64,000 bases of DNA, taken from positions 1,922,001 through 1,986,000 of the forward strand of contig NZ_JAFBCS010000001.1 in the NCBI RefSeq assembly GCF_016907845.1, in the 5' to 3' direction. Position numbers and translations under genes: made by a program. The DNA comes from Arcanobacterium pluranimalium (GTDB taxonomy: Bacteria > Actinomycetota > Actinomycetes > Actinomycetales > Actinomycetaceae). Positions 1-64,000 of the stretch are shown piece by piece. The notes beneath the pieces were generated by a model. It saw only the letters and a program-made list of their open reading frames with translations. It searched no databases and was not told the origin of the DNA. How positions within the stretch are numbered: the first letter of the stretch is position 1; every line of letters begins with the position of its first letter.

Positions 1-788
1 CGTCAGGTCGAGCAGGCGCGCCGCAAGGCACGCAAGGAAGCCGAGGATGAGGCCAAGAAGATCAAGGCTGCCGCTGAGGTTGAAGCCTCACAGAAGCTCA
101 CTGAGGCGAACAACACGTTGGCCGAGGCTGCACAGGAGCTTGAAGAGGCCGAGCTAGAGAAGTCAGCCGCAGCTTCTGACCGTGTCGCCGCCGCATCGGA
201 GCTGCGACAGGCCAAGGATGCCCGCGAGCAGGCTGAGCGCGACCAGTCGGCGGCAGGTGCCGACCGTCAAGACGCTGCCCAGGATCGCGCGGCTGCGGCC
301 ACCGACCGTGTACAAGCGGCACAGGAGCTAAGCGAGGCACATGCACGCGCAGAAGACGAAGTCAAGGCTATCCGCGACGCGGCAGCCGCCGACCGTGCCA
401 AGGCAGCGCAAGAGCTAGCAGGGGTGCACGAGCGGGCAGCCAGATCATCGACTCCGCTAAGACTGTTGCCAAGGCTGAACTGGACAAGGTGATCGAACAG
501 GCCAAGACGCTGGGCAAGCGTGCACGCGAACATATGTTGGTTGTCGATTCAGATTTCTTGGACAAGCTGCTCCAGCGGCCAGAGATACGGCAGGAGTACG
601 ACCTGCACGTGGCACGCGCGTTCAGTAGCCCGATCCTTGGTGGCAACCCTGTGGCTAATGGCCGCACGGTCGCCGAGGAAAAGGCGTTCCTGGACCGACA
701 GCGCCAGCGTAGCCAGGAGTCGCTCGAGCACCGAGCACGCCAGAGAGGCGACGGTGATCATCAGTTGTGGCAGCGAGGGCACAGCTGA
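1..788 (+). pseudogene. Coiled-coil protein, 3' part, frameshifted
   Basis: The frame open at base 1 runs to a stop at 490-492 and codes for an Ala/Glu/Arg/Asp-rich coiled coil with imperfect repeats of the type DRxxAAxEL. Near base 435 the sensible reading moves to another frame, which continues as GSQIIDSAKTVAKAELDK and then, from 489, as a more globular tail (EHMLVVDSDFLDKLLQRPEI) ending at 788. Read through the shift, this is one protein of more than 260 residues. The local sequence fits loss of one copy of a 4-bp GGCA repeat, which is an inference. I recognise no family. The 5' end lies outside the window. It could be a mobile-element structural protein, a decayed gene or a base-calling error. 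Confidence 0.6.
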
Positions 789-816
789 TCGTCTTCTGGA
801 GAGCACGATCAGCTGT
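781..816. repeat. 12-bp perfect inverted repeat at end of coiled-coil gene
   Basis: ACAGCTGATCGT is followed after 12 nt by its exact reverse complement. The left arm overlaps the stop codon of the coiled-coil gene, so the hairpin is placed like a terminator, but no T-run follows. It could instead belong to the repeat array that starts about 90 bp downstream. Confidence 0.5.
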
Positions 817-902
817 ACTGTGAGGCGTACCTCCGGTTGCACTGTGGAGAGCCGCCGGGGCTGTACACCCTGCCCTACCACTGAGGGTTCTTCCGGGCTT
901 AT

Positions 903-1178
903 ACTCCAGCGTCGTTTCAGATCGACGCTCCAGAGGACGCTCCAGCGTTCCTGTCGCAAACGTTCGTTGTAGCGTACGCCCCAGCGTTCCTACGGGAGCA
1001 CGCGGCTGGAATGTACGCTCAGGCGTTCACTGGAGCGTACAGATGGCATTTGTACGCTGGAACGTCGCCGTGACGGTGTTGTGGAGCAGTCGTTGGGCAG
1101 TAGCACCTAAAGCACCCCTGACAGTCACTTACAGCGTTCGCTGCACCGTACGCTCCACAGTCCTCTCCAGCGTTCGTC
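903..1178. repeat. Array of degenerate GTACGCTCCAGCGTTC repeats, partly at 39-bp spacing
   Basis: About nine imperfect copies of GTACGCTCCAGCGTTC lie here, mostly on the plus strand, with at least one inverted copy at 1032-1040. Four copies are spaced at exactly 39 bp (CGC triplets at 938, 977, 1016 and 1055). Every plus-strand copy I located falls in the same frame modulo 3. That frame is open from 824 to 1258 but has no convincing start or protein character. The gap between the coiled-coil gene and the SSB gene holds no other recognisable gene. An iteron or partition-site role is possible because an SSB gene is adjacent. A remnant of a repetitive coding sequence is the alternative. Confidence 0.55.
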
Positions 1179-1281
1179 CCGACATCACCTGTCTTTTCCA
1201 CCTGCCAGCACAGAGCAAGCTCGACGGAAAAAACAACGGCCCTGCTCACCCCTAGGGCTTGCAGAATCGTTAAAAGTTAGG

Positions 1282-1743
1282 TTAAAATGGAGGGCTATCC
1301 GTTACGGCATTTGCACCGGCCATAGCTGGTTGCTTAGCCTGGGTCTTGGCTTGTACCTTGGCTCCAGCCTTGGCGCCGCGCTTGGCCGCACGAGCAGCGG
1401 ATTCACTCTTGGAGTCGATGAGCTGTACGGAGTCAATCCGTGCTACAAGCTCGAACCGCTCGACGCCTGACTTGTCAGTGAAGCAATCCGTACGCAGCGA
1501 GTAGCTCACCGCAACGCGGTCGCCGGTTCCGATGAAACCGAACACACCCGGAACGTTGGCGTCAGGCAAGTAGGACGTCAACTCGACGATCTCAGACTCG
1601 ACCTCGCCGGTCGATTTGTTCACAAAGCTGTTGCGAGCAAAGACAGCCAGCTTGACCGTCGCACCGCCCGCGCGATTCTCGAAGAAGCGCGGCTCGGATG
1701 CAGCATGGCCAACGATGGTGCCAAAGTTGCATGGGTTAGACAT
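1282..1743 (-). CDS. ssb: Single-stranded DNA-binding protein
   Basis: A 153-residue SSB-like protein. The N-terminal OB-fold region has the typical arrangement GTIVGHAASEPRFF, then KLAVFARNSF and a region on oxidised or tagged substrates resembling SSB loops. An Ala/Lys/Gln-rich linker follows, and the tail ends DSPPF, matching the acidic C-terminal tip by which SSB recruits partner proteins. The ATG at 1743 was chosen because TGGAGG lies just upstream and the fold begins directly after it; the frame is open further upstream without signal. Its placement beside a repeat array, a coiled-coil gene and a restriction system suggests an accessory SSB of a mobile element rather than the housekeeping copy, which is normally beside rpsF and rpsR. 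Confidence 0.8.
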   Translation of the reverse strand: MSNPCNFGTIVGHAASEPRFFENRAGGATVKLAVFARNSFVNKSTGEVESEIVELTSYLPDANVPGVFGFIGTGDRVAVSYSLRTDCFTDKSGVERFELVARIDSVQLIDSKSESAARAAKRGAKAGAKVQAKTQAKQPAMAGANAVTDSPPF

Positions 1744-2058
1744 TGTTGGAAACCTCCAGGTAGGACGTGAATTTTCTTTCAGTCTCCGAATCGAGAGACA
1801 GCTCTGCTGGCTCAAAGAAGAGCCCCCCCACATCCCTCGGCCCCTCGTCCCGGAGTGCTGGCGGCGCCGCCAAGAAGCTTGCGCCCAGCGTGAGCGCCGC
1901 CAGCGCCGCCCTGTTCAGCTACAGCGAGTGCCGGCCATATGAAAAAACAGCTCTGACCTGCATACATGAGCAGATCAGGGCCATTTGAATCGGTTAGACA
2001 GGCTCGGGGATATCGACCTTCACGCGGCCAATACTGACGCCTTCTTTCAAAGCAGGCA
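1744..2058. other. Intergenic, no gene seen
   Basis: This stretch separates the SSB gene from the end of the DUF4192 gene. It contains the SSB ribosome-binding site next to 1743 and a GC-rich part around 1860-1915 rich in GCGCCGCC-like runs. Short open frames on the plus strand have no start signal and no protein-like composition. I see no RNA gene. Confidence 0.4.
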
Positions 2059-2984
2059 TCAGCACCTCAAGCGCACACCAACCATAGATGCCTCCACAAG
2101 CAGCTGCGTGAGCCTATGGTCGCGAGACGCGGCGCCAGCAGCCTTGATAACCAAGCTGGCGCGGGTGTTGTGTCCACCGGCCAGTAACAGGCAGTCCAGC
2201 ATACTGAGTGTGCCTGCCCGAGGTCGCTGTTGAGCAGCTGCTGCGCCAGGTCAGTGAGCAACTCTTCAGCCAGCTCAGGCCAGCTGAGCAGTTCGCCAAG
2301 AGCCAAATCACGCACATCAGCACTAGCCATCATGACGGCCACAAGGCGAGCTTGTGCTTCAATACGGCGCCCGGCTGTCAGGTCCTGTCGAAGCGGCAAG
2401 ATCAAGTCATGGACAGCACCAACCTCGTCCAGCAGCTCAGCGGCGTGACGCATGAGAGCCTCGCCCTCTTCTGAACGAGCCGGATCGAACTGCAGCGGGT
2501 CCAGAGCCTCGTCACGGTCAGGAGCGATGAGATCGCCCTTGGAGAGCAACTCCTTGGTACTGACGGCCGCGTGAACGGGGGCGATCAGACCAGCTAAGAA
2601 GCTCGGATGGTAGGTGGATGCAGGCCGATCAGTCCACAAGGCGGTGTAGCACTCGTCTTCAGAGATGCCGCGACAGTGCCACACAACGTCGAGGTTGTCG
2701 ATGCTAGCCGTGACGACCTCGCTGATGAACGGGTAGTTCGACGACTCAGCAACAACCACGGCGAAGACGGTGTCGGCCCCAAAGCTGTTGATGCAAGCTG
2801 TGATGTCAGGCAGGGAATTGGAGTCACCGACATCCATGCGCAAGACAGGCCCGAGGCTACAGGTGCTGTTATCGACGCGCTTGAGCAGCATGAACACGAC
2901 GGAGTAGGCGGGGTGAAACCCCAGGATGCCTGGAATTTCGGCGATAAGGGCGGCTGGGGATGGGAGCGGAGCGGGTACAGACAT
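2059..2984 (-). pseudogene. DUF4192 family protein, frameshifted near its C-terminus
   Basis: The first ~255 residues match the actinobacterial DUF4192 pattern: an N-terminal LIAEIPGILGFHPAYSVVF segment, then alternating hydrophobic strands and a helical second half. In the uninterrupted frame the last ~45 residues are out of character and end at 2067. Another frame carries the expected end, LLLAGGHNTRASLVIKAAGA then HRLTQLLVEA, stopping at 2059-2061. A one- or two-base indel around 2205-2228 would explain this. AAAGG sits upstream of the ATG at 2984. The function of the family is unknown. The gene may be inactive, or the product may simply have an altered tail, or this may be a sequencing error. 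Confidence 0.65.
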
Positions 2985-3030
2985 GACCAGGACCTTTCGT
3001 ACTGTGACGGATGTTCAGTCATCAGTCCAA

Positions 3031-3049
3031 AACGACGCTCTGCGTCGTT
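3031..3049 (-). terminator. Small hairpin after the mini-HTH gene
   Basis: AACGACGC and GCGTCGTT form an 8-bp stem with a 3-nt loop. On the minus strand it is followed by TTTTGG. It lies between the mini-HTH gene and the DUF4192 gene, both on the minus strand, so it could end the former's transcript. Confidence 0.4.
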
Positions 3050-3106
3050 AGGTACCCGCTGTCCCCTGCTATCCGGGTCGTCACTGCCGGCCCGGTGTCA
3101 TTAAGG

Positions 3107-3226
3107 TCAGGCTCCTGACCGATGTTTCTTGAACGCACGTGAGATGGTTGCCCGTGAGACACCAAAGACCTTGGCTACGGGCGTGGTGTTATCAGGAAGA
3201 ATGGTAGCGGTACGGGATGCGGACAT
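3107..3226 (-). CDS. 39-residue helix-turn-helix protein, recombinase C-terminus-like
   Basis: A very small gene whose whole product is one helix-turn-helix. The segment TPVAKVFGVSRATISRAFKK resembles the DNA-binding C-terminal domain of serine recombinases (resolvase/invertase group). AAGGAG lies 7 nt before the ATG at 3226, which supports independent translation; the longer open frame upstream (to 3748) is low-complexity and has no start signal. No catalytic recombinase domain is attached. It may be a small regulator or a decayed remnant of a recombinase. The assignment rests on motif likeness only. Confidence 0.5.
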   Translation of the reverse strand: MSASRTATILPDNTTPVAKVFGVSRATISRAFKKHRSGA

Positions 3227-3344
3227 GGCGGTAACTCCTTGCATGAACGTTCTGGATGGGGGCAATTCATACTTGGGAACAGCCCCGCCGCTCGGACAGC
3301 GGTAGAGCTGTCGTTGGGGTCGGCGTCGACGCCAGGAAGGCAGG

Positions 3345-3521
3345 GTGGAAAAGGTGACTAACAACGGGCCGAAGACCATCACGGTAGACATCACCGGCGA
3401 CATGCTGTTGCGGGCATTGAGCCGACAGGAAGTACAGGAGCGCCTTGGAGGCATTTCCCCCGCTTCTCTGGACAGGCTGCTGGCCTCGGTCGGGTCAGCT
3501 GACTGTGGTACCCGGCAGTGA
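3345..3521 (+). CDS. Small excisionase-like helix-turn-helix protein
   Basis: A 58-residue frame beginning at GTG 3345 with AGGAAGG just upstream; a second GTG at 3354 is an alternative start. The segment LSRQEVQERLGGISPASLDR has the spacing of the MerR/excisionase-type helix-turn-helix. It is divergent from the mini-HTH gene. The frame continues after the TGA at 3519-3521 for 27 more codons that look protein-like (EIHLGYIDGIEIIFSGK) before a TAG at 3603, so the gene may once have been longer. The remaining bases to 3783 hold no gene I can support. Confidence 0.4.
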   Translation: MEKVTNNGPKTITVDITGDMLLRALSRQEVQERLGGISPASLDRLLASVGSADCGTRQ

Positions 3522-3783
3522 GAGGCGCGGCACGAGGACGTTGATAACAGCGAAATCCATCTGGGGTACATCGACGGTATAGAGATCATCTTCTCGGGAA
3601 AGTAGAAGTACACCCCGTACGCGGCTTTCTGTATGTCGGGGAGACCAGACACCACAACGCCAGTAGCCGCTATTCGGGGTACAGCGCACTGAGTGACCAG
3701 GGTGTACGGCCAAGAGGTTAACGACACTCCCCCAGCTTGGCGCGGCAAGTGTTTTTAGCACTAGGTTCGGCGCCAGCCGATGC

Positions 3784-5772
3784 TTACGTGGTGATTAAGT
3801 TTGCGATTTCCTCACGCCACTTCAGTGGCATACGTTCATCGGAGTTGTGGGCTATCTCGAACAGCTCATAGAGGTCTGGGTAAGTACTGTTCTTCTCCAC
3901 CAGCTGTTTTACCTGGTCAATGTCGATAGGGATGATTTTCAGTGGTGCGTATTCTTCATTCTTGCCCCAGTAACCAGACTGTTTGCGGAAGCGAAAGTCA
4001 TTCGCGACGTTGACATCGATTTCTGGTGCGACAAAAACGCAGTAGTCACTGTGATTACCAGTTTCAAGAACATGGGTGCCCAAGTGACGAGAAACAGGTT
4101 CCATTTCCATACGCCGGGCGTTCGTTCCATCAGCCAGAGTGGCCTCGATAAGCATGTCATGTTCGGGGTAGGTATCAGACTTCTCGAACTCAAAAATGAT
4201 GTCCGCACCTCCACCTTGGGCATGCGCTCGCGGCATGAGGTCTGCCTCAAAGGACAGTTTCATGAAATGCAGGACGTCGCCTTGCCGACCGGAGAACTCA
4301 TACCAGATGAGTCCGAGCACGTACTCAAAAATGGTAGATGGCGTGGCATCCTCGGTAACAAGTTCCTTTACACGCTCATCATCACGAGTAATGAAGCAGT
4401 CAAGAAGCTCAAGAAAGACGTCTTTGGTAAAGCGATTGTCCAGAAGGTCGTGGAGACGTTCATAGCGCTCATCCTGAACAACGCTCTTGGCCTGTGTCAG
4501 CGAGACTAGCTCCACACCAAATTCGGATGACAGCGCAGTGAGCAGCCGGGCTTCTGATATATCAAACATAGGTGAGATGTCTGACAACGCCAGGGACTCG
4601 TCGAGTTTTCCTGACTGTGTGAACATGTCCACCAACAGTTGGTCACCCACGAGCGAGAAAAACGCTGCCGGGATGGAGTCAAACGTCACCGTTCGCTCAC
4701 GAAACAGCACCGTATCAGTGAGCTTGAAATATCTGCGGTTGAGGTCGAAGTAATCTGACAGATTGGCTCGGGCCTTGTACAGATGCAGAAGTGTGAAGAA
4801 GACCTTCTTGAGCTGATTCTCGTCTGACACCGAGGCAAAGGGGTTATCAGGCGCAAAAGACGCGGCACTTTCTTTGTTGATCTTCGATGGATGGCTGTCC
4901 CCGAAGATTGCTTGCTTCCAGTATGAGGCGGTCTTGAGTTTCTTAATGCGCTTGTATAGCTCGGACACCTCGCCTGCGGACTGACGGTTGTCCACAAAGA
5001 CACGTTTGAGCGATTGGTAGAAGGGAAAATACAGGCTGTCGTATTTTCGACTCTTGCGGTTCATCCCGACAGTCGTGACCAATTCTTCGTCGACGGTATG
5101 CTCCATCCACAGTGCGTATGCACGCTTGTAGTTTTCTTTGGCCATCAAGTTCTCAACGATGACTTCATCAAAAGAGACATCTCCGTTTCGTACATCACTG
5201 AGCTTTGTTTTCACGATGCTTAATGACTGTTCATCGACGACCAGCGGGATAAGGTAAGTAAGTTCGTCAAAGGATAAAGATCCGAACTCGTTCAAGAAAT
5301 GCGCCAGTACGAAGTACGGCCGCACGTGCACACCGTCTCGAATCTGTAGCGATGTCTTCAGCATCTGCTTGAAGTAAATGTAGCTGTCAGCGGGGATCAT
5401 GAAGTAGTTGTCGGTACCAAAGGAGCCTGCTTCCACATGGTTGAGCAGTTCTTCGCCAGCGGTTGTGATTACTCGGTTGTTGTCGGTAAACCCCAACGTA
5501 GGAAGCCCTGATGTCTTCTGGCGAGCATCTTTGTCGGGCCGGGGAGCATCACCTGCTAGTGCATCGTGTTTTTGTAGGTAATAGTAGAAGCGGCTCTGCA
5601 AATCATTGTTGCTGATCCATTTCCACTCTTCACCCATTTCTGTGACCGTTTGCGAGAAGTTGCGAAGGTGCATGAGTTGTTCTTCGATACGTAGGTTCAT
5701 CTGGGCAACTCGAAAACTCGTTGTACCCAACACCCAGCAGTAGCTCTGGAAATTTATGTTCTCGTAGATCAC
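3784..5772 (-). CDS. AlwI-family type IIS restriction endonuclease
   Basis: A 662-residue endonuclease that should cut DNA near an unmethylated asymmetric site. The N-terminus has the family-like WVLGTTSFRV block. The C-terminal third has GGGADIIFEFEK, then DMLIEATL and RRMEMEPVSRHLG, matching the PD-(D/E)xK core of the AlwI group, which includes AlwI, MlyI and the nicking enzyme N.BstNBI. The start is the GTG at 5772, with AAAGG six bases upstream, only 12 bp after the methyltransferase stop, so the pair is co-transcribed with the methyltransferase first. The recognition sequence cannot be read from the protein. Base composition looks lower in GC than the preceding 3.7 kb. A nickase is possible by family relationship. 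Confidence 0.85.
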   Translation of the reverse strand: MIYENINFQSYCWVLGTTSFRVAQMNLRIEEQLMHLRNFSQTVTEMGEEWKWISNNDLQSRFYYYLQKHDALAGDAPRPDKDARQKTSGLPTLGFTDNNRVITTAGEELLNHVEAGSFGTDNYFMIPADSYIYFKQMLKTSLQIRDGVHVRPYFVLAHFLNEFGSLSFDELTYLIPLVVDEQSLSIVKTKLSDVRNGDVSFDEVIVENLMAKENYKRAYALWMEHTVDEELVTTVGMNRKSRKYDSLYFPFYQSLKRVFVDNRQSAGEVSELYKRIKKLKTASYWKQAIFGDSHPSKINKESAASFAPDNPFASVSDENQLKKVFFTLLHLYKARANLSDYFDLNRRYFKLTDTVLFRERTVTFDSIPAAFFSLVGDQLLVDMFTQSGKLDESLALSDISPMFDISEARLLTALSSEFGVELVSLTQAKSVVQDERYERLHDLLDNRFTKDVFLELLDCFITRDDERVKELVTEDATPSTIFEYVLGLIWYEFSGRQGDVLHFMKLSFEADLMPRAHAQGGGADIIFEFEKSDTYPEHDMLIEATLADGTNARRMEMEPVSRHLGTHVLETGNHSDYCVFVAPEIDVNVANDFRFRKQSGYWGKNEEYAPLKIIPIDIDQVKQLVEKNSTYPDLYELFEIAHNSDERMPLKWREEIANLITT

Positions 5773-5784
5773 AGCACGCCTTTG

Positions 5785-7857
5785 TTAGTAGTTCGTTATC
5801 AACACCTCAAGTGTAGTTGAAGAACGGTTGATTCTGCGATAGTTCGAGTTCCGGTAACTCATTGTGAGGTCGTGTTGAGTGAAATCCGAGTTCTTGATCC
5901 AGTCGCTAAGTATCTGATTGACGGCGCCTTTCGCCTCGATCACGTTTGATAGAGCAAACCTACGACCTGAGTTGTGGACGTCTTCGAGGAAGGCGAGAAG
6001 GTCACGCTCATGGGTCTCTGACCATCCGCCTCTCTCGTTATAGGTGGCCTGCGTAATCAGATACGGGGGATCGCAATAAAACACAGTGTCTAAAGGCGTG
6101 TCATCGATCTCAAAATCACGGAAATCTCCGATACGGAAGGAGCTGTCCATCTCCGAAATATGCTTGTGGAAATCCACAAGTTTGGTGCGCATTTTAGCGT
6201 TGAAGTCACGCTTCCCGACAGGAAGGTTGAACTCCCCCTTCGCATTAAACCTCAGCTGGTTGTTGAAACCATGAATCACCAGGACATATAGCAGTAGCGG
6301 GTCACGACGAGAAACATCTTCAGCGTTGTACGCTTCTCTGAGCCTCAAGAATGGTTCACGGTTTACATAGGCTAAACCTGAAGAGCTGTCCACACCGTAG
6401 TGCGTGTATGAGTACCGATGGGTGTTACTGAATCCGTAGCGGTCTGTAATCTCGTCCACGGCAGCGATGGTTTCTGCAGGGTCACTATGTGCGAGGAACT
6501 GAATTAGTTCAATGAGCTTGGGGTTGTTGTCATTAAAGACCACCCGGTCCGCGTCCACATTGGCACCGACCGTGCATCCGCCGGCGAAGAGGTCAACAAA
6601 GAGGCTTGTTCGAGGAAGATGGGGGCGTAGCTGCGGCACGAGCTTGCCCTTGCCACCGATGTAATTGATAGGGCTGAGGACTACGGCACTCGCAGGTTTG
6701 GCAGACTGTTTGACCGTGCAGACAAATAGTCGCTCACTGTTGTCTGCGATGGCAGACTTGCCGGTACTAAATGCCTTGTAGGGCCGCTCAAAAACTTGGA
6801 CGTCACCTTTTTCAGAGAGAATCTCCATGATGTCGTCGTCGGTAATTTTCGCGTTTGAGCGTCCATTCCCCTTCGTGGCCATGTTGTTATACGAGAACAC
6901 AATGTACTTGACATTCGCTTTAGCGACGAGATCCCTAAATGCTTCAGCTGCGCGAACAGTGTTGTAGTCACTCTTCAACGCCTTACGGTCCATTTTGCGG
7001 GCAACGCCGTGAACTTCTGGTTTTTCCCACCGTGCGATGTTCTCTAACAGATGGTAGGCATCACAATATTGACGCGAGTTGTATGGGGGGTCGCAGTACA
7101 GCAAGTCGCCAGAGATGTCCTCAATTAATGCGTTGGCATCGGCGTTGTAGCTCGTGTTGTTGGGCGAGAGGTCCACTGACGGCAAGACCACTGGAAAGAT
7201 TAATGATTTGTCGAATTCTGCACCTTTACGGTACGCGTCGTAGTGCCCCACTGTGTTGGCAATGCGGTCCATACCGTAAAGAATTGACGTGAGCAGAATG
7301 GCAAACTCACGTTCATTGATGAGGTTTTGAGATCGCACCTGCTCTAGTAGTTCACGGGCGGCGCCGATCTTGGAGCAGTCATCGGCGCTGAAGAAAGTGT
7401 CAGCGAAGTTTTGTCGAACGTAGTTGTCTTCGCTTGTCTCAATGGCGTTGAGACACGCAATAGCATCGATAACGACGTGAGGCCGGTAGTCTGTGGGCGA
7501 AAACCAACAGCAGCTTGTGACATAGTTGGAGTAGAGAATGTCGTTTGTGATGAGCGCCTTGTCCTTGAAGGCGTTGGCCACAGCGCCAGTGCCAGAGAAG
7601 ATGTCGATAACTGACTCGACTCCTGGGCAATGTTGGTCGACGGTCTCTCGTATAAATCCGGTCAGGCCGTGTTTGTTACCCAAGTAGCGACGGTTATTGA
7701 TCTGCGAGACCCGAACGTTATTAGCGATGAGTTCCGTCTCAATATCCTTTAATGCCTGTTCACCAAGCTCACTGGCTAATTGGCCAGCGGTGCGCTGTAC
7801 GATCTCCATAAATACTGACTCGATGGAGCGCTTCCGGGTAGCTGTGGTGGTTGTCAT
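5785..7857 (-). CDS. Fused double-domain adenine-specific DNA methyltransferase
   Basis: A 690-residue protein with two complete N6-adenine methyltransferase domains of the D12/Dam type. Domain one (about 50-380) has RRYLGNKHG, the cofactor loop DIFSGTGAVANAF and catalytic DPPYNSRQY. Domain two (about 395-690) has NYIGGKGKL, VDLFAGGCTVGAN and catalytic DPPYL. M.FokI has the same two-domain plan, where each domain methylates one strand of an asymmetric site; here each half probably does the same for the partner endonuclease's site. The ATG at 7857 has GGAGAA upstream. A 53-bp palindrome starts 15 bp upstream and may control the operon. Both catalytic motifs are intact. Confidence 0.88.
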   Translation of the reverse strand: MTTTTATRKRSIESVFMEIVQRTAGQLASELGEQALKDIETELIANNVRVSQINNRRYLGNKHGLTGFIRETVDQHCPGVESVIDIFSGTGAVANAFKDKALITNDILYSNYVTSCCWFSPTDYRPHVVIDAIACLNAIETSEDNYVRQNFADTFFSADDCSKIGAARELLEQVRSQNLINEREFAILLTSILYGMDRIANTVGHYDAYRKGAEFDKSLIFPVVLPSVDLSPNNTSYNADANALIEDISGDLLYCDPPYNSRQYCDAYHLLENIARWEKPEVHGVARKMDRKALKSDYNTVRAAEAFRDLVAKANVKYIVFSYNNMATKGNGRSNAKITDDDIMEILSEKGDVQVFERPYKAFSTGKSAIADNSERLFVCTVKQSAKPASAVVLSPINYIGGKGKLVPQLRPHLPRTSLFVDLFAGGCTVGANVDADRVVFNDNNPKLIELIQFLAHSDPAETIAAVDEITDRYGFSNTHRYSYTHYGVDSSSGLAYVNREPFLRLREAYNAEDVSRRDPLLLYVLVIHGFNNQLRFNAKGEFNLPVGKRDFNAKMRTKLVDFHKHISEMDSSFRIGDFRDFEIDDTPLDTVFYCDPPYLITQATYNERGGWSETHERDLLAFLEDVHNSGRRFALSNVIEAKGAVNQILSDWIKNSDFTQHDLTMSYRNSNYRRINRSSTTLEVLITNY

Positions 7858-7871
7858 ACTAAAGGTTCTCC

Positions 7872-7924
7872 GTTGCTCGTTGTGATACTTAGCATCCTAG
7901 ATGCTAAGTATCACAACGAGCAAC
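7872..7924 (-). promoter_or_regulatory. 53-bp perfect palindrome upstream of the restriction-modification operon
   Basis: Two perfect 25-bp arms (7872-7896 and 7900-7924) are separated by 3 bp, CTA. The element ends at the ribosome-binding site of the methyltransferase gene. Read on the minus strand it includes TTGCTC and, 18 bp later, TAGGAT, which could serve as a -35 and -10. It may be an operator spanning the promoter, or a leader hairpin if transcription starts upstream. The inner edges read GCATC and GATGC. Confidence 0.65.
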
Positions 7925-7990
7925 CCGTTCATGGAACAGTCAGGGCCTCCGGGTGCCAAGCAGTCACCCTTGCACGACAAATTCGACTCG

Positions 7991-8014
7991 CTAAAGCGAC
8001 ATCTAAAGCGACAT
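7991..8014. repeat. Tandem 12-bp repeat
   Basis: CTAAAGCGACAT occurs twice in direct succession without mismatch, in the gap between the restriction-modification palindrome and the tRNA terminator. Confidence 0.7.
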
Positions 8015-8028
8015 TTCGAGATTCGGGC

Positions 8029-8072
8029 GTGAAAAACAAAGCTCCCTACCAACATTTCTGCTGGTAGGGAGC
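8029..8072 (-). terminator. Intrinsic terminator of tRNA-fMet
   Basis: GCTCCCTACCA and its reverse complement (8041-8072) form an 11-bp stem with a 10-nt loop. On the minus strand the stem is followed by TTTGTTTTTC. It lies 8 bp after the 3' end of the tRNA gene. Confidence 0.85.
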
Positions 8073-8080
8073 TTATCTAG

Positions 8081-8154
8081 TTGCGGGGACAGGATTTGAA
8101 CCTGCGACCTCCGGGTTATGAGCCCGGCGAGCTACCGAACTGCTCCACCCCGCG
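8081..8154 (-). tRNA. Initiator tRNA-fMet (CAT anticodon)
   Basis: A 74-nt cloverleaf without encoded CCA. It begins CGCGGGG and ends CCCCGCAA, so position 1 is C opposite A72. That unpaired first position and the GGG/CCC anticodon stem around CTCATAA are hallmarks of bacterial initiator tRNA. The T-loop reads TTCAAAT. The accessory region begins on its 3' side, which is where tRNA-targeting integrases usually insert. Confidence 0.95.
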
Positions 8155-8165
8155 TCGGTAGTTCT

Positions 8166-8195
8166 ACCTTAGGCTTTCACCCCTGTAACTATCAA
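8166..8195 (-). promoter_or_regulatory. Probable promoter of tRNA-fMet
   Basis: On the minus strand TTGATA is followed after 18 bp by TAAGGT, ending about 11 bp before the tRNA 5' end. Both hexamers are close to the housekeeping sigma consensus. Confidence 0.5.
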
Positions 8196-8214
8196 GGTGA
8201 GAGAGGGTGCCTTT

Positions 8215-8271
8215 GCTCACGTCGGTGTAGGTGTGCTGCTCACAACGGCTCACGTCGGTAGGTGTGCTGCT
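8215..8271. repeat. Imperfect direct repeat, 24-26 bp
   Basis: GCTCACGTCGGTGTAGGTGT followed by GCTGCT recurs 33 bp later with a 2-bp deletion. The surrounding gap between the tRNA promoter and the UPF0182 stop holds no gene I can support. Confidence 0.6.
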
Positions 8272-8463
8272 GGCGACTACAGATAATTGCAGGCATATTC
8301 GCTGCAATCTCATAGGCTCAGGCGTCTCACGATCCGTTGCGCTAACGCATAGATTCCCACGCACTAGCGCATCAAGCTCAATGCCGCCAAAACTGAGCAA
8401 TCCCATAGCCGAACCTAGCCAGCCGGCTATGAGAAGCCCCCTCTCTCTTCAGCTACTTCTCAG

Positions 8464-11400
8464 CTACTTCCCCATCGCTTTCTGCGCATTCATGGCTTCT
8501 TTAATTGCATCAGCGAGCTTGTTCTGGGCAGCGCCATAAGCACCCCAATCACCATTTCGGCGAGCCGTGTCACTTTCCGAAATTGCCTGTTCGGCTTTCT
8601 TCAAAGCTGCGTCCAGCTGCTGCTGCGGCGTGCCGGCGCTATCACCCGCACCACCCGCGCCACCCGCACCAGGTGACGTCGCTGCGCCCTTATCTCCGGC
8701 CTTATCTCCAGCCTTGCTACTTCCAGAATCCGCCTTCTCGCTACCAGCACTACCAGCACTACCAGCACCAGCGTCGTGTTTACCGTCCGGAGTTGGCATC
8801 GGCGCCGTCTTGTCTGCCTTAATCGCGGCATCACCGGCACTCACACCCGAATCTCCACCGAATACTTTATCGAGAGCAGCATCAAGCGTCGGGGCAAAGC
8901 CCACTTTGTCGCCGAACATCGCCAACACATACTGCAAGGTCGGATACTTCGTACCAGTCGCCGCCTGTACGTAAATCGGCTGCACGTATAGCAAGCCTCC
9001 TCCAATAGGCAGCGATAGTAAGTTACCTTCCATCACCTCGGTACCACCACGACGCAAAAGGTTGAGCGCCGTCGACACATCTGGGCTGGTCAACATCGCA
9101 TTTTCGGCCTGTCCCGGACCGGACACAGTCAGATCGCGTGGCGCCTCAAGCAGCCGCAATTTGCCATATGAATCAGCAATCTTGCCAGTCTCATGCCCAG
9201 CATTCGAATCCACAGCTAAGAAGCCGGTCATCACATTTCGGTTCGTATTTCCACCTGGGATGTAGGAAGTCGTCAGCGAGAATGACGCCTGCTCCTGGCC
9301 CGGCATTTGCAGCGTCAAGTAATAAGGTGGCTGGTTTGGAGCGGTTTTATTCTCGTTGTCCACAGTTGGTTCACGCGGCACCTGCCAGAAGTCACCACCG
9401 GAGTAGAACGACTTCGCGTCCTTAACGTGGTAACGCGCCAGCAAACCGCGCTGCACTTTGAACAGATCCTCAGGGTAACGCACATGCGCGATCAAATCGC
9501 CCGGCATCTGCTCAAGCGGTGTCACTTGCCCAGGGAAAATATTCTTCCACGCATTAATAATCGGATCCTTCTGATCCCACTGGTAGAGCGTCACTTTTCC
9601 GTCATAAGCATTCACAACGGCCTTCACCGAGTTGCGAATATAGTTGATCTGATCTGGGATTTGACCAATTTGATTCTGCTTGGTTCGCGCATCAGCGGTG
9701 AGCTCATTGAGTGTTTCACGCGCCGAATAAGGATAGTTATTCGAAGTCGTGTAACCGTCGATGATCCACACAAGCTCTTTCGGTGTCTTGGGGTCATTAT
9801 CCATGTCGACGACGGCGGGAATCACTTTCGAATCAAGCGTCAAGTATGGCGCTACTTTCGCTACTCGTTTGCGCGGATCACGATCAAAGAGGATCTGCGA
9901 CTGCGAGGTCACACGATCCGAGAAAAACATTTCCGTGGAGCGGAAACGGATAGCGAACATGAGCTTTTCAAAAGCGTTGGAAATCTTCGGCCCACCGTCG
10001 CCCTTATAGGTGGTATTCACCTGCCCGTTCGGTGCGGAGTCGTCTGGATAATCGAGCTCCCAAGGGTCCGTCCCTTTTGGCGCACCCACGATTGAGTATT
10101 CTGGTGATTGCTGGCCAAAGTACACGCGCGATTCGTAGTCGCCAATTTCTCCCGACGACGGAATGCCCGCTTCCCAGAACGCAGGGTCGCCTTTCGTCGT
10201 CGCCGTGTTTCCATAGGCAGCAGCGACGCCGAAACCGTGCGTGAAAACGGTGTGATCGTTAACCCACGAACGCCGCGAGTTATCCAGACCATCAAGGTTG
10301 AGTTCGCGAACCGAGATCACGGTATCGCGCATTTCTCCATTGATCCGGTATCGATCAACCGAGAGCTGTGGCAAGAACTCGTAGTACTGGCGGTTCTGTT
10401 GCAGCTGGTTAAACGATGGCGAAACAATATTTGGATCGAGAAGTCGGATCTGCGCAGCCGTCTGCGAATCTTGGCGCAACTGCCCTGGCGTTGCGTCTGT
10501 TCGAGCAGCGTATTGGCGCGATTCTACTTGATCAAGTCCATAGGCTTTGAGTGTTGCATCAATATTGCGTTGAATGAATTCCGATTCCAGCTCAGCAGCA
10601 TTCGGATCAACCTTGAAGTTCTGAAGTAGCACTGGATACAAGCCAGTGAGCACAAGCCCAGCTGCAACGGTGGACGCGATTCCAACGATCGCCAGCTTCC
10701 ACGTACGTCGCATCGCGGCCACAGCGAATAGCACAGCTACCAGCAACACGGAAATCGCCAAGATAGTCAGGCCTGGTTTCGAAGCATTGATGTCTGTGAA
10801 GCTCGCTCCTGAGAAGCGGTCATTATTGCCGAGGAGCAGGTCGTATCGAGAAAGCCAGAATACGGCGGCCACGCCGAGCGTTGCTAAAGTAGCTAAAATA
10901 CCTACGTGTAACTGGGCTTTCTTTGAAAAACGCAGCTTTCCTTTGATCGTGGCAATATCGGAGTTGATCCAATATCCAACCATCGCTGCGAGCAGCGATA
11001 TTGCGATCAACATGAAGAAGTAGCTCAAAAGTAAATGCAATACTGGCAGGCTGAACACGTAGAACGAAATATCGAGCCCGAATTCTGGATCTTTTTGATT
11101 GAACGGTGTCGAGTTGAGCCAGAGCAAGAACGAGCGCCAATCAGCCCCAAGCGTCGTACCTGCGAGAATACCAACTACAAGTGGCGCAACGCCCAGCGAT
11201 AGCCACGGCTTACCTCTTGCAAGTCGGTTGAGTTTCATCTGTGCAGACACCGGCGCTAGCAGCGGTTCCGTAGCTGGAAGAGCCTTCTTGCCGAATTTTC
11301 CTCCCATAGCAATCCGCAGGTTCAAAGCAATGAACAGCGTAAATACAACTGCACCAACGGCCGCCAACACTAGCCATGCGCCGTATTGGGTCCAAAACAC

Positions 11401-11589
11401 CCGCGCAGCTTCAATCTGTTCAAACCATTTCAGTTCCGTCCAAAATGATGCAAAAACCACGGTTACTGCCACGAGCACGCCTAAGATGGCTAACGTGGGC
11501 AGGAACGCTCCTCCTGCACCGCTTTTCTTCTTCGCCGTCGTCGGCTTTCCCGCCTCAGGCTTATTCGGCGGCATGTGTGAAGTAGACAA
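8464..11589 (-). CDS. UPF0182 family membrane protein
   Basis: A 1041-residue protein with about seven membrane helices in the first ~340 residues, followed by a large domain probably outside the membrane and a Gly/Ser/Ala/Asp/Lys-rich low-complexity stretch near the C-terminus (about residues 940-1000). The family is widespread in actinobacteria and its function is unknown. The start is the TTG at 11589, supported by GAGG eight bases upstream; the ATG at 11574 has no ribosome-binding site. It neighbours a PPA1309-like gene and a YlbL-type protease, a grouping that recurs in actinobacteria. Confidence 0.9.
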   Translation of the reverse strand: MSTSHMPPNKPEAGKPTTAKKKSGAGGAFLPTLAILGVLVAVTVVFASFWTELKWFEQIEAARVFWTQYGAWLVLAAVGAVVFTLFIALNLRIAMGGKFGKKALPATEPLLAPVSAQMKLNRLARGKPWLSLGVAPLVVGILAGTTLGADWRSFLLWLNSTPFNQKDPEFGLDISFYVFSLPVLHLLLSYFFMLIAISLLAAMVGYWINSDIATIKGKLRFSKKAQLHVGILATLATLGVAAVFWLSRYDLLLGNNDRFSGASFTDINASKPGLTILAISVLLVAVLFAVAAMRRTWKLAIVGIASTVAAGLVLTGLYPVLLQNFKVDPNAAELESEFIQRNIDATLKAYGLDQVESRQYAARTDATPGQLRQDSQTAAQIRLLDPNIVSPSFNQLQQNRQYYEFLPQLSVDRYRINGEMRDTVISVRELNLDGLDNSRRSWVNDHTVFTHGFGVAAAYGNTATTKGDPAFWEAGIPSSGEIGDYESRVYFGQQSPEYSIVGAPKGTDPWELDYPDDSAPNGQVNTTYKGDGGPKISNAFEKLMFAIRFRSTEMFFSDRVTSQSQILFDRDPRKRVAKVAPYLTLDSKVIPAVVDMDNDPKTPKELVWIIDGYTTSNNYPYSARETLNELTADARTKQNQIGQIPDQINYIRNSVKAVVNAYDGKVTLYQWDQKDPIINAWKNIFPGQVTPLEQMPGDLIAHVRYPEDLFKVQRGLLARYHVKDAKSFYSGGDFWQVPREPTVDNENKTAPNQPPYYLTLQMPGQEQASFSLTTSYIPGGNTNRNVMTGFLAVDSNAGHETGKIADSYGKLRLLEAPRDLTVSGPGQAENAMLTSPDVSTALNLLRRGGTEVMEGNLLSLPIGGGLLYVQPIYVQAATGTKYPTLQYVLAMFGDKVGFAPTLDAALDKVFGGDSGVSAGDAAIKADKTAPMPTPDGKHDAGAGSAGSAGSEKADSGSSKAGDKAGDKGAATSPGAGGAGGAGDSAGTPQQQLDAALKKAEQAISESDTARRNGDWGAYGAAQNKLADAIKEAMNAQKAMGK

Positions 11590-11937
11590 TCCAAAGACCT
11601 CATCATGTTGTTATTGCGCTGCCCACCTGTGTTTCTGCACGATGCTGGGCATATATAATCACTTAAAACCGTATCAGAATTCACTGGAGTAATTCACCCT
11701 TCGGATGATGTTTCCAAGCAGATCAAGCTTTTGGCGAATCTCAAACAGATGCGTGGCGCCTAAGAGCACAACACCCAAGCGCAGCGTCCACAGCTCAAAT
11801 CTCTAAGAGCATAACAACGGCGCACAGCACCCAAAGCACACAGCACCCAAAGCACACAACACCAAGCACGGCTCAAAAACCAAATACTCATGGAAATCTC
11901 AAAGCACTCTTCAGAATCTTATGGAACAATGATTCCT
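11590..11937. other. Divergent intergenic region with a 16-bp tandem repeat
   Basis: This gap separates the divergent UPF0182 and PPA1309-like genes. It must carry both promoters, but none is clear. At 11825-11856 the 16-mer CAGCACCCAAAGCACA occurs twice in tandem and a degraded third copy follows, within a stretch rich in CAC and AGC. Confidence 0.5.
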
Positions 11938-12471
11938 ATGACTGCTTCTCACGCTCTTCGAAATGCCACATTAGAGATTGAAAAACACGTTGCGCGCGGC
12001 GGTTGGGATGGCCCAATCCGACTTTTTGCCCTTGTTAAGGCGCGCGCGGCTCTCGATTTGAATCCGGCCTTGGCCGATGAGCTGCCGGCGGACGTCAAAG
12101 CCGATTCAATTTCTGATCCCAACGTGCTGTTTTCAGTAGAACAAGAGGAGTTACCGCAGGCAGATTCGTTGAATGAACTGCTGGGGCAGATCATGTGGCC
12201 AGAGGAAGTTGACGGCGCTGCGATCTCTGTTGAACGAATCGTATTGCCGCCGTCGGCAGAAACTAATCTCCCAAGCGACGATTTAGAGGCACAAAAGATC
12301 CTCGAAAACCACCCGGATCGTCAAGACGTGCGGATGGTCGCCGCCGTCTTACGCACGGGCGAAACGTGGAGCGCGATTCGTATGAAAGAGCACGACGCCG
12401 ACGACATGGTTCTCTCTGGAAGTGACCTCGTCGAAGGCCTCACTGCAGCACTGAAGACGACGTTCGAGTAA
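11938..12471 (+). CDS. PPA1309 family protein
   Basis: A protein of about 177 residues resembling the actinobacterial PPA1309 family, seen in the opening ALRNATLEIEKHVARGGWDG then RLFALVKARAALD, a central LLGQIMWPEEVDGAAISVER and the late MVAAVLRTGETWSAIRM. The function is unknown. The ATG at 11938 was chosen because the family starts a few residues before the conserved helix; upstream ATGs at 11890 and 11929 are alternatives. It is divergent from the UPF0182 gene and convergent with the protease gene downstream, a family grouping that recurs in actinobacteria. Confidence 0.75.
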   Translation: MTASHALRNATLEIEKHVARGGWDGPIRLFALVKARAALDLNPALADELPADVKADSISDPNVLFSVEQEELPQADSLNELLGQIMWPEEVDGAAISVERIVLPPSAETNLPSDDLEAQKILENHPDRQDVRMVAAVLRTGETWSAIRMKEHDADDMVLSGSDLVEGLTAALKTTFE

Positions 12472-12605
12472 CATTCGAGCGACGAAACCAGAGCGACGTC
12501 GTTCACGCAGCGTGGATTTTCTAGCGTTCCGTCACTGTTGTGGTATTTTCTCTAACTGCTGAGGAGTTTTACTCGCTCTAGTACTGCCTAACTTTGGCGA
12601 TGCGG

Positions 12606-13733
12606 CTATTTGTGGTTCTCAACCAAATCACGGCACGAGGTTAGTTTGCTTGTATCGCCTGATTTGACGCCCTCAACCACGGCGCGCGCCTCTTCAATGG
12701 TGCGAACCGCCCATATGTTCATTTTTTGTGGCTCATACCCAAGAGTTTCTTGGCAGTTTTCCGCAGGTGCGATAAAGTCCGTAGCTCCGTGCTCACTTGC
12801 ACCTTGGAGTTTGTGCACGATCCCACCAATCGGTCCAACACTACCGTTCCAAGCAATGGTGCCAGTTCCGGCAATTGCAGCTTTGCCGCCGAGCGAATCT
12901 TTCGTGAGTTGGTCGTAGATCCCTAGTGTGAACATCGTGCCAGCGCTGGGACCACCAATTCCTTCAACAAGATACTTTGCCTGCCCAGGCATTTTTACGT
13001 CGCTCACATCGAGAATAACCCCCAGTAGTGAGCCTGGATGTAGCCAACCGTTGGAGTCTTTCTCATAAGGAATCGTCTCGAAAGTTTCCTCCTGGAGTTG
13101 CCCAGCGCGCTCAATTCTTAAGGTAACTGCAGTTTTAGGAGGAGTTTTCTCTAGAACTGCCGCGAGCTGTTTGAAGCTGGTGACGCCGTGAAACTCGTTT
13201 TCTCCGCCGACTTTGATTTCTTTGATGACGTCGTCTGCCTGCAGTTTCTTTCCTGAGGGATAGTCAGGATTCACGCCAGCTACTTTCAGCGTCATTGACA
13301 CTGGATAACCGGCCATTTCAAAGGCCACAAGTGCCGCAGTGTCTTGAGACGACGTCATGGCCATTTTGTTTTGTTCCTGTACCTCGTCGGAGCTGAGGTT
13401 TTCGGGGAACATCACCCGCAGCGGCAGGAGCTGTAAGTCTTTGCGAAAGAGCGCGGTGATTGCTTGCCCGACCGGCGCTCCGGCGTCGGCATTTCCGTAC
13501 GCGCTCACAGTGGTCATGAATAATTTGGTATCACTGGGAAATGTTTGTACTCCGCTGAGCGACACGAGAGGTTTGCCATCAACTTTAGAATTAACATCCA
13601 GTGCAGGGCCCGTTCCTTGCACCACGTATCCAGAGGGCATTGTAATTGCAATGAGCAGCAAGAACGTGAACACAATTCCGGATAGATGAACGTGTTTCTT
13701 CGGATTTTGGGTGTTGATTCTATTCAGTGGCAC
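12606..13733 (-). CDS. YlbL-type PDZ and Lon-protease domain protein
   Basis: A membrane-anchored Ser-Lys protease-like protein. One hydrophobic helix (HLSGIVFTFLLLIAITMPSG) lies close to the N-terminus. A PDZ domain follows around QADDVIKEIKVGG. The C-terminal third is a Lon (S16) proteolytic domain with catalytic Ser in GGPSAGTMF and catalytic Lys in GGIVHKLQGA. The start is uncertain: the GTG at 13733 gives about 375 residues and puts the helix where the family has it. An ATG at 13808 gives 400 residues. The longest frame reaches 13904 and would overlap the divergent neighbour's start. It is probably on the outer face of the membrane. Confidence 0.82.
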   Translation of the reverse strand: MPLNRINTQNPKKHVHLSGIVFTFLLLIAITMPSGYVVQGTGPALDVNSKVDGKPLVSLSGVQTFPSDTKLFMTTVSAYGNADAGAPVGQAITALFRKDLQLLPLRVMFPENLSSDEVQEQNKMAMTSSQDTAALVAFEMAGYPVSMTLKVAGVNPDYPSGKKLQADDVIKEIKVGGENEFHGVTSFKQLAAVLEKTPPKTAVTLRIERAGQLQEETFETIPYEKDSNGWLHPGSLLGVILDVSDVKMPGQAKYLVEGIGGPSAGTMFTLGIYDQLTKDSLGGKAAIAGTGTIAWNGSVGPIGGIVHKLQGASEHGATDFIAPAENCQETLGYEPQKMNIWAVRTIEEARAVVEGVKSGDTSKLTSCRDLVENHK

Positions 13734-13877
13734 TCCAATATAATCGCATGCTTTTCTGTGAAATTGCTGGGGAATACCTATCAAAATGGGCACTGTCACG
13801 TTCGCCATGTGCGGAGCCATATTTCTTGGTACTAACACTGCCGAGCGATTACGCTTGGGGTAAATGTAGGAGGATTC

Positions 13878-15299
13878 ATGAGTCAAGACCCAAATGAGGC
13901 CCAAGATCCAAACAATTTCGAGCAGATGTTGCGCGCCATTTTAGGTGATGAAGCAGCTCAAGAGGTTGTGCGGGCTTTTGAGCAGGAGGGCGTCGACCCC
14001 AATGCCCAGATGTCACAGATGTTCAACGGGCAAGATTTCACGGTCATCAGCCAACAGATTCAAGATTTGCTTGGTTCGTCCGGCGACGGCGCTGTGAACT
14101 GGAAGATCGCAGAGCAAGTTGCCCGCGAAACGATTGCGGCCAAACATCTTGATCAACTGACGAGCGCTGAGGGCGACGCCGCGCGCAATGCCTTGCGTAC
14201 AGCTTCGCTGTGGCTGGATGCCGCTTGCGAGCTTGACCCTACCGTGGGGCCAAATATGGCATGGATGCGTCTTGACTGGGTGGCACATTCGCTGCCAACA
14301 TTCAAACGTCTTTTTGATCCAGTTGGTGAAAATATCGTTCGTGCAGTCTCGGAGTCATTTGAGGTGCAGGTAGAGCATATGCCACCTGAAATGCAAGGCA
14401 TGTTTGGCGATCCTACTCAGATTATGGGCAAGGTACTAGCCTCGATGCTCGGAGTGCAGTACGGTGCAGCTCTTGCCGAATTAGCCACAGCATCATTTGG
14501 CACGACCGACACCGGCTTACCGCTGATGGAAGGCTCTTCGGCAGCTCTAGTTCCATCCAATATTCTCAGCTTTGCGCAGGAACTCGATATCGAATATTCA
14601 GAAGTACTCGCTTATGTGGCGGTGCGAGAAGCGGCAGCCGCGCGTCTTTACACGCGAGTTCCATGGTTACGTTCGCGAGTGCTCGATACCGTTGCTGAAT
14701 TTGCCCAAGGAATCACCATCAATACGGAGGCCATTGAAGAGCAGTTGCGCGATATTTCGATGGAAGATCCCTCGGCTATGCACGAGATTGACCTCAGCGG
14801 AGTATTCTCGCTTGATCTTACTGATTCTCAAGCCGACGCTCTTTCCCGACTTGAGCATCTCATTTCGCTAGTCGAAGGCTGGGTATCGGAAATTTCCGCA
14901 CGAGCGGTGGCTCCTCATCTGCCTCACGCAGTGCCGTTGCGCGAGATGTTCACGCGACGCTCTGCGACGAATAATCCTGCGAAACACGTGTGGGAAACAC
15001 AGCTCGGTATGCAACTCGTGCCGCGGCAAATTCGCGACGCTGCAAAGTTCTGGCAGCTTGCATTTACCAAGCTAGGAGCTGAAGAACGAGACGCTTTATG
15101 GTCTCATCCTGATCTGCTTCCCACTTCGCAGGTTCTCAGTAATCCGGAGGAGTTTTTCACCGAACAAACGTCATCTGATATTGAAGCTGAGCTCGATTCT
15201 TTCTTAGCTGATTTGTTTAGCGAATCCAATGGCTCTGCTCAAGGCGGATCCGACATTCCTCATGAACCAAAATTTGGAGAATCCGAAACGGATAAATAA
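13878..15299 (+). CDS. Zincin-like (DUF2342) protein without the zinc motif
   Basis: A 473-residue member of the actinobacterial zincin_2/DUF2342 group, sometimes annotated as putative hydrolase or zinc-dependent metalloprotease. The conserved block LAYVAVREAAAARLYTRV then PWLRSRVLDTV is recognisable around residues 240-270. Family members I recall have histidines of an HExxH-like motif here; this copy reads REAAAARLY, with none, so zinc-dependent catalysis is doubtful. The ATG at 13878 has TAGGAGG upstream. It is divergent from the YlbL-type gene, as in mycobacteria, and a strong terminator follows it. The N-terminal part contains Gln/Met/Asp-rich helices. Confidence 0.78.
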   Translation: MSQDPNEAQDPNNFEQMLRAILGDEAAQEVVRAFEQEGVDPNAQMSQMFNGQDFTVISQQIQDLLGSSGDGAVNWKIAEQVARETIAAKHLDQLTSAEGDAARNALRTASLWLDAACELDPTVGPNMAWMRLDWVAHSLPTFKRLFDPVGENIVRAVSESFEVQVEHMPPEMQGMFGDPTQIMGKVLASMLGVQYGAALAELATASFGTTDTGLPLMEGSSAALVPSNILSFAQELDIEYSEVLAYVAVREAAAARLYTRVPWLRSRVLDTVAEFAQGITINTEAIEEQLRDISMEDPSAMHEIDLSGVFSLDLTDSQADALSRLEHLISLVEGWVSEISARAVAPHLPHAVPLREMFTRRSATNNPAKHVWETQLGMQLVPRQIRDAAKFWQLAFTKLGAEERDALWSHPDLLPTSQVLSNPEEFFTEQTSSDIEAELDSFLADLFSESNGSAQGGSDIPHEPKFGESETDK

Positions 15300-15323
15300 T
15301 TTACACTACCGCAAAACTTAATC

Positions 15324-15372
15324 TGGTGGGGGCGGGTTTCCACAGCTGTGGAAACCCGCCCCCACCATTTTT
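15324..15372 (+). terminator. Intrinsic terminator after the zincin-like gene
   Basis: A perfect 44-bp palindrome (15324-15367), with arms TGGTGGGGGCGGGTTTCCAC plus AG and their complement, is followed by TTTTT. It lies 24 bp after the stop codon. Confidence 0.9.
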
Positions 15373-15519
15373 CAATTCAGCTTAATCTTTTATTAACAAA
15401 CGTTGTTATTTGCCATGGCTGCCTTTTCAACACACAGTTGGCGGCAATCATGGCAAATAACAACTCCTCAATCTGTGAATAGCCTCTTCTGCGCTCTTCA
15501 CCACATAAGGATGGAAACA

Positions 15520-16536
15520 ATGCATATTACGAATGGATTAGGCGTGTATTGGTGGTCGCCAAAATCGGCGCAAATCGGATTGGATCCACGCATTGGAGTC
15601 GAATTGAAGAACCTCACACCTAAAGAATTGTCGTTCGTCGATTCACTCACTGTGCCACACACTGATTCTGACATCAAGGAACTTGCTGCGAGTAAAGGAA
15701 TTTCACCGCAGCGAACCCAAGAAATTTTGGCTAATTTGGATCGAGCTGGAGTAATGGACAGCGATCGTCCTTTTACCCCTGATGGTGACGCATGGTGGAG
15801 GTTGCATCACAGACTTCCCCAACACCGAAAGATTTTGCGTATTTGCGTTCCTAATCTTGACGCCTTGGGATTCGGAATTGCCATCGAATTAATACGAGCC
15901 GGCATAGGCACCTTGACCACTGCGGACACTCAAACTGTGGGCGAATTCGACTATCCACAGGTTCGCGGCGAATACTTCGGTTTACCTCGCGTTCAGGCCC
16001 TTACCTCAATTGCCAGAGAGATCAATCCCCACATCACTCTCCAGACTGATCAACCTCCACATTTGGTGGTGATGACTGGTTCGCACTGCGTCGATCCTTT
16101 GCATGTGGGCAAATATTTAGCGCAAGGCATCCCCGTCTTTCAAGCAGTTACCGAAGAGGTAGATATATTCGTTGGTCCGGTGTCGGTTCCCCATCAAAGC
16201 CCCTGTGGTACCTGCGTTTATCTTGAACGTCTCGACGCCGATGCCCACTGGGCGTACTTCGCTGCCCAGGCCTGTGCTGGACGCCCGGTCATCCCAGAAT
16301 GGAGCTCTTTTCTGCTCGCCCAGAGTCTGGCTGTGCGTGAGATCTTGAATCTCGCCGACGGATTTGGCTGTTCAATCACCCATGCCCGCTGGCTGGTACG
16401 CCCTTCTCCCGCTGCTCCGATGCTCACAGCCTTAGAAGTGCACCCGAGCTGCGATTGCGTCACCCCTCAAAAGAACGACGATGCCCGATCACCTCAGGAT
16501 TCACAACCGCCAAGAGATCCAAACCGTACTTCGTGA
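15520..16536 (+). CDS. Rv3196-like ThiF-fold protein
   Basis: A protein of about 338 residues resembling mycobacterial Rv3196. An N-terminal winged-helix-like part (about 40-85) precedes a nucleotide-binding-like segment, LDALGFGIAIELIRAGIGTL, typical of E1/ThiF-type Rossmann folds. Cysteine pairs PCGTC and PSCDC near the C-terminal half could bind a metal. The start at 15520 has AAGGA eight bases upstream. The upstream frame to 15403 is not conserved in character. The 3' end overlaps the convergent helicase gene by 77 bp. The function is unknown; the gene neighbourhood is conserved in actinobacteria. Confidence 0.7.
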   Translation: MHITNGLGVYWWSPKSAQIGLDPRIGVELKNLTPKELSFVDSLTVPHTDSDIKELAASKGISPQRTQEILANLDRAGVMDSDRPFTPDGDAWWRLHHRLPQHRKILRICVPNLDALGFGIAIELIRAGIGTLTTADTQTVGEFDYPQVRGEYFGLPRVQALTSIAREINPHITLQTDQPPHLVVMTGSHCVDPLHVGKYLAQGIPVFQAVTEEVDIFVGPVSVPHQSPCGTCVYLERLDADAHWAYFAAQACAGRPVIPEWSSFLLAQSLAVREILNLADGFGCSITHARWLVRPSPAAPMLTALEVHPSCDCVTPQKNDDARSPQDSQPPRDPNRTS

Positions 16537-18475
16537 GTTTGGTATTTCCGATACCTTTGATTTTGCCAAGCTCTTCAAGGTTGCGCGGTTTTTGAACCGC
16601 AATGTGCATGAGCGTTGAATCGTGGAAAATCACAAAGGCCGGTTTTCCTGCTGCTTCGCTCACTTTCTGCCGCCATTGCTTGAGTTCTTCAAAGAGCGCA
16701 AGATCTTGCGGATGCTCTTGAACGAAACTTTCTTGAATAGCTTTTGCCCGTTTACGCTTGGTCGTTGACGGAGAGGCAAGTTGTGGCCATTCGTCTTCCA
16801 AAAAACGCGAAATCTTCCGATTACTGCGGTTGCCATTTCCCTGAGCATAAGAAATATTTAATTCTTCTTGGGCGCGAGTAAGACCAACGTAGAGTAATCG
16901 GCGCTCTTCACTCACTTTTTCAGGTGAATTCGCTAAAGAGATCGGCATCAATCCTTCGCTCATACCGATGAGAAAAACTATTGGCCACTCTAATCCTTTT
17001 GCAGCATGAAGCGAAGATAGAGTTACTGAATTAACGGTAGGAACGTTCTGTAACTGCGATCGTTCTTCGAGTTCCAGCACAAAATCTTGAATCTTCGCTT
17101 GGCGGGCATTCCACATTTCTTCAGCTAGATTAAGTAATGCTCTGAGTGATTCCCACCGCTCTCGTGCAGCTCCCATCTGTTCAGGTGCTGTTGGTCGCCA
17201 GCCCATAGCCTTGAGGGTGCTTCCAACGACTTCTGGCAGTGGCAATTGTTCTTCAACGCGGGCAGCTGCACGCAATGCAACCATTGCCTCTCGAACTTCA
17301 CGTCGATTAAAAAACCGTTCCGAGCCTTTTAGTGCATAGGAAATTCCTGCTTGCGACAACGCATTTTCGATTGCAGCAGATTGAGCATTCGTCCGATAAA
17401 GCACAGCAATATCGCTCAGCTCGCGGCCCTCATGGCACAAACTCAATATTTTGCCTGCTACGTGAGCAGCTTCGTCGGCATCGTCGTCATATTTTGCGAA
17501 ATCAACCGGCCTACCTGATGGAAGCATGGAGTTGAGATAGACGGCTCCATTAAGTTGATCGCTCGAGATAGTTGAATTAGCTAACTCCACAATCTGCGGA
17601 GTAGACCGGTAATTGCGATTGAGCTTGACGACTTGCGCCTGCGGGAACTCTTTCGAAAACTCCGAAAGGTACGTCGATCGCGCGCCTGTGAAGGAGTAGA
17701 TCGTCTGTGAAACATCGCCAACTACGCATAAATCTTTACGATCCCCTAGCCATAATTGGAGAAGCCGATGCTGCATTGGAGAGACGTCCTGATATTCGTC
17801 CACCACAAAATGCCGGAACCGGTTTCGAATCCGACTCGTGATATCGCCACGGTCGCGCATAATACCGATAAGAATCAAAATTGCATCTTCAAAGTCGATG
17901 ATATTTCGTTCCTGCTTGACCTCTTCATAGACACTGATGAGCCGGGCAATATCTTCGGGCGACTGATCCGCAATATTGAGACGCCCCTGCGCAATCGCCT
18001 GCGCGGCGTAATCCTCAGGTGCAATCAAAGAAACCTTCGACCACTCAATTTCTTCGGTGAGGTCTTTTAGGCTCACTCGATCAGTTGGCATGCCCAACTG
18101 GGCGGCAGCTTGCGAAACAAAGGGCAATTTTTGCTCTCTAATTTCTGGCAAGCGCCCACCAATTGCATTTGGCCAAAAAAAGCGCAGTTGAAAAAGTGCA
18201 GCTGCATGAAAAGTCTGGGCTTCCACACGGGGAACACCTAAATCTCGCAAACGCCCCCGCATCTCTCCTGCTGCCCGACTGGTAAATGTTACAGCCAAGA
18301 CGTTGCGCGGATCGTAGACTCCTGAGTGAACTCCGTGCGCGATCCGATAAGTAATCGCCCGCGTTTTACCAGTTCCAGCGCCAGCCAGCACGCATAGCGG
18401 CCCATGAAGTGAGGTTGCAACGGCGCGCTGCTCGGGATCGAGATCGCGCAGTAATTCACCGTTATAGTCCACCAA
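16460..18475 (-). CDS. uvrD2: UvrD2-type superfamily 1 DNA helicase with HRDC domain
   Basis: A 671-residue ATP-dependent 3'-5' helicase-like protein acting in DNA repair. Walker A is GAGTGKTRAITYRI at about residues 33-46, motif II is VVDEYQDVSP, motif III region reads VVGDVSQTIYSFTGA, motif VI is LLYVGLTRAQEEL. The C-terminus has an HRDC-like domain (KPRNLEELGKIKGIGNTKL), as in mycobacterial UvrD2. Its pairing with a mycoredoxin gene on the opposite strand also matches that neighbourhood. The start at 18475 is 18 residues or so before the Q-motif region (LDPEQRAV). The 3' end overlaps the convergent ThiF-fold gene. Confidence 0.9.
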   Translation of the reverse strand: MVDYNGELLRDLDPEQRAVATSLHGPLCVLAGAGTGKTRAITYRIAHGVHSGVYDPRNVLAVTFTSRAAGEMRGRLRDLGVPRVEAQTFHAAALFQLRFFWPNAIGGRLPEIREQKLPFVSQAAAQLGMPTDRVSLKDLTEEIEWSKVSLIAPEDYAAQAIAQGRLNIADQSPEDIARLISVYEEVKQERNIIDFEDAILILIGIMRDRGDITSRIRNRFRHFVVDEYQDVSPMQHRLLQLWLGDRKDLCVVGDVSQTIYSFTGARSTYLSEFSKEFPQAQVVKLNRNYRSTPQIVELANSTISSDQLNGAVYLNSMLPSGRPVDFAKYDDDADEAAHVAGKILSLCHEGRELSDIAVLYRTNAQSAAIENALSQAGISYALKGSERFFNRREVREAMVALRAAARVEEQLPLPEVVGSTLKAMGWRPTAPEQMGAARERWESLRALLNLAEEMWNARQAKIQDFVLELEERSQLQNVPTVNSVTLSSLHAAKGLEWPIVFLIGMSEGLMPISLANSPEKVSEERRLLYVGLTRAQEELNISYAQGNGNRSNRKISRFLEDEWPQLASPSTTKRKRAKAIQESFVQEHPQDLALFEELKQWRQKVSEAAGKPAFVIFHDSTLMHIAVQKPRNLEELGKIKGIGNTKLTKYGLDLLAVVNPEVIGHRRSFEG

Positions 18476-18560
18476 TCAAGGCACCTCATTTTCGCAGTTC
18501 TTTATCTATATCGCATCGAAATCGGTATCACAGACCGAGAATTCAAAGTCAAACTCAAGT

Positions 18561-18601
18561 AATCACAATGCTATTGCGTCGAATCACAATGCCATTGCGT
18601 C
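18561..18601. repeat. Two 20-bp direct repeats in the uvrD2-mycoredoxin gap
   Basis: AATCACAATGCTATTGCGTC recurs 21 bp later with one mismatch. It lies between two divergent genes, so the pair could be a regulator-binding site, or a neutral duplication like others in this window. Confidence 0.65.
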
Positions 18602-18737
18602 ACTTTTCTCAAAGTTCTATCACAGTCTAGTGCGCAGTGAGCTTATTGAGCATCTTTGGCGTATCGAACAGGTGAAAAAATTTCGCTCCCAGCTTTGGAA
18701 CAAGGCCAGATACGCACATCGCAGTTAGCATATCAAT

Positions 18738-18995
18738 ATGGCTGAAGAACTCGTTACAATATATTCCACCACGTGGTGCGGTTACTGCAAAAACCTCAAA
18801 AAGCAGCTCGATGCCAAAGGTATCACCTATCGCGAGGTCAATATCGAAGAAGATGCCCAGGCAGCAGATCGCGTAGCCGAGGTTAATGGTGGCGATCGCA
18901 TCGTTCCTACAGTGGAGTTTTGGGATTCAACCACGCTCACGAATCCTCGTGCCGCAGAGGTTGAATCCAAACTGAGCGAGTATTCTGCCAACTAA
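18738..18995 (+). CDS. Mycoredoxin-1-like glutaredoxin
   Basis: An 85-residue thioredoxin-fold protein that reduces mycothiol mixed disulfides. The active site is WCGYC with Cys14 and Cys17, followed by the expected VNGGDRIVPTVEF loop containing the cis-Pro and by TLTNPRAAEVESKL. Length and motifs agree with mycobacterial Mrx1. It is divergent from the UvrD2-type helicase gene, the arrangement known from mycobacteria, and implies a mycothiol-using actinobacterium. Confidence 0.9.
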   Translation: MAEELVTIYSTTWCGYCKNLKKQLDAKGITYREVNIEEDAQAADRVAEVNGGDRIVPTVEFWDSTTLTNPRAAEVESKLSEYSAN

Positions 18996-19050
18996 GCCCT
19001 AGAATGAATCGCTATTGCGGTGCCAATTTACCCGCCGAGCACCGCTTGCT

Positions 19051-19189
19051 GGAAGTAACACCAGCTGGCCGGTAACGGGAAGTAACGCCAGCTGGTCGGC
19101 AATCCGCTTGCACCACACTAACACCGCGCTTGCACCACGCCGACACCTGTTAGCAGGTCTAGCACCTACTAACAGGCCTAGCACCTACT
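19051..19189. repeat. Three successive short direct duplications
   Basis: Three unrelated doublets follow each other between the mycoredoxin gene and mnmA: GGAAGTAACACCAGCTGG at 19051 and 19078, CGCTTGCACCAC at 19105 and 19127, and AGGTCTAGCACCTACT at 19155 and 19174, each with few mismatches. The last touches the mnmA stop. No gene is seen in the stretch, and the arms do not form a clear terminator. Confidence 0.6.
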
Positions 19190-20291
19190 GGTGGGTTTGA
19201 GCTACCAAAGCTCTGCCTAAGACTCGGTCATTGTGATATACCACAACTGATTGACCACGCGGCAAGCCACGAACCTCTTCGTGCAAGTCAATGTGCATGA
19301 CGTCGTCGTCTCTGCGAATCAGAGCCGGAATCTCGCGACCGTGCGCACGCACTTGAACGAAAGCCTCCACAGCGTCGTCGGAAATATCAGGCGCGAGCCA
19401 ATTCGCCTGCGTACCTGTAATTTTACGCACCGCAAGGAGCTCTTTCGGTCCGATCGTCACGGTATTGGTGCGCGCGTCGACGTCGATCACAAATTTGGGC
19501 TCTTTACCCTGCATTGAGCGATCTAACCCCAGGCCTTTACGCTGGCCAATCGTGTAGCCATAAATACCTGAATGCTCCCCGACCACATTGCCGTGTTCAT
19601 CGCGTATTTCCCCAGCTTGCTTCCCGAGGCGAGCTTCGATGAAGCCGCGAGTGTCGCCATCAGGAATAAAACAAATATCGTAAGAGTCCGGTTTCTCCCC
19701 TGTGCCCAAATTGCGGCGAATTGCCTCTTCACGAACTGCTTCTTTCGAGAGCGCATCACCAAGCGGAAAAAATGACCGCGCCAGCATATCAAGCCCCACC
19801 GCCGACAGCACATACGACTGATCTTTCGCCCGGTAACGTGCTCGATGCAGCTGGGCAAAACCGCTAGAAGACTGTTCAGCATGCGTCACGCTCGCATAAT
19901 GGCCACTAATAACGCCATCAAAACCATGCTCAGCAGCGAACTGATGCAAAACCACAAATTTCACATGCTCATTGCAATGCACACAAGGGTTCGGAGTGTG
20001 TCCCTGCTGGTACGCATCGAGAAAATAGTCCACTACCAGCTTGGAAAAAACCTCGGCATAGTCCCACGTCTGGAAGTCGATGCCTAACTTATCGGCCACC
20101 CGCGCAGCATCGAGCCGGTCGCGCGGATTCCCGCAACCTGCAATTGGACCATCTGGTACGACGTCGGAGGCCAGATTTGCGTGTAAAGCGAGGTACACGC
20201 CCGTCACGTCGTGCCCTTGTTCGACCATTCGCGCCGTCGCCACGGACGAATCAACACCACCAGACATTGCTGCAAGAATCTTCACCCTCAC
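19185..20291 (-). CDS. mnmA: tRNA-specific 2-thiouridylase MnmA
   Basis: Puts sulfur on U34 of tRNAs for Lys, Glu and Gln. The N-terminal PP-loop AAMSGGVDSSVATARM binds ATP. The two catalytic cysteines are visible in NPCVHCNEHVKF and in SYDICFIPDGDTRGF. The C-terminal barrel domain is complete, giving about 368 residues. The family normally begins a few residues before the PP-loop, so the GTG at 20291 (VRVKILAAMS) was chosen; GTG 20285 is also possible, and the frame is open to 20402. No clear ribosome-binding site precedes either GTG. Divergent from glgX. Confidence 0.92.
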   Translation of the reverse strand: MRVKILAAMSGGVDSSVATARMVEQGHDVTGVYLALHANLASDVVPDGPIAGCGNPRDRLDAARVADKLGIDFQTWDYAEVFSKLVVDYFLDAYQQGHTPNPCVHCNEHVKFVVLHQFAAEHGFDGVISGHYASVTHAEQSSSGFAQLHRARYRAKDQSYVLSAVGLDMLARSFFPLGDALSKEAVREEAIRRNLGTGEKPDSYDICFIPDGDTRGFIEARLGKQAGEIRDEHGNVVGEHSGIYGYTIGQRKGLGLDRSMQGKEPKFVIDVDARTNTVTIGPKELLAVRKITGTQANWLAPDISDDAVEAFVQVRAHGREIPALIRRDDDVMHIDLHEEVRGLPRGQSVVVYHNDRVLGRALVAQTHQ

Positions 20292-20440
20292 AGTGTAAAG
20301 GCTCAAGGCAATCAATACAGTCCATGATGGTGCAGATCGGCTCACACTCGTATTGCTCATGCCGTCCCGAGCCTCCACAAACTGCAACGTGACACTCCCC
20401 ATGAGCTCAAAATTTCGGAAAATTTCCTAAAACTGCCACA

Positions 20441-22669
20441 ATGTTATGCGTGACTTCACCGATTCCTCCCCAGTCCGCGTCGCACTTCGTCGATTACGAA
20501 GCGCCGCTGAGCGAAAAGCCGCGCGCGCAAGTTTCTCACTTCGGAGTGCAGCTTGTGGACGGCGGAGCGGATATTTGCGTACACGCTGGGCATGCGAATC
20601 GGGTCGATGTCTGTTTTTTCAACCGCGTTGGCGACGATCTACATGAAAGACGCTTCACGCTTCACCGCACGTTGCACGGAAATTGGCAAGGCTATGTACC
20701 GGGTATCGAAGCTGGTCAAGCCTACGGTTTTCGAGTGTATGGCCGCTGGGACCCCGAAGCTGGAATGCGCCACAATCCGGCAAAAGTCCTGCTTGATCCT
20801 TATGCGCGCGCACTTGCGCAAAATCCACAACTCCATGAAGCACTCTTTGCACACGACGTCGATGAAAACTTGGCAGCATTGCCAAATCAGGCTGCGAATA
20901 CCTTAGATTCTGCACCTTACGCGGCCTTGGGAATGGTCACGCAAGACGAGTACCATCCCATTCGCCACCCGCACGTACCTTGGGATCAAACAGTCATCTA
21001 CGAAGCTCATGTAGTTGGGCTCACCCGCCGTTTGCCGAATATTCCCGAGCATCTGCGCGGAACTTATGCCGGCGTCGCTCACCCCGAAACGATCGCATAT
21101 CTGAAAAACCTGGGCGTGACTACCATCGAGCTACTACCCATCCACGCAAAGTTTTCAGAACCTTTCCTCACGCTCAAAGGCCTTGAAAACTATTGGGGTT
21201 ACAATACACTCTCCTATTTTGCACCTGAACCAAGCTACGCGACCGAAGCGAATCGCCAAGCAGGACCATCTGGCGTGATTAACGAGGTCAAAGGCATGGT
21301 TTCGCTTCTGCACGACGCCGGCATCGAAGTCGTGCTCGACGTCGTCTACAATCACACCTGCGAAGCAGGCATCACCGGCCCCACGTTGAGCTGGCGAGGC
21401 ATCGACTCTACCGCCTATTATCGCCATGATTCACGTCAACCTGGCCAGTTTAAAGACACCACCGGTTGCGGGAATTCATTTGATTTCCGACGGCAGGCGG
21501 TTGTGCAGCTTACGCTCGATTCCCTGCGCTATTGGGTGGAGTGCATCGGCGTAGACGGTTTCCGTTTCGATCTTGCTGCGACGCTGAGCCGCGAAGGCGA
21601 TACGTTCAACCGCAACCACCCCCTGTACGTCGCGATGGCAACTGATCCGGTTTTACGCTCAGTCAAACTGATCAACGAGCCTTGGGATTTGGGGATCAAC
21701 GGCTGGCAGACGGGGAATTTTCCCTCCCCTACCGCCGACTGGAATGACCGCTTCCGCGATACGCTACGGTCATTTTGGCTACGCGAGCCAGCTGCGATCC
21801 AAGCTGGCGGCAGCGGCTGCGACCTGCGCGATATCGCTACTCGACTCTCTGGATCAGCTGATCTCTTCGGCCACGGCAGAATTCCGGGCGGGCGCGGTAT
21901 CCACTCCTCGATCAATTTCATCACTGCACACGACGGTTTCACAGCGCGCGACCTCGTGTCTTACAACGACAAACACAACGAAGCGAACCTTGAAGAAAAT
22001 CGCGACGGCACCACGAATAATCTCTCGTGGAATCACGGTTTCGAAGGTGACGACGGCGTTGCGGAAACGTCACCGATCGCCGTCGCCCGACGTCGTTCCA
22101 TCCGTAACCTGCTCGGAAGTCTCCTGCTCAGCGCGGGCACTCCGATGCTCAACGCAGGCGATGAAGTATTGCACACCCAATACGGCAACAATAATGCTTA
22201 CTGCCAAAACTCAGACATATCCTGGATGAGCTGGGAATCTACGCAAGATTCACGCAATCTCTACGATACGGTTTCTTATCTCAATTCTTTGCGGCGCGAC
22301 CATCAAGTGCTGCGTCCAACCAGTTTCTACACGGGTGAGATCAGCGAAAATGATTCGATTCGGGATCTGGAGTGGTTTGACGCAACCGGTATGCCGATGG
22401 CCGACTACAAGTGGTTTGACGCAAACATTCGCACTCTGCAAATGTTGCGTTCCGGCGCGGGAGACGACGTCGACGCACTGATCGTTATTAACGGGTCCAC
22501 CGATGACGTTTGCGTTACTCTACCACGTCGGCGCGGGCACGACTACGAATTGGTCTGGGATTCTACCTGGGAATATCCAACACAGACCCACAGCATAATG
22601 CCTGCGCAATCGGCAACGCAGATGCTTTCGCTCTCCATGCGGCTCTATTTCACACTGCCACATAACTGA
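20441..22669 (+). CDS. glgX: Glycogen debranching enzyme GlgX
   Basis: A 742-residue GH13 isoamylase-type enzyme that hydrolyses alpha-1,6 branches, usually of phosphorylase-limited glycogen. An N-terminal carbohydrate-binding (CBM48-like) region is followed by the barrel with VVLDVVYNHTCE, the nucleophile Asp in DGFRFDLAATL, the acid/base Glu in KLINEPWDLG and the third Asp in FITAHDGFTARDLV. Loop NHGFEGDDG is typical of GlgX. The start ATG at 20441 lacks a strong ribosome-binding site. It is separate from the main glycogen cluster, about 5 kb before the PTS genes, but works with GlgP in glycogen breakdown. Confidence 0.92.
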   Translation: MLCVTSPIPPQSASHFVDYEAPLSEKPRAQVSHFGVQLVDGGADICVHAGHANRVDVCFFNRVGDDLHERRFTLHRTLHGNWQGYVPGIEAGQAYGFRVYGRWDPEAGMRHNPAKVLLDPYARALAQNPQLHEALFAHDVDENLAALPNQAANTLDSAPYAALGMVTQDEYHPIRHPHVPWDQTVIYEAHVVGLTRRLPNIPEHLRGTYAGVAHPETIAYLKNLGVTTIELLPIHAKFSEPFLTLKGLENYWGYNTLSYFAPEPSYATEANRQAGPSGVINEVKGMVSLLHDAGIEVVLDVVYNHTCEAGITGPTLSWRGIDSTAYYRHDSRQPGQFKDTTGCGNSFDFRRQAVVQLTLDSLRYWVECIGVDGFRFDLAATLSREGDTFNRNHPLYVAMATDPVLRSVKLINEPWDLGINGWQTGNFPSPTADWNDRFRDTLRSFWLREPAAIQAGGSGCDLRDIATRLSGSADLFGHGRIPGGRGIHSSINFITAHDGFTARDLVSYNDKHNEANLEENRDGTTNNLSWNHGFEGDDGVAETSPIAVARRRSIRNLLGSLLLSAGTPMLNAGDEVLHTQYGNNNAYCQNSDISWMSWESTQDSRNLYDTVSYLNSLRRDHQVLRPTSFYTGEISENDSIRDLEWFDATGMPMADYKWFDANIRTLQMLRSGAGDDVDALIVINGSTDDVCVTLPRRRGHDYELVWDSTWEYPTQTHSIMPAQSATQMLSLSMRLYFTLPHN

Positions 22670-22770
22670 ACAACTGAACCGCTTCCCCAACAGGGCTTGC
22701 GCTATCGGTGCAGATTTTCACACTAGTGCTTTATCCCGGTAGGATATTTTCAGAGTAAAAGGAAGAGGAA

Positions 22771-23877
22771 ATGACTTCACATAACGTTCAAGATGCCCTA
22801 GAAAATGCCACCTCCGATGCTTCATTAGCACGCGCACGGGAAGTAAGCGCAAAAATTAAAGAAGCAATTGCCAAGGATCCCAGCGAGTTTCGGGTACTCA
22901 CTGGAGATCGCCCCACCGGCAATCTGCATATTGGACACTACTTCGGATCGCTTCGCAACCGGGTTGAGCTGCAGAAAAAAGGTGTTGACACCTGGCTACT
23001 GATAGCCGACTATCAGGTGATCACTGACCGCGACGGCGTCGGACCAATCAAAGACCGCGTGTATTCTTTGCTTACGGATTATTTGGCAATCGGTATGGAT
23101 CCGCAGCGCACGACTTTCTTTGCGCATTCTCAGATCCCTGAACTCAACGAGCTCATGTTGCCTTTCCTCTCTTTGGTAACCGATGCTGAACTGCGACGCA
23201 ATCCAACGGTTAAAGCGGAGTTAGATGCCACCAACGGCCGGCCCATGTCCGGTTTGTTACTCACTTATCCGGTGCATCAGGCCGCAGATATTCTGTTCTG
23301 CAAGGCCAATATTGTGCCGGTCGGTAAAGATCAGCTCCCTCATCTAGAGCAGGCTCGGGTTATCGCCGATAGATTCGAGGCGCGCTACGGCTTGGCGTCT
23401 TCTGGAAAGTCTGTGTTCCCGCGCCCGCAGGCTCTGCTATCTGAGGCAGAGAGTGTGCTTGGTTTAGACGGCACGAAGATGAGTAAATCGCGTGGTAATA
23501 CCATTGAATTGGGAATGACGGCCGATGAAACTGCCAAGCGCATCAAGAAAGCTGTGACTGATTCGGACCGCCACATCACTTTTGATCCTGTCAATCGCCC
23601 AGAAGTGTCGAATCTATTGCTTCTCGCCGCGCTTGCCACAAATGGTGATCCGCATGAGATTGCGGCTGAGATCGGCGATGGCGGCGGCGGCACTTTGAAG
23701 AATGTGGTCACTGAAGCATTGAATGAGCACCTGGCTCCAATCCGCGCAAAACGTCTTGAATTGGCGCAAGACCCTGCTTATTTGGCTGAGGTTCTTCACG
23801 CTGGCATCGCGCGTGCTCGTGAGCAGGCGCAGGCCACGTTGCGTGAAGTGCACGAAGCGATCAATATGGTTTACTGA
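22771..23877 (+). CDS. trpS: Tryptophanyl-tRNA synthetase
   Basis: A 368-residue class I synthetase charging tRNA-Trp. The HIGH signature is in TGNLHIGHYFGSL and the KMSKS signature in GTKMSKSRGNTIELG. GRPMSGLLLTYPVHQAAD is the conserved substrate-binding region. GGAAGAGGAA lies just before the ATG at 22771. An extended N-terminal stretch of about 40 residues precedes the catalytic domain. A long hairpin element separates it from the convergent ROK gene. Confidence 0.95.
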   Translation: MTSHNVQDALENATSDASLARAREVSAKIKEAIAKDPSEFRVLTGDRPTGNLHIGHYFGSLRNRVELQKKGVDTWLLIADYQVITDRDGVGPIKDRVYSLLTDYLAIGMDPQRTTFFAHSQIPELNELMLPFLSLVTDAELRRNPTVKAELDATNGRPMSGLLLTYPVHQAADILFCKANIVPVGKDQLPHLEQARVIADRFEARYGLASSGKSVFPRPQALLSEAESVLGLDGTKMSKSRGNTIELGMTADETAKRIKKAVTDSDRHITFDPVNRPEVSNLLLLAALATNGDPHEIAAEIGDGGGGTLKNVVTEALNEHLAPIRAKRLELAQDPAYLAEVLHAGIARAREQAQATLREVHEAINMVY

Positions 23878-23892
23878 GCGAGCAAGCTAAAC

Positions 23893-23954
23893 TTTTGGGG
23901 CGTTTTTGGCAACATCTCGATATACGTAGAGATGTTGCCAAAAACGCCCCAAAA
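23893..23954. terminator. Long hairpin between trpS and the ROK gene (copy 1 of a repeat)
   Basis: Perfect 26-bp arms (23893-23918 and 23929-23954) with a 10-nt loop. The outer part TTTTGGGGCGTTTTTGGCAA is shared with another hairpin at 43693-43759. It lies between convergent genes, so it could stop both transcripts, but no T-run follows in either direction. U-less hairpin terminators have been reported in actinobacteria. Confidence 0.7.
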
Positions 23955-23969
23955 CTTGATTCATTGTGT

Positions 23970-25205
23970 CTATCTGCGCGTGATCGCTGTGGCGTTTAGT
24001 CGCGATTGCGGCTTTTCTCCACCAGCATCGGCATCGCTGAGGATTTTTTCCAAGTTTTCTGCGGAAAAAAGTGCATCCAGCGCGCTCATTCCGGCGCCAA
24101 TGAGACCGCCTTCATTAGTGAGCTGTGCAGGGGTGATAGTGACGGATTTTCGAATCATCCGTGGCACGCCGTCTCCCGCGCTATCTCGAATTCCTTGATA
24201 AATAAGATCAGAATACGCAGTGAGGTTGCCACCAACCACTACTACCCCTGGGTTGAGCATCGCGATCATGGGTGCGATAGCCGAACCTATTTTCACACCT
24301 GAAGCGTAGAGTTCGTCGCGCACAAGTGAATTTCCGGCGACGGCGAGATCCATGATTTCCACCGAAGAACGAGCATCGACTCCTTGCCAGACAAGCGAGG
24401 ACGCGATTGCCCTACCGCCGGCAACAGCTTCTAAGCAGTCGTCGTGCCCACGCACACACGGGTGCCGCTCGGCTCCGCGAGCACGCGCCCCAATTTGCCG
24501 CACATGTCCTATTTCGAATGCGCCGCCGTCTTCACCTCGCAAAGGATCGCCGTCGTAAACGACCGAGCAGCCAATACCCATGCCTACCTTGACGAACATA
24601 AGCATACGAGTATCTGGATGCTTGAGGCGCTGTTCGGCCAAGCCCATGAAGTCCACGTCGTGTCCGACGACGAATGGTCCCTTAGTAAATCCGCCGAGTT
24701 CTTTGCGCACATCGAAGTGATCCCACTGCTTATGCCTATTAGACACATATGGTTCGTCCGTTTTGGGATTAAATGGGACTGGAAGCCCTACGGCCATGGC
24801 TCTAATCGGCGTCTTGGAGCTGGAGCGAAAGCGTGAAAATATATCGAAGATTTCTCTACAGGCCTCCGTGGGCGATTCAAAAGCTGGGAGTTCCGTTCCG
24901 GAACTATCCTCCAGCTCACCGCGCATATTCATGATTCCAGCACGCACAAAAGATGTGCCTACATCTGCCACCAGAATCCGACCAAAAGAATTATTCAGGC
25001 AGTATCGACGCGCCGGGCGTCCACCTGTTTCTCGTTGTTCGTGCGCCACTGTCACCAAACCGGCGTCTTCAAGACTTCCGAGCCACTCATGAACGGTCAC
25101 TCGCGACATACCGGTATTTTCGGTCAATTCAGCCTGAGTTGCCGCACCCTGCCGCAAAAGAGAAACAATAGCACTTACTGGCGATGTTTTTGCACCAACG
25201 ACCAT
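23970..25205 (-). CDS. ROK family transcriptional repressor
   Basis: About 411 residues. A winged helix-turn-helix (QAELTENTGMSRVTVHEWL) precedes a ROK sugar-kinase-like domain with VADVGTSFVRAGI (ATP-site motif), GAFEIGHV and the zinc loop. The loop reads CVRGHDDCLE where the family has CxCGxxGCxE, so one zinc cysteine is replaced by Arg. The ATG at 25205 has GGAGAGCAGG upstream. It is divergent from an ascorbate-type PTS operon and probably controls it by binding the inverted repeat between them. The effector is probably a sugar or sugar phosphate, but is unknown. Confidence 0.85.
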   Translation of the reverse strand: MVVGAKTSPVSAIVSLLRQGAATQAELTENTGMSRVTVHEWLGSLEDAGLVTVAHEQRETGGRPARRYCLNNSFGRILVADVGTSFVRAGIMNMRGELEDSSGTELPAFESPTEACREIFDIFSRFRSSSKTPIRAMAVGLPVPFNPKTDEPYVSNRHKQWDHFDVRKELGGFTKGPFVVGHDVDFMGLAEQRLKHPDTRMLMFVKVGMGIGCSVVYDGDPLRGEDGGAFEIGHVRQIGARARGAERHPCVRGHDDCLEAVAGGRAIASSLVWQGVDARSSVEIMDLAVAGNSLVRDELYASGVKIGSAIAPMIAMLNPGVVVVGGNLTAYSDLIYQGIRDSAGDGVPRMIRKSVTITPAQLTNEGGLIGAGMSALDALFSAENLEKILSDADAGGEKPQSRLNATAITRR

Positions 25206-25301
25206 GTTTGACCTGCTCTCCGAGAGGGTGGGTAAGAATATCGAACCACAGCGTTCACTTTTGCCCATTCTACCGTCACAAATTAGTAGTGAATCAACTT
25301 G

Positions 25302-25327
25302 ACTTTTGTAAAGGACTGTACAAAAGT
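25302..25327. promoter_or_regulatory. Inverted repeat operator candidate between ROK and PTS genes
   Basis: ACTTTTGTA, 8 bp, then TACAAAAGT, a perfect 9-bp inverted repeat. On the minus strand it contains TTTACA, and 18 bp later TACTAA, a plausible promoter for the ROK gene. On the plus strand it overlaps TTGACT at 25299, but I find no well-spaced -10 box. Binding here could shut both directions. Confidence 0.5.
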
Positions 25328-25399
25328 ATGGCATGTGAGAGGAAAAACGTATTTTTGCTCATATCACATTCCATCTCAACGTCGAGATTCGAGGTAACA

Positions 25400-25873
25400 A
25401 TGCCTGATTCAACGTCCCTGCTAGAACTGATGCCAGCCCAAGCGATGAGCGTCGGTGTGCACGTCAACACGTGGCAAGAAGCTATCGAAGCGGCTGGCAA
25501 GGGTCTAATTGCCGGTGGAATCACCACTAGTGATTACATCGACGAAATGATCCAAACAGTCAATACTCTCGGCCCTTACATAGTCATTGCTCCTGGTTTT
25601 GCACTGGCACACTCACGCCCATCCCCCTCAGTAAAAACGACGGGACTATCGTGGGTCACCCTCGCCCAACCAGTGGAATTCGGCTCAAAGCGCAACGATC
25701 CAGTGAACGTTGTTGTAGGACTCGCCGCACTCGATCACGACGCACATATCGTTGCGATGTCACAGCTAGCACGCTTAATCGCGGATAAGTCACGCTTCGC
25801 ACAACTCAGCTCTCTGACCAGCGTAGACGCTGTTCGAGAAGCTATCGAATCCTATGAAAGGAATGCCCAGTGA
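25400..25873 (+). CDS. PTS IIA component, ascorbate type
   Basis: A 157-residue cytoplasmic phosphocarrier that passes phosphate from HPr to IIB. The segment PGFALAHSRPS holds the phosphorylated His, as in UlaC-type IIA proteins. The ATG at 25400 was chosen because GAGGT precedes it; the upstream frame is open to 25184 but passes through the operator. The stop overlaps the GTG start of the IIB gene (GTGA), indicating coupled translation. The substrate is not shown by the sequence. No ascorbate catabolic genes (ulaD, ulaE, ulaF) follow, so the sugar may be something else. Confidence 0.85.
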   Translation: MPDSTSLLELMPAQAMSVGVHVNTWQEAIEAAGKGLIAGGITTSDYIDEMIQTVNTLGPYIVIAPGFALAHSRPSPSVKTTGLSWVTLAQPVEFGSKRNDPVNVVVGLAALDHDAHIVAMSQLARLIADKSRFAQLSSLTSVDAVREAIESYERNAQ

Positions 25874-26139
25874 AAATCCTCGCCGTATGCGGAATGGGAA
25901 TTGGTACATCCATCATTCTAAAAATGAACATCGACTCAGCACTTACTGAACTCAATATCGACGCCGATACCGAAGCCTCCGACATCTCGTCGGCTCGTGG
26001 CGCAGCTGCCACAGCAGACCTCGTGCTCACCTCAGAGGAACTCGTAGAACAACTCGGAGAAGTCGGAACTCCCATCGAAATAATCAACGATTTCACCGAT
26101 ATCGACGAGATCAAATCAGCAATTTCACGGCACTTTTAG
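25870..26139 (+). CDS. PTS IIB component, ascorbate type
   Basis: An 89-residue protein with the phosphorylated Cys8 in the loop CGMGIGTSIILKM, typical of lactate/ascorbate-group IIB proteins. It starts with GTG overlapping the stop of the IIA gene. Phosphate received from IIA goes to the sugar being transported by the IIC protein encoded 30 bp downstream. Confidence 0.88.
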   Translation: MKILAVCGMGIGTSIILKMNIDSALTELNIDADTEASDISSARGAAATADLVLTSEELVEQLGEVGTPIEIINDFTDIDEIKSAISRHF

Positions 26140-26169
26140 CACGCGCCTTAAGAAAAAGGAAAGATCAAT

Positions 26170-27678
26170 ATGAACGTTCTCCTCGGAATATCAAACTTTC
26201 TGGTGAACCAAATTCTTTCGGTTCCTGCGTTCCTCGTAGGTATCATTGTTGCAATTGGCCTGGCAGCGCTGAAGAAGAACTCCGGCCAAGTACTTGGCGG
26301 AGCACTCAAAGCTATTATGGGCTTCTTGATCCTCTCCGCAGGTGCGGGCGTCGTCGTCACTGCCCTGACGCCACTGGGCACGATGATTCTCGGCGCTACT
26401 AACGCACAAGGCGTAGTGCCAACGAACGAAGCTATCGTTTCGATAGCTCAAGAGCAGTTCGGCGGCACCACCGCTTACGTGATGATTCTCGGATTCGTCA
26501 TTTCCCTGATTTTGGCGCGTCTGACGCCGTTGAAGTACGTTTTCCTCACCGGTCACCACGTATTCTTCATGGCGACGATGCTCACCGTCGTCCTCACGAC
26601 GGCGAAGGTGAACGAAGCGATCGTCGTGATCGTTGGTGCAGTGCTCCTGGGCGTCATCATGGTGATCATGCCGGCATTCGCACACCCCTACATGAAGAAA
26701 GTAACGGGCAACAACAACGTCGCAATCGGTCACTTCGGCACGCTCGGTTACATCACGGCAGGAGCTGTGGGTTCTGCCGTTGGCAAGAAGTCCAAGTCCA
26801 CCGAAGATCTCAAGCTTCCACAGGGACTCAACTTCCTGCGCGATTCGATGGTTGCAACGGCGCTGTCGATGGTGCTGTTCTACGCCGTGTTCTCAGTGTG
26901 GTACCTGCTCAAGGTAGGTAACGAAACCGCTTTCGCAGTTTTTGATCCGAAGAGCCCGGCAGCAGATACCGGTGCCTACATTATGAAAGCGCTCACCAAC
27001 GGCCTGCAGTTCGGCATTGGCGTAGCGATCATTCTCTACGGCGTTCGCATCATCTTGGGCGAGATCGTTCCAGCGTTCCAGGGTATTGCGAAGAAGTTCG
27101 TTCCTGGCGCTGTTCCAGCTCTCGACTGCCCGATCGTATTCCCTTACGCACCTAATGCAGTTCTCGTTGGATTCGTCTTCTCCTTCATCGGTGGAATCAC
27201 ATCCTTGCTGCTCTTAGCCACGGTTTTCGGGCCGGCATTCGGACTCGCATTGATTCTCCCTGGCATGGTTCCACACTTCTTCACTGGTGGTGCAGCTGGC
27301 GTCTTCGGAAACGCAACAGGTGGACGACGCGGCGCTATCCTCGGTTCGTTCGCTAACGGCGTCCTCATCACTTTCTTGCCAGCTCTGCTGCTCAAGGTGC
27401 TCGGTTCTCTCGGTTTCGCCAATACCACATTCGGCGATGCTGACTTCGGCTGGTACGGAATTTTGATCGGCAACGGCGTGAAAGCAGGTGGCGTGATCGG
27501 CATTGTGATCGTGCTTGTTATCGCAATCGCCCTTGTTGCGCTGGCTGCCGTATGGCAGACGAAGTGCGTTGATACTGGCTGGGAGCCAGCCACGGCACAC
27601 ACCGCTTTCATCAATGAGCTGAAAGAGCAGGAAAAGGTAGCAGCACAAGCAGCCCGTGAAGCTAAAGCTCAGCAGTAA
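26170..27678 (+). CDS. PTS IIC permease, UlaA/SgaT type
   Basis: A 502-residue polytopic membrane protein of the ascorbate-type PTS permease family, with about ten hydrophobic segments beginning NFLVNQILSVPAFLVGIIVA and a conserved central ALDCPIVFPYAPNAVLVGF and GAAGVFGNATGGRRGAI. It forms the transport channel. AAAAAGGAAAG precedes the ATG. The last ~30 residues are a charged Ala/Glu/Lys tail. Together with IIA and IIB it makes a complete transporter under the divergent ROK repressor, ended by a terminator before glgP. Confidence 0.88.
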   Translation: MNVLLGISNFLVNQILSVPAFLVGIIVAIGLAALKKNSGQVLGGALKAIMGFLILSAGAGVVVTALTPLGTMILGATNAQGVVPTNEAIVSIAQEQFGGTTAYVMILGFVISLILARLTPLKYVFLTGHHVFFMATMLTVVLTTAKVNEAIVVIVGAVLLGVIMVIMPAFAHPYMKKVTGNNNVAIGHFGTLGYITAGAVGSAVGKKSKSTEDLKLPQGLNFLRDSMVATALSMVLFYAVFSVWYLLKVGNETAFAVFDPKSPAADTGAYIMKALTNGLQFGIGVAIILYGVRIILGEIVPAFQGIAKKFVPGAVPALDCPIVFPYAPNAVLVGFVFSFIGGITSLLLLATVFGPAFGLALILPGMVPHFFTGGAAGVFGNATGGRRGAILGSFANGVLITFLPALLLKVLGSLGFANTTFGDADFGWYGILIGNGVKAGGVIGIVIVLVIAIALVALAAVWQTKCVDTGWEPATAHTAFINELKEQEKVAAQAAREAKAQQ

Positions 27679-27740
27679 ATGCGCAGCCTATCGTAGGCAG
27701 AGTTAAGCTTTACGAGCGCATATAGCTCTAACAATAAACG

Positions 27741-27790
27741 GTTGTGGGGCGGGGATTCGCAACAGAATTCCTCGCCCCACAACTGTTAAA
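27741..27790 (+). terminator. Terminator after the PTS operon
   Basis: GTTGTGGGGCG pairs with CGCCCCACAAC, and inner GGATTC with GAATTCC, giving a long stem with a small bulge, followed by TGTTAAAATTTTGG. It separates the PTS operon from glgP. Confidence 0.7.
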
Positions 27791-27871
27791 ATTTTGGACT
27801 TCGCCATTGTGTTATACGCTTGTTGTGTGTCCGATAGCGAATTAGTCGCTTTACCACATATAGGGAGATTC

Positions 27872-30244
27872 ATGACAGACGTCGATTTCACTACGTCCCT
27901 TGGACAGCAAGTTCGCACCGTTTCAGGGCGAACCCCCAGCACAGCAACATCAATGGAGTATTGGACGGCGCTTTCGAATACGGTGATGTCTATGCTCGCC
28001 GATCATTGGGAAAGCAGCGAAAAAACGTACAACGCACGGCGTATGCAGCACTATTTTTCTGCAGAATTCCTCATGGGACGGGCGTTGTTGAACAATCTCA
28101 ACAACCTCGGATTAGAGCAGCAGGCCAAAACAGCGCTTGATTCCTTTGGGCAAAACCTCACCGATGTGCTCGAGGCGGAAAACGACGCAGCGCTCGGCAA
28201 CGGAGGATTGGGGCGCCTTGCAGCGTGTTTCCTCGATTCTTGTGCCACTTTGAATTTACCAGTTCGCGGTTATGGAATTCTCTACCGTTACGGACTTTTC
28301 AAACAATTCTTCGAAAACGGCTATCAAGGCGAGAAGCCTGACGCTTGGATGGAAGAGGGCTACCCGTTCGTCATCCGCCGTGAAGAAGAACAAAAGCTCG
28401 TTCACTACAACGATCTGACCGTGCGAGCAATCCCCTACGATATGCCAATTACCGGATATGGCACTAACAACGTGAACACGCTGCGCTTGTGGAAATCCGA
28501 ACCGATGGAGGATTTTGACTACAACGCCTTTAATTCCCAGCGGTTCACCGACGCCATCGTTGAACGCGAGCGCGTCAATGATATTTGCCGAGTACTCTAT
28601 CCGAACGACACCACTTTCGAGGGCAAGGTTCTTCGCGTCCGCCAACAGTACTTCTTCTGTTCTGCATCTTTGCAGGCCATTGTGGAAAATGAGCTGGCTG
28701 AGCGCGGTGGCATCAACGACTTCGGCAAGTTCAATTCAATCCAGCTCAACGACACCCACCCGGTTCTGGCAATTCCTGAGCTTATGCGCATTTTACTTGA
28801 CGAGCATGGCCTGGATTGGGAGGCAGCTTGGGCAATTGTTTCGCAGACTTTCGCTTACACGAACCACACAGTTCTCGCCGAAGCGCTGGAAACTTGGGAA
28901 ATCGCTATCTTCGAGCGTCTCTTCCCGCGAATTCTTGAGATTATCCGCGAAATCGACCGCCGCTTCCGTCTCGAGCTGAGCGAAGCGGGCTTCCACCCTG
29001 GAAAAATCGATTACATGGCACCGATTGACGGCAACCGCGTGCGAATGGCATGGATCGCCTGCTACGCAGCATATTCAATCAATGGCGTAGCAGCTATCCA
29101 CACGGAAATCATCAAGAAAGATACCCTGCACGATTGGTACGACGTGTGGCCGCACAAGTTCAACAACAAGACGAACGGGGTAACCCCACGCCGCTGGCTC
29201 AAACAGTGCAATCCTCGCCTGGCCGCGCTCTTGACCCGAGCTTTGGGCAGCGATGTTTGGGTGCGCAATCTCGACGAGCTCAAAAAGCTTAGCTCCTTGG
29301 CCGATATCCCTGAGGTGCTTGACGAGCTCAACGAAATCAAATACCAAAATAAGGTAGATTTCGCCCACTGGATTAAGGAACGCCAAGGCATCGAGATCAA
29401 TCCTGAAGCGATTTTCGACGTGCAAATCAAGCGTCTGCACGAGTACAAGCGCCAATTGATGAACGCGCTCTATATTCTGGATTTGTACTTCCGCATTAAA
29501 GAAAATCCTGAGCTGGCCGTGCCACCGCGCGTCTTTATCTTTGGCGCCAAGGCAGCCCCTGGATACGTGCGCGCTAAAGCGATCATCAAACTCATCAATG
29601 AAATCGCTAAACTCGTGAACAACGATCCAGAGGTTTCAAAGACGATTAAGGTAGTTTTCGTTGAAAACTACAACGTTTCACCTGCTGAGCACATTATTCC
29701 TGCTGCAGACGTCTCCGAGCAGATCTCGACGGCAGGTAAAGAAGCCTCGGGCACTTCAAATATGAAGTTCATGATGAACGGCGCGCTCACGCTCGGCACG
29801 ATGGACGGCGCAAACGTTGAAATCGTGGACGCAGTTGGCAACGAAAACGCCTATATTTTCGGCGCCCTGGAAGAGGAACTCCCGCAATTGCGCGCTTCGT
29901 ATGATCCGCGTGCAGTGGCAGAGAATACGCCTGGTTTGAAACGCGTCCTCGACGCTTTCGTCGACGGCACGCTCAACGACGACGCCTCGGGAGCTTTCCA
30001 CGATCTGCTCGGTTCCTTGCTCAATTCCAATGGGTGGGAACCAGCCGACGTCTACTATGTGCTCGGTGACTTTGCCACCTATCGAGAAACTCGCGATGCA
30101 ATGGCAGCCGATTACTACGCTGATCGGCGCCGTTGGGCCGCTAAGTGCTGGAGAAATATTGTGGAATCTGGCCGGTTCTCTTCAGATCGCACAATCAATG
30201 ACTACGCTGAGGAAGTGTGGAAGATTGATCCCGTTGCAATCTGA
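27872..30244 (+). CDS. glgP: Glycogen/starch phosphorylase
   Basis: About 790 residues. Releases glucose-1-phosphate from alpha-1,4-glucan ends using pyridoxal phosphate. The N-terminal SAEFLMGRALLNNLNNL and GNGGLGRLAACFLDS, and the cofactor Lys in KEASGTSNMKFMMNGALT are all present. The ATG at 27872 has AGGGAGA upstream and begins close to the family start; the frame is open to 27794. It heads the glgP-glgE-treS-mak-glgB-lacI run, and its position next to glgE recalls Rv1328-Rv1327c. It would supply glucose-1-phosphate when glycogen is used, together with GlgX. Confidence 0.95.
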   Translation: MTDVDFTTSLGQQVRTVSGRTPSTATSMEYWTALSNTVMSMLADHWESSEKTYNARRMQHYFSAEFLMGRALLNNLNNLGLEQQAKTALDSFGQNLTDVLEAENDAALGNGGLGRLAACFLDSCATLNLPVRGYGILYRYGLFKQFFENGYQGEKPDAWMEEGYPFVIRREEEQKLVHYNDLTVRAIPYDMPITGYGTNNVNTLRLWKSEPMEDFDYNAFNSQRFTDAIVERERVNDICRVLYPNDTTFEGKVLRVRQQYFFCSASLQAIVENELAERGGINDFGKFNSIQLNDTHPVLAIPELMRILLDEHGLDWEAAWAIVSQTFAYTNHTVLAEALETWEIAIFERLFPRILEIIREIDRRFRLELSEAGFHPGKIDYMAPIDGNRVRMAWIACYAAYSINGVAAIHTEIIKKDTLHDWYDVWPHKFNNKTNGVTPRRWLKQCNPRLAALLTRALGSDVWVRNLDELKKLSSLADIPEVLDELNEIKYQNKVDFAHWIKERQGIEINPEAIFDVQIKRLHEYKRQLMNALYILDLYFRIKENPELAVPPRVFIFGAKAAPGYVRAKAIIKLINEIAKLVNNDPEVSKTIKVVFVENYNVSPAEHIIPAADVSEQISTAGKEASGTSNMKFMMNGALTLGTMDGANVEIVDAVGNENAYIFGALEEELPQLRASYDPRAVAENTPGLKRVLDAFVDGTLNDDASGAFHDLLGSLLNSNGWEPADVYYVLGDFATYRETRDAMAADYYADRRRWAAKCWRNIVESGRFSSDRTINDYAEEVWKIDPVAI

Positions 30245-30323
30245 TTGATTGGACGAACTTCAAATTCGTTTGCTCGTGGAGTAACTGCGACGCATTCAAC
30301 ACAATTCAATTAAGCTAGATATT

Positions 30324-32375
30324 GTGAAGAGTACGAAGAGCAAAGCACCTGCAAGCAAATCCACGAAGATTTCGAACAAAGCACAAATCGGACGTATCCC
30401 GGTTGTTAACGTGTCCCCCTCTCTTGAAAATGGCCTTTGGGCTGCTAAAGCGTGTATCGACGAAGCTTTTCCAGTGCAAGCCACCATTTTCAGGGAGGGG
30501 CACGATCTTTTTGGTGCCGAATGTGTGCTTCTCGATGCCGACGACGCCGTGGTCCAGGTCGCCCCGATGTGCGACGTCGCTCCTGGCTTGCGTCGCTATG
30601 AGGGGTGGCTGACCGCCCGCGCAGGTGGCGCGCACTCGTTCTTCGTTCGAGCCTGGTCTGATCCTGTTGCCACTTGGGCACACACTGCACAGATCAAGAT
30701 CGACGCTGGCGTTGATATTGACCTCGTATTCCTTGAAGCCCAGCAGTGGTTGAATCGCGCTATTGCGGGCGCACAAGGCGATTCAAAGATTCAACAAATT
30801 TTTTCAAATGCGCAGGTCAAGATAAAAAATGCCAAACTCACCCCAGCAGAGCGATTCGCAGCAGCCACATCGGCTGAAGTTAACGATGCTCTGGGTAAGT
30901 ATCCTGTGCGGGACTTCGTCACCGAATCCGCACATTACCCCGTTTATGTTGATCGGCAACGTGCACTCATCGGATCTTGGTATGAAATCTTTGTACGCAC
31001 CACTGGCTGTTTCTTTGATCGTCGTACGAAGAAGTGGGTATCGGGTACGCTGAAAACTGCCGCAAAGGAACTGGACCGAATTGCGGACATGGGCTTCGAC
31101 GTCGTCTACCTCACCCCTATTCATCCTATTGGAAAGACGAACCGCAAGGGACGAAACAATACTCTTACCGCCGAAATTGACGATCCCGGCTCGCCTTATG
31201 CGATCGGCTCCGAGTTAGGCGGCCACGACGCAATCAATCCAGAACTGGGAACTTTTGCGGACTTTGACGCATTCGTTGCCCGCGCCCGTGAACTTAATAT
31301 GGAAGTCGCTTTGGACGTTGCTCTGCAATGCTCACCCGATCACCCGTGGGTCAAAGAACACCCCGAATGGTTCACCACCCGCGCTGATGGAACGATTGCT
31401 TATGCGGAAAATCCTCCTAAAAAATATCAAGACATCTATCCACTCAATTTCGACAACGATCCTGAGGGTATCTACCAAGAGATTAAGCGGATCCTTGAAC
31501 TGTGGGTTTCTCATGGCGTCACAATTTTCCGCGTGGATAATCCCCACACCAAACCGCTGAATTTCTGGCAGCGTTTATTGCATGAATTTAGGATTGAGCA
31601 TCCACAGGTCATTTTCCTTGCGGAGGCATTCACGCAACCTCCAATGATGCAAACGCTAGGAATGATCGGTTTCCATCAGTCTTATACGTACTTCACCTGG
31701 CGAAATGAGAAAGAAGAGATTGAGGAATATCTCCACGAAGTTTCGCGCGAGTCTGATGCACGTATTCGCCCGGCTTTCTGGCCCACCACACACGATATTC
31801 TGACCCCATATATGCAGCGTGGAGGTATTCCCGCTTTCCATATCCGCGCAATATTAGCCGCAACAAGTTCTCCTACCTGGGGAATTTACTCCGGCTATGA
31901 GCTCGCGGAGAATATCGCACGCCCAGGCGCCGAAGAGCAGATCGACAACGAGAAATACGAGTTCAAAGAGCGAAACTTCGCTGCAGCTGAACACAATGGC
32001 ATCGCCACGTTGCTCCGTGAACTGAATGCCATTAGAACTAAGCATCCTGCGCTACAACGCCTGCGCAACATCACTATCCATCCCACCTCGAACGATAAGA
32101 TTCTATGCTTTAGTAAAGCGGTGCGTCCGGAAGAAAATAACGGCAAGAACGATACTGTGATCGTGGTGCTCAATCTCGATCCTTATGCCTCTCGCGAAGC
32201 AGTAATTGACTTGGATGTGGAAGCATTCGGCGCGCAAGCGCGCTGGGACGCCGGTGCAATTCTCGAAGTGACAGACGAACTCAGCGGTGAGATCTACGAA
32301 TGGAATCATCGCCCCTATGTTCGACTTGATCCGCATGGACGTGTAGCACATATTCTCAACGTAAAGGTTTTGTAA
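30324..32375 (+). CDS. glgE: Alpha-1,4-glucan:maltose-1-phosphate maltosyltransferase GlgE
   Basis: A 683-residue GH13_3 enzyme that adds maltosyl units from maltose-1-phosphate to growing glucan. The N-terminal Lys/Ser/Thr-rich tail (first ~22 residues) precedes an Ig-like domain. In the barrel, VYLTPIHPIGKTNRKGRNNT, the nucleophile Asp in IFRVDNPHTKPLNFW and the acid/base Glu in FLAEAFTQPPMM are as in GlgE. The start is a GTG at 30324. It is followed after 3 bp by treS, so the two are transcribed and probably translated together. Its phosphate-sugar donor comes from Mak, encoded two genes on. Confidence 0.95.
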   Translation: MKSTKSKAPASKSTKISNKAQIGRIPVVNVSPSLENGLWAAKACIDEAFPVQATIFREGHDLFGAECVLLDADDAVVQVAPMCDVAPGLRRYEGWLTARAGGAHSFFVRAWSDPVATWAHTAQIKIDAGVDIDLVFLEAQQWLNRAIAGAQGDSKIQQIFSNAQVKIKNAKLTPAERFAAATSAEVNDALGKYPVRDFVTESAHYPVYVDRQRALIGSWYEIFVRTTGCFFDRRTKKWVSGTLKTAAKELDRIADMGFDVVYLTPIHPIGKTNRKGRNNTLTAEIDDPGSPYAIGSELGGHDAINPELGTFADFDAFVARARELNMEVALDVALQCSPDHPWVKEHPEWFTTRADGTIAYAENPPKKYQDIYPLNFDNDPEGIYQEIKRILELWVSHGVTIFRVDNPHTKPLNFWQRLLHEFRIEHPQVIFLAEAFTQPPMMQTLGMIGFHQSYTYFTWRNEKEEIEEYLHEVSRESDARIRPAFWPTTHDILTPYMQRGGIPAFHIRAILAATSSPTWGIYSGYELAENIARPGAEEQIDNEKYEFKERNFAAAEHNGIATLLRELNAIRTKHPALQRLRNITIHPTSNDKILCFSKAVRPEENNGKNDTVIVVLNLDPYASREAVIDLDVEAFGAQARWDAGAILEVTDELSGEIYEWNHRPYVRLDPHGRVAHILNVKVL

Positions 32376-32378
32376 TAT

Positions 32379-34118
32379 ATGACTATTTCTGCAGCTAATT
32401 CGACCAGTTTTCCTCCAAATAACCTCTTTTTACGCCTGGGCAACGACGGCGGAGGTTTAAGTAACGATCCCGATTGGTTCCGCACTGCTGTGTTTTACGA
32501 AGTCCTCCTGAGGTCTTTCAACGATTCCACAGGTTCGGGAACTGGCGATATGCGCGGTTTGATAGAACGCCTCGATTACCTGCAATGGCTCGGAGTGGAC
32601 TGCTTGTGGATTCCGCCCTTCTACCCCTCTCCTATGCGCGACGGCGGCTATGATATTTCCGATTACACCGACGTCGACCCCAAATACGGTTCACTCGCAG
32701 ACTTCTCGGAGCTGGTAACCAAGGCTCATCAGCGCGGCATCCGCATTATTATTGACCTCGTCGTGAACCACACCTCGGATCAACACCCGTGGTTCAAAGA
32801 GTCCCGCGAAAATCCAGACGGTCCGTATGGCGACTTCTACGTGTGGCGTGACACCAATGATGGGTATCCTGATGCGCGCGTGATTTTTGTGGATACTGAA
32901 GAATCGAACTGGACTTTGGACGCGCAACGCCGGCAATACTTCTGGCACCGCTTTTTCTCGCACCAACCTGATCTCAATTACGAGAATCCAGCCGTGCGCG
33001 AAGCGATCAAAGAAGTCGTGCGCTTCTGGTGCAAGTTCGGCATCGACGGATTCCGTCTCGACGCCGTGCCGTATCTCTTTGAAGAAGAGGGCACGAACTG
33101 CGAAAATTTGGAGCAAACCCACGCTTTCTTAGCCGAATTGCGCGCGATGATTGATACCGAATTCCCTGGGCGAATCCTGCTCGCCGAAGCGAATCAATGG
33201 CCGCAGGACGTGGTGCAATACTATGGCACAACCGAGCAGCCTGAATGTCATATGTGTTTCCACTTCCCAGTGATGCCGAGGATTTTCTACGCGCTGCGCG
33301 ATCAGAAAGCTACAGCTATTCGCGATATTCTCACCGAAACACCTGCTATTCCGGCGGGCACCCAGTGGGGAACTTTCTTGCGCAATCACGACGAATTGAC
33401 GCTCGAAATGGTGTCCACCGAAGAGCGTGAGCGCATGTACAGCTGGTATGCCGAGGATCCACGCATGCGCGCCAACGTAGGCATCCGGCGTCGTCTGGCA
33501 CCTCTGCTGGGAAATTCTCGAGCCGAAATCGAACTCGCCCACGCGCTCTTACTCTCACTACCTGGATCGCCGTGCCTGTACTACGGCGACGAAATAGGCA
33601 TGGGCGACAACATCTGGCTCAACGACCGCGATTCGGTGCGCACGCCGATGCAGTGGACTCCCGATCGCAATGGTGGTTTTTCCATTGCGGATCCGGGGCG
33701 TCTGACTTTGCCGGTGGTGCAGTCGCTGGTGTTCAACCCGCAGGCGGTGAACGTCGAATCGCAGTTGGCTCAGCCAGCTTCGCTTCTCCACTGGATTAAG
33801 AACCTGCTCGAAGTGCGCAAGTCCTATCCGGTCTTGGGTCAAGGCGACTTTGAGCTGTGCGATTGTGATACCGAGTCAGTGCTGAGTTTCGTGCGTTCCG
33901 ATGAGCAACAAACCGTTTTGTGCGTGATGAACTTAGCGCAGTCGCCGGTTTCGTGCACGCTCAATCTGGCGCAATACGCTGGTTGCTCCGTCCGCGATGT
34001 TTTCGGTGGCAACAGTTTTCCTCCGATTAACGACGACGGCGCATACCCGCTCACGATGGCAGGGCGCTCGTTCTACTGGCTTACGATCGATCGCAATGGC
34101 CGTGAGGAGTTGAATTGA
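32379..34118 (+). CDS. treS: Trehalose synthase (maltose alpha-D-glucosyltransferase) TreS
   Basis: A 579-residue GH13_16 enzyme that interconverts trehalose and maltose. YEVLLRSFNDSTGSGTGD opens the barrel; IIDLVVNHTSDQHPWF, DGFRLDAVPYLFEEEG (nucleophile Asp), LLAEANQWP (acid/base Glu) and FLRNHDELTLEM follow. The length matches stand-alone TreS without a fused maltokinase; that activity is encoded separately by the next gene, 3 bp downstream. Here trehalose conversion to maltose probably feeds Mak and GlgE. Confidence 0.94.
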   Translation: MTISAANSTSFPPNNLFLRLGNDGGGLSNDPDWFRTAVFYEVLLRSFNDSTGSGTGDMRGLIERLDYLQWLGVDCLWIPPFYPSPMRDGGYDISDYTDVDPKYGSLADFSELVTKAHQRGIRIIIDLVVNHTSDQHPWFKESRENPDGPYGDFYVWRDTNDGYPDARVIFVDTEESNWTLDAQRRQYFWHRFFSHQPDLNYENPAVREAIKEVVRFWCKFGIDGFRLDAVPYLFEEEGTNCENLEQTHAFLAELRAMIDTEFPGRILLAEANQWPQDVVQYYGTTEQPECHMCFHFPVMPRIFYALRDQKATAIRDILTETPAIPAGTQWGTFLRNHDELTLEMVSTEERERMYSWYAEDPRMRANVGIRRRLAPLLGNSRAEIELAHALLLSLPGSPCLYYGDEIGMGDNIWLNDRDSVRTPMQWTPDRNGGFSIADPGRLTLPVVQSLVFNPQAVNVESQLAQPASLLHWIKNLLEVRKSYPVLGQGDFELCDCDTESVLSFVRSDEQQTVLCVMNLAQSPVSCTLNLAQYAGCSVRDVFGGNSFPPINDDGAYPLTMAGRSFYWLTIDRNGREELN

Positions 34119-34121
34119 ACA

Positions 34122-35684
34122 ATGCTTCACAGTATTGCAAATTTCGAGCTCAGCGCCAGTGAATCCTTTCAATCACAACTCAATACTTGGCTGGTGGGCA
34201 CGCGGTGGTATGCCAATAAAACTGATCGCTCACCGGCACAAATCCAAGCCGAGTTCTTATTAGCTGCTGAGGATCGCGCAGCTGTAAAGCTGCTTATTGT
34301 GGACAGCTTGACCAATCGCTATTTCGTGCCAGTTGTGCTGAGGGCGCGGAGGCGAGACGAGAGGCAAGGCGAGGCTGCAAGCTCGGTGATCGGCGTCGTC
34401 GGAAATAATGTATCCACAGACGAACTGGTGGAAATCATCGACGCTACCGATGATAGATTTGGGCAGCTGACGCTCTTGCGCTGCTGTTTTGGAGCGGAAA
34501 GCACCGACGCTCGCACTGGGGAAATTATCAGATCTTCAGTGTTGCACGCGCGCCTAGATCAGCTCCCTCAGATCAGTTCGATCGAAAAAATGCGAGCTGA
34601 ACAGTCCAATACATCGCTCGTCTACCATTTCGCACAGGCCGACTCTTTTGGAACGGCCGGATTAATTATGAAGTTGCTGCGTATTGTGCAAATTGGCAAT
34701 AATCCTGACGTTGAATTGCAAACAGCGCTCGACACTCGCGAGCCGCGCACGGTGGCGCGCCAGTACGCTTCGGCGCGGGTTGCGCTGGGCAAGGTTGCGC
34801 TGGGCAAGACCGCAACGGAAAGGGTTGTGCCAGACGAGGTTGCGCTGGGCGAGGCGAGGCCGGAAGGCATTGCGCCGGAAGGCATGGCGAATTCCGTCAC
34901 CGCTTTCGTGCGTAGTGCCGACGCCGGGTACGCAGATATGCTCGTAGCGCAGGAGTTTTTGAGTGGTTCTGTAGATGCGTGGCAGGTTTTTGTGCAGGAA
35001 GTCGAACAAGTGACGCAAAAACCTCAAAACCCACAAGATTTACGCACGTTAGGCCAGCTCACGGCCGACTTCCATGCACAGTTACGAGAGCTCTTTCCGC
35101 TAGAAATTGCAAGCGAAAACACAAAGGCATCGATCGTGCGAAGATGGGAAGAACGCGCACAACGAGCGATCGAATGTGCTCCAGAACTGGGCGCACGCAT
35201 AAACGACATGCGGGCAATATTTGCTGCTGCCACAGACGCACAATGGCCAGACTTGCAGCGTATCCATGGCGACTATCATCTCGGTCAAGTCTTGCGGGTT
35301 CCCAATCAAGGCTGGAAAGCTGTGGATTTTGAGGGTGAGCCAATCCGCCCATTACCAGAGCGGGTGCAACCTGATCTGGCGCTGCGCGACGTTGCCGGAA
35401 TGTTGCGCTCTTTCGACTATGTGGCCGGTGCTGCCGAGCTCAATGGGAAACCGGCGTCGTTCACGCGCGCCTGGGCACAGGAGGCAAAGTCTCTTTTCTT
35501 GGCCGGTTATGGGGCGATTTCTCCTGAAGAAGAGGGGCTTTTAGCTGCGTTGACACTGGAAAAATCCCTTTACGAAGTGGCCTACGAAGCCAGTTATCGG
35601 CCTCGCTGGCTACAAATTCCTATCGCCGCAGTGCACGAGATTTTAAACTCGTATATATCCAGCAGCGTAAATTCACCACGTTAG
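34122..35684 (+). CDS. mak: Maltokinase Mak (Pep2)
   Basis: A 520-residue kinase that makes maltose-1-phosphate for GlgE. The N-terminal cap domain begins LNTWLVGTRWYANK, a block typical of Mak. The kinase core has IHGDYHLGQVLRV, the catalytic HGDxHxGQ motif, and VDFEGEPIRP, the magnesium-binding motif. Between cap and core (residues about 220-254) lies a run of seven pentapeptide repeats that I do not expect in the family. The start ATG at 34122 lies 3 bp after treS, and glgB follows 26 bp later. Confidence 0.9.
   Translation: MLHSIANFELSASESFQSQLNTWLVGTRWYANKTDRSPAQIQAEFLLAAEDRAAVKLLIVDSLTNRYFVPVVLRARRRDERQGEAASSVIGVVGNNVSTDELVEIIDATDDRFGQLTLLRCCFGAESTDARTGEIIRSSVLHARLDQLPQISSIEKMRAEQSNTSLVYHFAQADSFGTAGLIMKLLRIVQIGNNPDVELQTALDTREPRTVARQYASARVALGKVALGKTATERVVPDEVALGEARPEGIAPEGMANSVTAFVRSADAGYADMLVAQEFLSGSVDAWQVFVQEVEQVTQKPQNPQDLRTLGQLTADFHAQLRELFPLEIASENTKASIVRRWEERAQRAIECAPELGARINDMRAIFAAATDAQWPDLQRIHGDYHLGQVLRVPNQGWKAVDFEGEPIRPLPERVQPDLALRDVAGMLRSFDYVAGAAELNGKPASFTRAWAQEAKSLFLAGYGAISPEEEGLLAALTLEKSLYEVAYEASYRPRWLQIPIAAVHEILNSYISSSVNSPR
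34779..34883 (+). repeat. Seven 15-bp tandem units inside mak
   Basis: In-frame 15-bp units encode VALGK, VALGK, TATER, VVPDE, VALGE, ARPEG and IAPEG. The first two units are identical DNA (GTTGCGCTGGGCAAG); the others have diverged. The units form a charged linker in the maltokinase, between its N-terminal and kinase parts. Confidence 0.8.
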
Positions 35685-35710
35685 CGACCAAAAAGTGGGA
35701 GACTTGACAT

Positions 35711-37894
35711 ATGAATTCGAATGCAATCATCGTCGCACCTGACATCCTTCACGCCGTTTCACGCGGTAGCTACCACGCTCCGCACGATGTGCTCGGGCCA
35801 CATTCCGACGGTGAAAACGTAACCATCCGAGTAATTCGCCCGCTTGCCGATGCAGTAAGCATCGTCACCAAGACGGGAGAATTCGAAGCTACCCACGAAC
35901 ACAATGGCGTGTGGGTGAGCGTGATTCCTAGCTCTGACATTCCCGACTACCGTGTGCAGGCAACATACGGTGAAGAACCACAGTTATCAGATGATGCCTA
36001 TCGCTTCTTGCCCACTATCGGTGATGTGGACGAATACCTCTTTATGGAGGGACGTCACGAACGACTTTGGGAAATGCTCGGCTCACACGTGCGCACATAC
36101 ACCACAGATATGGGCGTGGTTCATGGCACCAGTTTCAGCGTTTGGGCACCCAATGCTCGCGCGGTGCGAGTCGTAGGCGATTTCAACGGATGGAACGGCG
36201 TAGGCGCGGCCATGCGTGCCTTGGGCTCTACCGGCGTCTGGGAAATCTTTATTCCTGGAGCGAGCGCCGGTGCACATTACAAGTTCGAAATTCAGTATCA
36301 GGATGGATCCTGGCATCAAAAGGCCGATCCAATGGCTCGCCAAACCGAGATTCCACCTTCCACTGCTTCAATCATTACTGAAAGCACTTTTAACTGGGAA
36401 GATTCCGCTTGGATCACCCAGCGCAGCTCCACAGATCCCCACAGCGGACCAGTTTCGATCTACGAAGTTCATCTCGGCTCATGGCGTGCCGGACTCAGCT
36501 ACCGTGAGCTCGCTGACCAGCTCATCGGACACGTGAAATACTTGGGCTTCACCCATGTGGAATTTATGCCAGTTGCCGAGCATCCTTTTGGCCCATCATG
36601 GGGTTATCAAGTGACGTCCTATTACGCACCAACCTCGCGTTTCGGCTCCCCTGATGACTTCCGCTATCTCGTCAACGAACTGCATAAAGCGGGAATTGGC
36701 GTGATTATGGATTGGGTTCCTGCCCATTTCCCGAAAGACGCGTGGGCTTTGGCGCGTTTCGATGGCACACCACTGTACGAAGATCCGAATCCGCTACGTG
36801 GCGAACACCCAGATTGGGGCACATACGTATTCAATTTTGGCCGTAATGAGGTGCGCAACTTCCTTGTAGCAAACGCTCTATACTGGCTGGAAGAATTCCA
36901 TATTGACGGCATTCGCGTTGACGCCGTTGCCTCAATGCTCTACCTCGATTATTCCCGAGAAGCTGGCAAGTGGCAGCCCAATATTTACGGTGGGCGTGAG
37001 AATCTCGAAGCCATTTCGTTCATTCAAGAAGCAAATGCCACCGCTTACCGCACGCACCCTGGCATTATGATGATCGCCGAAGAATCTACCTCCTGGGGCG
37101 GAGTTACCGGCCTGACGGAAAATGGTGGGCTTGGCTATGGCCTCAAGTGGAATATGGGCTGGATGAACGACACTTTGCGCTATTTGCAAGAAAATCCGAT
37201 TAACCGGCGTTGGCACCACGGTGAATTGACGTTCTCGCTCGTTTACGCATTCTCTGAGCAGTTCCTTTTACCAATTTCGCACGATGAAGTCGTGCATGGC
37301 AAAGGTTCGCTCTATACGAAGATGCCTGGTGACCATTGGCAAAAGCTAGCCGGAGTGCGTCTGCTCTTCGGTTACCAGTGGTCACACCCGGGTAAGCAGC
37401 TGCTATTTATGGGTCAAGAATTTGCCCAAATCGATGAGTGGAGTGACGGACACGGTCTCGATTGGTGGCTCACCGATAACCCCGCTCACGATGGAGTCAT
37501 GCGCTGTGTCAAGGCACTCAACGATGTTTATGTTTCGCATCCGGCGCTGTGGTCAGACGATTTCAAGAACTCCGGTTTTGAATGGATCGACGTTTCCGAC
37601 GGCGATCACAACGTTTTGTCGTATCTGCGCAAGTCTGCTGACGGTTCGCAAGTCGTGGCTGTGATCTGTAATTTTGCTGGTGTACCACACAATGACTACC
37701 GGGTTGGGCTTCCACAAGTCGGTGGCTGGAAAGAGATCTTTAACTCCGATGCCCAAGAATTCGGAGGCTCCGGCGTCGGCAATATGGGACGCGTCGAAGC
37801 GGAAGAAATCGGTTGGAATGGACGCCCATATTCTGCGATAGTGCAGCTTCCACCCTATGGCGTGGTATATCTCGAACCTGAGGATCTCAACTAA
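35711..37894 (+). CDS. glgB: 1,4-alpha-glucan branching enzyme GlgB
   Basis: A 727-residue GH13_9 enzyme that makes alpha-1,6 branches. Two N-terminal beta-sandwich modules precede the barrel; [19 protein letters not shown] is the CBM48. [29 protein letters not shown], the nucleophile Asp in [17 protein letters not shown], the acid/base Glu in [11 protein letters not shown] and [15 protein letters not shown] are all intact. GGGAG precedes the ATG. The stop abuts the LacI gene start. In the GlgE pathway it branches the linear glucan that GlgE extends. Confidence 0.96.
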
Positions 37895-38905
37895 ATGATG
37901 GGAAGTCGGATTCGCCTTTCAGATATCGCTGAGCGAGCCGGAGTTTCGCCAGCTACTGTTTCTCGAGTTCTCAATGGAAAGAATACGGTTGCTTCTAGTA
38001 CTCGTTTATCGGTGTTAACTGCGCTTGATGAGCTCGGCTACGAAGCCCCTCCTTTCTTGCAAGAGCGAAAAGGTGGCTCGATTGGTCTGATCTTGCCGGA
38101 ACTGACGAATCCGATATTTCCGATATTTGCTCAGCATCTTCAGACGGCGATGTCTTTGCATGGATTCACCACACTGCTAGGGGCATACGCAGCAAGCGAT
38201 CCTCTGGAAGAGCGCTACGTTAATGCGATGCTCGATCAGCATGTAGCAGGAATTATTTTCGTATCGGCTCTGCATGCGGATCGAGATGCAGATTTGGAAC
38301 ATTATCACCGGTTAAGCTCGCACAATATTCCTTATGTGACGATCAATGGTCTCAATCCGCAGCTACATGCACCAGATATTTCTGCCGACGACGCCTCCGC
38401 AGTAAAACAGGCGATACGGCATCTCATTTCCCAGGGTCATCAGCGCATCGGGCTTGCAACCGGTCAGTTACGTTTCTTACCGGCTTACGAAAAATCTCAA
38501 GCTTTCGCGGCAACTATGAGTGCGTTACTACCAGATAGTCCCATTTGTGAAGCCAATACCTTATTCACACTTGAGGGCGGCTATGCGGCAGCTGAGCAGC
38601 TCTTAGCCCAAGGCTGCAGCGCAATTATTTGTGCTTCGGATGTGATGGCACTCGGCGCGATTCGTTACTGCCAGGCAAGGGGTCTCGATGTGCCCGGCGA
38701 CGTGTCGGTGATCGGATATGACGATTCACCATTCGTCGCTTTCACTAATCCGCCTTTGACCACCCTCCGCCAACCAGCAAAAGATATGTGTGAGGCTGCT
38801 GTATCCACGCTAATTACCCGGATCAACAACGGCTCTGGCTCTATCAGATCAGTGCGTTTCGCTCCAGAACTGATCGTTCGTAATTCAACTGGACCAGCCA
38901 AATAG
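37895..38905 (+). CDS. LacI family transcriptional regulator
   Basis: A 336-residue regulator. The N-terminal LacI-type helix-turn-helix reads RLSDIAERAGVSPATVSRVL, followed by the hinge region and a periplasmic-binding-protein-like sensor domain with GSIGLILPELTNPIFP and VIGYDDSPFVAFTNPPLTT. It starts directly after the glgB stop (ATG at 37895; a second ATG at 37898 is equally possible), so it is probably the last gene of the glycogen operon and may control it in answer to a maltose-like sugar. The operator could not be identified. Confidence 0.9.
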   Translation: MMGSRIRLSDIAERAGVSPATVSRVLNGKNTVASSTRLSVLTALDELGYEAPPFLQERKGGSIGLILPELTNPIFPIFAQHLQTAMSLHGFTTLLGAYAASDPLEERYVNAMLDQHVAGIIFVSALHADRDADLEHYHRLSSHNIPYVTINGLNPQLHAPDISADDASAVKQAIRHLISQGHQRIGLATGQLRFLPAYEKSQAFAATMSALLPDSPICEANTLFTLEGGYAAAEQLLAQGCSAIICASDVMALGAIRYCQARGLDVPGDVSVIGYDDSPFVAFTNPPLTTLRQPAKDMCEAAVSTLITRINNGSGSIRSVRFAPELIVRNSTGPAK

Positions 38906-39027
38906 TAAGCAGTGCTAGACGTGGCAGCTATCATGAAAGGTGCCGCCGCCTTAACAACGCTGCTACCGCCACAGCTACCGTTTTCCGCGGCAGCTACCAT
39001 GTATTAACGACGCAGCCAAGAATTTCT

Positions 39028-40074
39028 TTAAAAAAGCGCATTCGTCAGGGCTTTGCGCGCAGTTTTCACCAGCTCTGTGCTGTTGCCAACCACATCAAAT
39101 AATTCGATCAAGCGTTTGCGCACTTCTTCGCGTTCTTCTCCAGTCACTTCACGAATTACATCGATAAGGCGTCCGAACGCCGCATCCGGCCTCCCATATG
39201 CAGTTTCTATATCTGCTGCGGCCAGATGGGGTGCTATCTGCGTTAGCGAAGCATTTTGCGCTTGTACAAGAACCTCTTGTGCACCCTCAGAGGTGCCGTG
39301 CGGATTGAGCACCGCTACACGTTGCAATAACTCGACGTGTCGCAAAGAAGTGAGTGCTTCGGCGTCTCCCGGATTTTCTTTCAATGCCTTTGTAAAGGCA
39401 AGGTGCGCCGCCTCGAGATCGCCATTTTGCAGAGCCTCTTGCCCCTCTTTATGCAACGGTGGCAGCTCAGGCTCAGCTGGAGTTGCTTCGGCATCGCCAT
39501 CCAAGATGCCTGTAAGGCCATAGCTCGCCGCAGCTTCGAGAAGTTTGCTCATGGTTCCTTCGATATCAGAACGTTGCGGTAGACCTTGGAAAAGCGGAAT
39601 TGGCTGCCCTTGCAAAACTGCTGCTACTGCGGGCACCCCAGTGATTCCGAACATTGCCGTTATGTCACGTTCCGAATCGGTGGAAATCAAGCCAACCTGG
39701 ATTGTACCTTGCTTCTTGTGAGCAATCTCGGTCATCACATCAACGAGCGTTTTTGAGTTCTCCGAACGCTCAGAATGGAATACCAGCACTACTGGCAAAC
39801 TCATCGAGTTCTTGAGCACCTGCTCGAGATTTGCAGCCGTCACATCCAAAACGAATGGACCGGCTATAGTGGAGCCGGCCATGGCAGCTTCACCGCCCGC
39901 GCTCATGTTCGCAGTATTTGATCCGCCTGCATGCGTCCCTCCTGCATGCGATCCGCTCGCTTGCGCCGGATTCACCACACCAATGCCATTGGCGCTAGTT
40001 TGCCCAGGATTTGGGCGCAGAGCCGACAAGTCAATAGCTCCACGTAGAGCGCTAGCTGAGATTCCCTCTTGCAC
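39028..40074 (-). CDS. Thioredoxin-fold/TPR protein, CnoX (YbbN)-like
   Basis: A 348-residue protein. After a Gly/Ala/Ser/His-rich N-terminal stretch, residues about 77-180 form a thioredoxin fold, with VVLVFHSERSENSKTLVDV where thioredoxins have WCxxC; both redox cysteines are absent, so it is not an oxidoreductase by that route. A tetratricopeptide-type C-terminal half (EGQEALQNGDLEAAHLAFTK) follows. It resembles the chaperone-like YbbN/CnoX group. A thioredoxin gene (Rv1324) lies near glgB in M. tuberculosis too. It overlaps or abuts the lipoprotein gene upstream (5-bp gap). It is convergent with the LacI gene. Confidence 0.8.
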   Translation of the reverse strand: MQEGISASALRGAIDLSALRPNPGQTSANGIGVVNPAQASGSHAGGTHAGGSNTANMSAGGEAAMAGSTIAGPFVLDVTAANLEQVLKNSMSLPVVLVFHSERSENSKTLVDVMTEIAHKKQGTIQVGLISTDSERDITAMFGITGVPAVAAVLQGQPIPLFQGLPQRSDIEGTMSKLLEAAASYGLTGILDGDAEATPAEPELPPLHKEGQEALQNGDLEAAHLAFTKALKENPGDAEALTSLRHVELLQRVAVLNPHGTSEGAQEVLVQAQNASLTQIAPHLAAADIETAYGRPDAAFGRLIDVIREVTGEEREEVRKRLIELFDVVGNSTELVKTARKALTNALF

Positions 40075-40079
40075 GTCAA

Positions 40080-41093
40080 TCAGCCTTCTTTCGAAACGGC
40101 CAGCAGTGTAGGCACTGATGCACCAAGAACTTTTACCGTTTTATCTTCTGCATTCTGAGGTGGAACGTAGAACGCCACCAGAACAGAGTACTGCGCAGTT
40201 ACCGGTTTATCTACATCAACGACTGCATTATTGGCGTCCTGACTGAACATCGCGCCAATTTCTCTATGCAACTTGAGAGTAGCTCCAGCTTTGGTTTTAC
40301 TCACGTACACGCTGTACGCAAGCTCATTGACGACGAGGAGACCGCCGTCTTCCGTGGCAACAGCTTGGATTCCATGCGAACCGGCAGCAAAATTCGTCTG
40401 CACCATGCCATTATCGGCAATAGTTTGCGCTAGCTTATCTTGTTGCTTGGAGATCTGTGAGAATAATGGATCGCCAGCAGAGAATGGAACCGACGTGAGC
40501 TGCCGAGATTTGTTGTATTCCACGTATGCATTGATGAGCGTATTGGGATCTGCGGCGTATTTCTTTGGATCGTCTGTGAGTTTTCCGGTCTGATTAGTCA
40601 GGCTCGCTTTCAACTTCGGAGCTTGGATATCAGGGAAGATCTGCACTTGACCCCAGAGCTGGTATTGCGCACGCGCATTGACCTGCGTCCAAATAGTGAG
40701 TGACGGAAGATTCTGCACGTTATTCGCTGGAGCGACAGTCATAACCGTCCGCGGAAAAGCCGCTCCAGAAGCTACCGGCACTGCCTTATCATCAATGACG
40801 ATAGGCGGAATCTTGTAGGCGTCACCGAGAACTCGCTTAAGACGGTAGTGCGCATCGCGATACTGGCGGATCGGATCGCTAACGCGCCCGCCGAGCTTAT
40901 TGGCATCGGTAGCGGCATCGGCTTCGGCAATATTCTTTTTGACTTCGGCTGCAATCTTGTTAAAAGTTTCGTTTGCAACCACCGTTTCAGCTACTTTAAC
41001 CGACGACGGCGCGGGCGGCTGCGCTTGGGAAGTGCAGGCAGACAGCAAAAGTGCACCTGTAAAGACTAAAGCGATTGAACGTTTCTTAGCCAT
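40080..41093 (-). CDS. Predicted lipoprotein of unknown function
   Basis: About 337 residues. A signal peptide of the lipoprotein type ends LLLSAC with Cys20, followed by a Gln/Pro/Ala-rich linker, so the protein should be lipid-anchored on the outside of the membrane. The rest is predicted mixed alpha/beta with no motif I recognise; IVIDDKAVPVASGAAF and LTIWTQVNARAQYQLWGQV are typical stretches. The ATG at 41093 overlaps the 3' end of the membrane protein gene by 8 bp, so the two are translated in a coupled fashion. The frame is open to 41132. Confidence 0.7.
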   Translation of the reverse strand: MAKKRSIALVFTGALLLSACTSQAQPPAPSSVKVAETVVANETFNKIAAEVKKNIAEADAATDANKLGGRVSDPIRQYRDAHYRLKRVLGDAYKIPPIVIDDKAVPVASGAAFPRTVMTVAPANNVQNLPSLTIWTQVNARAQYQLWGQVQIFPDIQAPKLKASLTNQTGKLTDDPKKYAADPNTLINAYVEYNKSRQLTSVPFSAGDPLFSQISKQQDKLAQTIADNGMVQTNFAAGSHGIQAVATEDGGLLVVNELAYSVYVSKTKAGATLKLHREIGAMFSQDANNAVVDVDKPVTAQYSVLVAFYVPPQNAEDKTVKVLGASVPTLLAVSKEG

Positions 41094-42231
41094 TATTCGC
41101 ACCACCCTTCTCGTTTTCTGAGCCATTGGCAAAGGTCCACAAAGACTTCCAATACTCGCTCTTTTTCGCTATGTCGTCTTCTGCGCTATTTTGCGCTTTT
41201 TCTTGTTCGCGGTTTTCAGATTCGTGAGCTTTCGTGACATCATCCTCTAGCGGTGGCGCATCGCTATCTGCATTATTGTGCTGATCATTCGCATCAAGTG
41301 CGAGCTCAGTTTCGTGTGACTCTGGCGTTTGAACTGGTAGCACGATCCGATCATCAGGGTGAAGCTCGCGCGAACGCCAAGTCTGCGCACGAGAAGTTCC
41401 TGGCACGATGGTTGCACCCAAGGCGTGATCAGTGTGTTTAATCTGAATCTCGCGATCAGTTTCTGGGCTTGCCAGATCCCCCTTGAAAGCCGGAATCACA
41501 GATGTCTGTGCCTGTGCAAACTGGAGTTTTTGTTCGCGACGCAGCATTTGCCGCTCTCGTATAGCTTTGAGACGAGCTCGATCTTGGTTGTCTCCCAAAA
41601 GGAGGAAACCACCGATGAGAGCAACTAGAATGCCAATAATCAGCCACGGAATTGCGTTGTTTGATTGGGTTTGCGTCCAAGTCAGCGTTACTTCTGGAGC
41701 TTTTCCACTCAGAGTGCTCACTATCAGTGAGCGGTTCAAACCCTGTGGAGCATTAAATTCGATCTGTGCTTTATTTTCAGCTTTGCCGGATTTTACCCAC
41801 AAATCTGACTGCGAAATATCAAATTCGCCTTTCGCTCCGCGTTCTTTATCGCCAGCAATTGTTTCTTGTTTCCCGTCGTGCTTCTTGAGCTTCGTCTCAT
41901 CCCAGCTTTCGAAACCGGCTATTTCTACCGCGGCAGAATCTCCAACGTAGGCTTTGACTTCGTCGCTATTTCCGATCCCCCAGACGACGGTGTCTGCGTC
42001 AGCCTTGATGTCGATCGTGACCTTTTCATTCACTAAATTCAACACGCCCGAAGAAGTGAATACAAAAGCAGAGTCTTGCGTCGGTTCAGAATTCAGAGAA
42101 ACACTCTTTTCTGAATTCCGAAGTAGATTCACGCTACCTCCCACAATGGCGATCAGCACGCCAATAACGGCAAGCAAAAAGCCGGCGAGTTGTCTTTTAG
42201 AAATATCGTTCAATGTATTCTCAATTCGCAA
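41086..42231 (-). CDS. Predicted two-helix membrane protein of unknown function
   Basis: A 381-residue protein with one hydrophobic helix near the N-terminus (LAGFLLAVIGVLIAIVGGSV), an outer domain of about 140 residues, and a second helix (AIPWLIIGILVALIGGFLLL), followed by a basic then acidic, Glu/Asp-rich cytoplasmic tail of about 150 residues. The start appears to be the TTG at 42231; no in-frame ATG lies near the first helix. It is divergent from the DivIVA-like gene and overlaps the lipoprotein gene. A shared role at the cell surface of these neighbours is only an inference. Confidence 0.65.
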   Translation of the reverse strand: MRIENTLNDISKRQLAGFLLAVIGVLIAIVGGSVNLLRNSEKSVSLNSEPTQDSAFVFTSSGVLNLVNEKVTIDIKADADTVVWGIGNSDEVKAYVGDSAAVEIAGFESWDETKLKKHDGKQETIAGDKERGAKGEFDISQSDLWVKSGKAENKAQIEFNAPQGLNRSLIVSTLSGKAPEVTLTWTQTQSNNAIPWLIIGILVALIGGFLLLGDNQDRARLKAIRERQMLRREQKLQFAQAQTSVIPAFKGDLASPETDREIQIKHTDHALGATIVPGTSRAQTWRSRELHPDDRIVLPVQTPESHETELALDANDQHNNADSDAPPLEDDVTKAHESENREQEKAQNSAEDDIAKKSEYWKSLWTFANGSENEKGGANNG

Positions 42232-42411
42232 GGAAACAAGATGGCACAGTAGTTGTAGTTACTCCATCTAATTATAACAATTTGGCAACAAAGTAGCCGA
42301 GCGTTTAATACTACTCACAATTTTAGCGAAGAAATATGAGGAATTTTCCTTAGCTTGAGTGAGAAATTCGGGGTACGCTAGAGGCATAACTCAATACTTA
42401 TGGAGGTTCCG

Positions 42412-43689
42412 TTGAACGAAGAAACACCCTCGTTCCCGATTGTGATGCGTGGCTATGACCGCGCACAAGTGGATGAGAAAGTCAATCAGCTCACCGAAAA
42501 ATTGGCTCATTCTCGCTCACACGTTGCAAATTTAGATGCGCAAATCCTTCGACTTTCCGGCGAACTCTCCCAAGCACAGGCGAGTCTCAAAGAAAACGAT
42601 CGTCCTTCTTACGCAGGTTTGGGAAGCCGAGTCGAACGCCTACTGCGTTCCACTGAAGAACAGGCACTCGATGTCATGACGCAAGCTCGCCGCGATGCCA
42701 AATTCATCATCGATTCTGCACATAAAAAGGCTGAATCTTTGCGTCTGGCTGCGGAAGAAGAAAGCCAAGCTTTGCTCGCTGCCGCTCAGAAAGAAGCTAT
42801 GGATATTCGCAATCTCGCTGCTAGTGAAGCACGCACCCGCACCGAAAATGCCGAGCAGGCAAGTGAAGAAATGCTCGCATCAGCACACCGCGAATCCGAG
42901 CGCATGCGTGAGCAATCAGAAGCGTCTGCTGCACACACGCGCTCCGCTGCTGAACACGAAACCACCGTATTGCGTTCAGAAGTTCAAGACGAAGTCGCTC
43001 GTTTGCGAGCCGAAGCTGAGCGTGAAACCACGCAGATGCGCACCGAAGCGCAAACTTATGCAGCGCAGGTAAAAGCAAATGCCGAATCGGAAGCAGCATC
43101 GCTACGCTCCGCCGTCGACCTCGAAATCTCTGAACTTCGCACACAAGTGCAAAACGAGGTTTCCCAAATGCGCACCGAAGCCGAAGAAGCTATCGCCCAG
43201 CACGCCAAAGAATCTGCTGCCAAATTGGCAGAAAAAGAGGCACGTCTGCGCGAATCGGCTCAGACCATGATGGAATCGGCTGAGTTCTCCGCACGGGAAG
43301 CAGAGCAGCGAGTTGCTGAAGCTACGCAGCGCGCCAATCAGCTCAATGAAACCTCGTCACAAAAAGCCACGACGATCGTTTCGCAGGCCGAAGAAGAGGC
43401 TCGCTCAATTCTTGCAGCGGCCAAAGAAGAAGCAGATCGTATTCATCGAGCAGTGGAAGAAGAGACTCAGCAGATGCGCAAATCTGCAGATGACCACGTG
43501 CAGTCGCTAGAAGATCAGCGCAATAGCCTCACTTCCTACCTTGACGATATTCGTGCCCTGCTCACAGGATCCACTTCCTCGCTGGCCTTGGGTGAAATCG
43601 TCAACAGTGCTCACAGCAATACCCACGATGCTGAGGGTGAAGCAGACGCCGCCGATACGGAAAATCAAACCGACGAAAGCGCAAACTGA
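42412..43689 (+). CDS. DivIVA-domain coiled-coil protein
   Basis: A protein of about 425 residues. A short N-terminal DivIVA-like domain (FPIVMRGYDRAQVDEKVNQL) is followed by a long continuous coiled coil rich in Glu, Ala, Arg and Ser with repeating AEAEREATxxR-type blocks, ending in an acidic Asn/Asp tail. Such proteins organise polar growth or cell division in actinobacteria. The start is the TTG at 42412: TGGAGG, five bases upstream, is a good ribosome-binding site. The ATG at 42400 overlaps that site and cannot use it. A hairpin element follows the stop. Confidence 0.82.
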   Translation: MNEETPSFPIVMRGYDRAQVDEKVNQLTEKLAHSRSHVANLDAQILRLSGELSQAQASLKENDRPSYAGLGSRVERLLRSTEEQALDVMTQARRDAKFIIDSAHKKAESLRLAAEEESQALLAAAQKEAMDIRNLAASEARTRTENAEQASEEMLASAHRESERMREQSEASAAHTRSAAEHETTVLRSEVQDEVARLRAEAERETTQMRTEAQTYAAQVKANAESEAASLRSAVDLEISELRTQVQNEVSQMRTEAEEAIAQHAKESAAKLAEKEARLRESAQTMMESAEFSAREAEQRVAEATQRANQLNETSSQKATTIVSQAEEEARSILAAAKEEADRIHRAVEEETQQMRKSADDHVQSLEDQRNSLTSYLDDIRALLTGSTSSLALGEIVNSAHSNTHDAEGEADAADTENQTDESAN

Positions 43690-43692
43690 GCT

Positions 43693-43759
43693 AATTTTGG
43701 GGCGTTTTTGGCAACTAGTGGAGGATATATCCAGATGTTGCCAAAAACGCCCCAAAATT
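43693..43759. terminator. Long hairpin (copy 2 of the repeat)
   Basis: Arms of 22 bp (43693-43714 and 43738-43759) enclose a 23-nt middle that contains GGATATATCC. The outer 20 bp equal those of the element at 23893-23954. It lies between convergent genes and may end both transcripts. Confidence 0.7.
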
Positions 43760-43774
43760 TGATCTCGTCAGTCT

Positions 43775-44554
43775 CTACCCCAGCGAACTATAGAATTCTG
43801 CAAGTACTTGAGCCAGCTCTTCAGGCTTCTCATCAGCCGTGAAATGGCCAGCTTCTTCAATTTCCACAATGCGGGGCTGCTTTGCTCGTAAAGCAATATT
43901 CATGAGCGATTCCAAGGAACACGTCGCATCTTGGGAACCGCGGATTAGATACACCGGGCCATCCACCAGCGAAACCGCATCCAGCTGATCCTCGCGATTA
44001 GCCATCGCCCGCTGAATCCAGGCCAAGGCCTTATCGGGCAAAGCGCGGAAGCGAGCATCGAGATCATCACGCACTGCCTGCGGCGTTTCTTTAGCGAGCA
44101 TGGTGGTAGTCCACTCCTCCACCGTTTCATAGCCGTGACCAGCTTCTGCACGTTGAGCTACCTGCTCACGAAACTCTTTTCTTTGCGCGTCATCAGCGGT
44201 GATATTGGTGTCCATCAATGCCAAACCCGCAATACAGTGTGGAAAAGCTGCCACAAAATCTGCTGCTACTGAGCCTCCCATTGAAAGTCCGCCAAGTGCT
44301 ACCTTCTCGATGCCTAATTCCTCGAGAGTATCGGCAATTGCCTGCGAATACGCCCTAATCGACGGCTCATCATCTCCCAATTCCTCTCCCTGCACGGATT
44401 TGCCAAAGCCAGGAGCGTCGACCGTGAGCACATCAAGATCACCCAAATATCCGCGCACGCCATCCCACATTGAGGAATCAAGTGGCAGAGCATGGAGCAA
44501 TAACAAAGGTACGTCAGAAGCTTGTCCAGTACGTCGATATGCAAGAGTAGTCAT
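43775..44554 (-). CDS. Alpha/beta hydrolase
   Basis: A 259-residue alpha/beta-fold hydrolase. The oxyanion-loop region reads LLLLHALPLDSSMWDGV; the nucleophile Ser is in ALGGLSMGGSVAADF; a catalytic Asp probably in YLIRGSQDATC; the His in EEAGHFTADEKPEEL. The substrate is unknown; the sequence resembles haloperoxidase- or 3-oxoadipate-lactonase-type members. It starts at 44554 and is convergent with the DivIVA-like gene. Nothing in the neighbourhood points to a pathway. Confidence 0.85.
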   Translation of the reverse strand: MTTLAYRRTGQASDVPLLLLHALPLDSSMWDGVRGYLGDLDVLTVDAPGFGKSVQGEELGDDEPSIRAYSQAIADTLEELGIEKVALGGLSMGGSVAADFVAAFPHCIAGLALMDTNITADDAQRKEFREQVAQRAEAGHGYETVEEWTTTMLAKETPQAVRDDLDARFRALPDKALAWIQRAMANREDQLDAVSLVDGPVYLIRGSQDATCSLESLMNIALRAKQPRIVEIEEAGHFTADEKPEELAQVLAEFYSSLG

Positions 44555-44673
44555 ACTTTGACGCTACCACTGCCCTTGCGAAAACGGGACTTTTCCCCCG
44601 ACAGCGAACCTCGCCAACCTTGCGAACGAACAAAGACAACGAACGACAACGAGCGACGACGACGTCACCTGCG

Positions 44674-44961
44674 TTATCGTCGGCGCCCTCGCGCATTCCA
44701 GCACCCAGTATGCCAATGACGACGCTCGCGCGCCCCCGCAAGCGGCCCAAATAGACTTTCCTCCGTCCAGGCCACCACATGTGCCACACCCACCGATATA
44801 ATGCCGTTACATCCAGGGCAAATGTACTGTTTCTTAGCGCTCGGAATCGAATGAACTTTGTACTCCAAGCCGTCCGCACCAGTTTCATAGCGCGTATAAC
44901 CCATCAGACGATAGGTGTCGAGAGGCGCTACTTCACGCTGGTACTTCCGGGATCGGCGCAT
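44674..44961 (-). CDS. Small zinc-ribbon protein coupled to nucS
   Basis: A 95-residue basic protein with CPGC and, about 33 residues later, HWHTGC, which could form a metal site resembling an HNH or zinc-ribbon finger. The N-terminus is [10 protein letters not shown]. The ATG overlaps the nucS stop in TGATG, so the two proteins are probably made in step. Similar small proteins sit beside nucS in other actinobacteria, in my recollection. A function in mismatch repair is an inference; the HNH catalytic Asn is not obvious. Confidence 0.65.
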   Translation of the reverse strand: MRRSRKYQREVAPLDTYRLMGYTRYETGADGLEYKVHSIPSAKKQYICPGCNGIISVGVAHVVAWTEESLFGPLAGARERRHWHTGCWNARGRRR

Positions 44962-45656
44962 CAGAACAGCCGGTCTTCAGGATTGTCCAAACCACGCATG
45001 GCATCATAATCGAGCACCAAACATTCGATGCCGCGATCCTCGGCCAAAACTCGCGCCTGTGGTTTGATCTCTTGCGCTGCAAAAATGCCGCGCAGCGGTT
45101 GCAAAGTAGAATCGCGCCCCAAATACTCAAGATAACGGGTGAGCTGTTCAACGCCGTCGATCTCGCCGCGACGCTTCACTTCAACCGCAACGTAGGTACC
45201 TTGCGAATCAACCACCATCAAGTCAACCGGACCAATCGGCGTCGGATACTCGCGACGCACCAGCCGCGTACCCGCACCAATCAGCGTCACCTGCTCAGCT
45301 AATAACTTCTGCAGATGCGCTTCCACACCGTCTTTGACTAAGCCTGGTTCTTGGCCAAAATTCTGCTCGTGATCAGAGTGAATGCCAAACAATCGCACCA
45401 CCAGGCGGTCGCTTGTTTTGCGATGTTCAACATCCCAAACTTCCACCACGCCCAGCTCAGATTCCTCCACATCCGGCTCACGAACAGTCAGATCACACGG
45501 CGCACTCATCCAGTTCAGCGGTTTATATGAGCCACCGTCGGAGTGAATCAGTACCGAGCCATCAGCCTTGATCATAAGCAAGCGCGTCGCAGGCTCCAGA
45601 TGCGCGTCCAAGCGCCCAGAGTAGTCAACAGAACAGTCGGCGATAACAACTCGCAC
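44961..45656 (-). CDS. nucS: Mismatch-specific endonuclease NucS (EndoMS)
   Basis: A 231-residue nuclease that cuts both strands at mismatches and provides mismatch repair in actinobacteria without MutS/MutL. The N-terminal DNA-binding domain includes [18 protein letters not shown] and PLNWMSAP. The C-terminal nuclease core has PVDLMVV, then [14 protein letters not shown] with the PD-(D/E)xK residues Asp, Glu and Lys. The C-terminus ends PEDRLF, matching the known beta-clamp-binding tail. The start is GTG at 45656 with GAGGTGA upstream. It lies 60 bp after atpC. Confidence 0.95.
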
Positions 45657-45715
45657 TCAACGTCACCTCAGAAAATACTCTCGAGTAAGTACAGCTAGAT
45701 CAGGTTAAGTTCACA

Positions 45716-45972
45716 CTAGCTGTCAGCATTGCGCTGAAACTCTACCACAACCATGACCTCGTCAGAATCAACGGTCACGAATCCGCGGCTCGTCAAGAGT
45801 TCGCGCTTCTCACCCGAAACGAGAGTAAACCGAACGCTTCCTGGCTCAAGTACTGCCAGCAACGGCGTGTGGCCGGGAAGAATTCCCAACTCACCGTCCG
45901 CTGCCGGAACCACAACGTCCGTTACTTCGCCCTCAAAGAGAACGCCGGACTTTGCCACAACTTGCAGTTTCA

Positions 45973-45973
<1 letters not shown>
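45716..45973 (-). CDS. atpC: ATP synthase epsilon subunit
   Basis: An 85-residue F1 central-stalk subunit that couples rotation to catalysis. The N-terminal beta-sandwich is present (LQVVAKSGVLFEGEV then GELGILPGHTPLLAVL); the C-terminal helical domain is missing, as in the short epsilon of some actinobacteria. The ATG at 45973 overlaps the atpD stop in TGATG, better than the upstream start at 46003. Confidence 0.93.
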
Positions 45974-48373
<2,400 letters not shown>

Positions 48374-48375
48374 AA

Positions 48376-50001
48376 TTACCCTCGCTTTGCGCGAACAATC
48401 TGCTCTTGGGACTTCTCTACGTCCACATCGAGATCGGCCGGCATCTCAACGTCAACCGTGGTCAGGAATGACTTTTGGAAATCAGCCACTGCGGTACGCA
48501 GCGCGTCCTCAGTGTCCGCTTCGAGCTTGCCAGTCTCCGCAATCGTATTGAGAACCGTGGTGTTACGGCGCAGATAGTCCAGCATGCCAGCTTCGAAGTC
48601 GTGAACTTTCTCCACCGGAATCTCATCGAGATAACCGTTGGTACCAGCCCAAACCGAAGCCACCTGATCTTCCACTGCATATGGAGTGTACTGTGGCTGC
48701 TTGAGCAGCTCCATCAGACGCACACCACGTGCGAGCTGGCGCTGCGTGGCAGCATCCAGATCGGAGGCGAACATCGCGAATGCGGCCTGAGCACGGTACT
48801 GCGCCAAAGTGATCTTGAGCGTACCGGCAACTTTCTTCATCGCCTTGATCTGCGCGTCGCCACCCACGCGGGACACCGAGATGCCCACGTCCACCGCTGG
48901 ACGCTGATTGGAGTTGAACAGATCAGACTGCAAGAAGATCTGGCCGTCGGTGATCGAAATGACGTTGGTCGGAATATAGGCCGAAACGTCGTTCGCTTTG
49001 GTTTCGATGATAGGTAGGCCGGTCATCGAGCCAGCGCCGTATTCGTCGGAAAGCTTCGCACAACGCTCTAGCAAGCGGGAGTGTAAGTAGAACACGTCGC
49101 CTGGATAAGCTTCACGCCCTGGCGGACGACGAAGCAGGAGTGAGACCGCACGATATGCTTCTGCCTGCTTGGACAGATCGTCAAAGATGATGAGCACGTG
49201 TTTGCCCTGGTACATCCAATGCTGACCAATAGCAGAACCAGTGTACGGCGCGAGGTACTTATAACCAGCTGAATCGGAAGCTGGGGATGCCACGATGGTG
49301 GTGTACTCCAATGCACCGGCACGCTCGAGCGTTGCGCGCACGGAAGCAATTGTTGAACCCTTTTGACCGATAGCAACGTAAATGCAGCGAACCTGCTTAT
49401 TCGGATCGCCAGAATCCCAGTTTGCTTTCTGGTTGAGGATCGTGTCGATAGCGAGCGCCGTCTTGCCCGTCTTACGATCGCCAATGATGAGCTGGCGCTG
49501 GCCACGACCAACTGGAATCATAGCGTCGATTGCTTTAATACCAGTTTGGAGTGGCTCGTGCACTGATTTACGCATCATGACGCCGGGTGCCTGCAGTTCG
49601 AGCGCGCGGCGTTCTTCAATACCAGTGATCTCGCCAAGTCCGTCGATAGGCTCGCCGAGCGGATCAACCACGCGACCCAAGTAGCCTTCGCCGACTGGAA
49701 CTGAGAGCACCTCACCTGTGCGGCGCACTTCCATTCCCTCTTCAATCTGAGAGAAATCGCCGAGCACAACCACACCGATTTCGCGCTCTTCTAGGTTCAT
49801 CGCCAAACCTAGCGTTCCATCTTCAAATTTCAACAGCTCATTTGCCATTGCACCTGGCAGTCCCTCAACACGGGCAATGCCATCGGCCGTGAGAGTTACA
49901 TGACCAACCTCTTCGCTGGCAGCCTTAGCGGGCTCGTATGAGCTCACAAAGGAATCCAGCGCAGCCCGGATTTCCTCCGGCTGGATGGTAAGTTCAGCCA
50001 T
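48376..50001 (-). CDS. atpA: ATP synthase alpha subunit
   Basis: A 541-residue non-catalytic nucleotide-binding F1 subunit. The Walker A region is [18 protein letters not shown], with GRGQRQ before it and [16 protein letters not shown] as Walker B; the [19 protein letters not shown]-like block is present. The start ATG at 50001 follows AAGGAAG. The C-terminal extension ([14 protein letters not shown]-like, acidic and then basic) is a typical actinobacterial feature. Confidence 0.97.
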
Positions 50002-50049
50002 TCATCTTCCTTCGCTCGAAGCGGTTTTCACCGCAAGAATTATTAAACG

Positions 50050-50861
50050 TCATTTACTGAAAACTTCTTTGACATCCGCAATGCGGCTTGCCAAAGTACC
50101 GTCAATGAGGTCGTCTCCGATATGGATTCGTAACCCACCAACAATCGTTGGATCAAGTGCGATATGCAACTTGACGTCTTGGTTGTAGTAGCGGCACAAG
50201 ATCGAGCGCAATCGCTCTTCCTGTTCAGTGCTGAGCGGAATTGCCGCCGTCACCGACGCTACCAAGTGCTTGCCACGTTCAGAAGCTTGGTCAATGTACC
50301 GAGCAATCACTGCGGTCAACGAGAACTGCTTCGTATGAGCCACCGCACGGACGAGCAGTGCCAATGTATAGGGATTAACTCGGGCAAAGACCTTGCGAAT
50401 CAGCTGCGCACGCGCCGCAACCGAATGTTGAGTTGAATTGAGCGTAAGTCGCAATTCGCGCTCTTGCTTCAAGGTCCGCAGGCACTGGTAGAGCTCTTCT
50501 TCCGTCTTGCTTAAGAGATCTTCTTTTTCGGCGCTGGCCAGCAGCGTTTGAATACCGATACTTTCCAAAGCAAGGAGGAGGTCGCCGTCTTGCGCCCAAC
50601 GCTCACGCACCAAGCCTTTGAGGAGGTCTAGTACTTGTGAAGAGACTTTTCCGTGAAAAAGTCTCTCAGCAAGCCCGATCCTATCCTCAATATCACGCGA
50701 AGCATCCTCAAGTGCAGCCAGCACCGAAGGATTTTCTTGCATGACGTCGGCTAGGTTAAAAATCTCCTCACCGAAATCCACAGTGCTTGTTTGTTGCTCT
50801 CGTAGCAGGGCGTCCCAAGCTTCTGTAATCCGTGCAAGAGCTGCTTCACTTTTCGACCGCA

Positions 50862-50862
<1 letters not shown>
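50050..50862 (-). CDS. atpH: ATP synthase delta subunit
   Basis: A 270-residue stator subunit linking F1 to the b-subunits. The C-terminal DPTIVGGLRIHIGDDLIDG is the diagnostic OSCP/delta signature. The N-terminal helical part is typical for the family. It is longer than the ~180 residues of most bacterial delta subunits, as in other actinobacteria. The ATG overlaps the atpF stop (TAATG). Confidence 0.93.
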
Positions 50863-51658
<796 letters not shown>

Positions 51659-51666
51659 TCAGAATC

Positions 51667-52488
51667 TCAGTGTTCTGAGATCGATAGTGAAATGTAGACG
51701 GCAGCTAGCATGGCAAAGATATATGCCTGTAGCGCGCCGACGAATAGCTCGAAGACGACGAAAATGACGCCACCGAGAAGCGTGAGAGTGCCGAGTCCGA
51801 TTCCCATTGAACCCGACAGTGTGAAGTAGAGGTAGTGCGTTCCCAAGAAACACAACACCAAAATGAAGTGGCCTGCGATCATATTCGCAAGCAAACGAAC
51901 AGTTAGCGTAACTGGACGCAGAATAAAAGTGGAGAGGAATTCGAGCGGAACCATCAGGACGTAAAGCGGCTTAGGCACACCTGGCGGAATGAGCTGATTC
52001 TTAAAGAATTTAGCTCCTTGTACACGCACACCGGCTACGATAAATCCGATATAAGCCACTAAAGCAAAAATTAATGGCATACCTACGAGTGAGGTACCAG
52101 CGATCTGCAGCCCTGGAATCACGCCGGTAAGGTTCATAAAGAGGATACCCAAGAACAGCGTAGCCAAGAGCGGCTGGAAACGTTTTGCGTCTGCTTCTCC
52201 CAAAATCTCATGCCCAATCTGCACGCGGGAAAAATCGAGCAGAGATTCCATTGCACCTTGTGCACGCCCTGGCACTAGTTTGGCGCGCCGCGAGTAGAGA
52301 ATGAGCAGCAGTGCGAGTAACGCTACCGCGATAAGTCGCACCATGAGAATACGGTTTATTTCAAAAGGTGTACCCACGAATAGGAATGGCGCCGGATTGA
52401 ATTCATGGTCGAGCGTTGGAGGTTCAAAGCCACCATCATTGGAAGCAACAAATACCGGTAATGTGGCAAGACTTAATAGCAAATTCAC
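51667..52488 (-). CDS. atpB: ATP synthase subunit a
   Basis: A 273-residue membrane subunit forming the proton half-channels. The conserved Arg is in TLTVRLLANMIAGHFIL, and the C-terminal GALQAYIFAMLAAVYISLSI follows. Several membrane segments are visible. The start is a GTG at 52488. A gap of about 140 bp precedes it, between the AtpI-like gene and atpB, which could carry an extra promoter; TTGCAG and TTGTGT are near but no clear pair was found. Confidence 0.96.
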   Translation of the reverse strand: MNLLLSLATLPVFVASNDGGFEPPTLDHEFNPAPFLFVGTPFEINRILMVRLIAVALLALLLILYSRRAKLVPGRAQGAMESLLDFSRVQIGHEILGEADAKRFQPLLATLFLGILFMNLTGVIPGLQIAGTSLVGMPLIFALVAYIGFIVAGVRVQGAKFFKNQLIPPGVPKPLYVLMVPLEFLSTFILRPVTLTVRLLANMIAGHFILVLCFLGTHYLYFTLSGSMGIGLGTLTLLGGVIFVVFELFVGALQAYIFAMLAAVYISLSISEH

Positions 52489-52627
52489 TATCCAGGTATT
52501 CCTATCTTGACAAAGTTAGTGCACACAAGCTGCAAGAAATTGGCATTTCACACGAAACAACTCGCGATAACACTTTACCGTAGTTTTCACTATTGTTCCA
52601 AGGCAGTACGGAAATTAGTCCTATGTT

Positions 52628-53125
52628 TTAGCGATTCGTGATCAAGCTATCTTTCGCTGCGTTCGACCCCATTTCCAGCGGCGGACCGGGTTGCCCCATA
52701 ACCACCGCTGCACTCACTATCAATGAGATCACAATCCCACACGCAAAACCTGTGAGCATATGCCCAAACTGTATGATTTCAAGGTTTTTCGCCGCAAATA
52801 CTAGCAAAAGTAGTACCAGTAGTTTCATGAGAAATAGGAATGTGGTGGCCACTCCTTGAAATTTCATTTCTTGGCGCGCGATATGCACGTAAAACGCCCA
52901 CGACAAAAGATTCGACGCAGCTACCGCGATTATTGAGATCGCAAAGCTGAAAGCCGCAGTTTTTGCTACCCCAAATAAGGGCAAAAGTCCCGCAAGCGCC
53001 GCAAGTACCACGAGTCCGCCGAGAACCACACAGTTCCATTTCATCGCCGCAGCAATAATCTGATCTGCACTCTTTCGCTCCCCTGCGATAAAAACACGCC
53101 GACGACGTCGCATCCGCAGTCCCAT
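52628..53125 (-). CDS. AtpI-like membrane protein
   Basis: A 165-residue protein with an Arg-rich N-terminus (MRRRRRVFIAGERKS) and four membrane segments, located at the head of the ATP synthase operon, where actinobacteria encode an AtpI-type assembly helper. Sequence alone does not identify it well; position and topology are the argument. GAGGTGA lies before the ATG at 53125, and the gene starts 9 bp after the WecA-type gene. Confidence 0.65.
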   Translation of the reverse strand: MGLRMRRRRRVFIAGERKSADQIIAAAMKWNCVVLGGLVVLAALAGLLPLFGVAKTAAFSFAISIIAVAASNLLSWAFYVHIARQEMKFQGVATTFLFLMKLLVLLLLVFAAKNLEIIQFGHMLTGFACGIVISLIVSAAVVMGQPGPPLEMGSNAAKDSLITNR

Positions 53126-53134
53126 TCACTCACC

Positions 53135-54355
53135 TCACTGCCGCGATGGGGTCGCGTCCACATGCGCAACATCTACAGGTTCTGCATCTGGCTGCTGACC
53201 TATGACCGGCTCAGATACGGATTTCGACCGGCGACTGCGCAACCTCTTTGACAGCACGCGTCGGGGACGGCGCGGCGTCGTGAGCTGACGAGCAGTGATG
53301 ACGACGCAAACGCAGATCGCCAAAAAGACTGCTGGAAGAATACCTGGGTGCGGGTATATCACGTAAGTGACGGCGGAAAATGAAGCCACCGCCGTCCACA
53401 TATAAAGCACCAACACAGCTGCTCGATGCGAATGTCCGCGACGCAAGAGACGGTGATGCAAGTGCCCGGCGTCAGCCTCGAAGGGCGATTTTCCTTGGCG
53501 GAGTCGTCTAAATACCGCCCAGACCATGTCCACCAGAGGAATAACCAAAATGAGCGCTGGCACCAAAATTGGCATATAGGCTGGAATAGCAGTGCGGCTA
53601 TTGACGTACGAGGGATCAATCTGACCCGTAACCAAGATACTTGCACCAGCGATTACCGCACCGAGCGTCAGCGCGCCCGAATCTCCCATGAAAATGCGTG
53701 CCTGATGAAAATTATGAGGCAAAAAGCCGATGCAAATACCTACCAGACCAGCCACAACAGCTGTAGCAACGGAGGTGTAATCACCGGGAGACGAGGCGCG
53801 AGTCAAGTAGTAGGCGTACCCAAAAAAGGCCAAAGCGGCAATGCCAACCACTCCGGCGGCCAAACCATCAAGACCATCGATGAAGTTCACCGCATTTGAT
53901 ACCATCACCACCACGATAATGGTCACAAAGAGCGTCAGTTTTTGAGAGCCAATCGTCAGCCCAAAAAACGGCACCGAAATAAGTTGTACGCCATACCACG
54001 CCATCGTGCCTGCAGCGAGAATTTCCCCAGCCAGTTTCGCATACCAGCGCAATTCCCAAATATCGTCAATCACGCCAATAACGCACATCGTACCCGCACC
54101 GAGCAAGATACCCCAGGCGCCAGAATTGGCACTAAACACATCTTTCAAATAGGGAATCTGCGCTGCTAGTACGAATGAAACCACTAAGCCCACGTACATT
54201 GCCACACCGCCCAAGCGAGCGATCGGCACTTCATGTACGTCTCTGCCACGAATTTTCGTGATGGCGCCAGTCGCGAGAGCCGTGTGGAGCACTAATGGCA
54301 CCAGCAAATAGGTGACGACTGCCGCCATCACCATAATGAGGAGGTAAACTCTCAC
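53135..54355 (-). CDS. WecA/TagO-type undecaprenyl-phosphate sugar-1-phosphate transferase
   Basis: A 406-residue polytopic membrane enzyme of the MraY/WecA family that attaches a sugar-1-phosphate, probably N-acetylglucosamine-1-phosphate, to a polyprenyl carrier, starting cell-wall polymer synthesis. DVHEVPIARLGGVAMYVG, VIGVIDDIWELRWYAK (Asp-rich motif) and NAVNFIDGLDGLAAG are the family signatures, and a cytosolic His-rich loop DAGHLHHRLLRRGHSHR matches the HHR motif. The GTG start overlaps the stop of the Sua5-type gene in GTGA. Its position equals Rv1302 (rfe) in M. tuberculosis. The C-terminal tail is basic. Confidence 0.88.
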   Translation of the reverse strand: MRVYLLIMVMAAVVTYLLVPLVLHTALATGAITKIRGRDVHEVPIARLGGVAMYVGLVVSFVLAAQIPYLKDVFSANSGAWGILLGAGTMCVIGVIDDIWELRWYAKLAGEILAAGTMAWYGVQLISVPFFGLTIGSQKLTLFVTIIVVVMVSNAVNFIDGLDGLAAGVVGIAALAFFGYAYYLTRASSPGDYTSVATAVVAGLVGICIGFLPHNFHQARIFMGDSGALTLGAVIAGASILVTGQIDPSYVNSRTAIPAYMPILVPALILVIPLVDMVWAVFRRLRQGKSPFEADAGHLHHRLLRRGHSHRAAVLVLYMWTAVASFSAVTYVIYPHPGILPAVFLAICVCVVITARQLTTPRRPRRVLSKRLRSRRSKSVSEPVIGQQPDAEPVDVAHVDATPSRQ

Positions 54356-55002
54356 TGCAGCACCTGCACATTCGCAATGGACTCAATAAGGCTTGGGTCA
54401 ATGGCACCAGCGCGTATCAACTGTACCTCTCGCGGATTATCAGGCGAGAACTTGACGATAGTAGATGGTACGCCACCGCCCGCTTCGCCGGCATCGAGAT
54501 AGACGCCAACGGCGTCCCCTAGCTGTTCGCAGGCTTGCGTGATATTGACGGCAGGTGGTTGACCAGTTTTATTCGCGCTGGTTACAGCCAAAGGTCCAGC
54601 GCGATCGAGAAGATCCAGCGCGATGGGGTTATCTGGCATTCGCAAAGCTACCGTGCCATTAGTTTCTCCCAAATCCCAACCGATGTCTGCCCGCGCAGGC
54701 AGAATAATGGTCAATGCGCCTGGCCAGAGTTCATCCATCAGCCGCAGCGCTTCATCGCTCACCCACGCAGTTAACGTCTGAGCTTGTTGCGCATCATGAA
54801 CTAGTACTGGCGGCGGCATCTGACGCGTACGTGACTTCGCCGCGAGAAGTGCTGTAACGGCGTCGGCATTAAAAGGATCCGCACCGATGCCATAAACCGT
54901 GTCGGTAGGCAAACACACTACTTGACCAGCACGTACAATACGCAATGCCGCTTCAATGCCCTCTTGGTAAGCCGTCTGGTCTGTACAGTCAAAGATTTCC
55001 AT
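54352..55002 (-). CDS. L-threonylcarbamoyladenylate synthase (Sua5/YrdC family)
   Basis: About 216 residues. Makes the precursor of the t6A37 modification of tRNA. YrdC signature blocks VVCLPTDTVYGIGADPFN, KSRTRQMPPPVLV and GPLAVTSANKTGQPPAVN are present; the length indicates the short form without the Sua5 C-terminal domain. The ATG at 55002 has GGAGG upstream; the frame is open to 55035. It lies between prmC and the WecA-type gene. Confidence 0.92.
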   Translation of the reverse strand: MEIFDCTDQTAYQEGIEAALRIVRAGQVVCLPTDTVYGIGADPFNADAVTALLAAKSRTRQMPPPVLVHDAQQAQTLTAWVSDEALRLMDELWPGALTIILPARADIGWDLGETNGTVALRMPDNPIALDLLDRAGPLAVTSANKTGQPPAVNITQACEQLGDAVGVYLDAGEAGGGVPSTIVKFSPDNPREVQLIRAGAIDPSLIESIANVQVLQ

Positions 55003-55117
55003 GTTGCTTTTGCCTCCGCGTTTTCCCATGAACATTCTAGCCAGAAAGTCGAGCTGCTTATCGACGTTCCGCTACAGTTTCGCTAAATTGCCTCAGATGT
55101 GACGCGTTCATATTCCC

Positions 55118-56053
55118 TCATTTTCGCGCCCATAACCACCGATCCGCCCCAGTGTAATCAGCGCCCGTGTGCGCCTGCGCAAAATACTGCCCAGCCACTT
55201 CCCGCAATGCCGCACCCTGTTCATCAGCGTGTTCCATGACCAACAAGCCCCCCGGCTTGAGAATTTTCGCTGCGTGGGCAATCAAAGCTGTGGGAAACTC
55301 CAGGCCGTCGTCGCCACCCCCAAACAGTGCCATATGTGGATCGGCGAGCACTTCGGGGGCGAGCTTGTGATAGCGCGGCACATAAGGCGGATTAGACACC
55401 ACGACGTCGAAATATTCTGCGACGAACTCATGTTCTGTGCAAGCAACCGGAGTTTCACCCAGATCTAACTGCGATTCTTGAGTATTTTCGCACGCAGGCA
55501 ACGCAGCCGGGCTCGTTTCGATTCCGAAATTGAGCGCGTCGGCATTGATCAGCTCAACTTTGTTGCCATAGGCGGCATTATTGCGCTGCACAGATTCAAA
55601 AGCTTCTGGGCTCAACTCCACAGCTGTGACCCGACTGCGCGGAACTTCGGTCGCAATCGAAATGGCAATCGCGCCCGATCCGGTACACAAATCCACAATT
55701 CTTGGATTCGCCACGCCGTTTTTAATGAGTCGATTTGCTTCGTCTATCGCGGCCTGTGCCACGAGTTCGGTTTCGGGGCGAGTGATAAAGACGCCGGGGC
55801 GAGATTCGAGTTCGAGGTACCGGAACCACATTTTGCCAAGGATATGCTGCAAAGGCTCGCGTTTAGCCCGACGTCGAACCCCGGCTTCGAATAAAACCTC
55901 CATGCGCGCAGGTATCGGCTCCGATGCCAGAGGCACGCGGCCTAAACAGTGCTCGGCTAGAGAGCGCGCGTCATATTCGGGACTTGGCACGCCGGCGTCG
56001 CGCAAGTGTTTGATAGCCCGAGATAGTGCTTCGTGCCAGCTCGTTGTGGCCAT
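55118..56053 (-). CDS. prmC: Release factor glutamine methyltransferase PrmC
   Basis: About 311 residues. Methylates the Gln of the GGQ motif in release factors. The SAM-binding site IVDLCTGSGAIAISIA and the catalytic NPPY motif in VVVSNPPYVPRYHKL are intact. Between them, after LINADALNF, a segment of about 30 residues with two cysteines (PACENTQESQLDL) appears to be an insertion relative to the typical protein. The ATG at 56053 lies 4 bp after the prfA stop, so the enzyme is made with its substrate RF1. Confidence 0.93.
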   Translation of the reverse strand: MATTSWHEALSRAIKHLRDAGVPSPEYDARSLAEHCLGRVPLASEPIPARMEVLFEAGVRRRAKREPLQHILGKMWFRYLELESRPGVFITRPETELVAQAAIDEANRLIKNGVANPRIVDLCTGSGAIAISIATEVPRSRVTAVELSPEAFESVQRNNAAYGNKVELINADALNFGIETSPAALPACENTQESQLDLGETPVACTEHEFVAEYFDVVVSNPPYVPRYHKLAPEVLADPHMALFGGGDDGLEFPTALIAHAAKILKPGGLLVMEHADEQGAALREVAGQYFAQAHTGADYTGADRWLWARK

Positions 56054-56057
56054 AAAA

Positions 56058-57170
56058 TCACTGCTCAGTGGCGTTTTGAAGTCGGTCGGCTTCGTCCATA
56101 TCACGCAAAGAATTGATCACTGCTTGGAGATCGCCGTTGAGCACAGCGTCCAAATTGTGCGCTTTATAGCCAGTGCGGTGATCAGATATGCGGTTTTCTG
56201 GGAAATTGTATGTGCGTACGCGCTCGGAACGGTCTACCGTACGCACTTGGGAACGTCGCGCATCTGCTTCTGCGGCAGCTTGCTCGTCGAGCTGCTTTTG
56301 ACGTAGTCGTGCACGCAGCACGCGCATGGCAGATTCACGGTTTTTGATCTGCGATTTTTCATCTTGCATCGAAACGGTGATTCCAGTGGGAAGATGGGTG
56401 ATGCGCACCGCAGAGTCGGTGGTGTTCACGGACTGCCCACCTGGACCGGACGAGCGGAATACGTCAATACGCAGGTCGTTATCGTTAATTTCGATTTCGC
56501 CTGGATCGTCCACCTCGGCAAATACAAGCACGCCCGCAGCGGAAGTGTGAATTCGTCCTTGAGTTTCTGTAACTGGTACTCGCTGTACTCGATGTACGCC
56601 GGCTTCAAATTTGAGATGCGACCACACGCCGTCGGCTGGATCTTCTGGAACGGTCTTTGCTTTTACAGCTACTTGCACGTCTTTATATCCACCGAGGTCA
56701 GTGGTGGTTGCCGAGAGGATTTGAGTAGCCCAACCTTTGGATTCAGCATAGCGAAGATACATTCTCAATAAATCGCCAGCAAAAAGCGCGGATTCTTCGC
56801 CGCCTTCACCAGCCTTTACTTCCAAAATTGCATCACGCAAATCGTCTGGATCACGAGGAATGAGGGCATCGCGTAGTTCATCGGCGGCCAGCTGAGCTGC
56901 TTCTTCGAGGCGTGGCAGCTCTGCGGCGAATAATTCGCCGTCTTCCCCGCCCATTTCAACAATCTCACGAGTCTCTTCGAGATCTTGCTCAGCCTGCTCC
57001 CACTTCTTGAAGCGGGTTACTACTCGCCCAAGCTCCGCATAGCGCCGACCGAGGGAACGCAGTTTATCTGGGTTTGCCAAAACCTCCGGTGAGGACATCT
57101 GCGCTTCGATGTCTTTGTGTTCGGCGACCATTGCGACCGCTGCCGGAAATCTCTCCATAATAGTTCTCAT
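56058..57170 (-). CDS. prfA: Peptide chain release factor 1
   Basis: A 370-residue class I release factor reading UAA and UAG. The PxT-type recognition loop is in [15 protein letters not shown], and the catalytic GGQ in [16 protein letters not shown]. The second half continues with [17 protein letters not shown]. Two starts are possible: 57170 (GAGGG too close) and 57158 (12 bp from GAGGG). It lies downstream of rpmE and upstream of prmC. Confidence 0.96.
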
Positions 57171-57231
57171 CCCTCAATATTTACTGTGCTTAGCTGGGCA
57201 CATACCAGATTTTACTGTGCCAAAATAGCGC

Positions 57232-57261
57232 GAACGCCGGTACCCACGAGTACCGGCGTTC
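57232..57261 (-). terminator. Hairpin after rpmE
   Basis: GAACGCCGGTAC and GTACCGGCGTTC form a perfect 12-bp stem with a 6-nt loop, 10 bp after the rpmE stop. Read on the minus strand the following bases are GCGCTATTTTGG, a weak T-run. Confidence 0.7.
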
Positions 57262-57271
57262 GAAAGACTAG

Positions 57272-57484
57272 CTACTTGGCGCGCTTGCCGAAACGTGCTT
57301 CGAAGCGTGCAACGCGTCCGCCGGTGTCCAGAATCTTCTGCTTACCGGTGTAGAACGGATGGCATGCTGAGCATACGTCAACGCGCAGCTCCCCGCCCTC
57401 AACGGTGGAACGGGTTTCGAATTCGTTGCCGCAGGTGCAGCTAACACGAATGGTTTCGTATGTAGGGTGGATTCCCTGCTTCAT
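57272..57484 (-). CDS. rpmE: 50S ribosomal protein L31
   Basis: A 70-residue L31. The zinc-binding cysteines are present (SCTCGNEF and DVCSACHPF), marking the zinc-containing form; [20 protein letters not shown] is the conserved end. AAGGAG precedes the ATG. The gene sits between rho and prfA as in many actinobacteria and is followed by a hairpin. Confidence 0.97.
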
Positions 57485-57674
57485 TTTTACTCCTTGGATC
57501 GTTTAACGCCCTGGGTCCACAGCGCGCTTTGCCAATATGAACAGGCACAAGCTTGCCGAAGCTGCGAAGTGGTGAACCAGAAGCCGACGCTATATTAAAA
57601 CACTTTTCAGCGCAGTTGCGCCACCGACGTGAGCAAGTGCTCATTTGTAGGGCACATCCGCACCTCGCTCAGCA

Positions 57675-59420
57675 TCACTCTGCGTTGTTCTGCATTCCAC
57701 GCACGATAGAAACCAAGAATTCCTTGTTGGATTCCGTCTTGCGCAAACGGTTAAGCAAGTAGTCCGAAGCTTCCTGCACGTCAAGCGTGCCCAATGCGCG
57801 GCGAAGATGCCATACGATCTGCAATTCTTCATTGCTAAACAGCTGTTCTTCACGGCGGGTACCAGAAGCATTAACATCAACAGCAGGGAAAATACGGCGA
57901 TCTGCCAATTGACGAGACAGACGCAGCTCCATATTTCCAGTGCCTTTGAATTCTTCGAAGATCACTTCATCCATCTTCGATCCGGTTTCTACCAGAGCCG
58001 ATGCAATGATCGTCAGCGATCCACCATTTTCGATATTGCGCGCAGCACCGAAGAACTTCTTTGGTGGATAGAGAGCCGCAGCGTCCACACCACCAGAGAG
58101 AATGCGTCCAGACGCCGGAGCAGCCAAGTTGTAGGCACGCGAAAGGCGAGTGAGGGAGTCGAGGAGGATGACGACGTCTTGCCCGAGTTCGACGAGACGC
58201 TTAGCACGCTCAACTGCAAGTTCAGCCACAATCGTGTGGTCAGTTGCTGGGCGGTCAAAGGTTGATGCAATCACTTCGCCCTTGACCAGACGCTGCATAT
58301 CCGTCACTTCTTCTGGGCGTTCATCAACGAGCACAACCATAAGATGGACATTTGGATCATTCTTGGCAATTGCCATAGCTAGCTGCTGCATCACAACAGT
58401 CTTGCCAGCCTTAGGCGGAGATACGATCAAGCCACGCTGACCTTTACCGATAGGCGCAACCAAATCAACGATACGCGTAGTAAGCGCATTTTGAGTGGTT
58501 TCCATCCGCAACATATCTTGTGGATATAGCGGCGTGAGCTTGTTAAACTCTGGGCGCTTCGCACTTTCTTCCGGTGAAAGTCCGTTAATCGCCGTCACCT
58601 CAACCAGTGGGTTGTACTTGTGTTGGCGCTGACCACGGCGCACATTACCCTCAGTCACCGAACGTACAGCACCAGCAACTGCATCACCTCGGCGCAGACC
58701 GTACTTCTTAATGATCTGTTGCGAGACGTATGCATCGTTCTTACCAGGCAAGTAACCACCAGTGCGCAGATAGGAATTAGTGCCAGAAATATCGAGAATT
58801 CCGGCCACTGGAATCAGCACTTCTTCGTCGCTTACTTCTTCTTCAACTTGGTCTACGTCACCGCGAGAATTGGTGGCGAGAGCATCACGACGATTGCGAT
58901 TACGAGGATTTTCACGGCGACTGTTGCGAGTGCGCTCGCGACGGTTGCGGTTGCGACGTGGGTTATCGTCGTCGCCCTCAGTATCACGCTGCTGTTGCGC
59001 AGCCCGACGTTCAGCTGCCTCGCCGAGCGCTTCCAATGCTGCTTGCTTTTCTTCCACCGAAAGATCTTCTGATTCTCGGTTGATCCGCGCACGCCGTTCT
59101 ACCCCATCACGATCAGTGTGACGGCTTCGATTCCTAGTGCGTTTTGGAAGGTCCGCTACGATATTTTCTGTGCCTTCGGCAGCTAGCTTTGCCGTCTCGT
59201 CACTCTGTTTAGCAGACGTTTCGCTCTTCTTGGAAGGAGCCTGAGCCTTAGACTTGCGCTCTTGCGAGGGTGCAGCGCCTGCTTGAGAAATTGCCGCTAC
59301 ATAGTCAGCTTTACGCGATTTAGGAGGCATTTTAATACCCATTGAAGCTGCAATTTGCTTGAGCTCCGGCAAAAGTTTGCTTGCCAGTGAACCGCTGGTC
59401 TTAGTGGAGGTTTCGCTCAC
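57675..59420 (-). CDS. rho: Transcription termination factor Rho
   Basis: A 581-residue hexameric RNA helicase that ends transcription. The N-terminal region contains a SAP-like segment ([17 protein letters not shown]) and then a long Arg/Asn/Glu-rich insert (about residues 100-215), the actinobacterial RNA-binding addition. The RNA-binding cold-shock-like domain, Walker [14 protein letters not shown], Walker [17 protein letters not shown] and the loop [16 protein letters not shown] follow. The GTG at 59420 has AAGGAAC upstream; the frame is open to 59621. A leader of about 320 bp precedes it. Confidence 0.96.
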
Positions 59421-59744
59421 GAGGTTCCTTCCCCGGGTACCACTTCGGTACGTTGTTCTTATGATGATTCGTCCTCGGAAAATCACGAGGATAATAAAAC
59501 TAGACAGTAAAAATAGTTCATGCATAACACAGATGCAATGCTTGAAACCGAGTCGCTGACCCATCGAGCTTATCGAGGAGTTTATCGAGCGACACAGCAC
59601 ATGATCGATTGGTTGAACCAAACAACTGCTGTCTGATAGTCATACTACACGCAAGTAAAACACTTTCGAAATCTTAGACTCTAGATTGTGTGATAGCTCT
59701 ATGAATCTTGATTTTAGGCGTCTTATATGCGTATTTTATTAGAT
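59421..59744. other. Long leader of rho, no gene seen
   Basis: AT-rich gap between thrB and the rho start. It contains an open extension of the rho frame to 59621 with no start signal, and no stem-loop with a T-run that I could find after thrB. Such leaders can hold the autoregulatory site of rho, but I see no sequence proof. Confidence 0.3.
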
Positions 59745-60650
59745 TTATGCCTGGCCAGGTTCCTCGACGAAATGTGCGCCAGCAACTTGCCGAGAGTTAA
59801 TAACTCTAAATCCCTGCTCTCCTAAGATTTTCGCCATTGCAGCATCAATGTGCGCAAAGACGAGAATAGTAGGACCTGCACCCGATATTACTGCCGGCCA
59901 GTTGGCCGCTCTCAAAGCGTCTAGCAGAGCAGCGCTCTTAGGCATCGAATCTGCCCGATAATGCTGGTGGAGCCTATCGGCTGTGGCCGCAAACAACAAC
60001 TCTGGACGATGTTCCAAAGCGTGGACTAACAGGCCAGCTCGCGCTGAGTTAAAAACGGCATCCCGATGGGGAACAGCACTCGGAAGCACCGAACGCGCTT
60101 GAGAAGTGGGAAGCACATCGTTGGGAACGAGCAAGGACGTTTTAACACTCGGCGCAATATTGAGCTGAGCGGTCGCCAAAGCATCGCCCTCACCCCAAGA
60201 GAGCGTCGCTCCACCATATATTGCCGGAGCAGCATTATCTGGATGACCTTCAAATTCGGTAGCAAGCTTGAGCATAGTGGCTTCGTCAAGCATATCAGGC
60301 CGATCAATCAATCCCTTGACCAGCATTATTGCTGCTACCACTGCCGCAGCCGATGAACCTAAGCCGCGCCCATGCGGGATCTTATTTCTACACACCAGAT
60401 CGATACCTGGACTCGGCGCTCCGAGCCGTTCCAACGTCGTCTTCATAGCACGCACGATGAGGTGGTTTTCGTCGCGCGGAAGCGTTTGCGATCCCTCACC
60501 GAGGATCACCACCCGCGAAGCCCCAGTCGTTAGCGTTACCGCTACCTCATCCCACAGGTCATGAGCCATTCCCATCGAATCAAAACCTGGACCAAGATTT
60601 CCTGAGGTAGCAGGCACACGCACTCGTGCATGGCTATTGATCAAACGCAT
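59745..60650 (-). CDS. thrB: Homoserine kinase
   Basis: A 301-residue GHMP-family kinase that phosphorylates homoserine in threonine synthesis. The ATP-binding GRGLGSSAAAVVAAIML, the N-terminal VRVPATSGNLGPGFDSMGMA and the C-terminal PAVISGAGPTILVFAH motifs are present. AAAGG precedes the ATG. It follows thrC by 30 bp in the lysA-hom-thrC-thrB run. Confidence 0.95.
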   Translation of the reverse strand: MRLINSHARVRVPATSGNLGPGFDSMGMAHDLWDEVAVTLTTGASRVVILGEGSQTLPRDENHLIVRAMKTTLERLGAPSPGIDLVCRNKIPHGRGLGSSAAAVVAAIMLVKGLIDRPDMLDEATMLKLATEFEGHPDNAAPAIYGGATLSWGEGDALATAQLNIAPSVKTSLLVPNDVLPTSQARSVLPSAVPHRDAVFNSARAGLLVHALEHRPELLFAATADRLHQHYRADSMPKSAALLDALRAANWPAVISGAGPTILVFAHIDAAMAKILGEQGFRVINSRQVAGAHFVEEPGQA

Positions 60651-60680
60651 AGAGCTGAACCTTTCGCAGTAACAACGTCT

Positions 60681-61781
60681 TCACAATCCTAGGGCATTCA
60701 CCGCAGCTTGCACGTGAGGCTCAATCGGTTCGAATGCAAGTTCGCGGTTTCCTAGCGCAGTCGCTGTATCTTTCAATCCATTGCCCGTCACCGTACACAC
60801 GATTCTCGCACCCTGCGGCACTTTACCAGCTTGACCTGCTTTAATGAGTCCGGCGATGGAGGCAGCTGACGCAGGTTCCACAAAAACGCCCACTTGTGAT
60901 GCCAAAATCGCCTGAGCATCGAGGATTTCTTCGTCAGTAACTCGATCAATCCAACCATGAGAGTCCTCTTTGGCCGCTTGAGCATAGTCCCACGACGCCG
61001 GGTTGCCAATTCGGATTGCAGTTGCGATCGTTTCTGGTTCAGCCACTGGATGTCCAAGCACAAAAGGCGCAGCTCCCCAGGCCTGAATACCCCACATTTG
61101 TGGAACTTTAGTGGCAATCGGCTCAAGGGCAAGCGCAGATTTCTCAATCGATGCTGCTGTCAATTTCCCAGCATATTCGTTATATCCCATCCAATACGCC
61201 GAAATATTGCCTGCATTTCCAACCGGTAATACATGAATATCGGGAGCATCACCTAAGGCATCCACGATCTCAAAAGCGGCTGTCTTTTGCCCCTGCAAAC
61301 GGTACGGATTCACCGAATTAACGAGGGCAACTGGATAATTCTGAGTCAATTCTCGAACGATATTGAGGCAATCGTCGAAGTTTCCATCAACCGCTACCAG
61401 TTTTGCCCCGTGCACAATTGCTTGCGCGAGCTTTCCTGCCGCAATCTTTCCCGCTGGAAGAATAACCGCACACTCTAAGCCAGCCGCAACTGCATAGGCC
61501 GCGGCAGACGCCGAGGTATTCCCGGTGGAAGCGCATGCCACGATTTGCGTATCGCTTTGCTTGACGTGCGAGATCGCCGTCGTCATCCCGCGATCTTTGA
61601 ACGATCCAGTTGGATTGGCTCCCTCGACCTTAACAAATACCTCAGCAGATACCATATCGCTCAAAGCTTGCGCATACACGAGCGGCGTTCCGCCCTCAAG
61701 GAGGGTGACGACGGGATCGCTCGGTTCGAACGGTAGGCGCTCGCGGTATTCCTCAATGAGTCCTCGCCATTGATGTGCCAT
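60681..61781 (-). CDS. thrC: Threonine synthase
   Basis: A 366-residue pyridoxal-phosphate enzyme converting phosphohomoserine to threonine. The cofactor Lys is in [32 protein letters not shown] and [16 protein letters not shown] are conserved cofactor-phosphate loops. It begins at the ATG overlapping the hom stop in TGATG, indicating coupled translation. Confidence 0.96.
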
Positions 61782-63133
61782 CAGTTTTCCTCCACCTTCA
61801 AGATGCTCACGACGTCGATCACATCGGTCGAATTTTTCAGTTCTTCAATCACAGCATCAATAGCTGCTTGCCGTGCCAAATGCGTAATTATGGTGATGTG
61901 AGCGTTTTGCACTGACTCCATTTCCCCAGGTGTAGAACCTTTTACTTGGCTCAGGCCAGTATGAGATCGATTTTGGATCACCGAAGAAATCGAAATTCCC
62001 GCAGCGGCAAAACGCTGGGTAAGAGCAGCTAAAACGCCAACTGCGTCGGTCACTTCCAGCTTCATATAATAACGTGAGCTGCTCTCTGCCGCAGATAAAA
62101 CTGGAAGATTTCCATAAAGCACCTCGCGTGGAGCATGCCCACCAATCACTCGCTTAGCAGCAGCTGCCACAACATCCGAGAGTACTGCCGACGCCGTGGG
62201 CGCACCTCCCGCGCCGCGCCCGTAAAACATGAGCTGATCAGCCGATTGTGCCTCAATTAAAACCGCGTTGAATGAGCCGTGAACCGATGCCAGCGGATGA
62301 TTTTTTGCCACCAAAGTCGGGCTCACTGAGATCTCTATTCCCGCTTCACCACTCTCAGCGCTGTGTCGATGTGCGCGCGCAATCAGCTTGATCACGTAGC
62401 CTGCGGCATCTGCAGAAGCAATATCATCTGCACTCACGCTGCGAATGCCCTCAACATGCACATCACCCAAGCTCACACGGGTGTGGAACGCGAGCGAAGC
62501 CAAAATTGCAATCTTCGCCCCGGCGTCGTACCCATCCACATCGGCGGACGGATCGGCTTCAGCGAAACCGAGATCCTGTGCAAGTTTAAGCGCCGAATCG
62601 AAGTCCATCCCCTGCGTCTTCATAGAATCGAGGATGAAGTTCGTGGTGCCGTTCATGATGCCCATGACCGTATTGACCTGATCGCCTGCTAAAGATTCGC
62701 GCAGGCCATAAACCACCGGGACAGCTCCTGCGACGGCTGCTTCATAGTAGAGGTCGACGTCGTTTTGCGCAGCTAGTTCATAAAGTTCCGGGCCGTGAGT
62801 GGCAAGGAGCGCCTTATTTCCCGTGACGACGCTCGCGCCGGCGTTGAGGGCCTCGCACACGAAGGTTCGAGTAGGTTCAATGCCGCCGATCAGCTCAATT
62901 ACCACATCAGCTCGTGAAATAAGCGAAGATGGATCGTCAGTAAGTAAGGAACGATCGATAGCTGGATCGCGCTGAGCTGCGAGATTATTGACTGCAATTC
63001 CGATCAGCTCAAGTCGCGCACCTGCGCGCGCCGCCAACAATTCAGATTGCTCATCGAGTAATCGCGCAACTTGTGTGCCAACCGTGCCACAACCTAAAAG
63101 TGCAATTTTGATGGTTTTTCCTGCGTGTTCCAC
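61781..63133 (-). CDS. hom: Homoserine dehydrogenase
   Basis: A 450-residue enzyme reducing aspartate semialdehyde to homoserine. N-terminal NAD(P) fold [13 protein letters not shown], the catalytic region [19 protein letters not shown], and a C-terminal ACT domain (about 360-440; [20 protein letters not shown]) for threonine feedback. The start is the GTG at 63133 with GGAG upstream, 14 bp after lysA. Confidence 0.96.
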
Positions 63134-63147
63134 TACAACTCCGTTTG

Positions 63148-64000
63148 TTACTGATCTTGATCGAGGGCGAGAAGATCTTCGATGCTTTCACTGCGAATGA
63201 GCTCTGTGAGCACGCCGTCCGTCACAGCTACCACGCCCGGACGCGGGAGCATATTGTAGTTCGACGCCATCGCTCGCCCATACGCACCCGTTGCTGGCAC
63301 GGCAAGCAAATCTCCTGCCGTAATATCCGAGGGTAGTGCCACATTTCGCACTACGATATCTCCTGATTCACAGTGTTTTCCCACTACACGAGCGCGTTGC
63401 ACGGGTGCAGCGGAACTTCGATTAGCGAGAGCAGCTGTATAATCTGCCTCATACAGCGCAGGACGAATGTTATCGGACATTCCCCCGTCTACCGAGACGT
63501 ATGTGCGCACGCCCGAGTCAATCGCAACGTCCTTGACTGTACCCACCGTATACAGCGTGAGCATTGAGGGTGCGACGATCGAACGACCAGGCTCAATTGA
63601 TACGAGTGGTGCCGGTAGACCCGTCTTTTCTACGTGTTCGCGCACCACGTGAGCGAGAATCCGCGCAAATTCCCGCGGACTCGGAGCAATATCATCGGCA
63701 GCGGTATACCTAATTCCGTAGCCGCCGCCTAAATCTATCTCTTTGATTGTAAGACCCTGTTCGTAGGCCCACACCCGCTCATCAAAAATGACCTGTGCCG
63801 CCTGAGCAAAGCCCTCAGTTGCCGAAATCTGCGAGCCAATATGCGAGTGGAGACCAATAAGTTCGACGTGCTCGAGTTCCCCAGCTCGAATCATGGCTTC
63901 CCGCGCCACCCCAGTAGAGACTGATAACCCGAATTTCTGATCTTCATGAGCCGTGGAAATGAACTCGTGACCCCCAGCATGTACTCCAGTAGTAAGTCGC
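63148..64000 (-). CDS. lysA: Diaminopimelate decarboxylase, 5' end outside the window
   Basis: The last ~284 residues of a pyridoxal-phosphate decarboxylase making lysine from meso-diaminopimelate; the gene continues past base 64000. RLTTGVHAGGHEF then AHEDQKFGLS, GLHSHIGSQI, the cofactor-phosphate loop GGGYGIRY, EPGRSIVAPS, the Cys in KHCESGDI and GAYGRAMASNYN identify LysA. It heads a run with hom, thrC and thrB, as in mycobacteria. Confidence 0.95.
   Translation of the reverse strand, partial: RLTTGVHAGGHEFISTAHEDQKFGLSVSTGVAREAMIRAGELEHVELIGLHSHIGSQISATEGFAQAAQVIFDERVWAYEQGLTIKEIDLGGGYGIRYTAADDIAPSPREFARILAHVVREHVEKTGLPAPLVSIEPGRSIVAPSMLTLYTVGTVKDVAIDSGVRTYVSVDGGMSDNIRPALYEADYTAALANRSSAAPVQRARVVGKHCESGDIVVRNVALPSDITAGDLLAVPATGAYGRAMASNYNMLPRPGVVAVTDGVLTELIRSESIEDLLALDQDQ

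Follow-up and report, generated by a model that had tools for sequence, protein, structure and literature searches.

SfaNI is a restriction-modification (RM) system of Enterococcus faecalis. Its methyltransferase (MTase), M.SfaNI, is encoded by a single gene with two domains, and GCATC/GATGC is methylated (PMC9799307). S. xylosus TMW 2.1324 carries an AlwI-family restriction endonuclease together with one MTase gene of 2127 bp, and methylation of GCATC/GATGC was measured (PMC10030836). The AlwI family of endonucleases also includes enzymes with other targets (PMC9799307).

RM genes that enter a new cell need the protective enzyme before the nuclease, and the route by which this is achieved in Type IIS systems without a C protein is little known. 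LlaDII reportedly has two of its own sites in the MTase promoter. The MTase genes of CfrBI, where the site lies within inverted repeats, and of LlaDII and AhdI are under the control of promoter methylation, a mode described as apparently rarely used (PMC12707154). In CfrBI, methylation lowers transcription of the MTase gene; in LlaDII and AhdI, it affects only the MTase gene's own promoter (PMC12707154). M.SsoII is an MTase that binds a 15-bp palindrome (PMC6100179).

The window analyzed here is a 64,000-nucleotide stretch of the Arcanobacterium pluranimalium genome. It contains an RM operon composed of an MTase gene followed by a co-directional AlwI-family endonuclease gene, with a perfect palindrome in front of the MTase gene (Table 1). 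The endonuclease also weakly matches N.BspD6I chains.

Table 1. Features of the RM operon and its upstream region (positions in the window)
Feature	Position	Strand	Basis or remark
AlwI-family Type IIS restriction endonuclease, 662 aa	3784-5772	-	PF09491, E=1e-67
Fused double m6A MTase, 690 aa, two D12 domains	5785-7857	-	domain search; PADLOC MTase_II, 815 bits
Ribosome-binding site GGAGA	7867-7871	-	sequence; abuts the palindrome
Perfect palindrome	7872-7924	.	inverted-repeat search; proposed operator/promoter of the RM operon
GCATC-CTA-GATGC, two inverted predicted own MTase sites	7892-7904	.	sole GCATC-N3-GATGC in the window; predicted specificity, from SfaNI-like relatives
Candidate -10 hexamer TAGGAT	7894-7899	-	best-placed -10-like sequence; putative; missed by the strict sigma-70 scan
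Candidate -35 hexamer TTGCTC	7918-7923	-	outer arm; 18-nt spacer to TAGGAT; weak match, putative
Intrinsic terminator of the tRNA gene	8039-8074	-	terminator scan
tRNA-Met	8080-8154	-	homology with relatives breaks at the tRNA 3' end; the RM genes lie beyond

By its distribution among related sequences, the RM pair is foreign to this host and horizontally acquired, and the acquisition looks recent. The endonuclease is present in one of 396 genomes of the order, this one. For the MTase, matches in the genus and family are all weak or partial, and homology to congeners ends at the 3' end of the tRNA. The nearest MTase recovered by the searches, at 53% identity, belongs to a Lonepinella (Pasteurellaceae) metagenome-assembled genome. 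Other relatives are found on plasmids of Enterococcus, Staphylococcus, and lactic acid bacteria, and on viral contigs.

To approach the specificity of the window enzyme, the N-domains of 54 MTases were placed in a tree. The window protein groups within the AlwI-endonuclease clade (100/97), as sister to a Pasteurellaceae MTase (87/98), and lies outside the clade paired with FokI-type endonucleases. The SfaNI-like anatomy, a double D12-type m6A MTase beside an AlwI-family endonuclease, is present, and by gene content the system is Type IIS and SfaNI-like. Because relatives of this anatomy were measured at GCATC, this sequence is the best guess for the window enzyme, and its target is probably GCATC/GATGC. 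The single CATCC of the palindrome, listed in the earlier note, is indeed there, though it is merely the GGATG inside GGATGC. A FokI-like GGATG specificity, at which it hints, was rejected, as the endonuclease is of the AlwI family and the MTase belongs to the AlwI/SfaNI-like clade. GCATC occurs in the window as often as expected (observed/expected 1.02), and site avoidance is thus uninformative as evidence of specificity.

The repeat search bore out the earlier description of the palindrome, a 53-bp perfect inverted repeat with 25-bp arms and a 3-bp center, directly adjoining the GGAG of the MTase ribosome-binding site. The arms (7872-7896 and 7900-7924) are 100% complementary, and the center is CTA (7897-7899). 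The MTase ATG (7857, reverse strand) is 14 bp beyond the end of the palindrome. By chance, about 1e-9 such perfect palindromes (loop 0-20) are expected in 64 kb; for the whole 2.1-Mb genome, the figure is 4e-8. BLASTN of 7820-7980 against this genome returns only the self match, as does a search with the core, TTAGCATCNNNGATGCTAA, allowing two mismatches. A repeated genomic element or the end of a mobile element was rejected, since there is no second copy in the genome and none in plasmids. A 17-mer of one palindrome half is absent from the viral contigs searched.

Other inverted repeats are found elsewhere in the window. Two long ones (23890-23957 and 43688-43764) share TTTTGGGGCGTTTTTGGCAAC and constitute a repeated hairpin element in the genome. 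A perfect palindrome with overlapping 24-nt arms (TGGTGGGGGCGGGTTTCCACAGCT) lies between two genes at 15324-15367.

The palindrome could act through its structure, either as a cruciform in supercoiled DNA or as a leader hairpin by the ribosome-binding site that blocks translation of read-through transcripts. The fold is very stable, at -28.6 kcal/mol as single-stranded DNA (z = -14 against shuffles) and -49 kcal/mol as RNA, and it abuts the ribosome-binding site. A cruciform was also suggested, as a hypothesis only, for the CfrBI inverted repeats (PMC12707154). However, little read-through is expected because the tRNA terminator lies upstream, where it would shield the RM promoter from transcription arriving from that side, and a transcript that starts in the center would carry only half of the palindrome. 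An intrinsic terminator was rejected, as there is no T-run and the terminator scan lists only the tRNA terminator (8074-8039). A structural role is considered quite improbable.

The center of the palindrome contains two predicted sites of the MTase itself. GCATC (7892-7896) and GATGC (7900-7904) occupy the inner arms, where the earlier note had placed them. A random 25-bp arm holds GCATC with a probability of 0.065 (about 6.5%), and the second copy comes free because of the symmetry, so the pair by itself is suggestive. On the MTase strand, GATGC overlaps the last three bases of the candidate -10 hexamer TAGGAT. Only two TANNNT hexamers occur on this strand in the last 90 bp, TAGGAT (-42) and TAGCAT (-49). 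The possible promoter on each strand, proposed earlier from the symmetry, is a weak one: both hexamers are present on the MTase strand, but the sigma-70 scan finds no promoter in the palindrome at its threshold, and the promoter is thus hypothetical.

There is about an even chance that the palindrome is the autoregulatory promoter/operator of an SfaNI-like (GCATC) RM operon and closes once the MTase binds to its own sites or methylates them. In this it would work like CfrBI, LlaDII, and AhdI (PMC12707154). Two own MTase sites would lie head to head at the center of the palindrome, overlapping the candidate -10 hexamer. When the operon enters a new host, its sites would be unmethylated, the promoter open, and the MTase made. 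As the MTase accumulates, it would bind and/or methylate the two central sites, and transcription of the operon would fall. The outer arms probably provide a further dyad, to which a dimeric protein would bind. The palindrome, the pair of GCATC sequences, the order and family of the genes, and the enrichment of own sites ahead of homologous MTases are shown by the analysis; the enzyme specificity, the position of the promoter, and repression and its direction are inferred. The earlier note had proposed three readings: operator, leader hairpin, or self-recognized site. The last is the best of the three given the SfaNI-like gene pair and the own sites of homologues at the MTase start, although the palindrome itself is present in no homologue examined.

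The palindrome is far longer than two 5-bp sites require. The sites leave unexplained the outer arms, which extend 20 bp past them on either side and may reflect a dimeric operator, a cruciform, or the mutational self-correction of an older imperfect repeat. Because the outer arms exceed what any pair of sites needs, the palindrome could instead be an operator whose outer arms are read by a separate dimeric repressor or by the N-terminal region of the MTase, with the GCATC pair incidental. The binding of M.SsoII to its palindrome offers a parallel (PMC6100179). Helix-turn-helix (HTH) control is also used in relatives. HTH_17 is fused to the MTase in L033 (Pfam, E=2e-8) and, by alignment, in L031, L032, L068-L070, L099, and L101. 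An XRE/C-protein-like gene lies directly upstream of a split MTase in two SfaNI-like loci on viral contigs (L103, -250 to -46, and L106, -283 to -43, both counted from the MTase start), and L035 has a fused XRE-like N-terminus on its MTase. In contrast, neither Pfam nor alignment finds an HTH in the first 50 residues of the window MTase, for which AF2 gives two low-confidence helices (residues 3-45), and no XRE controller (C-protein) gene or other regulator was recognized beside the operon. A 25-bp perfect dyad also exceeds the usual operators, in agreement with the earlier remark on arm length. A separate operator is thus possible but rather unlikely.

One open reading frame near the operon (3107-3748) was considered as a regulator and rejected. 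It has no significant family and only a C-terminal HTH-like scrap, and it is probably not a gene. The scrap (3107-3220, reverse strand; VAKVFGVSRATISRAFKKHR) is terminal and lies downstream of the endonuclease, where it is perhaps the remnant of a recombinase.

Homologous loci were compared over the 110 bp that precede the MTase start, in every homologue that was usable. Start codons were hand-picked in about twenty loci, and L084 and L137 were read from a downstream start. The expectation that the palindrome would be kept beside homologous systems did not hold: no comparable palindrome was found near the MTase start in any homologous locus examined. By this comparison, the palindrome does not belong to the conserved parts of such systems.

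The absence from homologues suits a by-product without a function of its own, either an imperfect repeat that template switching made perfect or a duplication in inverted orientation at the border of the acquired island. The apparently recent arrival of the operon points the same way, and the perfect arms fit a recent origin. Against a by-product, the palindrome is positioned exactly before the ribosome-binding site, where the operon promoter must lie, and it has predicted own sites at its center. A by-product is considered improbable.

In many homologues, an own recognition site lies immediately upstream of the MTase start. Among SfaNI-like loci, GATGC is found at -9 in L033, L069, L099, and L101, and two copies are found at -18/-10 (L068), -19/-10 (L070), and -36/-27 (L100). 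In a test of all 512 5-mers, made after the pattern had been spotted by eye, GATGC ranks first in the 60 bp upstream of 16 SfaNI-like loci (12 observed vs 0.81 expected, in 8 loci). GGATG ranks first in the same interval of 19 FokI-like loci (19 observed vs 1.63 expected, in 10 loci). In both groups, the site of the other group occurs about as often as expected. Random 60-mers from the same loci give P = 5e-5 for at least 8 loci, and part of the enrichment may come from Shine-Dalgarno-like sequence or from the shared ancestry of some members.

Every one of the 11 MTases in the FokI clade plus its L078/L148 branch (L075, L076, L077, L078, L084, L086, L091, L137, L138, L140, and L148) has GGATG-N5-GGATG, 20-24 bp before the start. 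The two copies are exactly 10 bp apart, one helical turn, at about -22/-12, and the second replaces part of the Shine-Dalgarno sequence. In other genomes, most own sites are at the Shine-Dalgarno sequence of the leader and not in a -10 element. The feature is not universal, since GCATC is absent within 60 bp of the start in the nearest relatives L031, L102, L103, L104, L106, and L109. Among loci with neither an HTH nor a recognized XRE gene, the window and L100 have two sites each, and L102, L104, and L109 have none. Own sites are therefore not a simple replacement for an HTH.

Two other arrangements were observed before homologous MTases. An inverted pair, CCATC-N24-GATGG, lies at about -78 to -44 in L072, L074, and L083. 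Its spacing is identical in these loci, of which L072 and L074 are nearly copies of each other. It hints at a CCATC specificity for the L072-like sub-branch with AlwI-family endonucleases. In L081 (Leuconostoc), whose MTase has no HTH, a quasi-palindrome (TGTTAAACTGTTTAAGATACAGTTTAACA) lies at -53 to -24 and is a possible parallel to the window.

The fused double MTases of Type IIS systems (FokI-like, SfaNI-like, and possibly CCATC-like) may share a self-sensing design. Asymmetric sites of the enzyme itself, placed at the MTase start or promoter with a fixed spacing and orientation, would throttle expression through its binding or methylation. The window would be the extreme form, with the sites facing each other in a 53-bp palindrome so that symmetric methylation marks both strands. 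This wider proposal is tentative, and it could well prove wrong. No account of own sites ahead of Type IIS double MTases turned up in the open-access literature that was searched. If the sites act as a sensor, a five-letter sequence in the promoter or leader would let the MTase gauge its own activity without a dedicated regulator. The comparative data suggest that promoter methylation may be common in the Type IIS double-MTase group, and the presence of GGATG-N5-GGATG throughout the FokI clade and its branch makes the sensor idea directly testable in laboratory strains.

The SfaNI-like systems, SfaNI and that of S. xylosus TMW 2.1324, resemble the window in having a single-gene double m6A MTase with an AlwI-family endonuclease, and probably in the GCATC target (PMC9799307, PMC10030836). 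Many SfaNI-like relatives differ from the window in having an XRE gene or an HTH at the MTase N-terminus, and the palindrome is present in none of them. Where they have own sites, these are mostly at the ribosome-binding site in the same orientation, whereas those of the window are inverted within the candidate promoter.

M.SsoII and M.Ecl18kI have a palindrome at the MTase promoter through which the MTase gene is controlled (PMC6100179), as would the window. Their 15-bp operator does not coincide with the methylation site, and an N-terminal domain binds it; the window MTase appears to have no domain of this kind.

LlaDII and AhdI differ from the window in MTase class and target (PMC12707154), and neither is known to have a long palindrome. 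CfrBI has divergent genes with overlapping promoters, whereas the MTase and endonuclease genes of the window are co-directional. The window also differs from CfrBI in its asymmetric (Type IIS) target, its two back-to-back sites, and its long perfect palindrome. What the two may have in common is an own MTase site in an inverted repeat at the MTase promoter, with both site and promoter predicted in the window.
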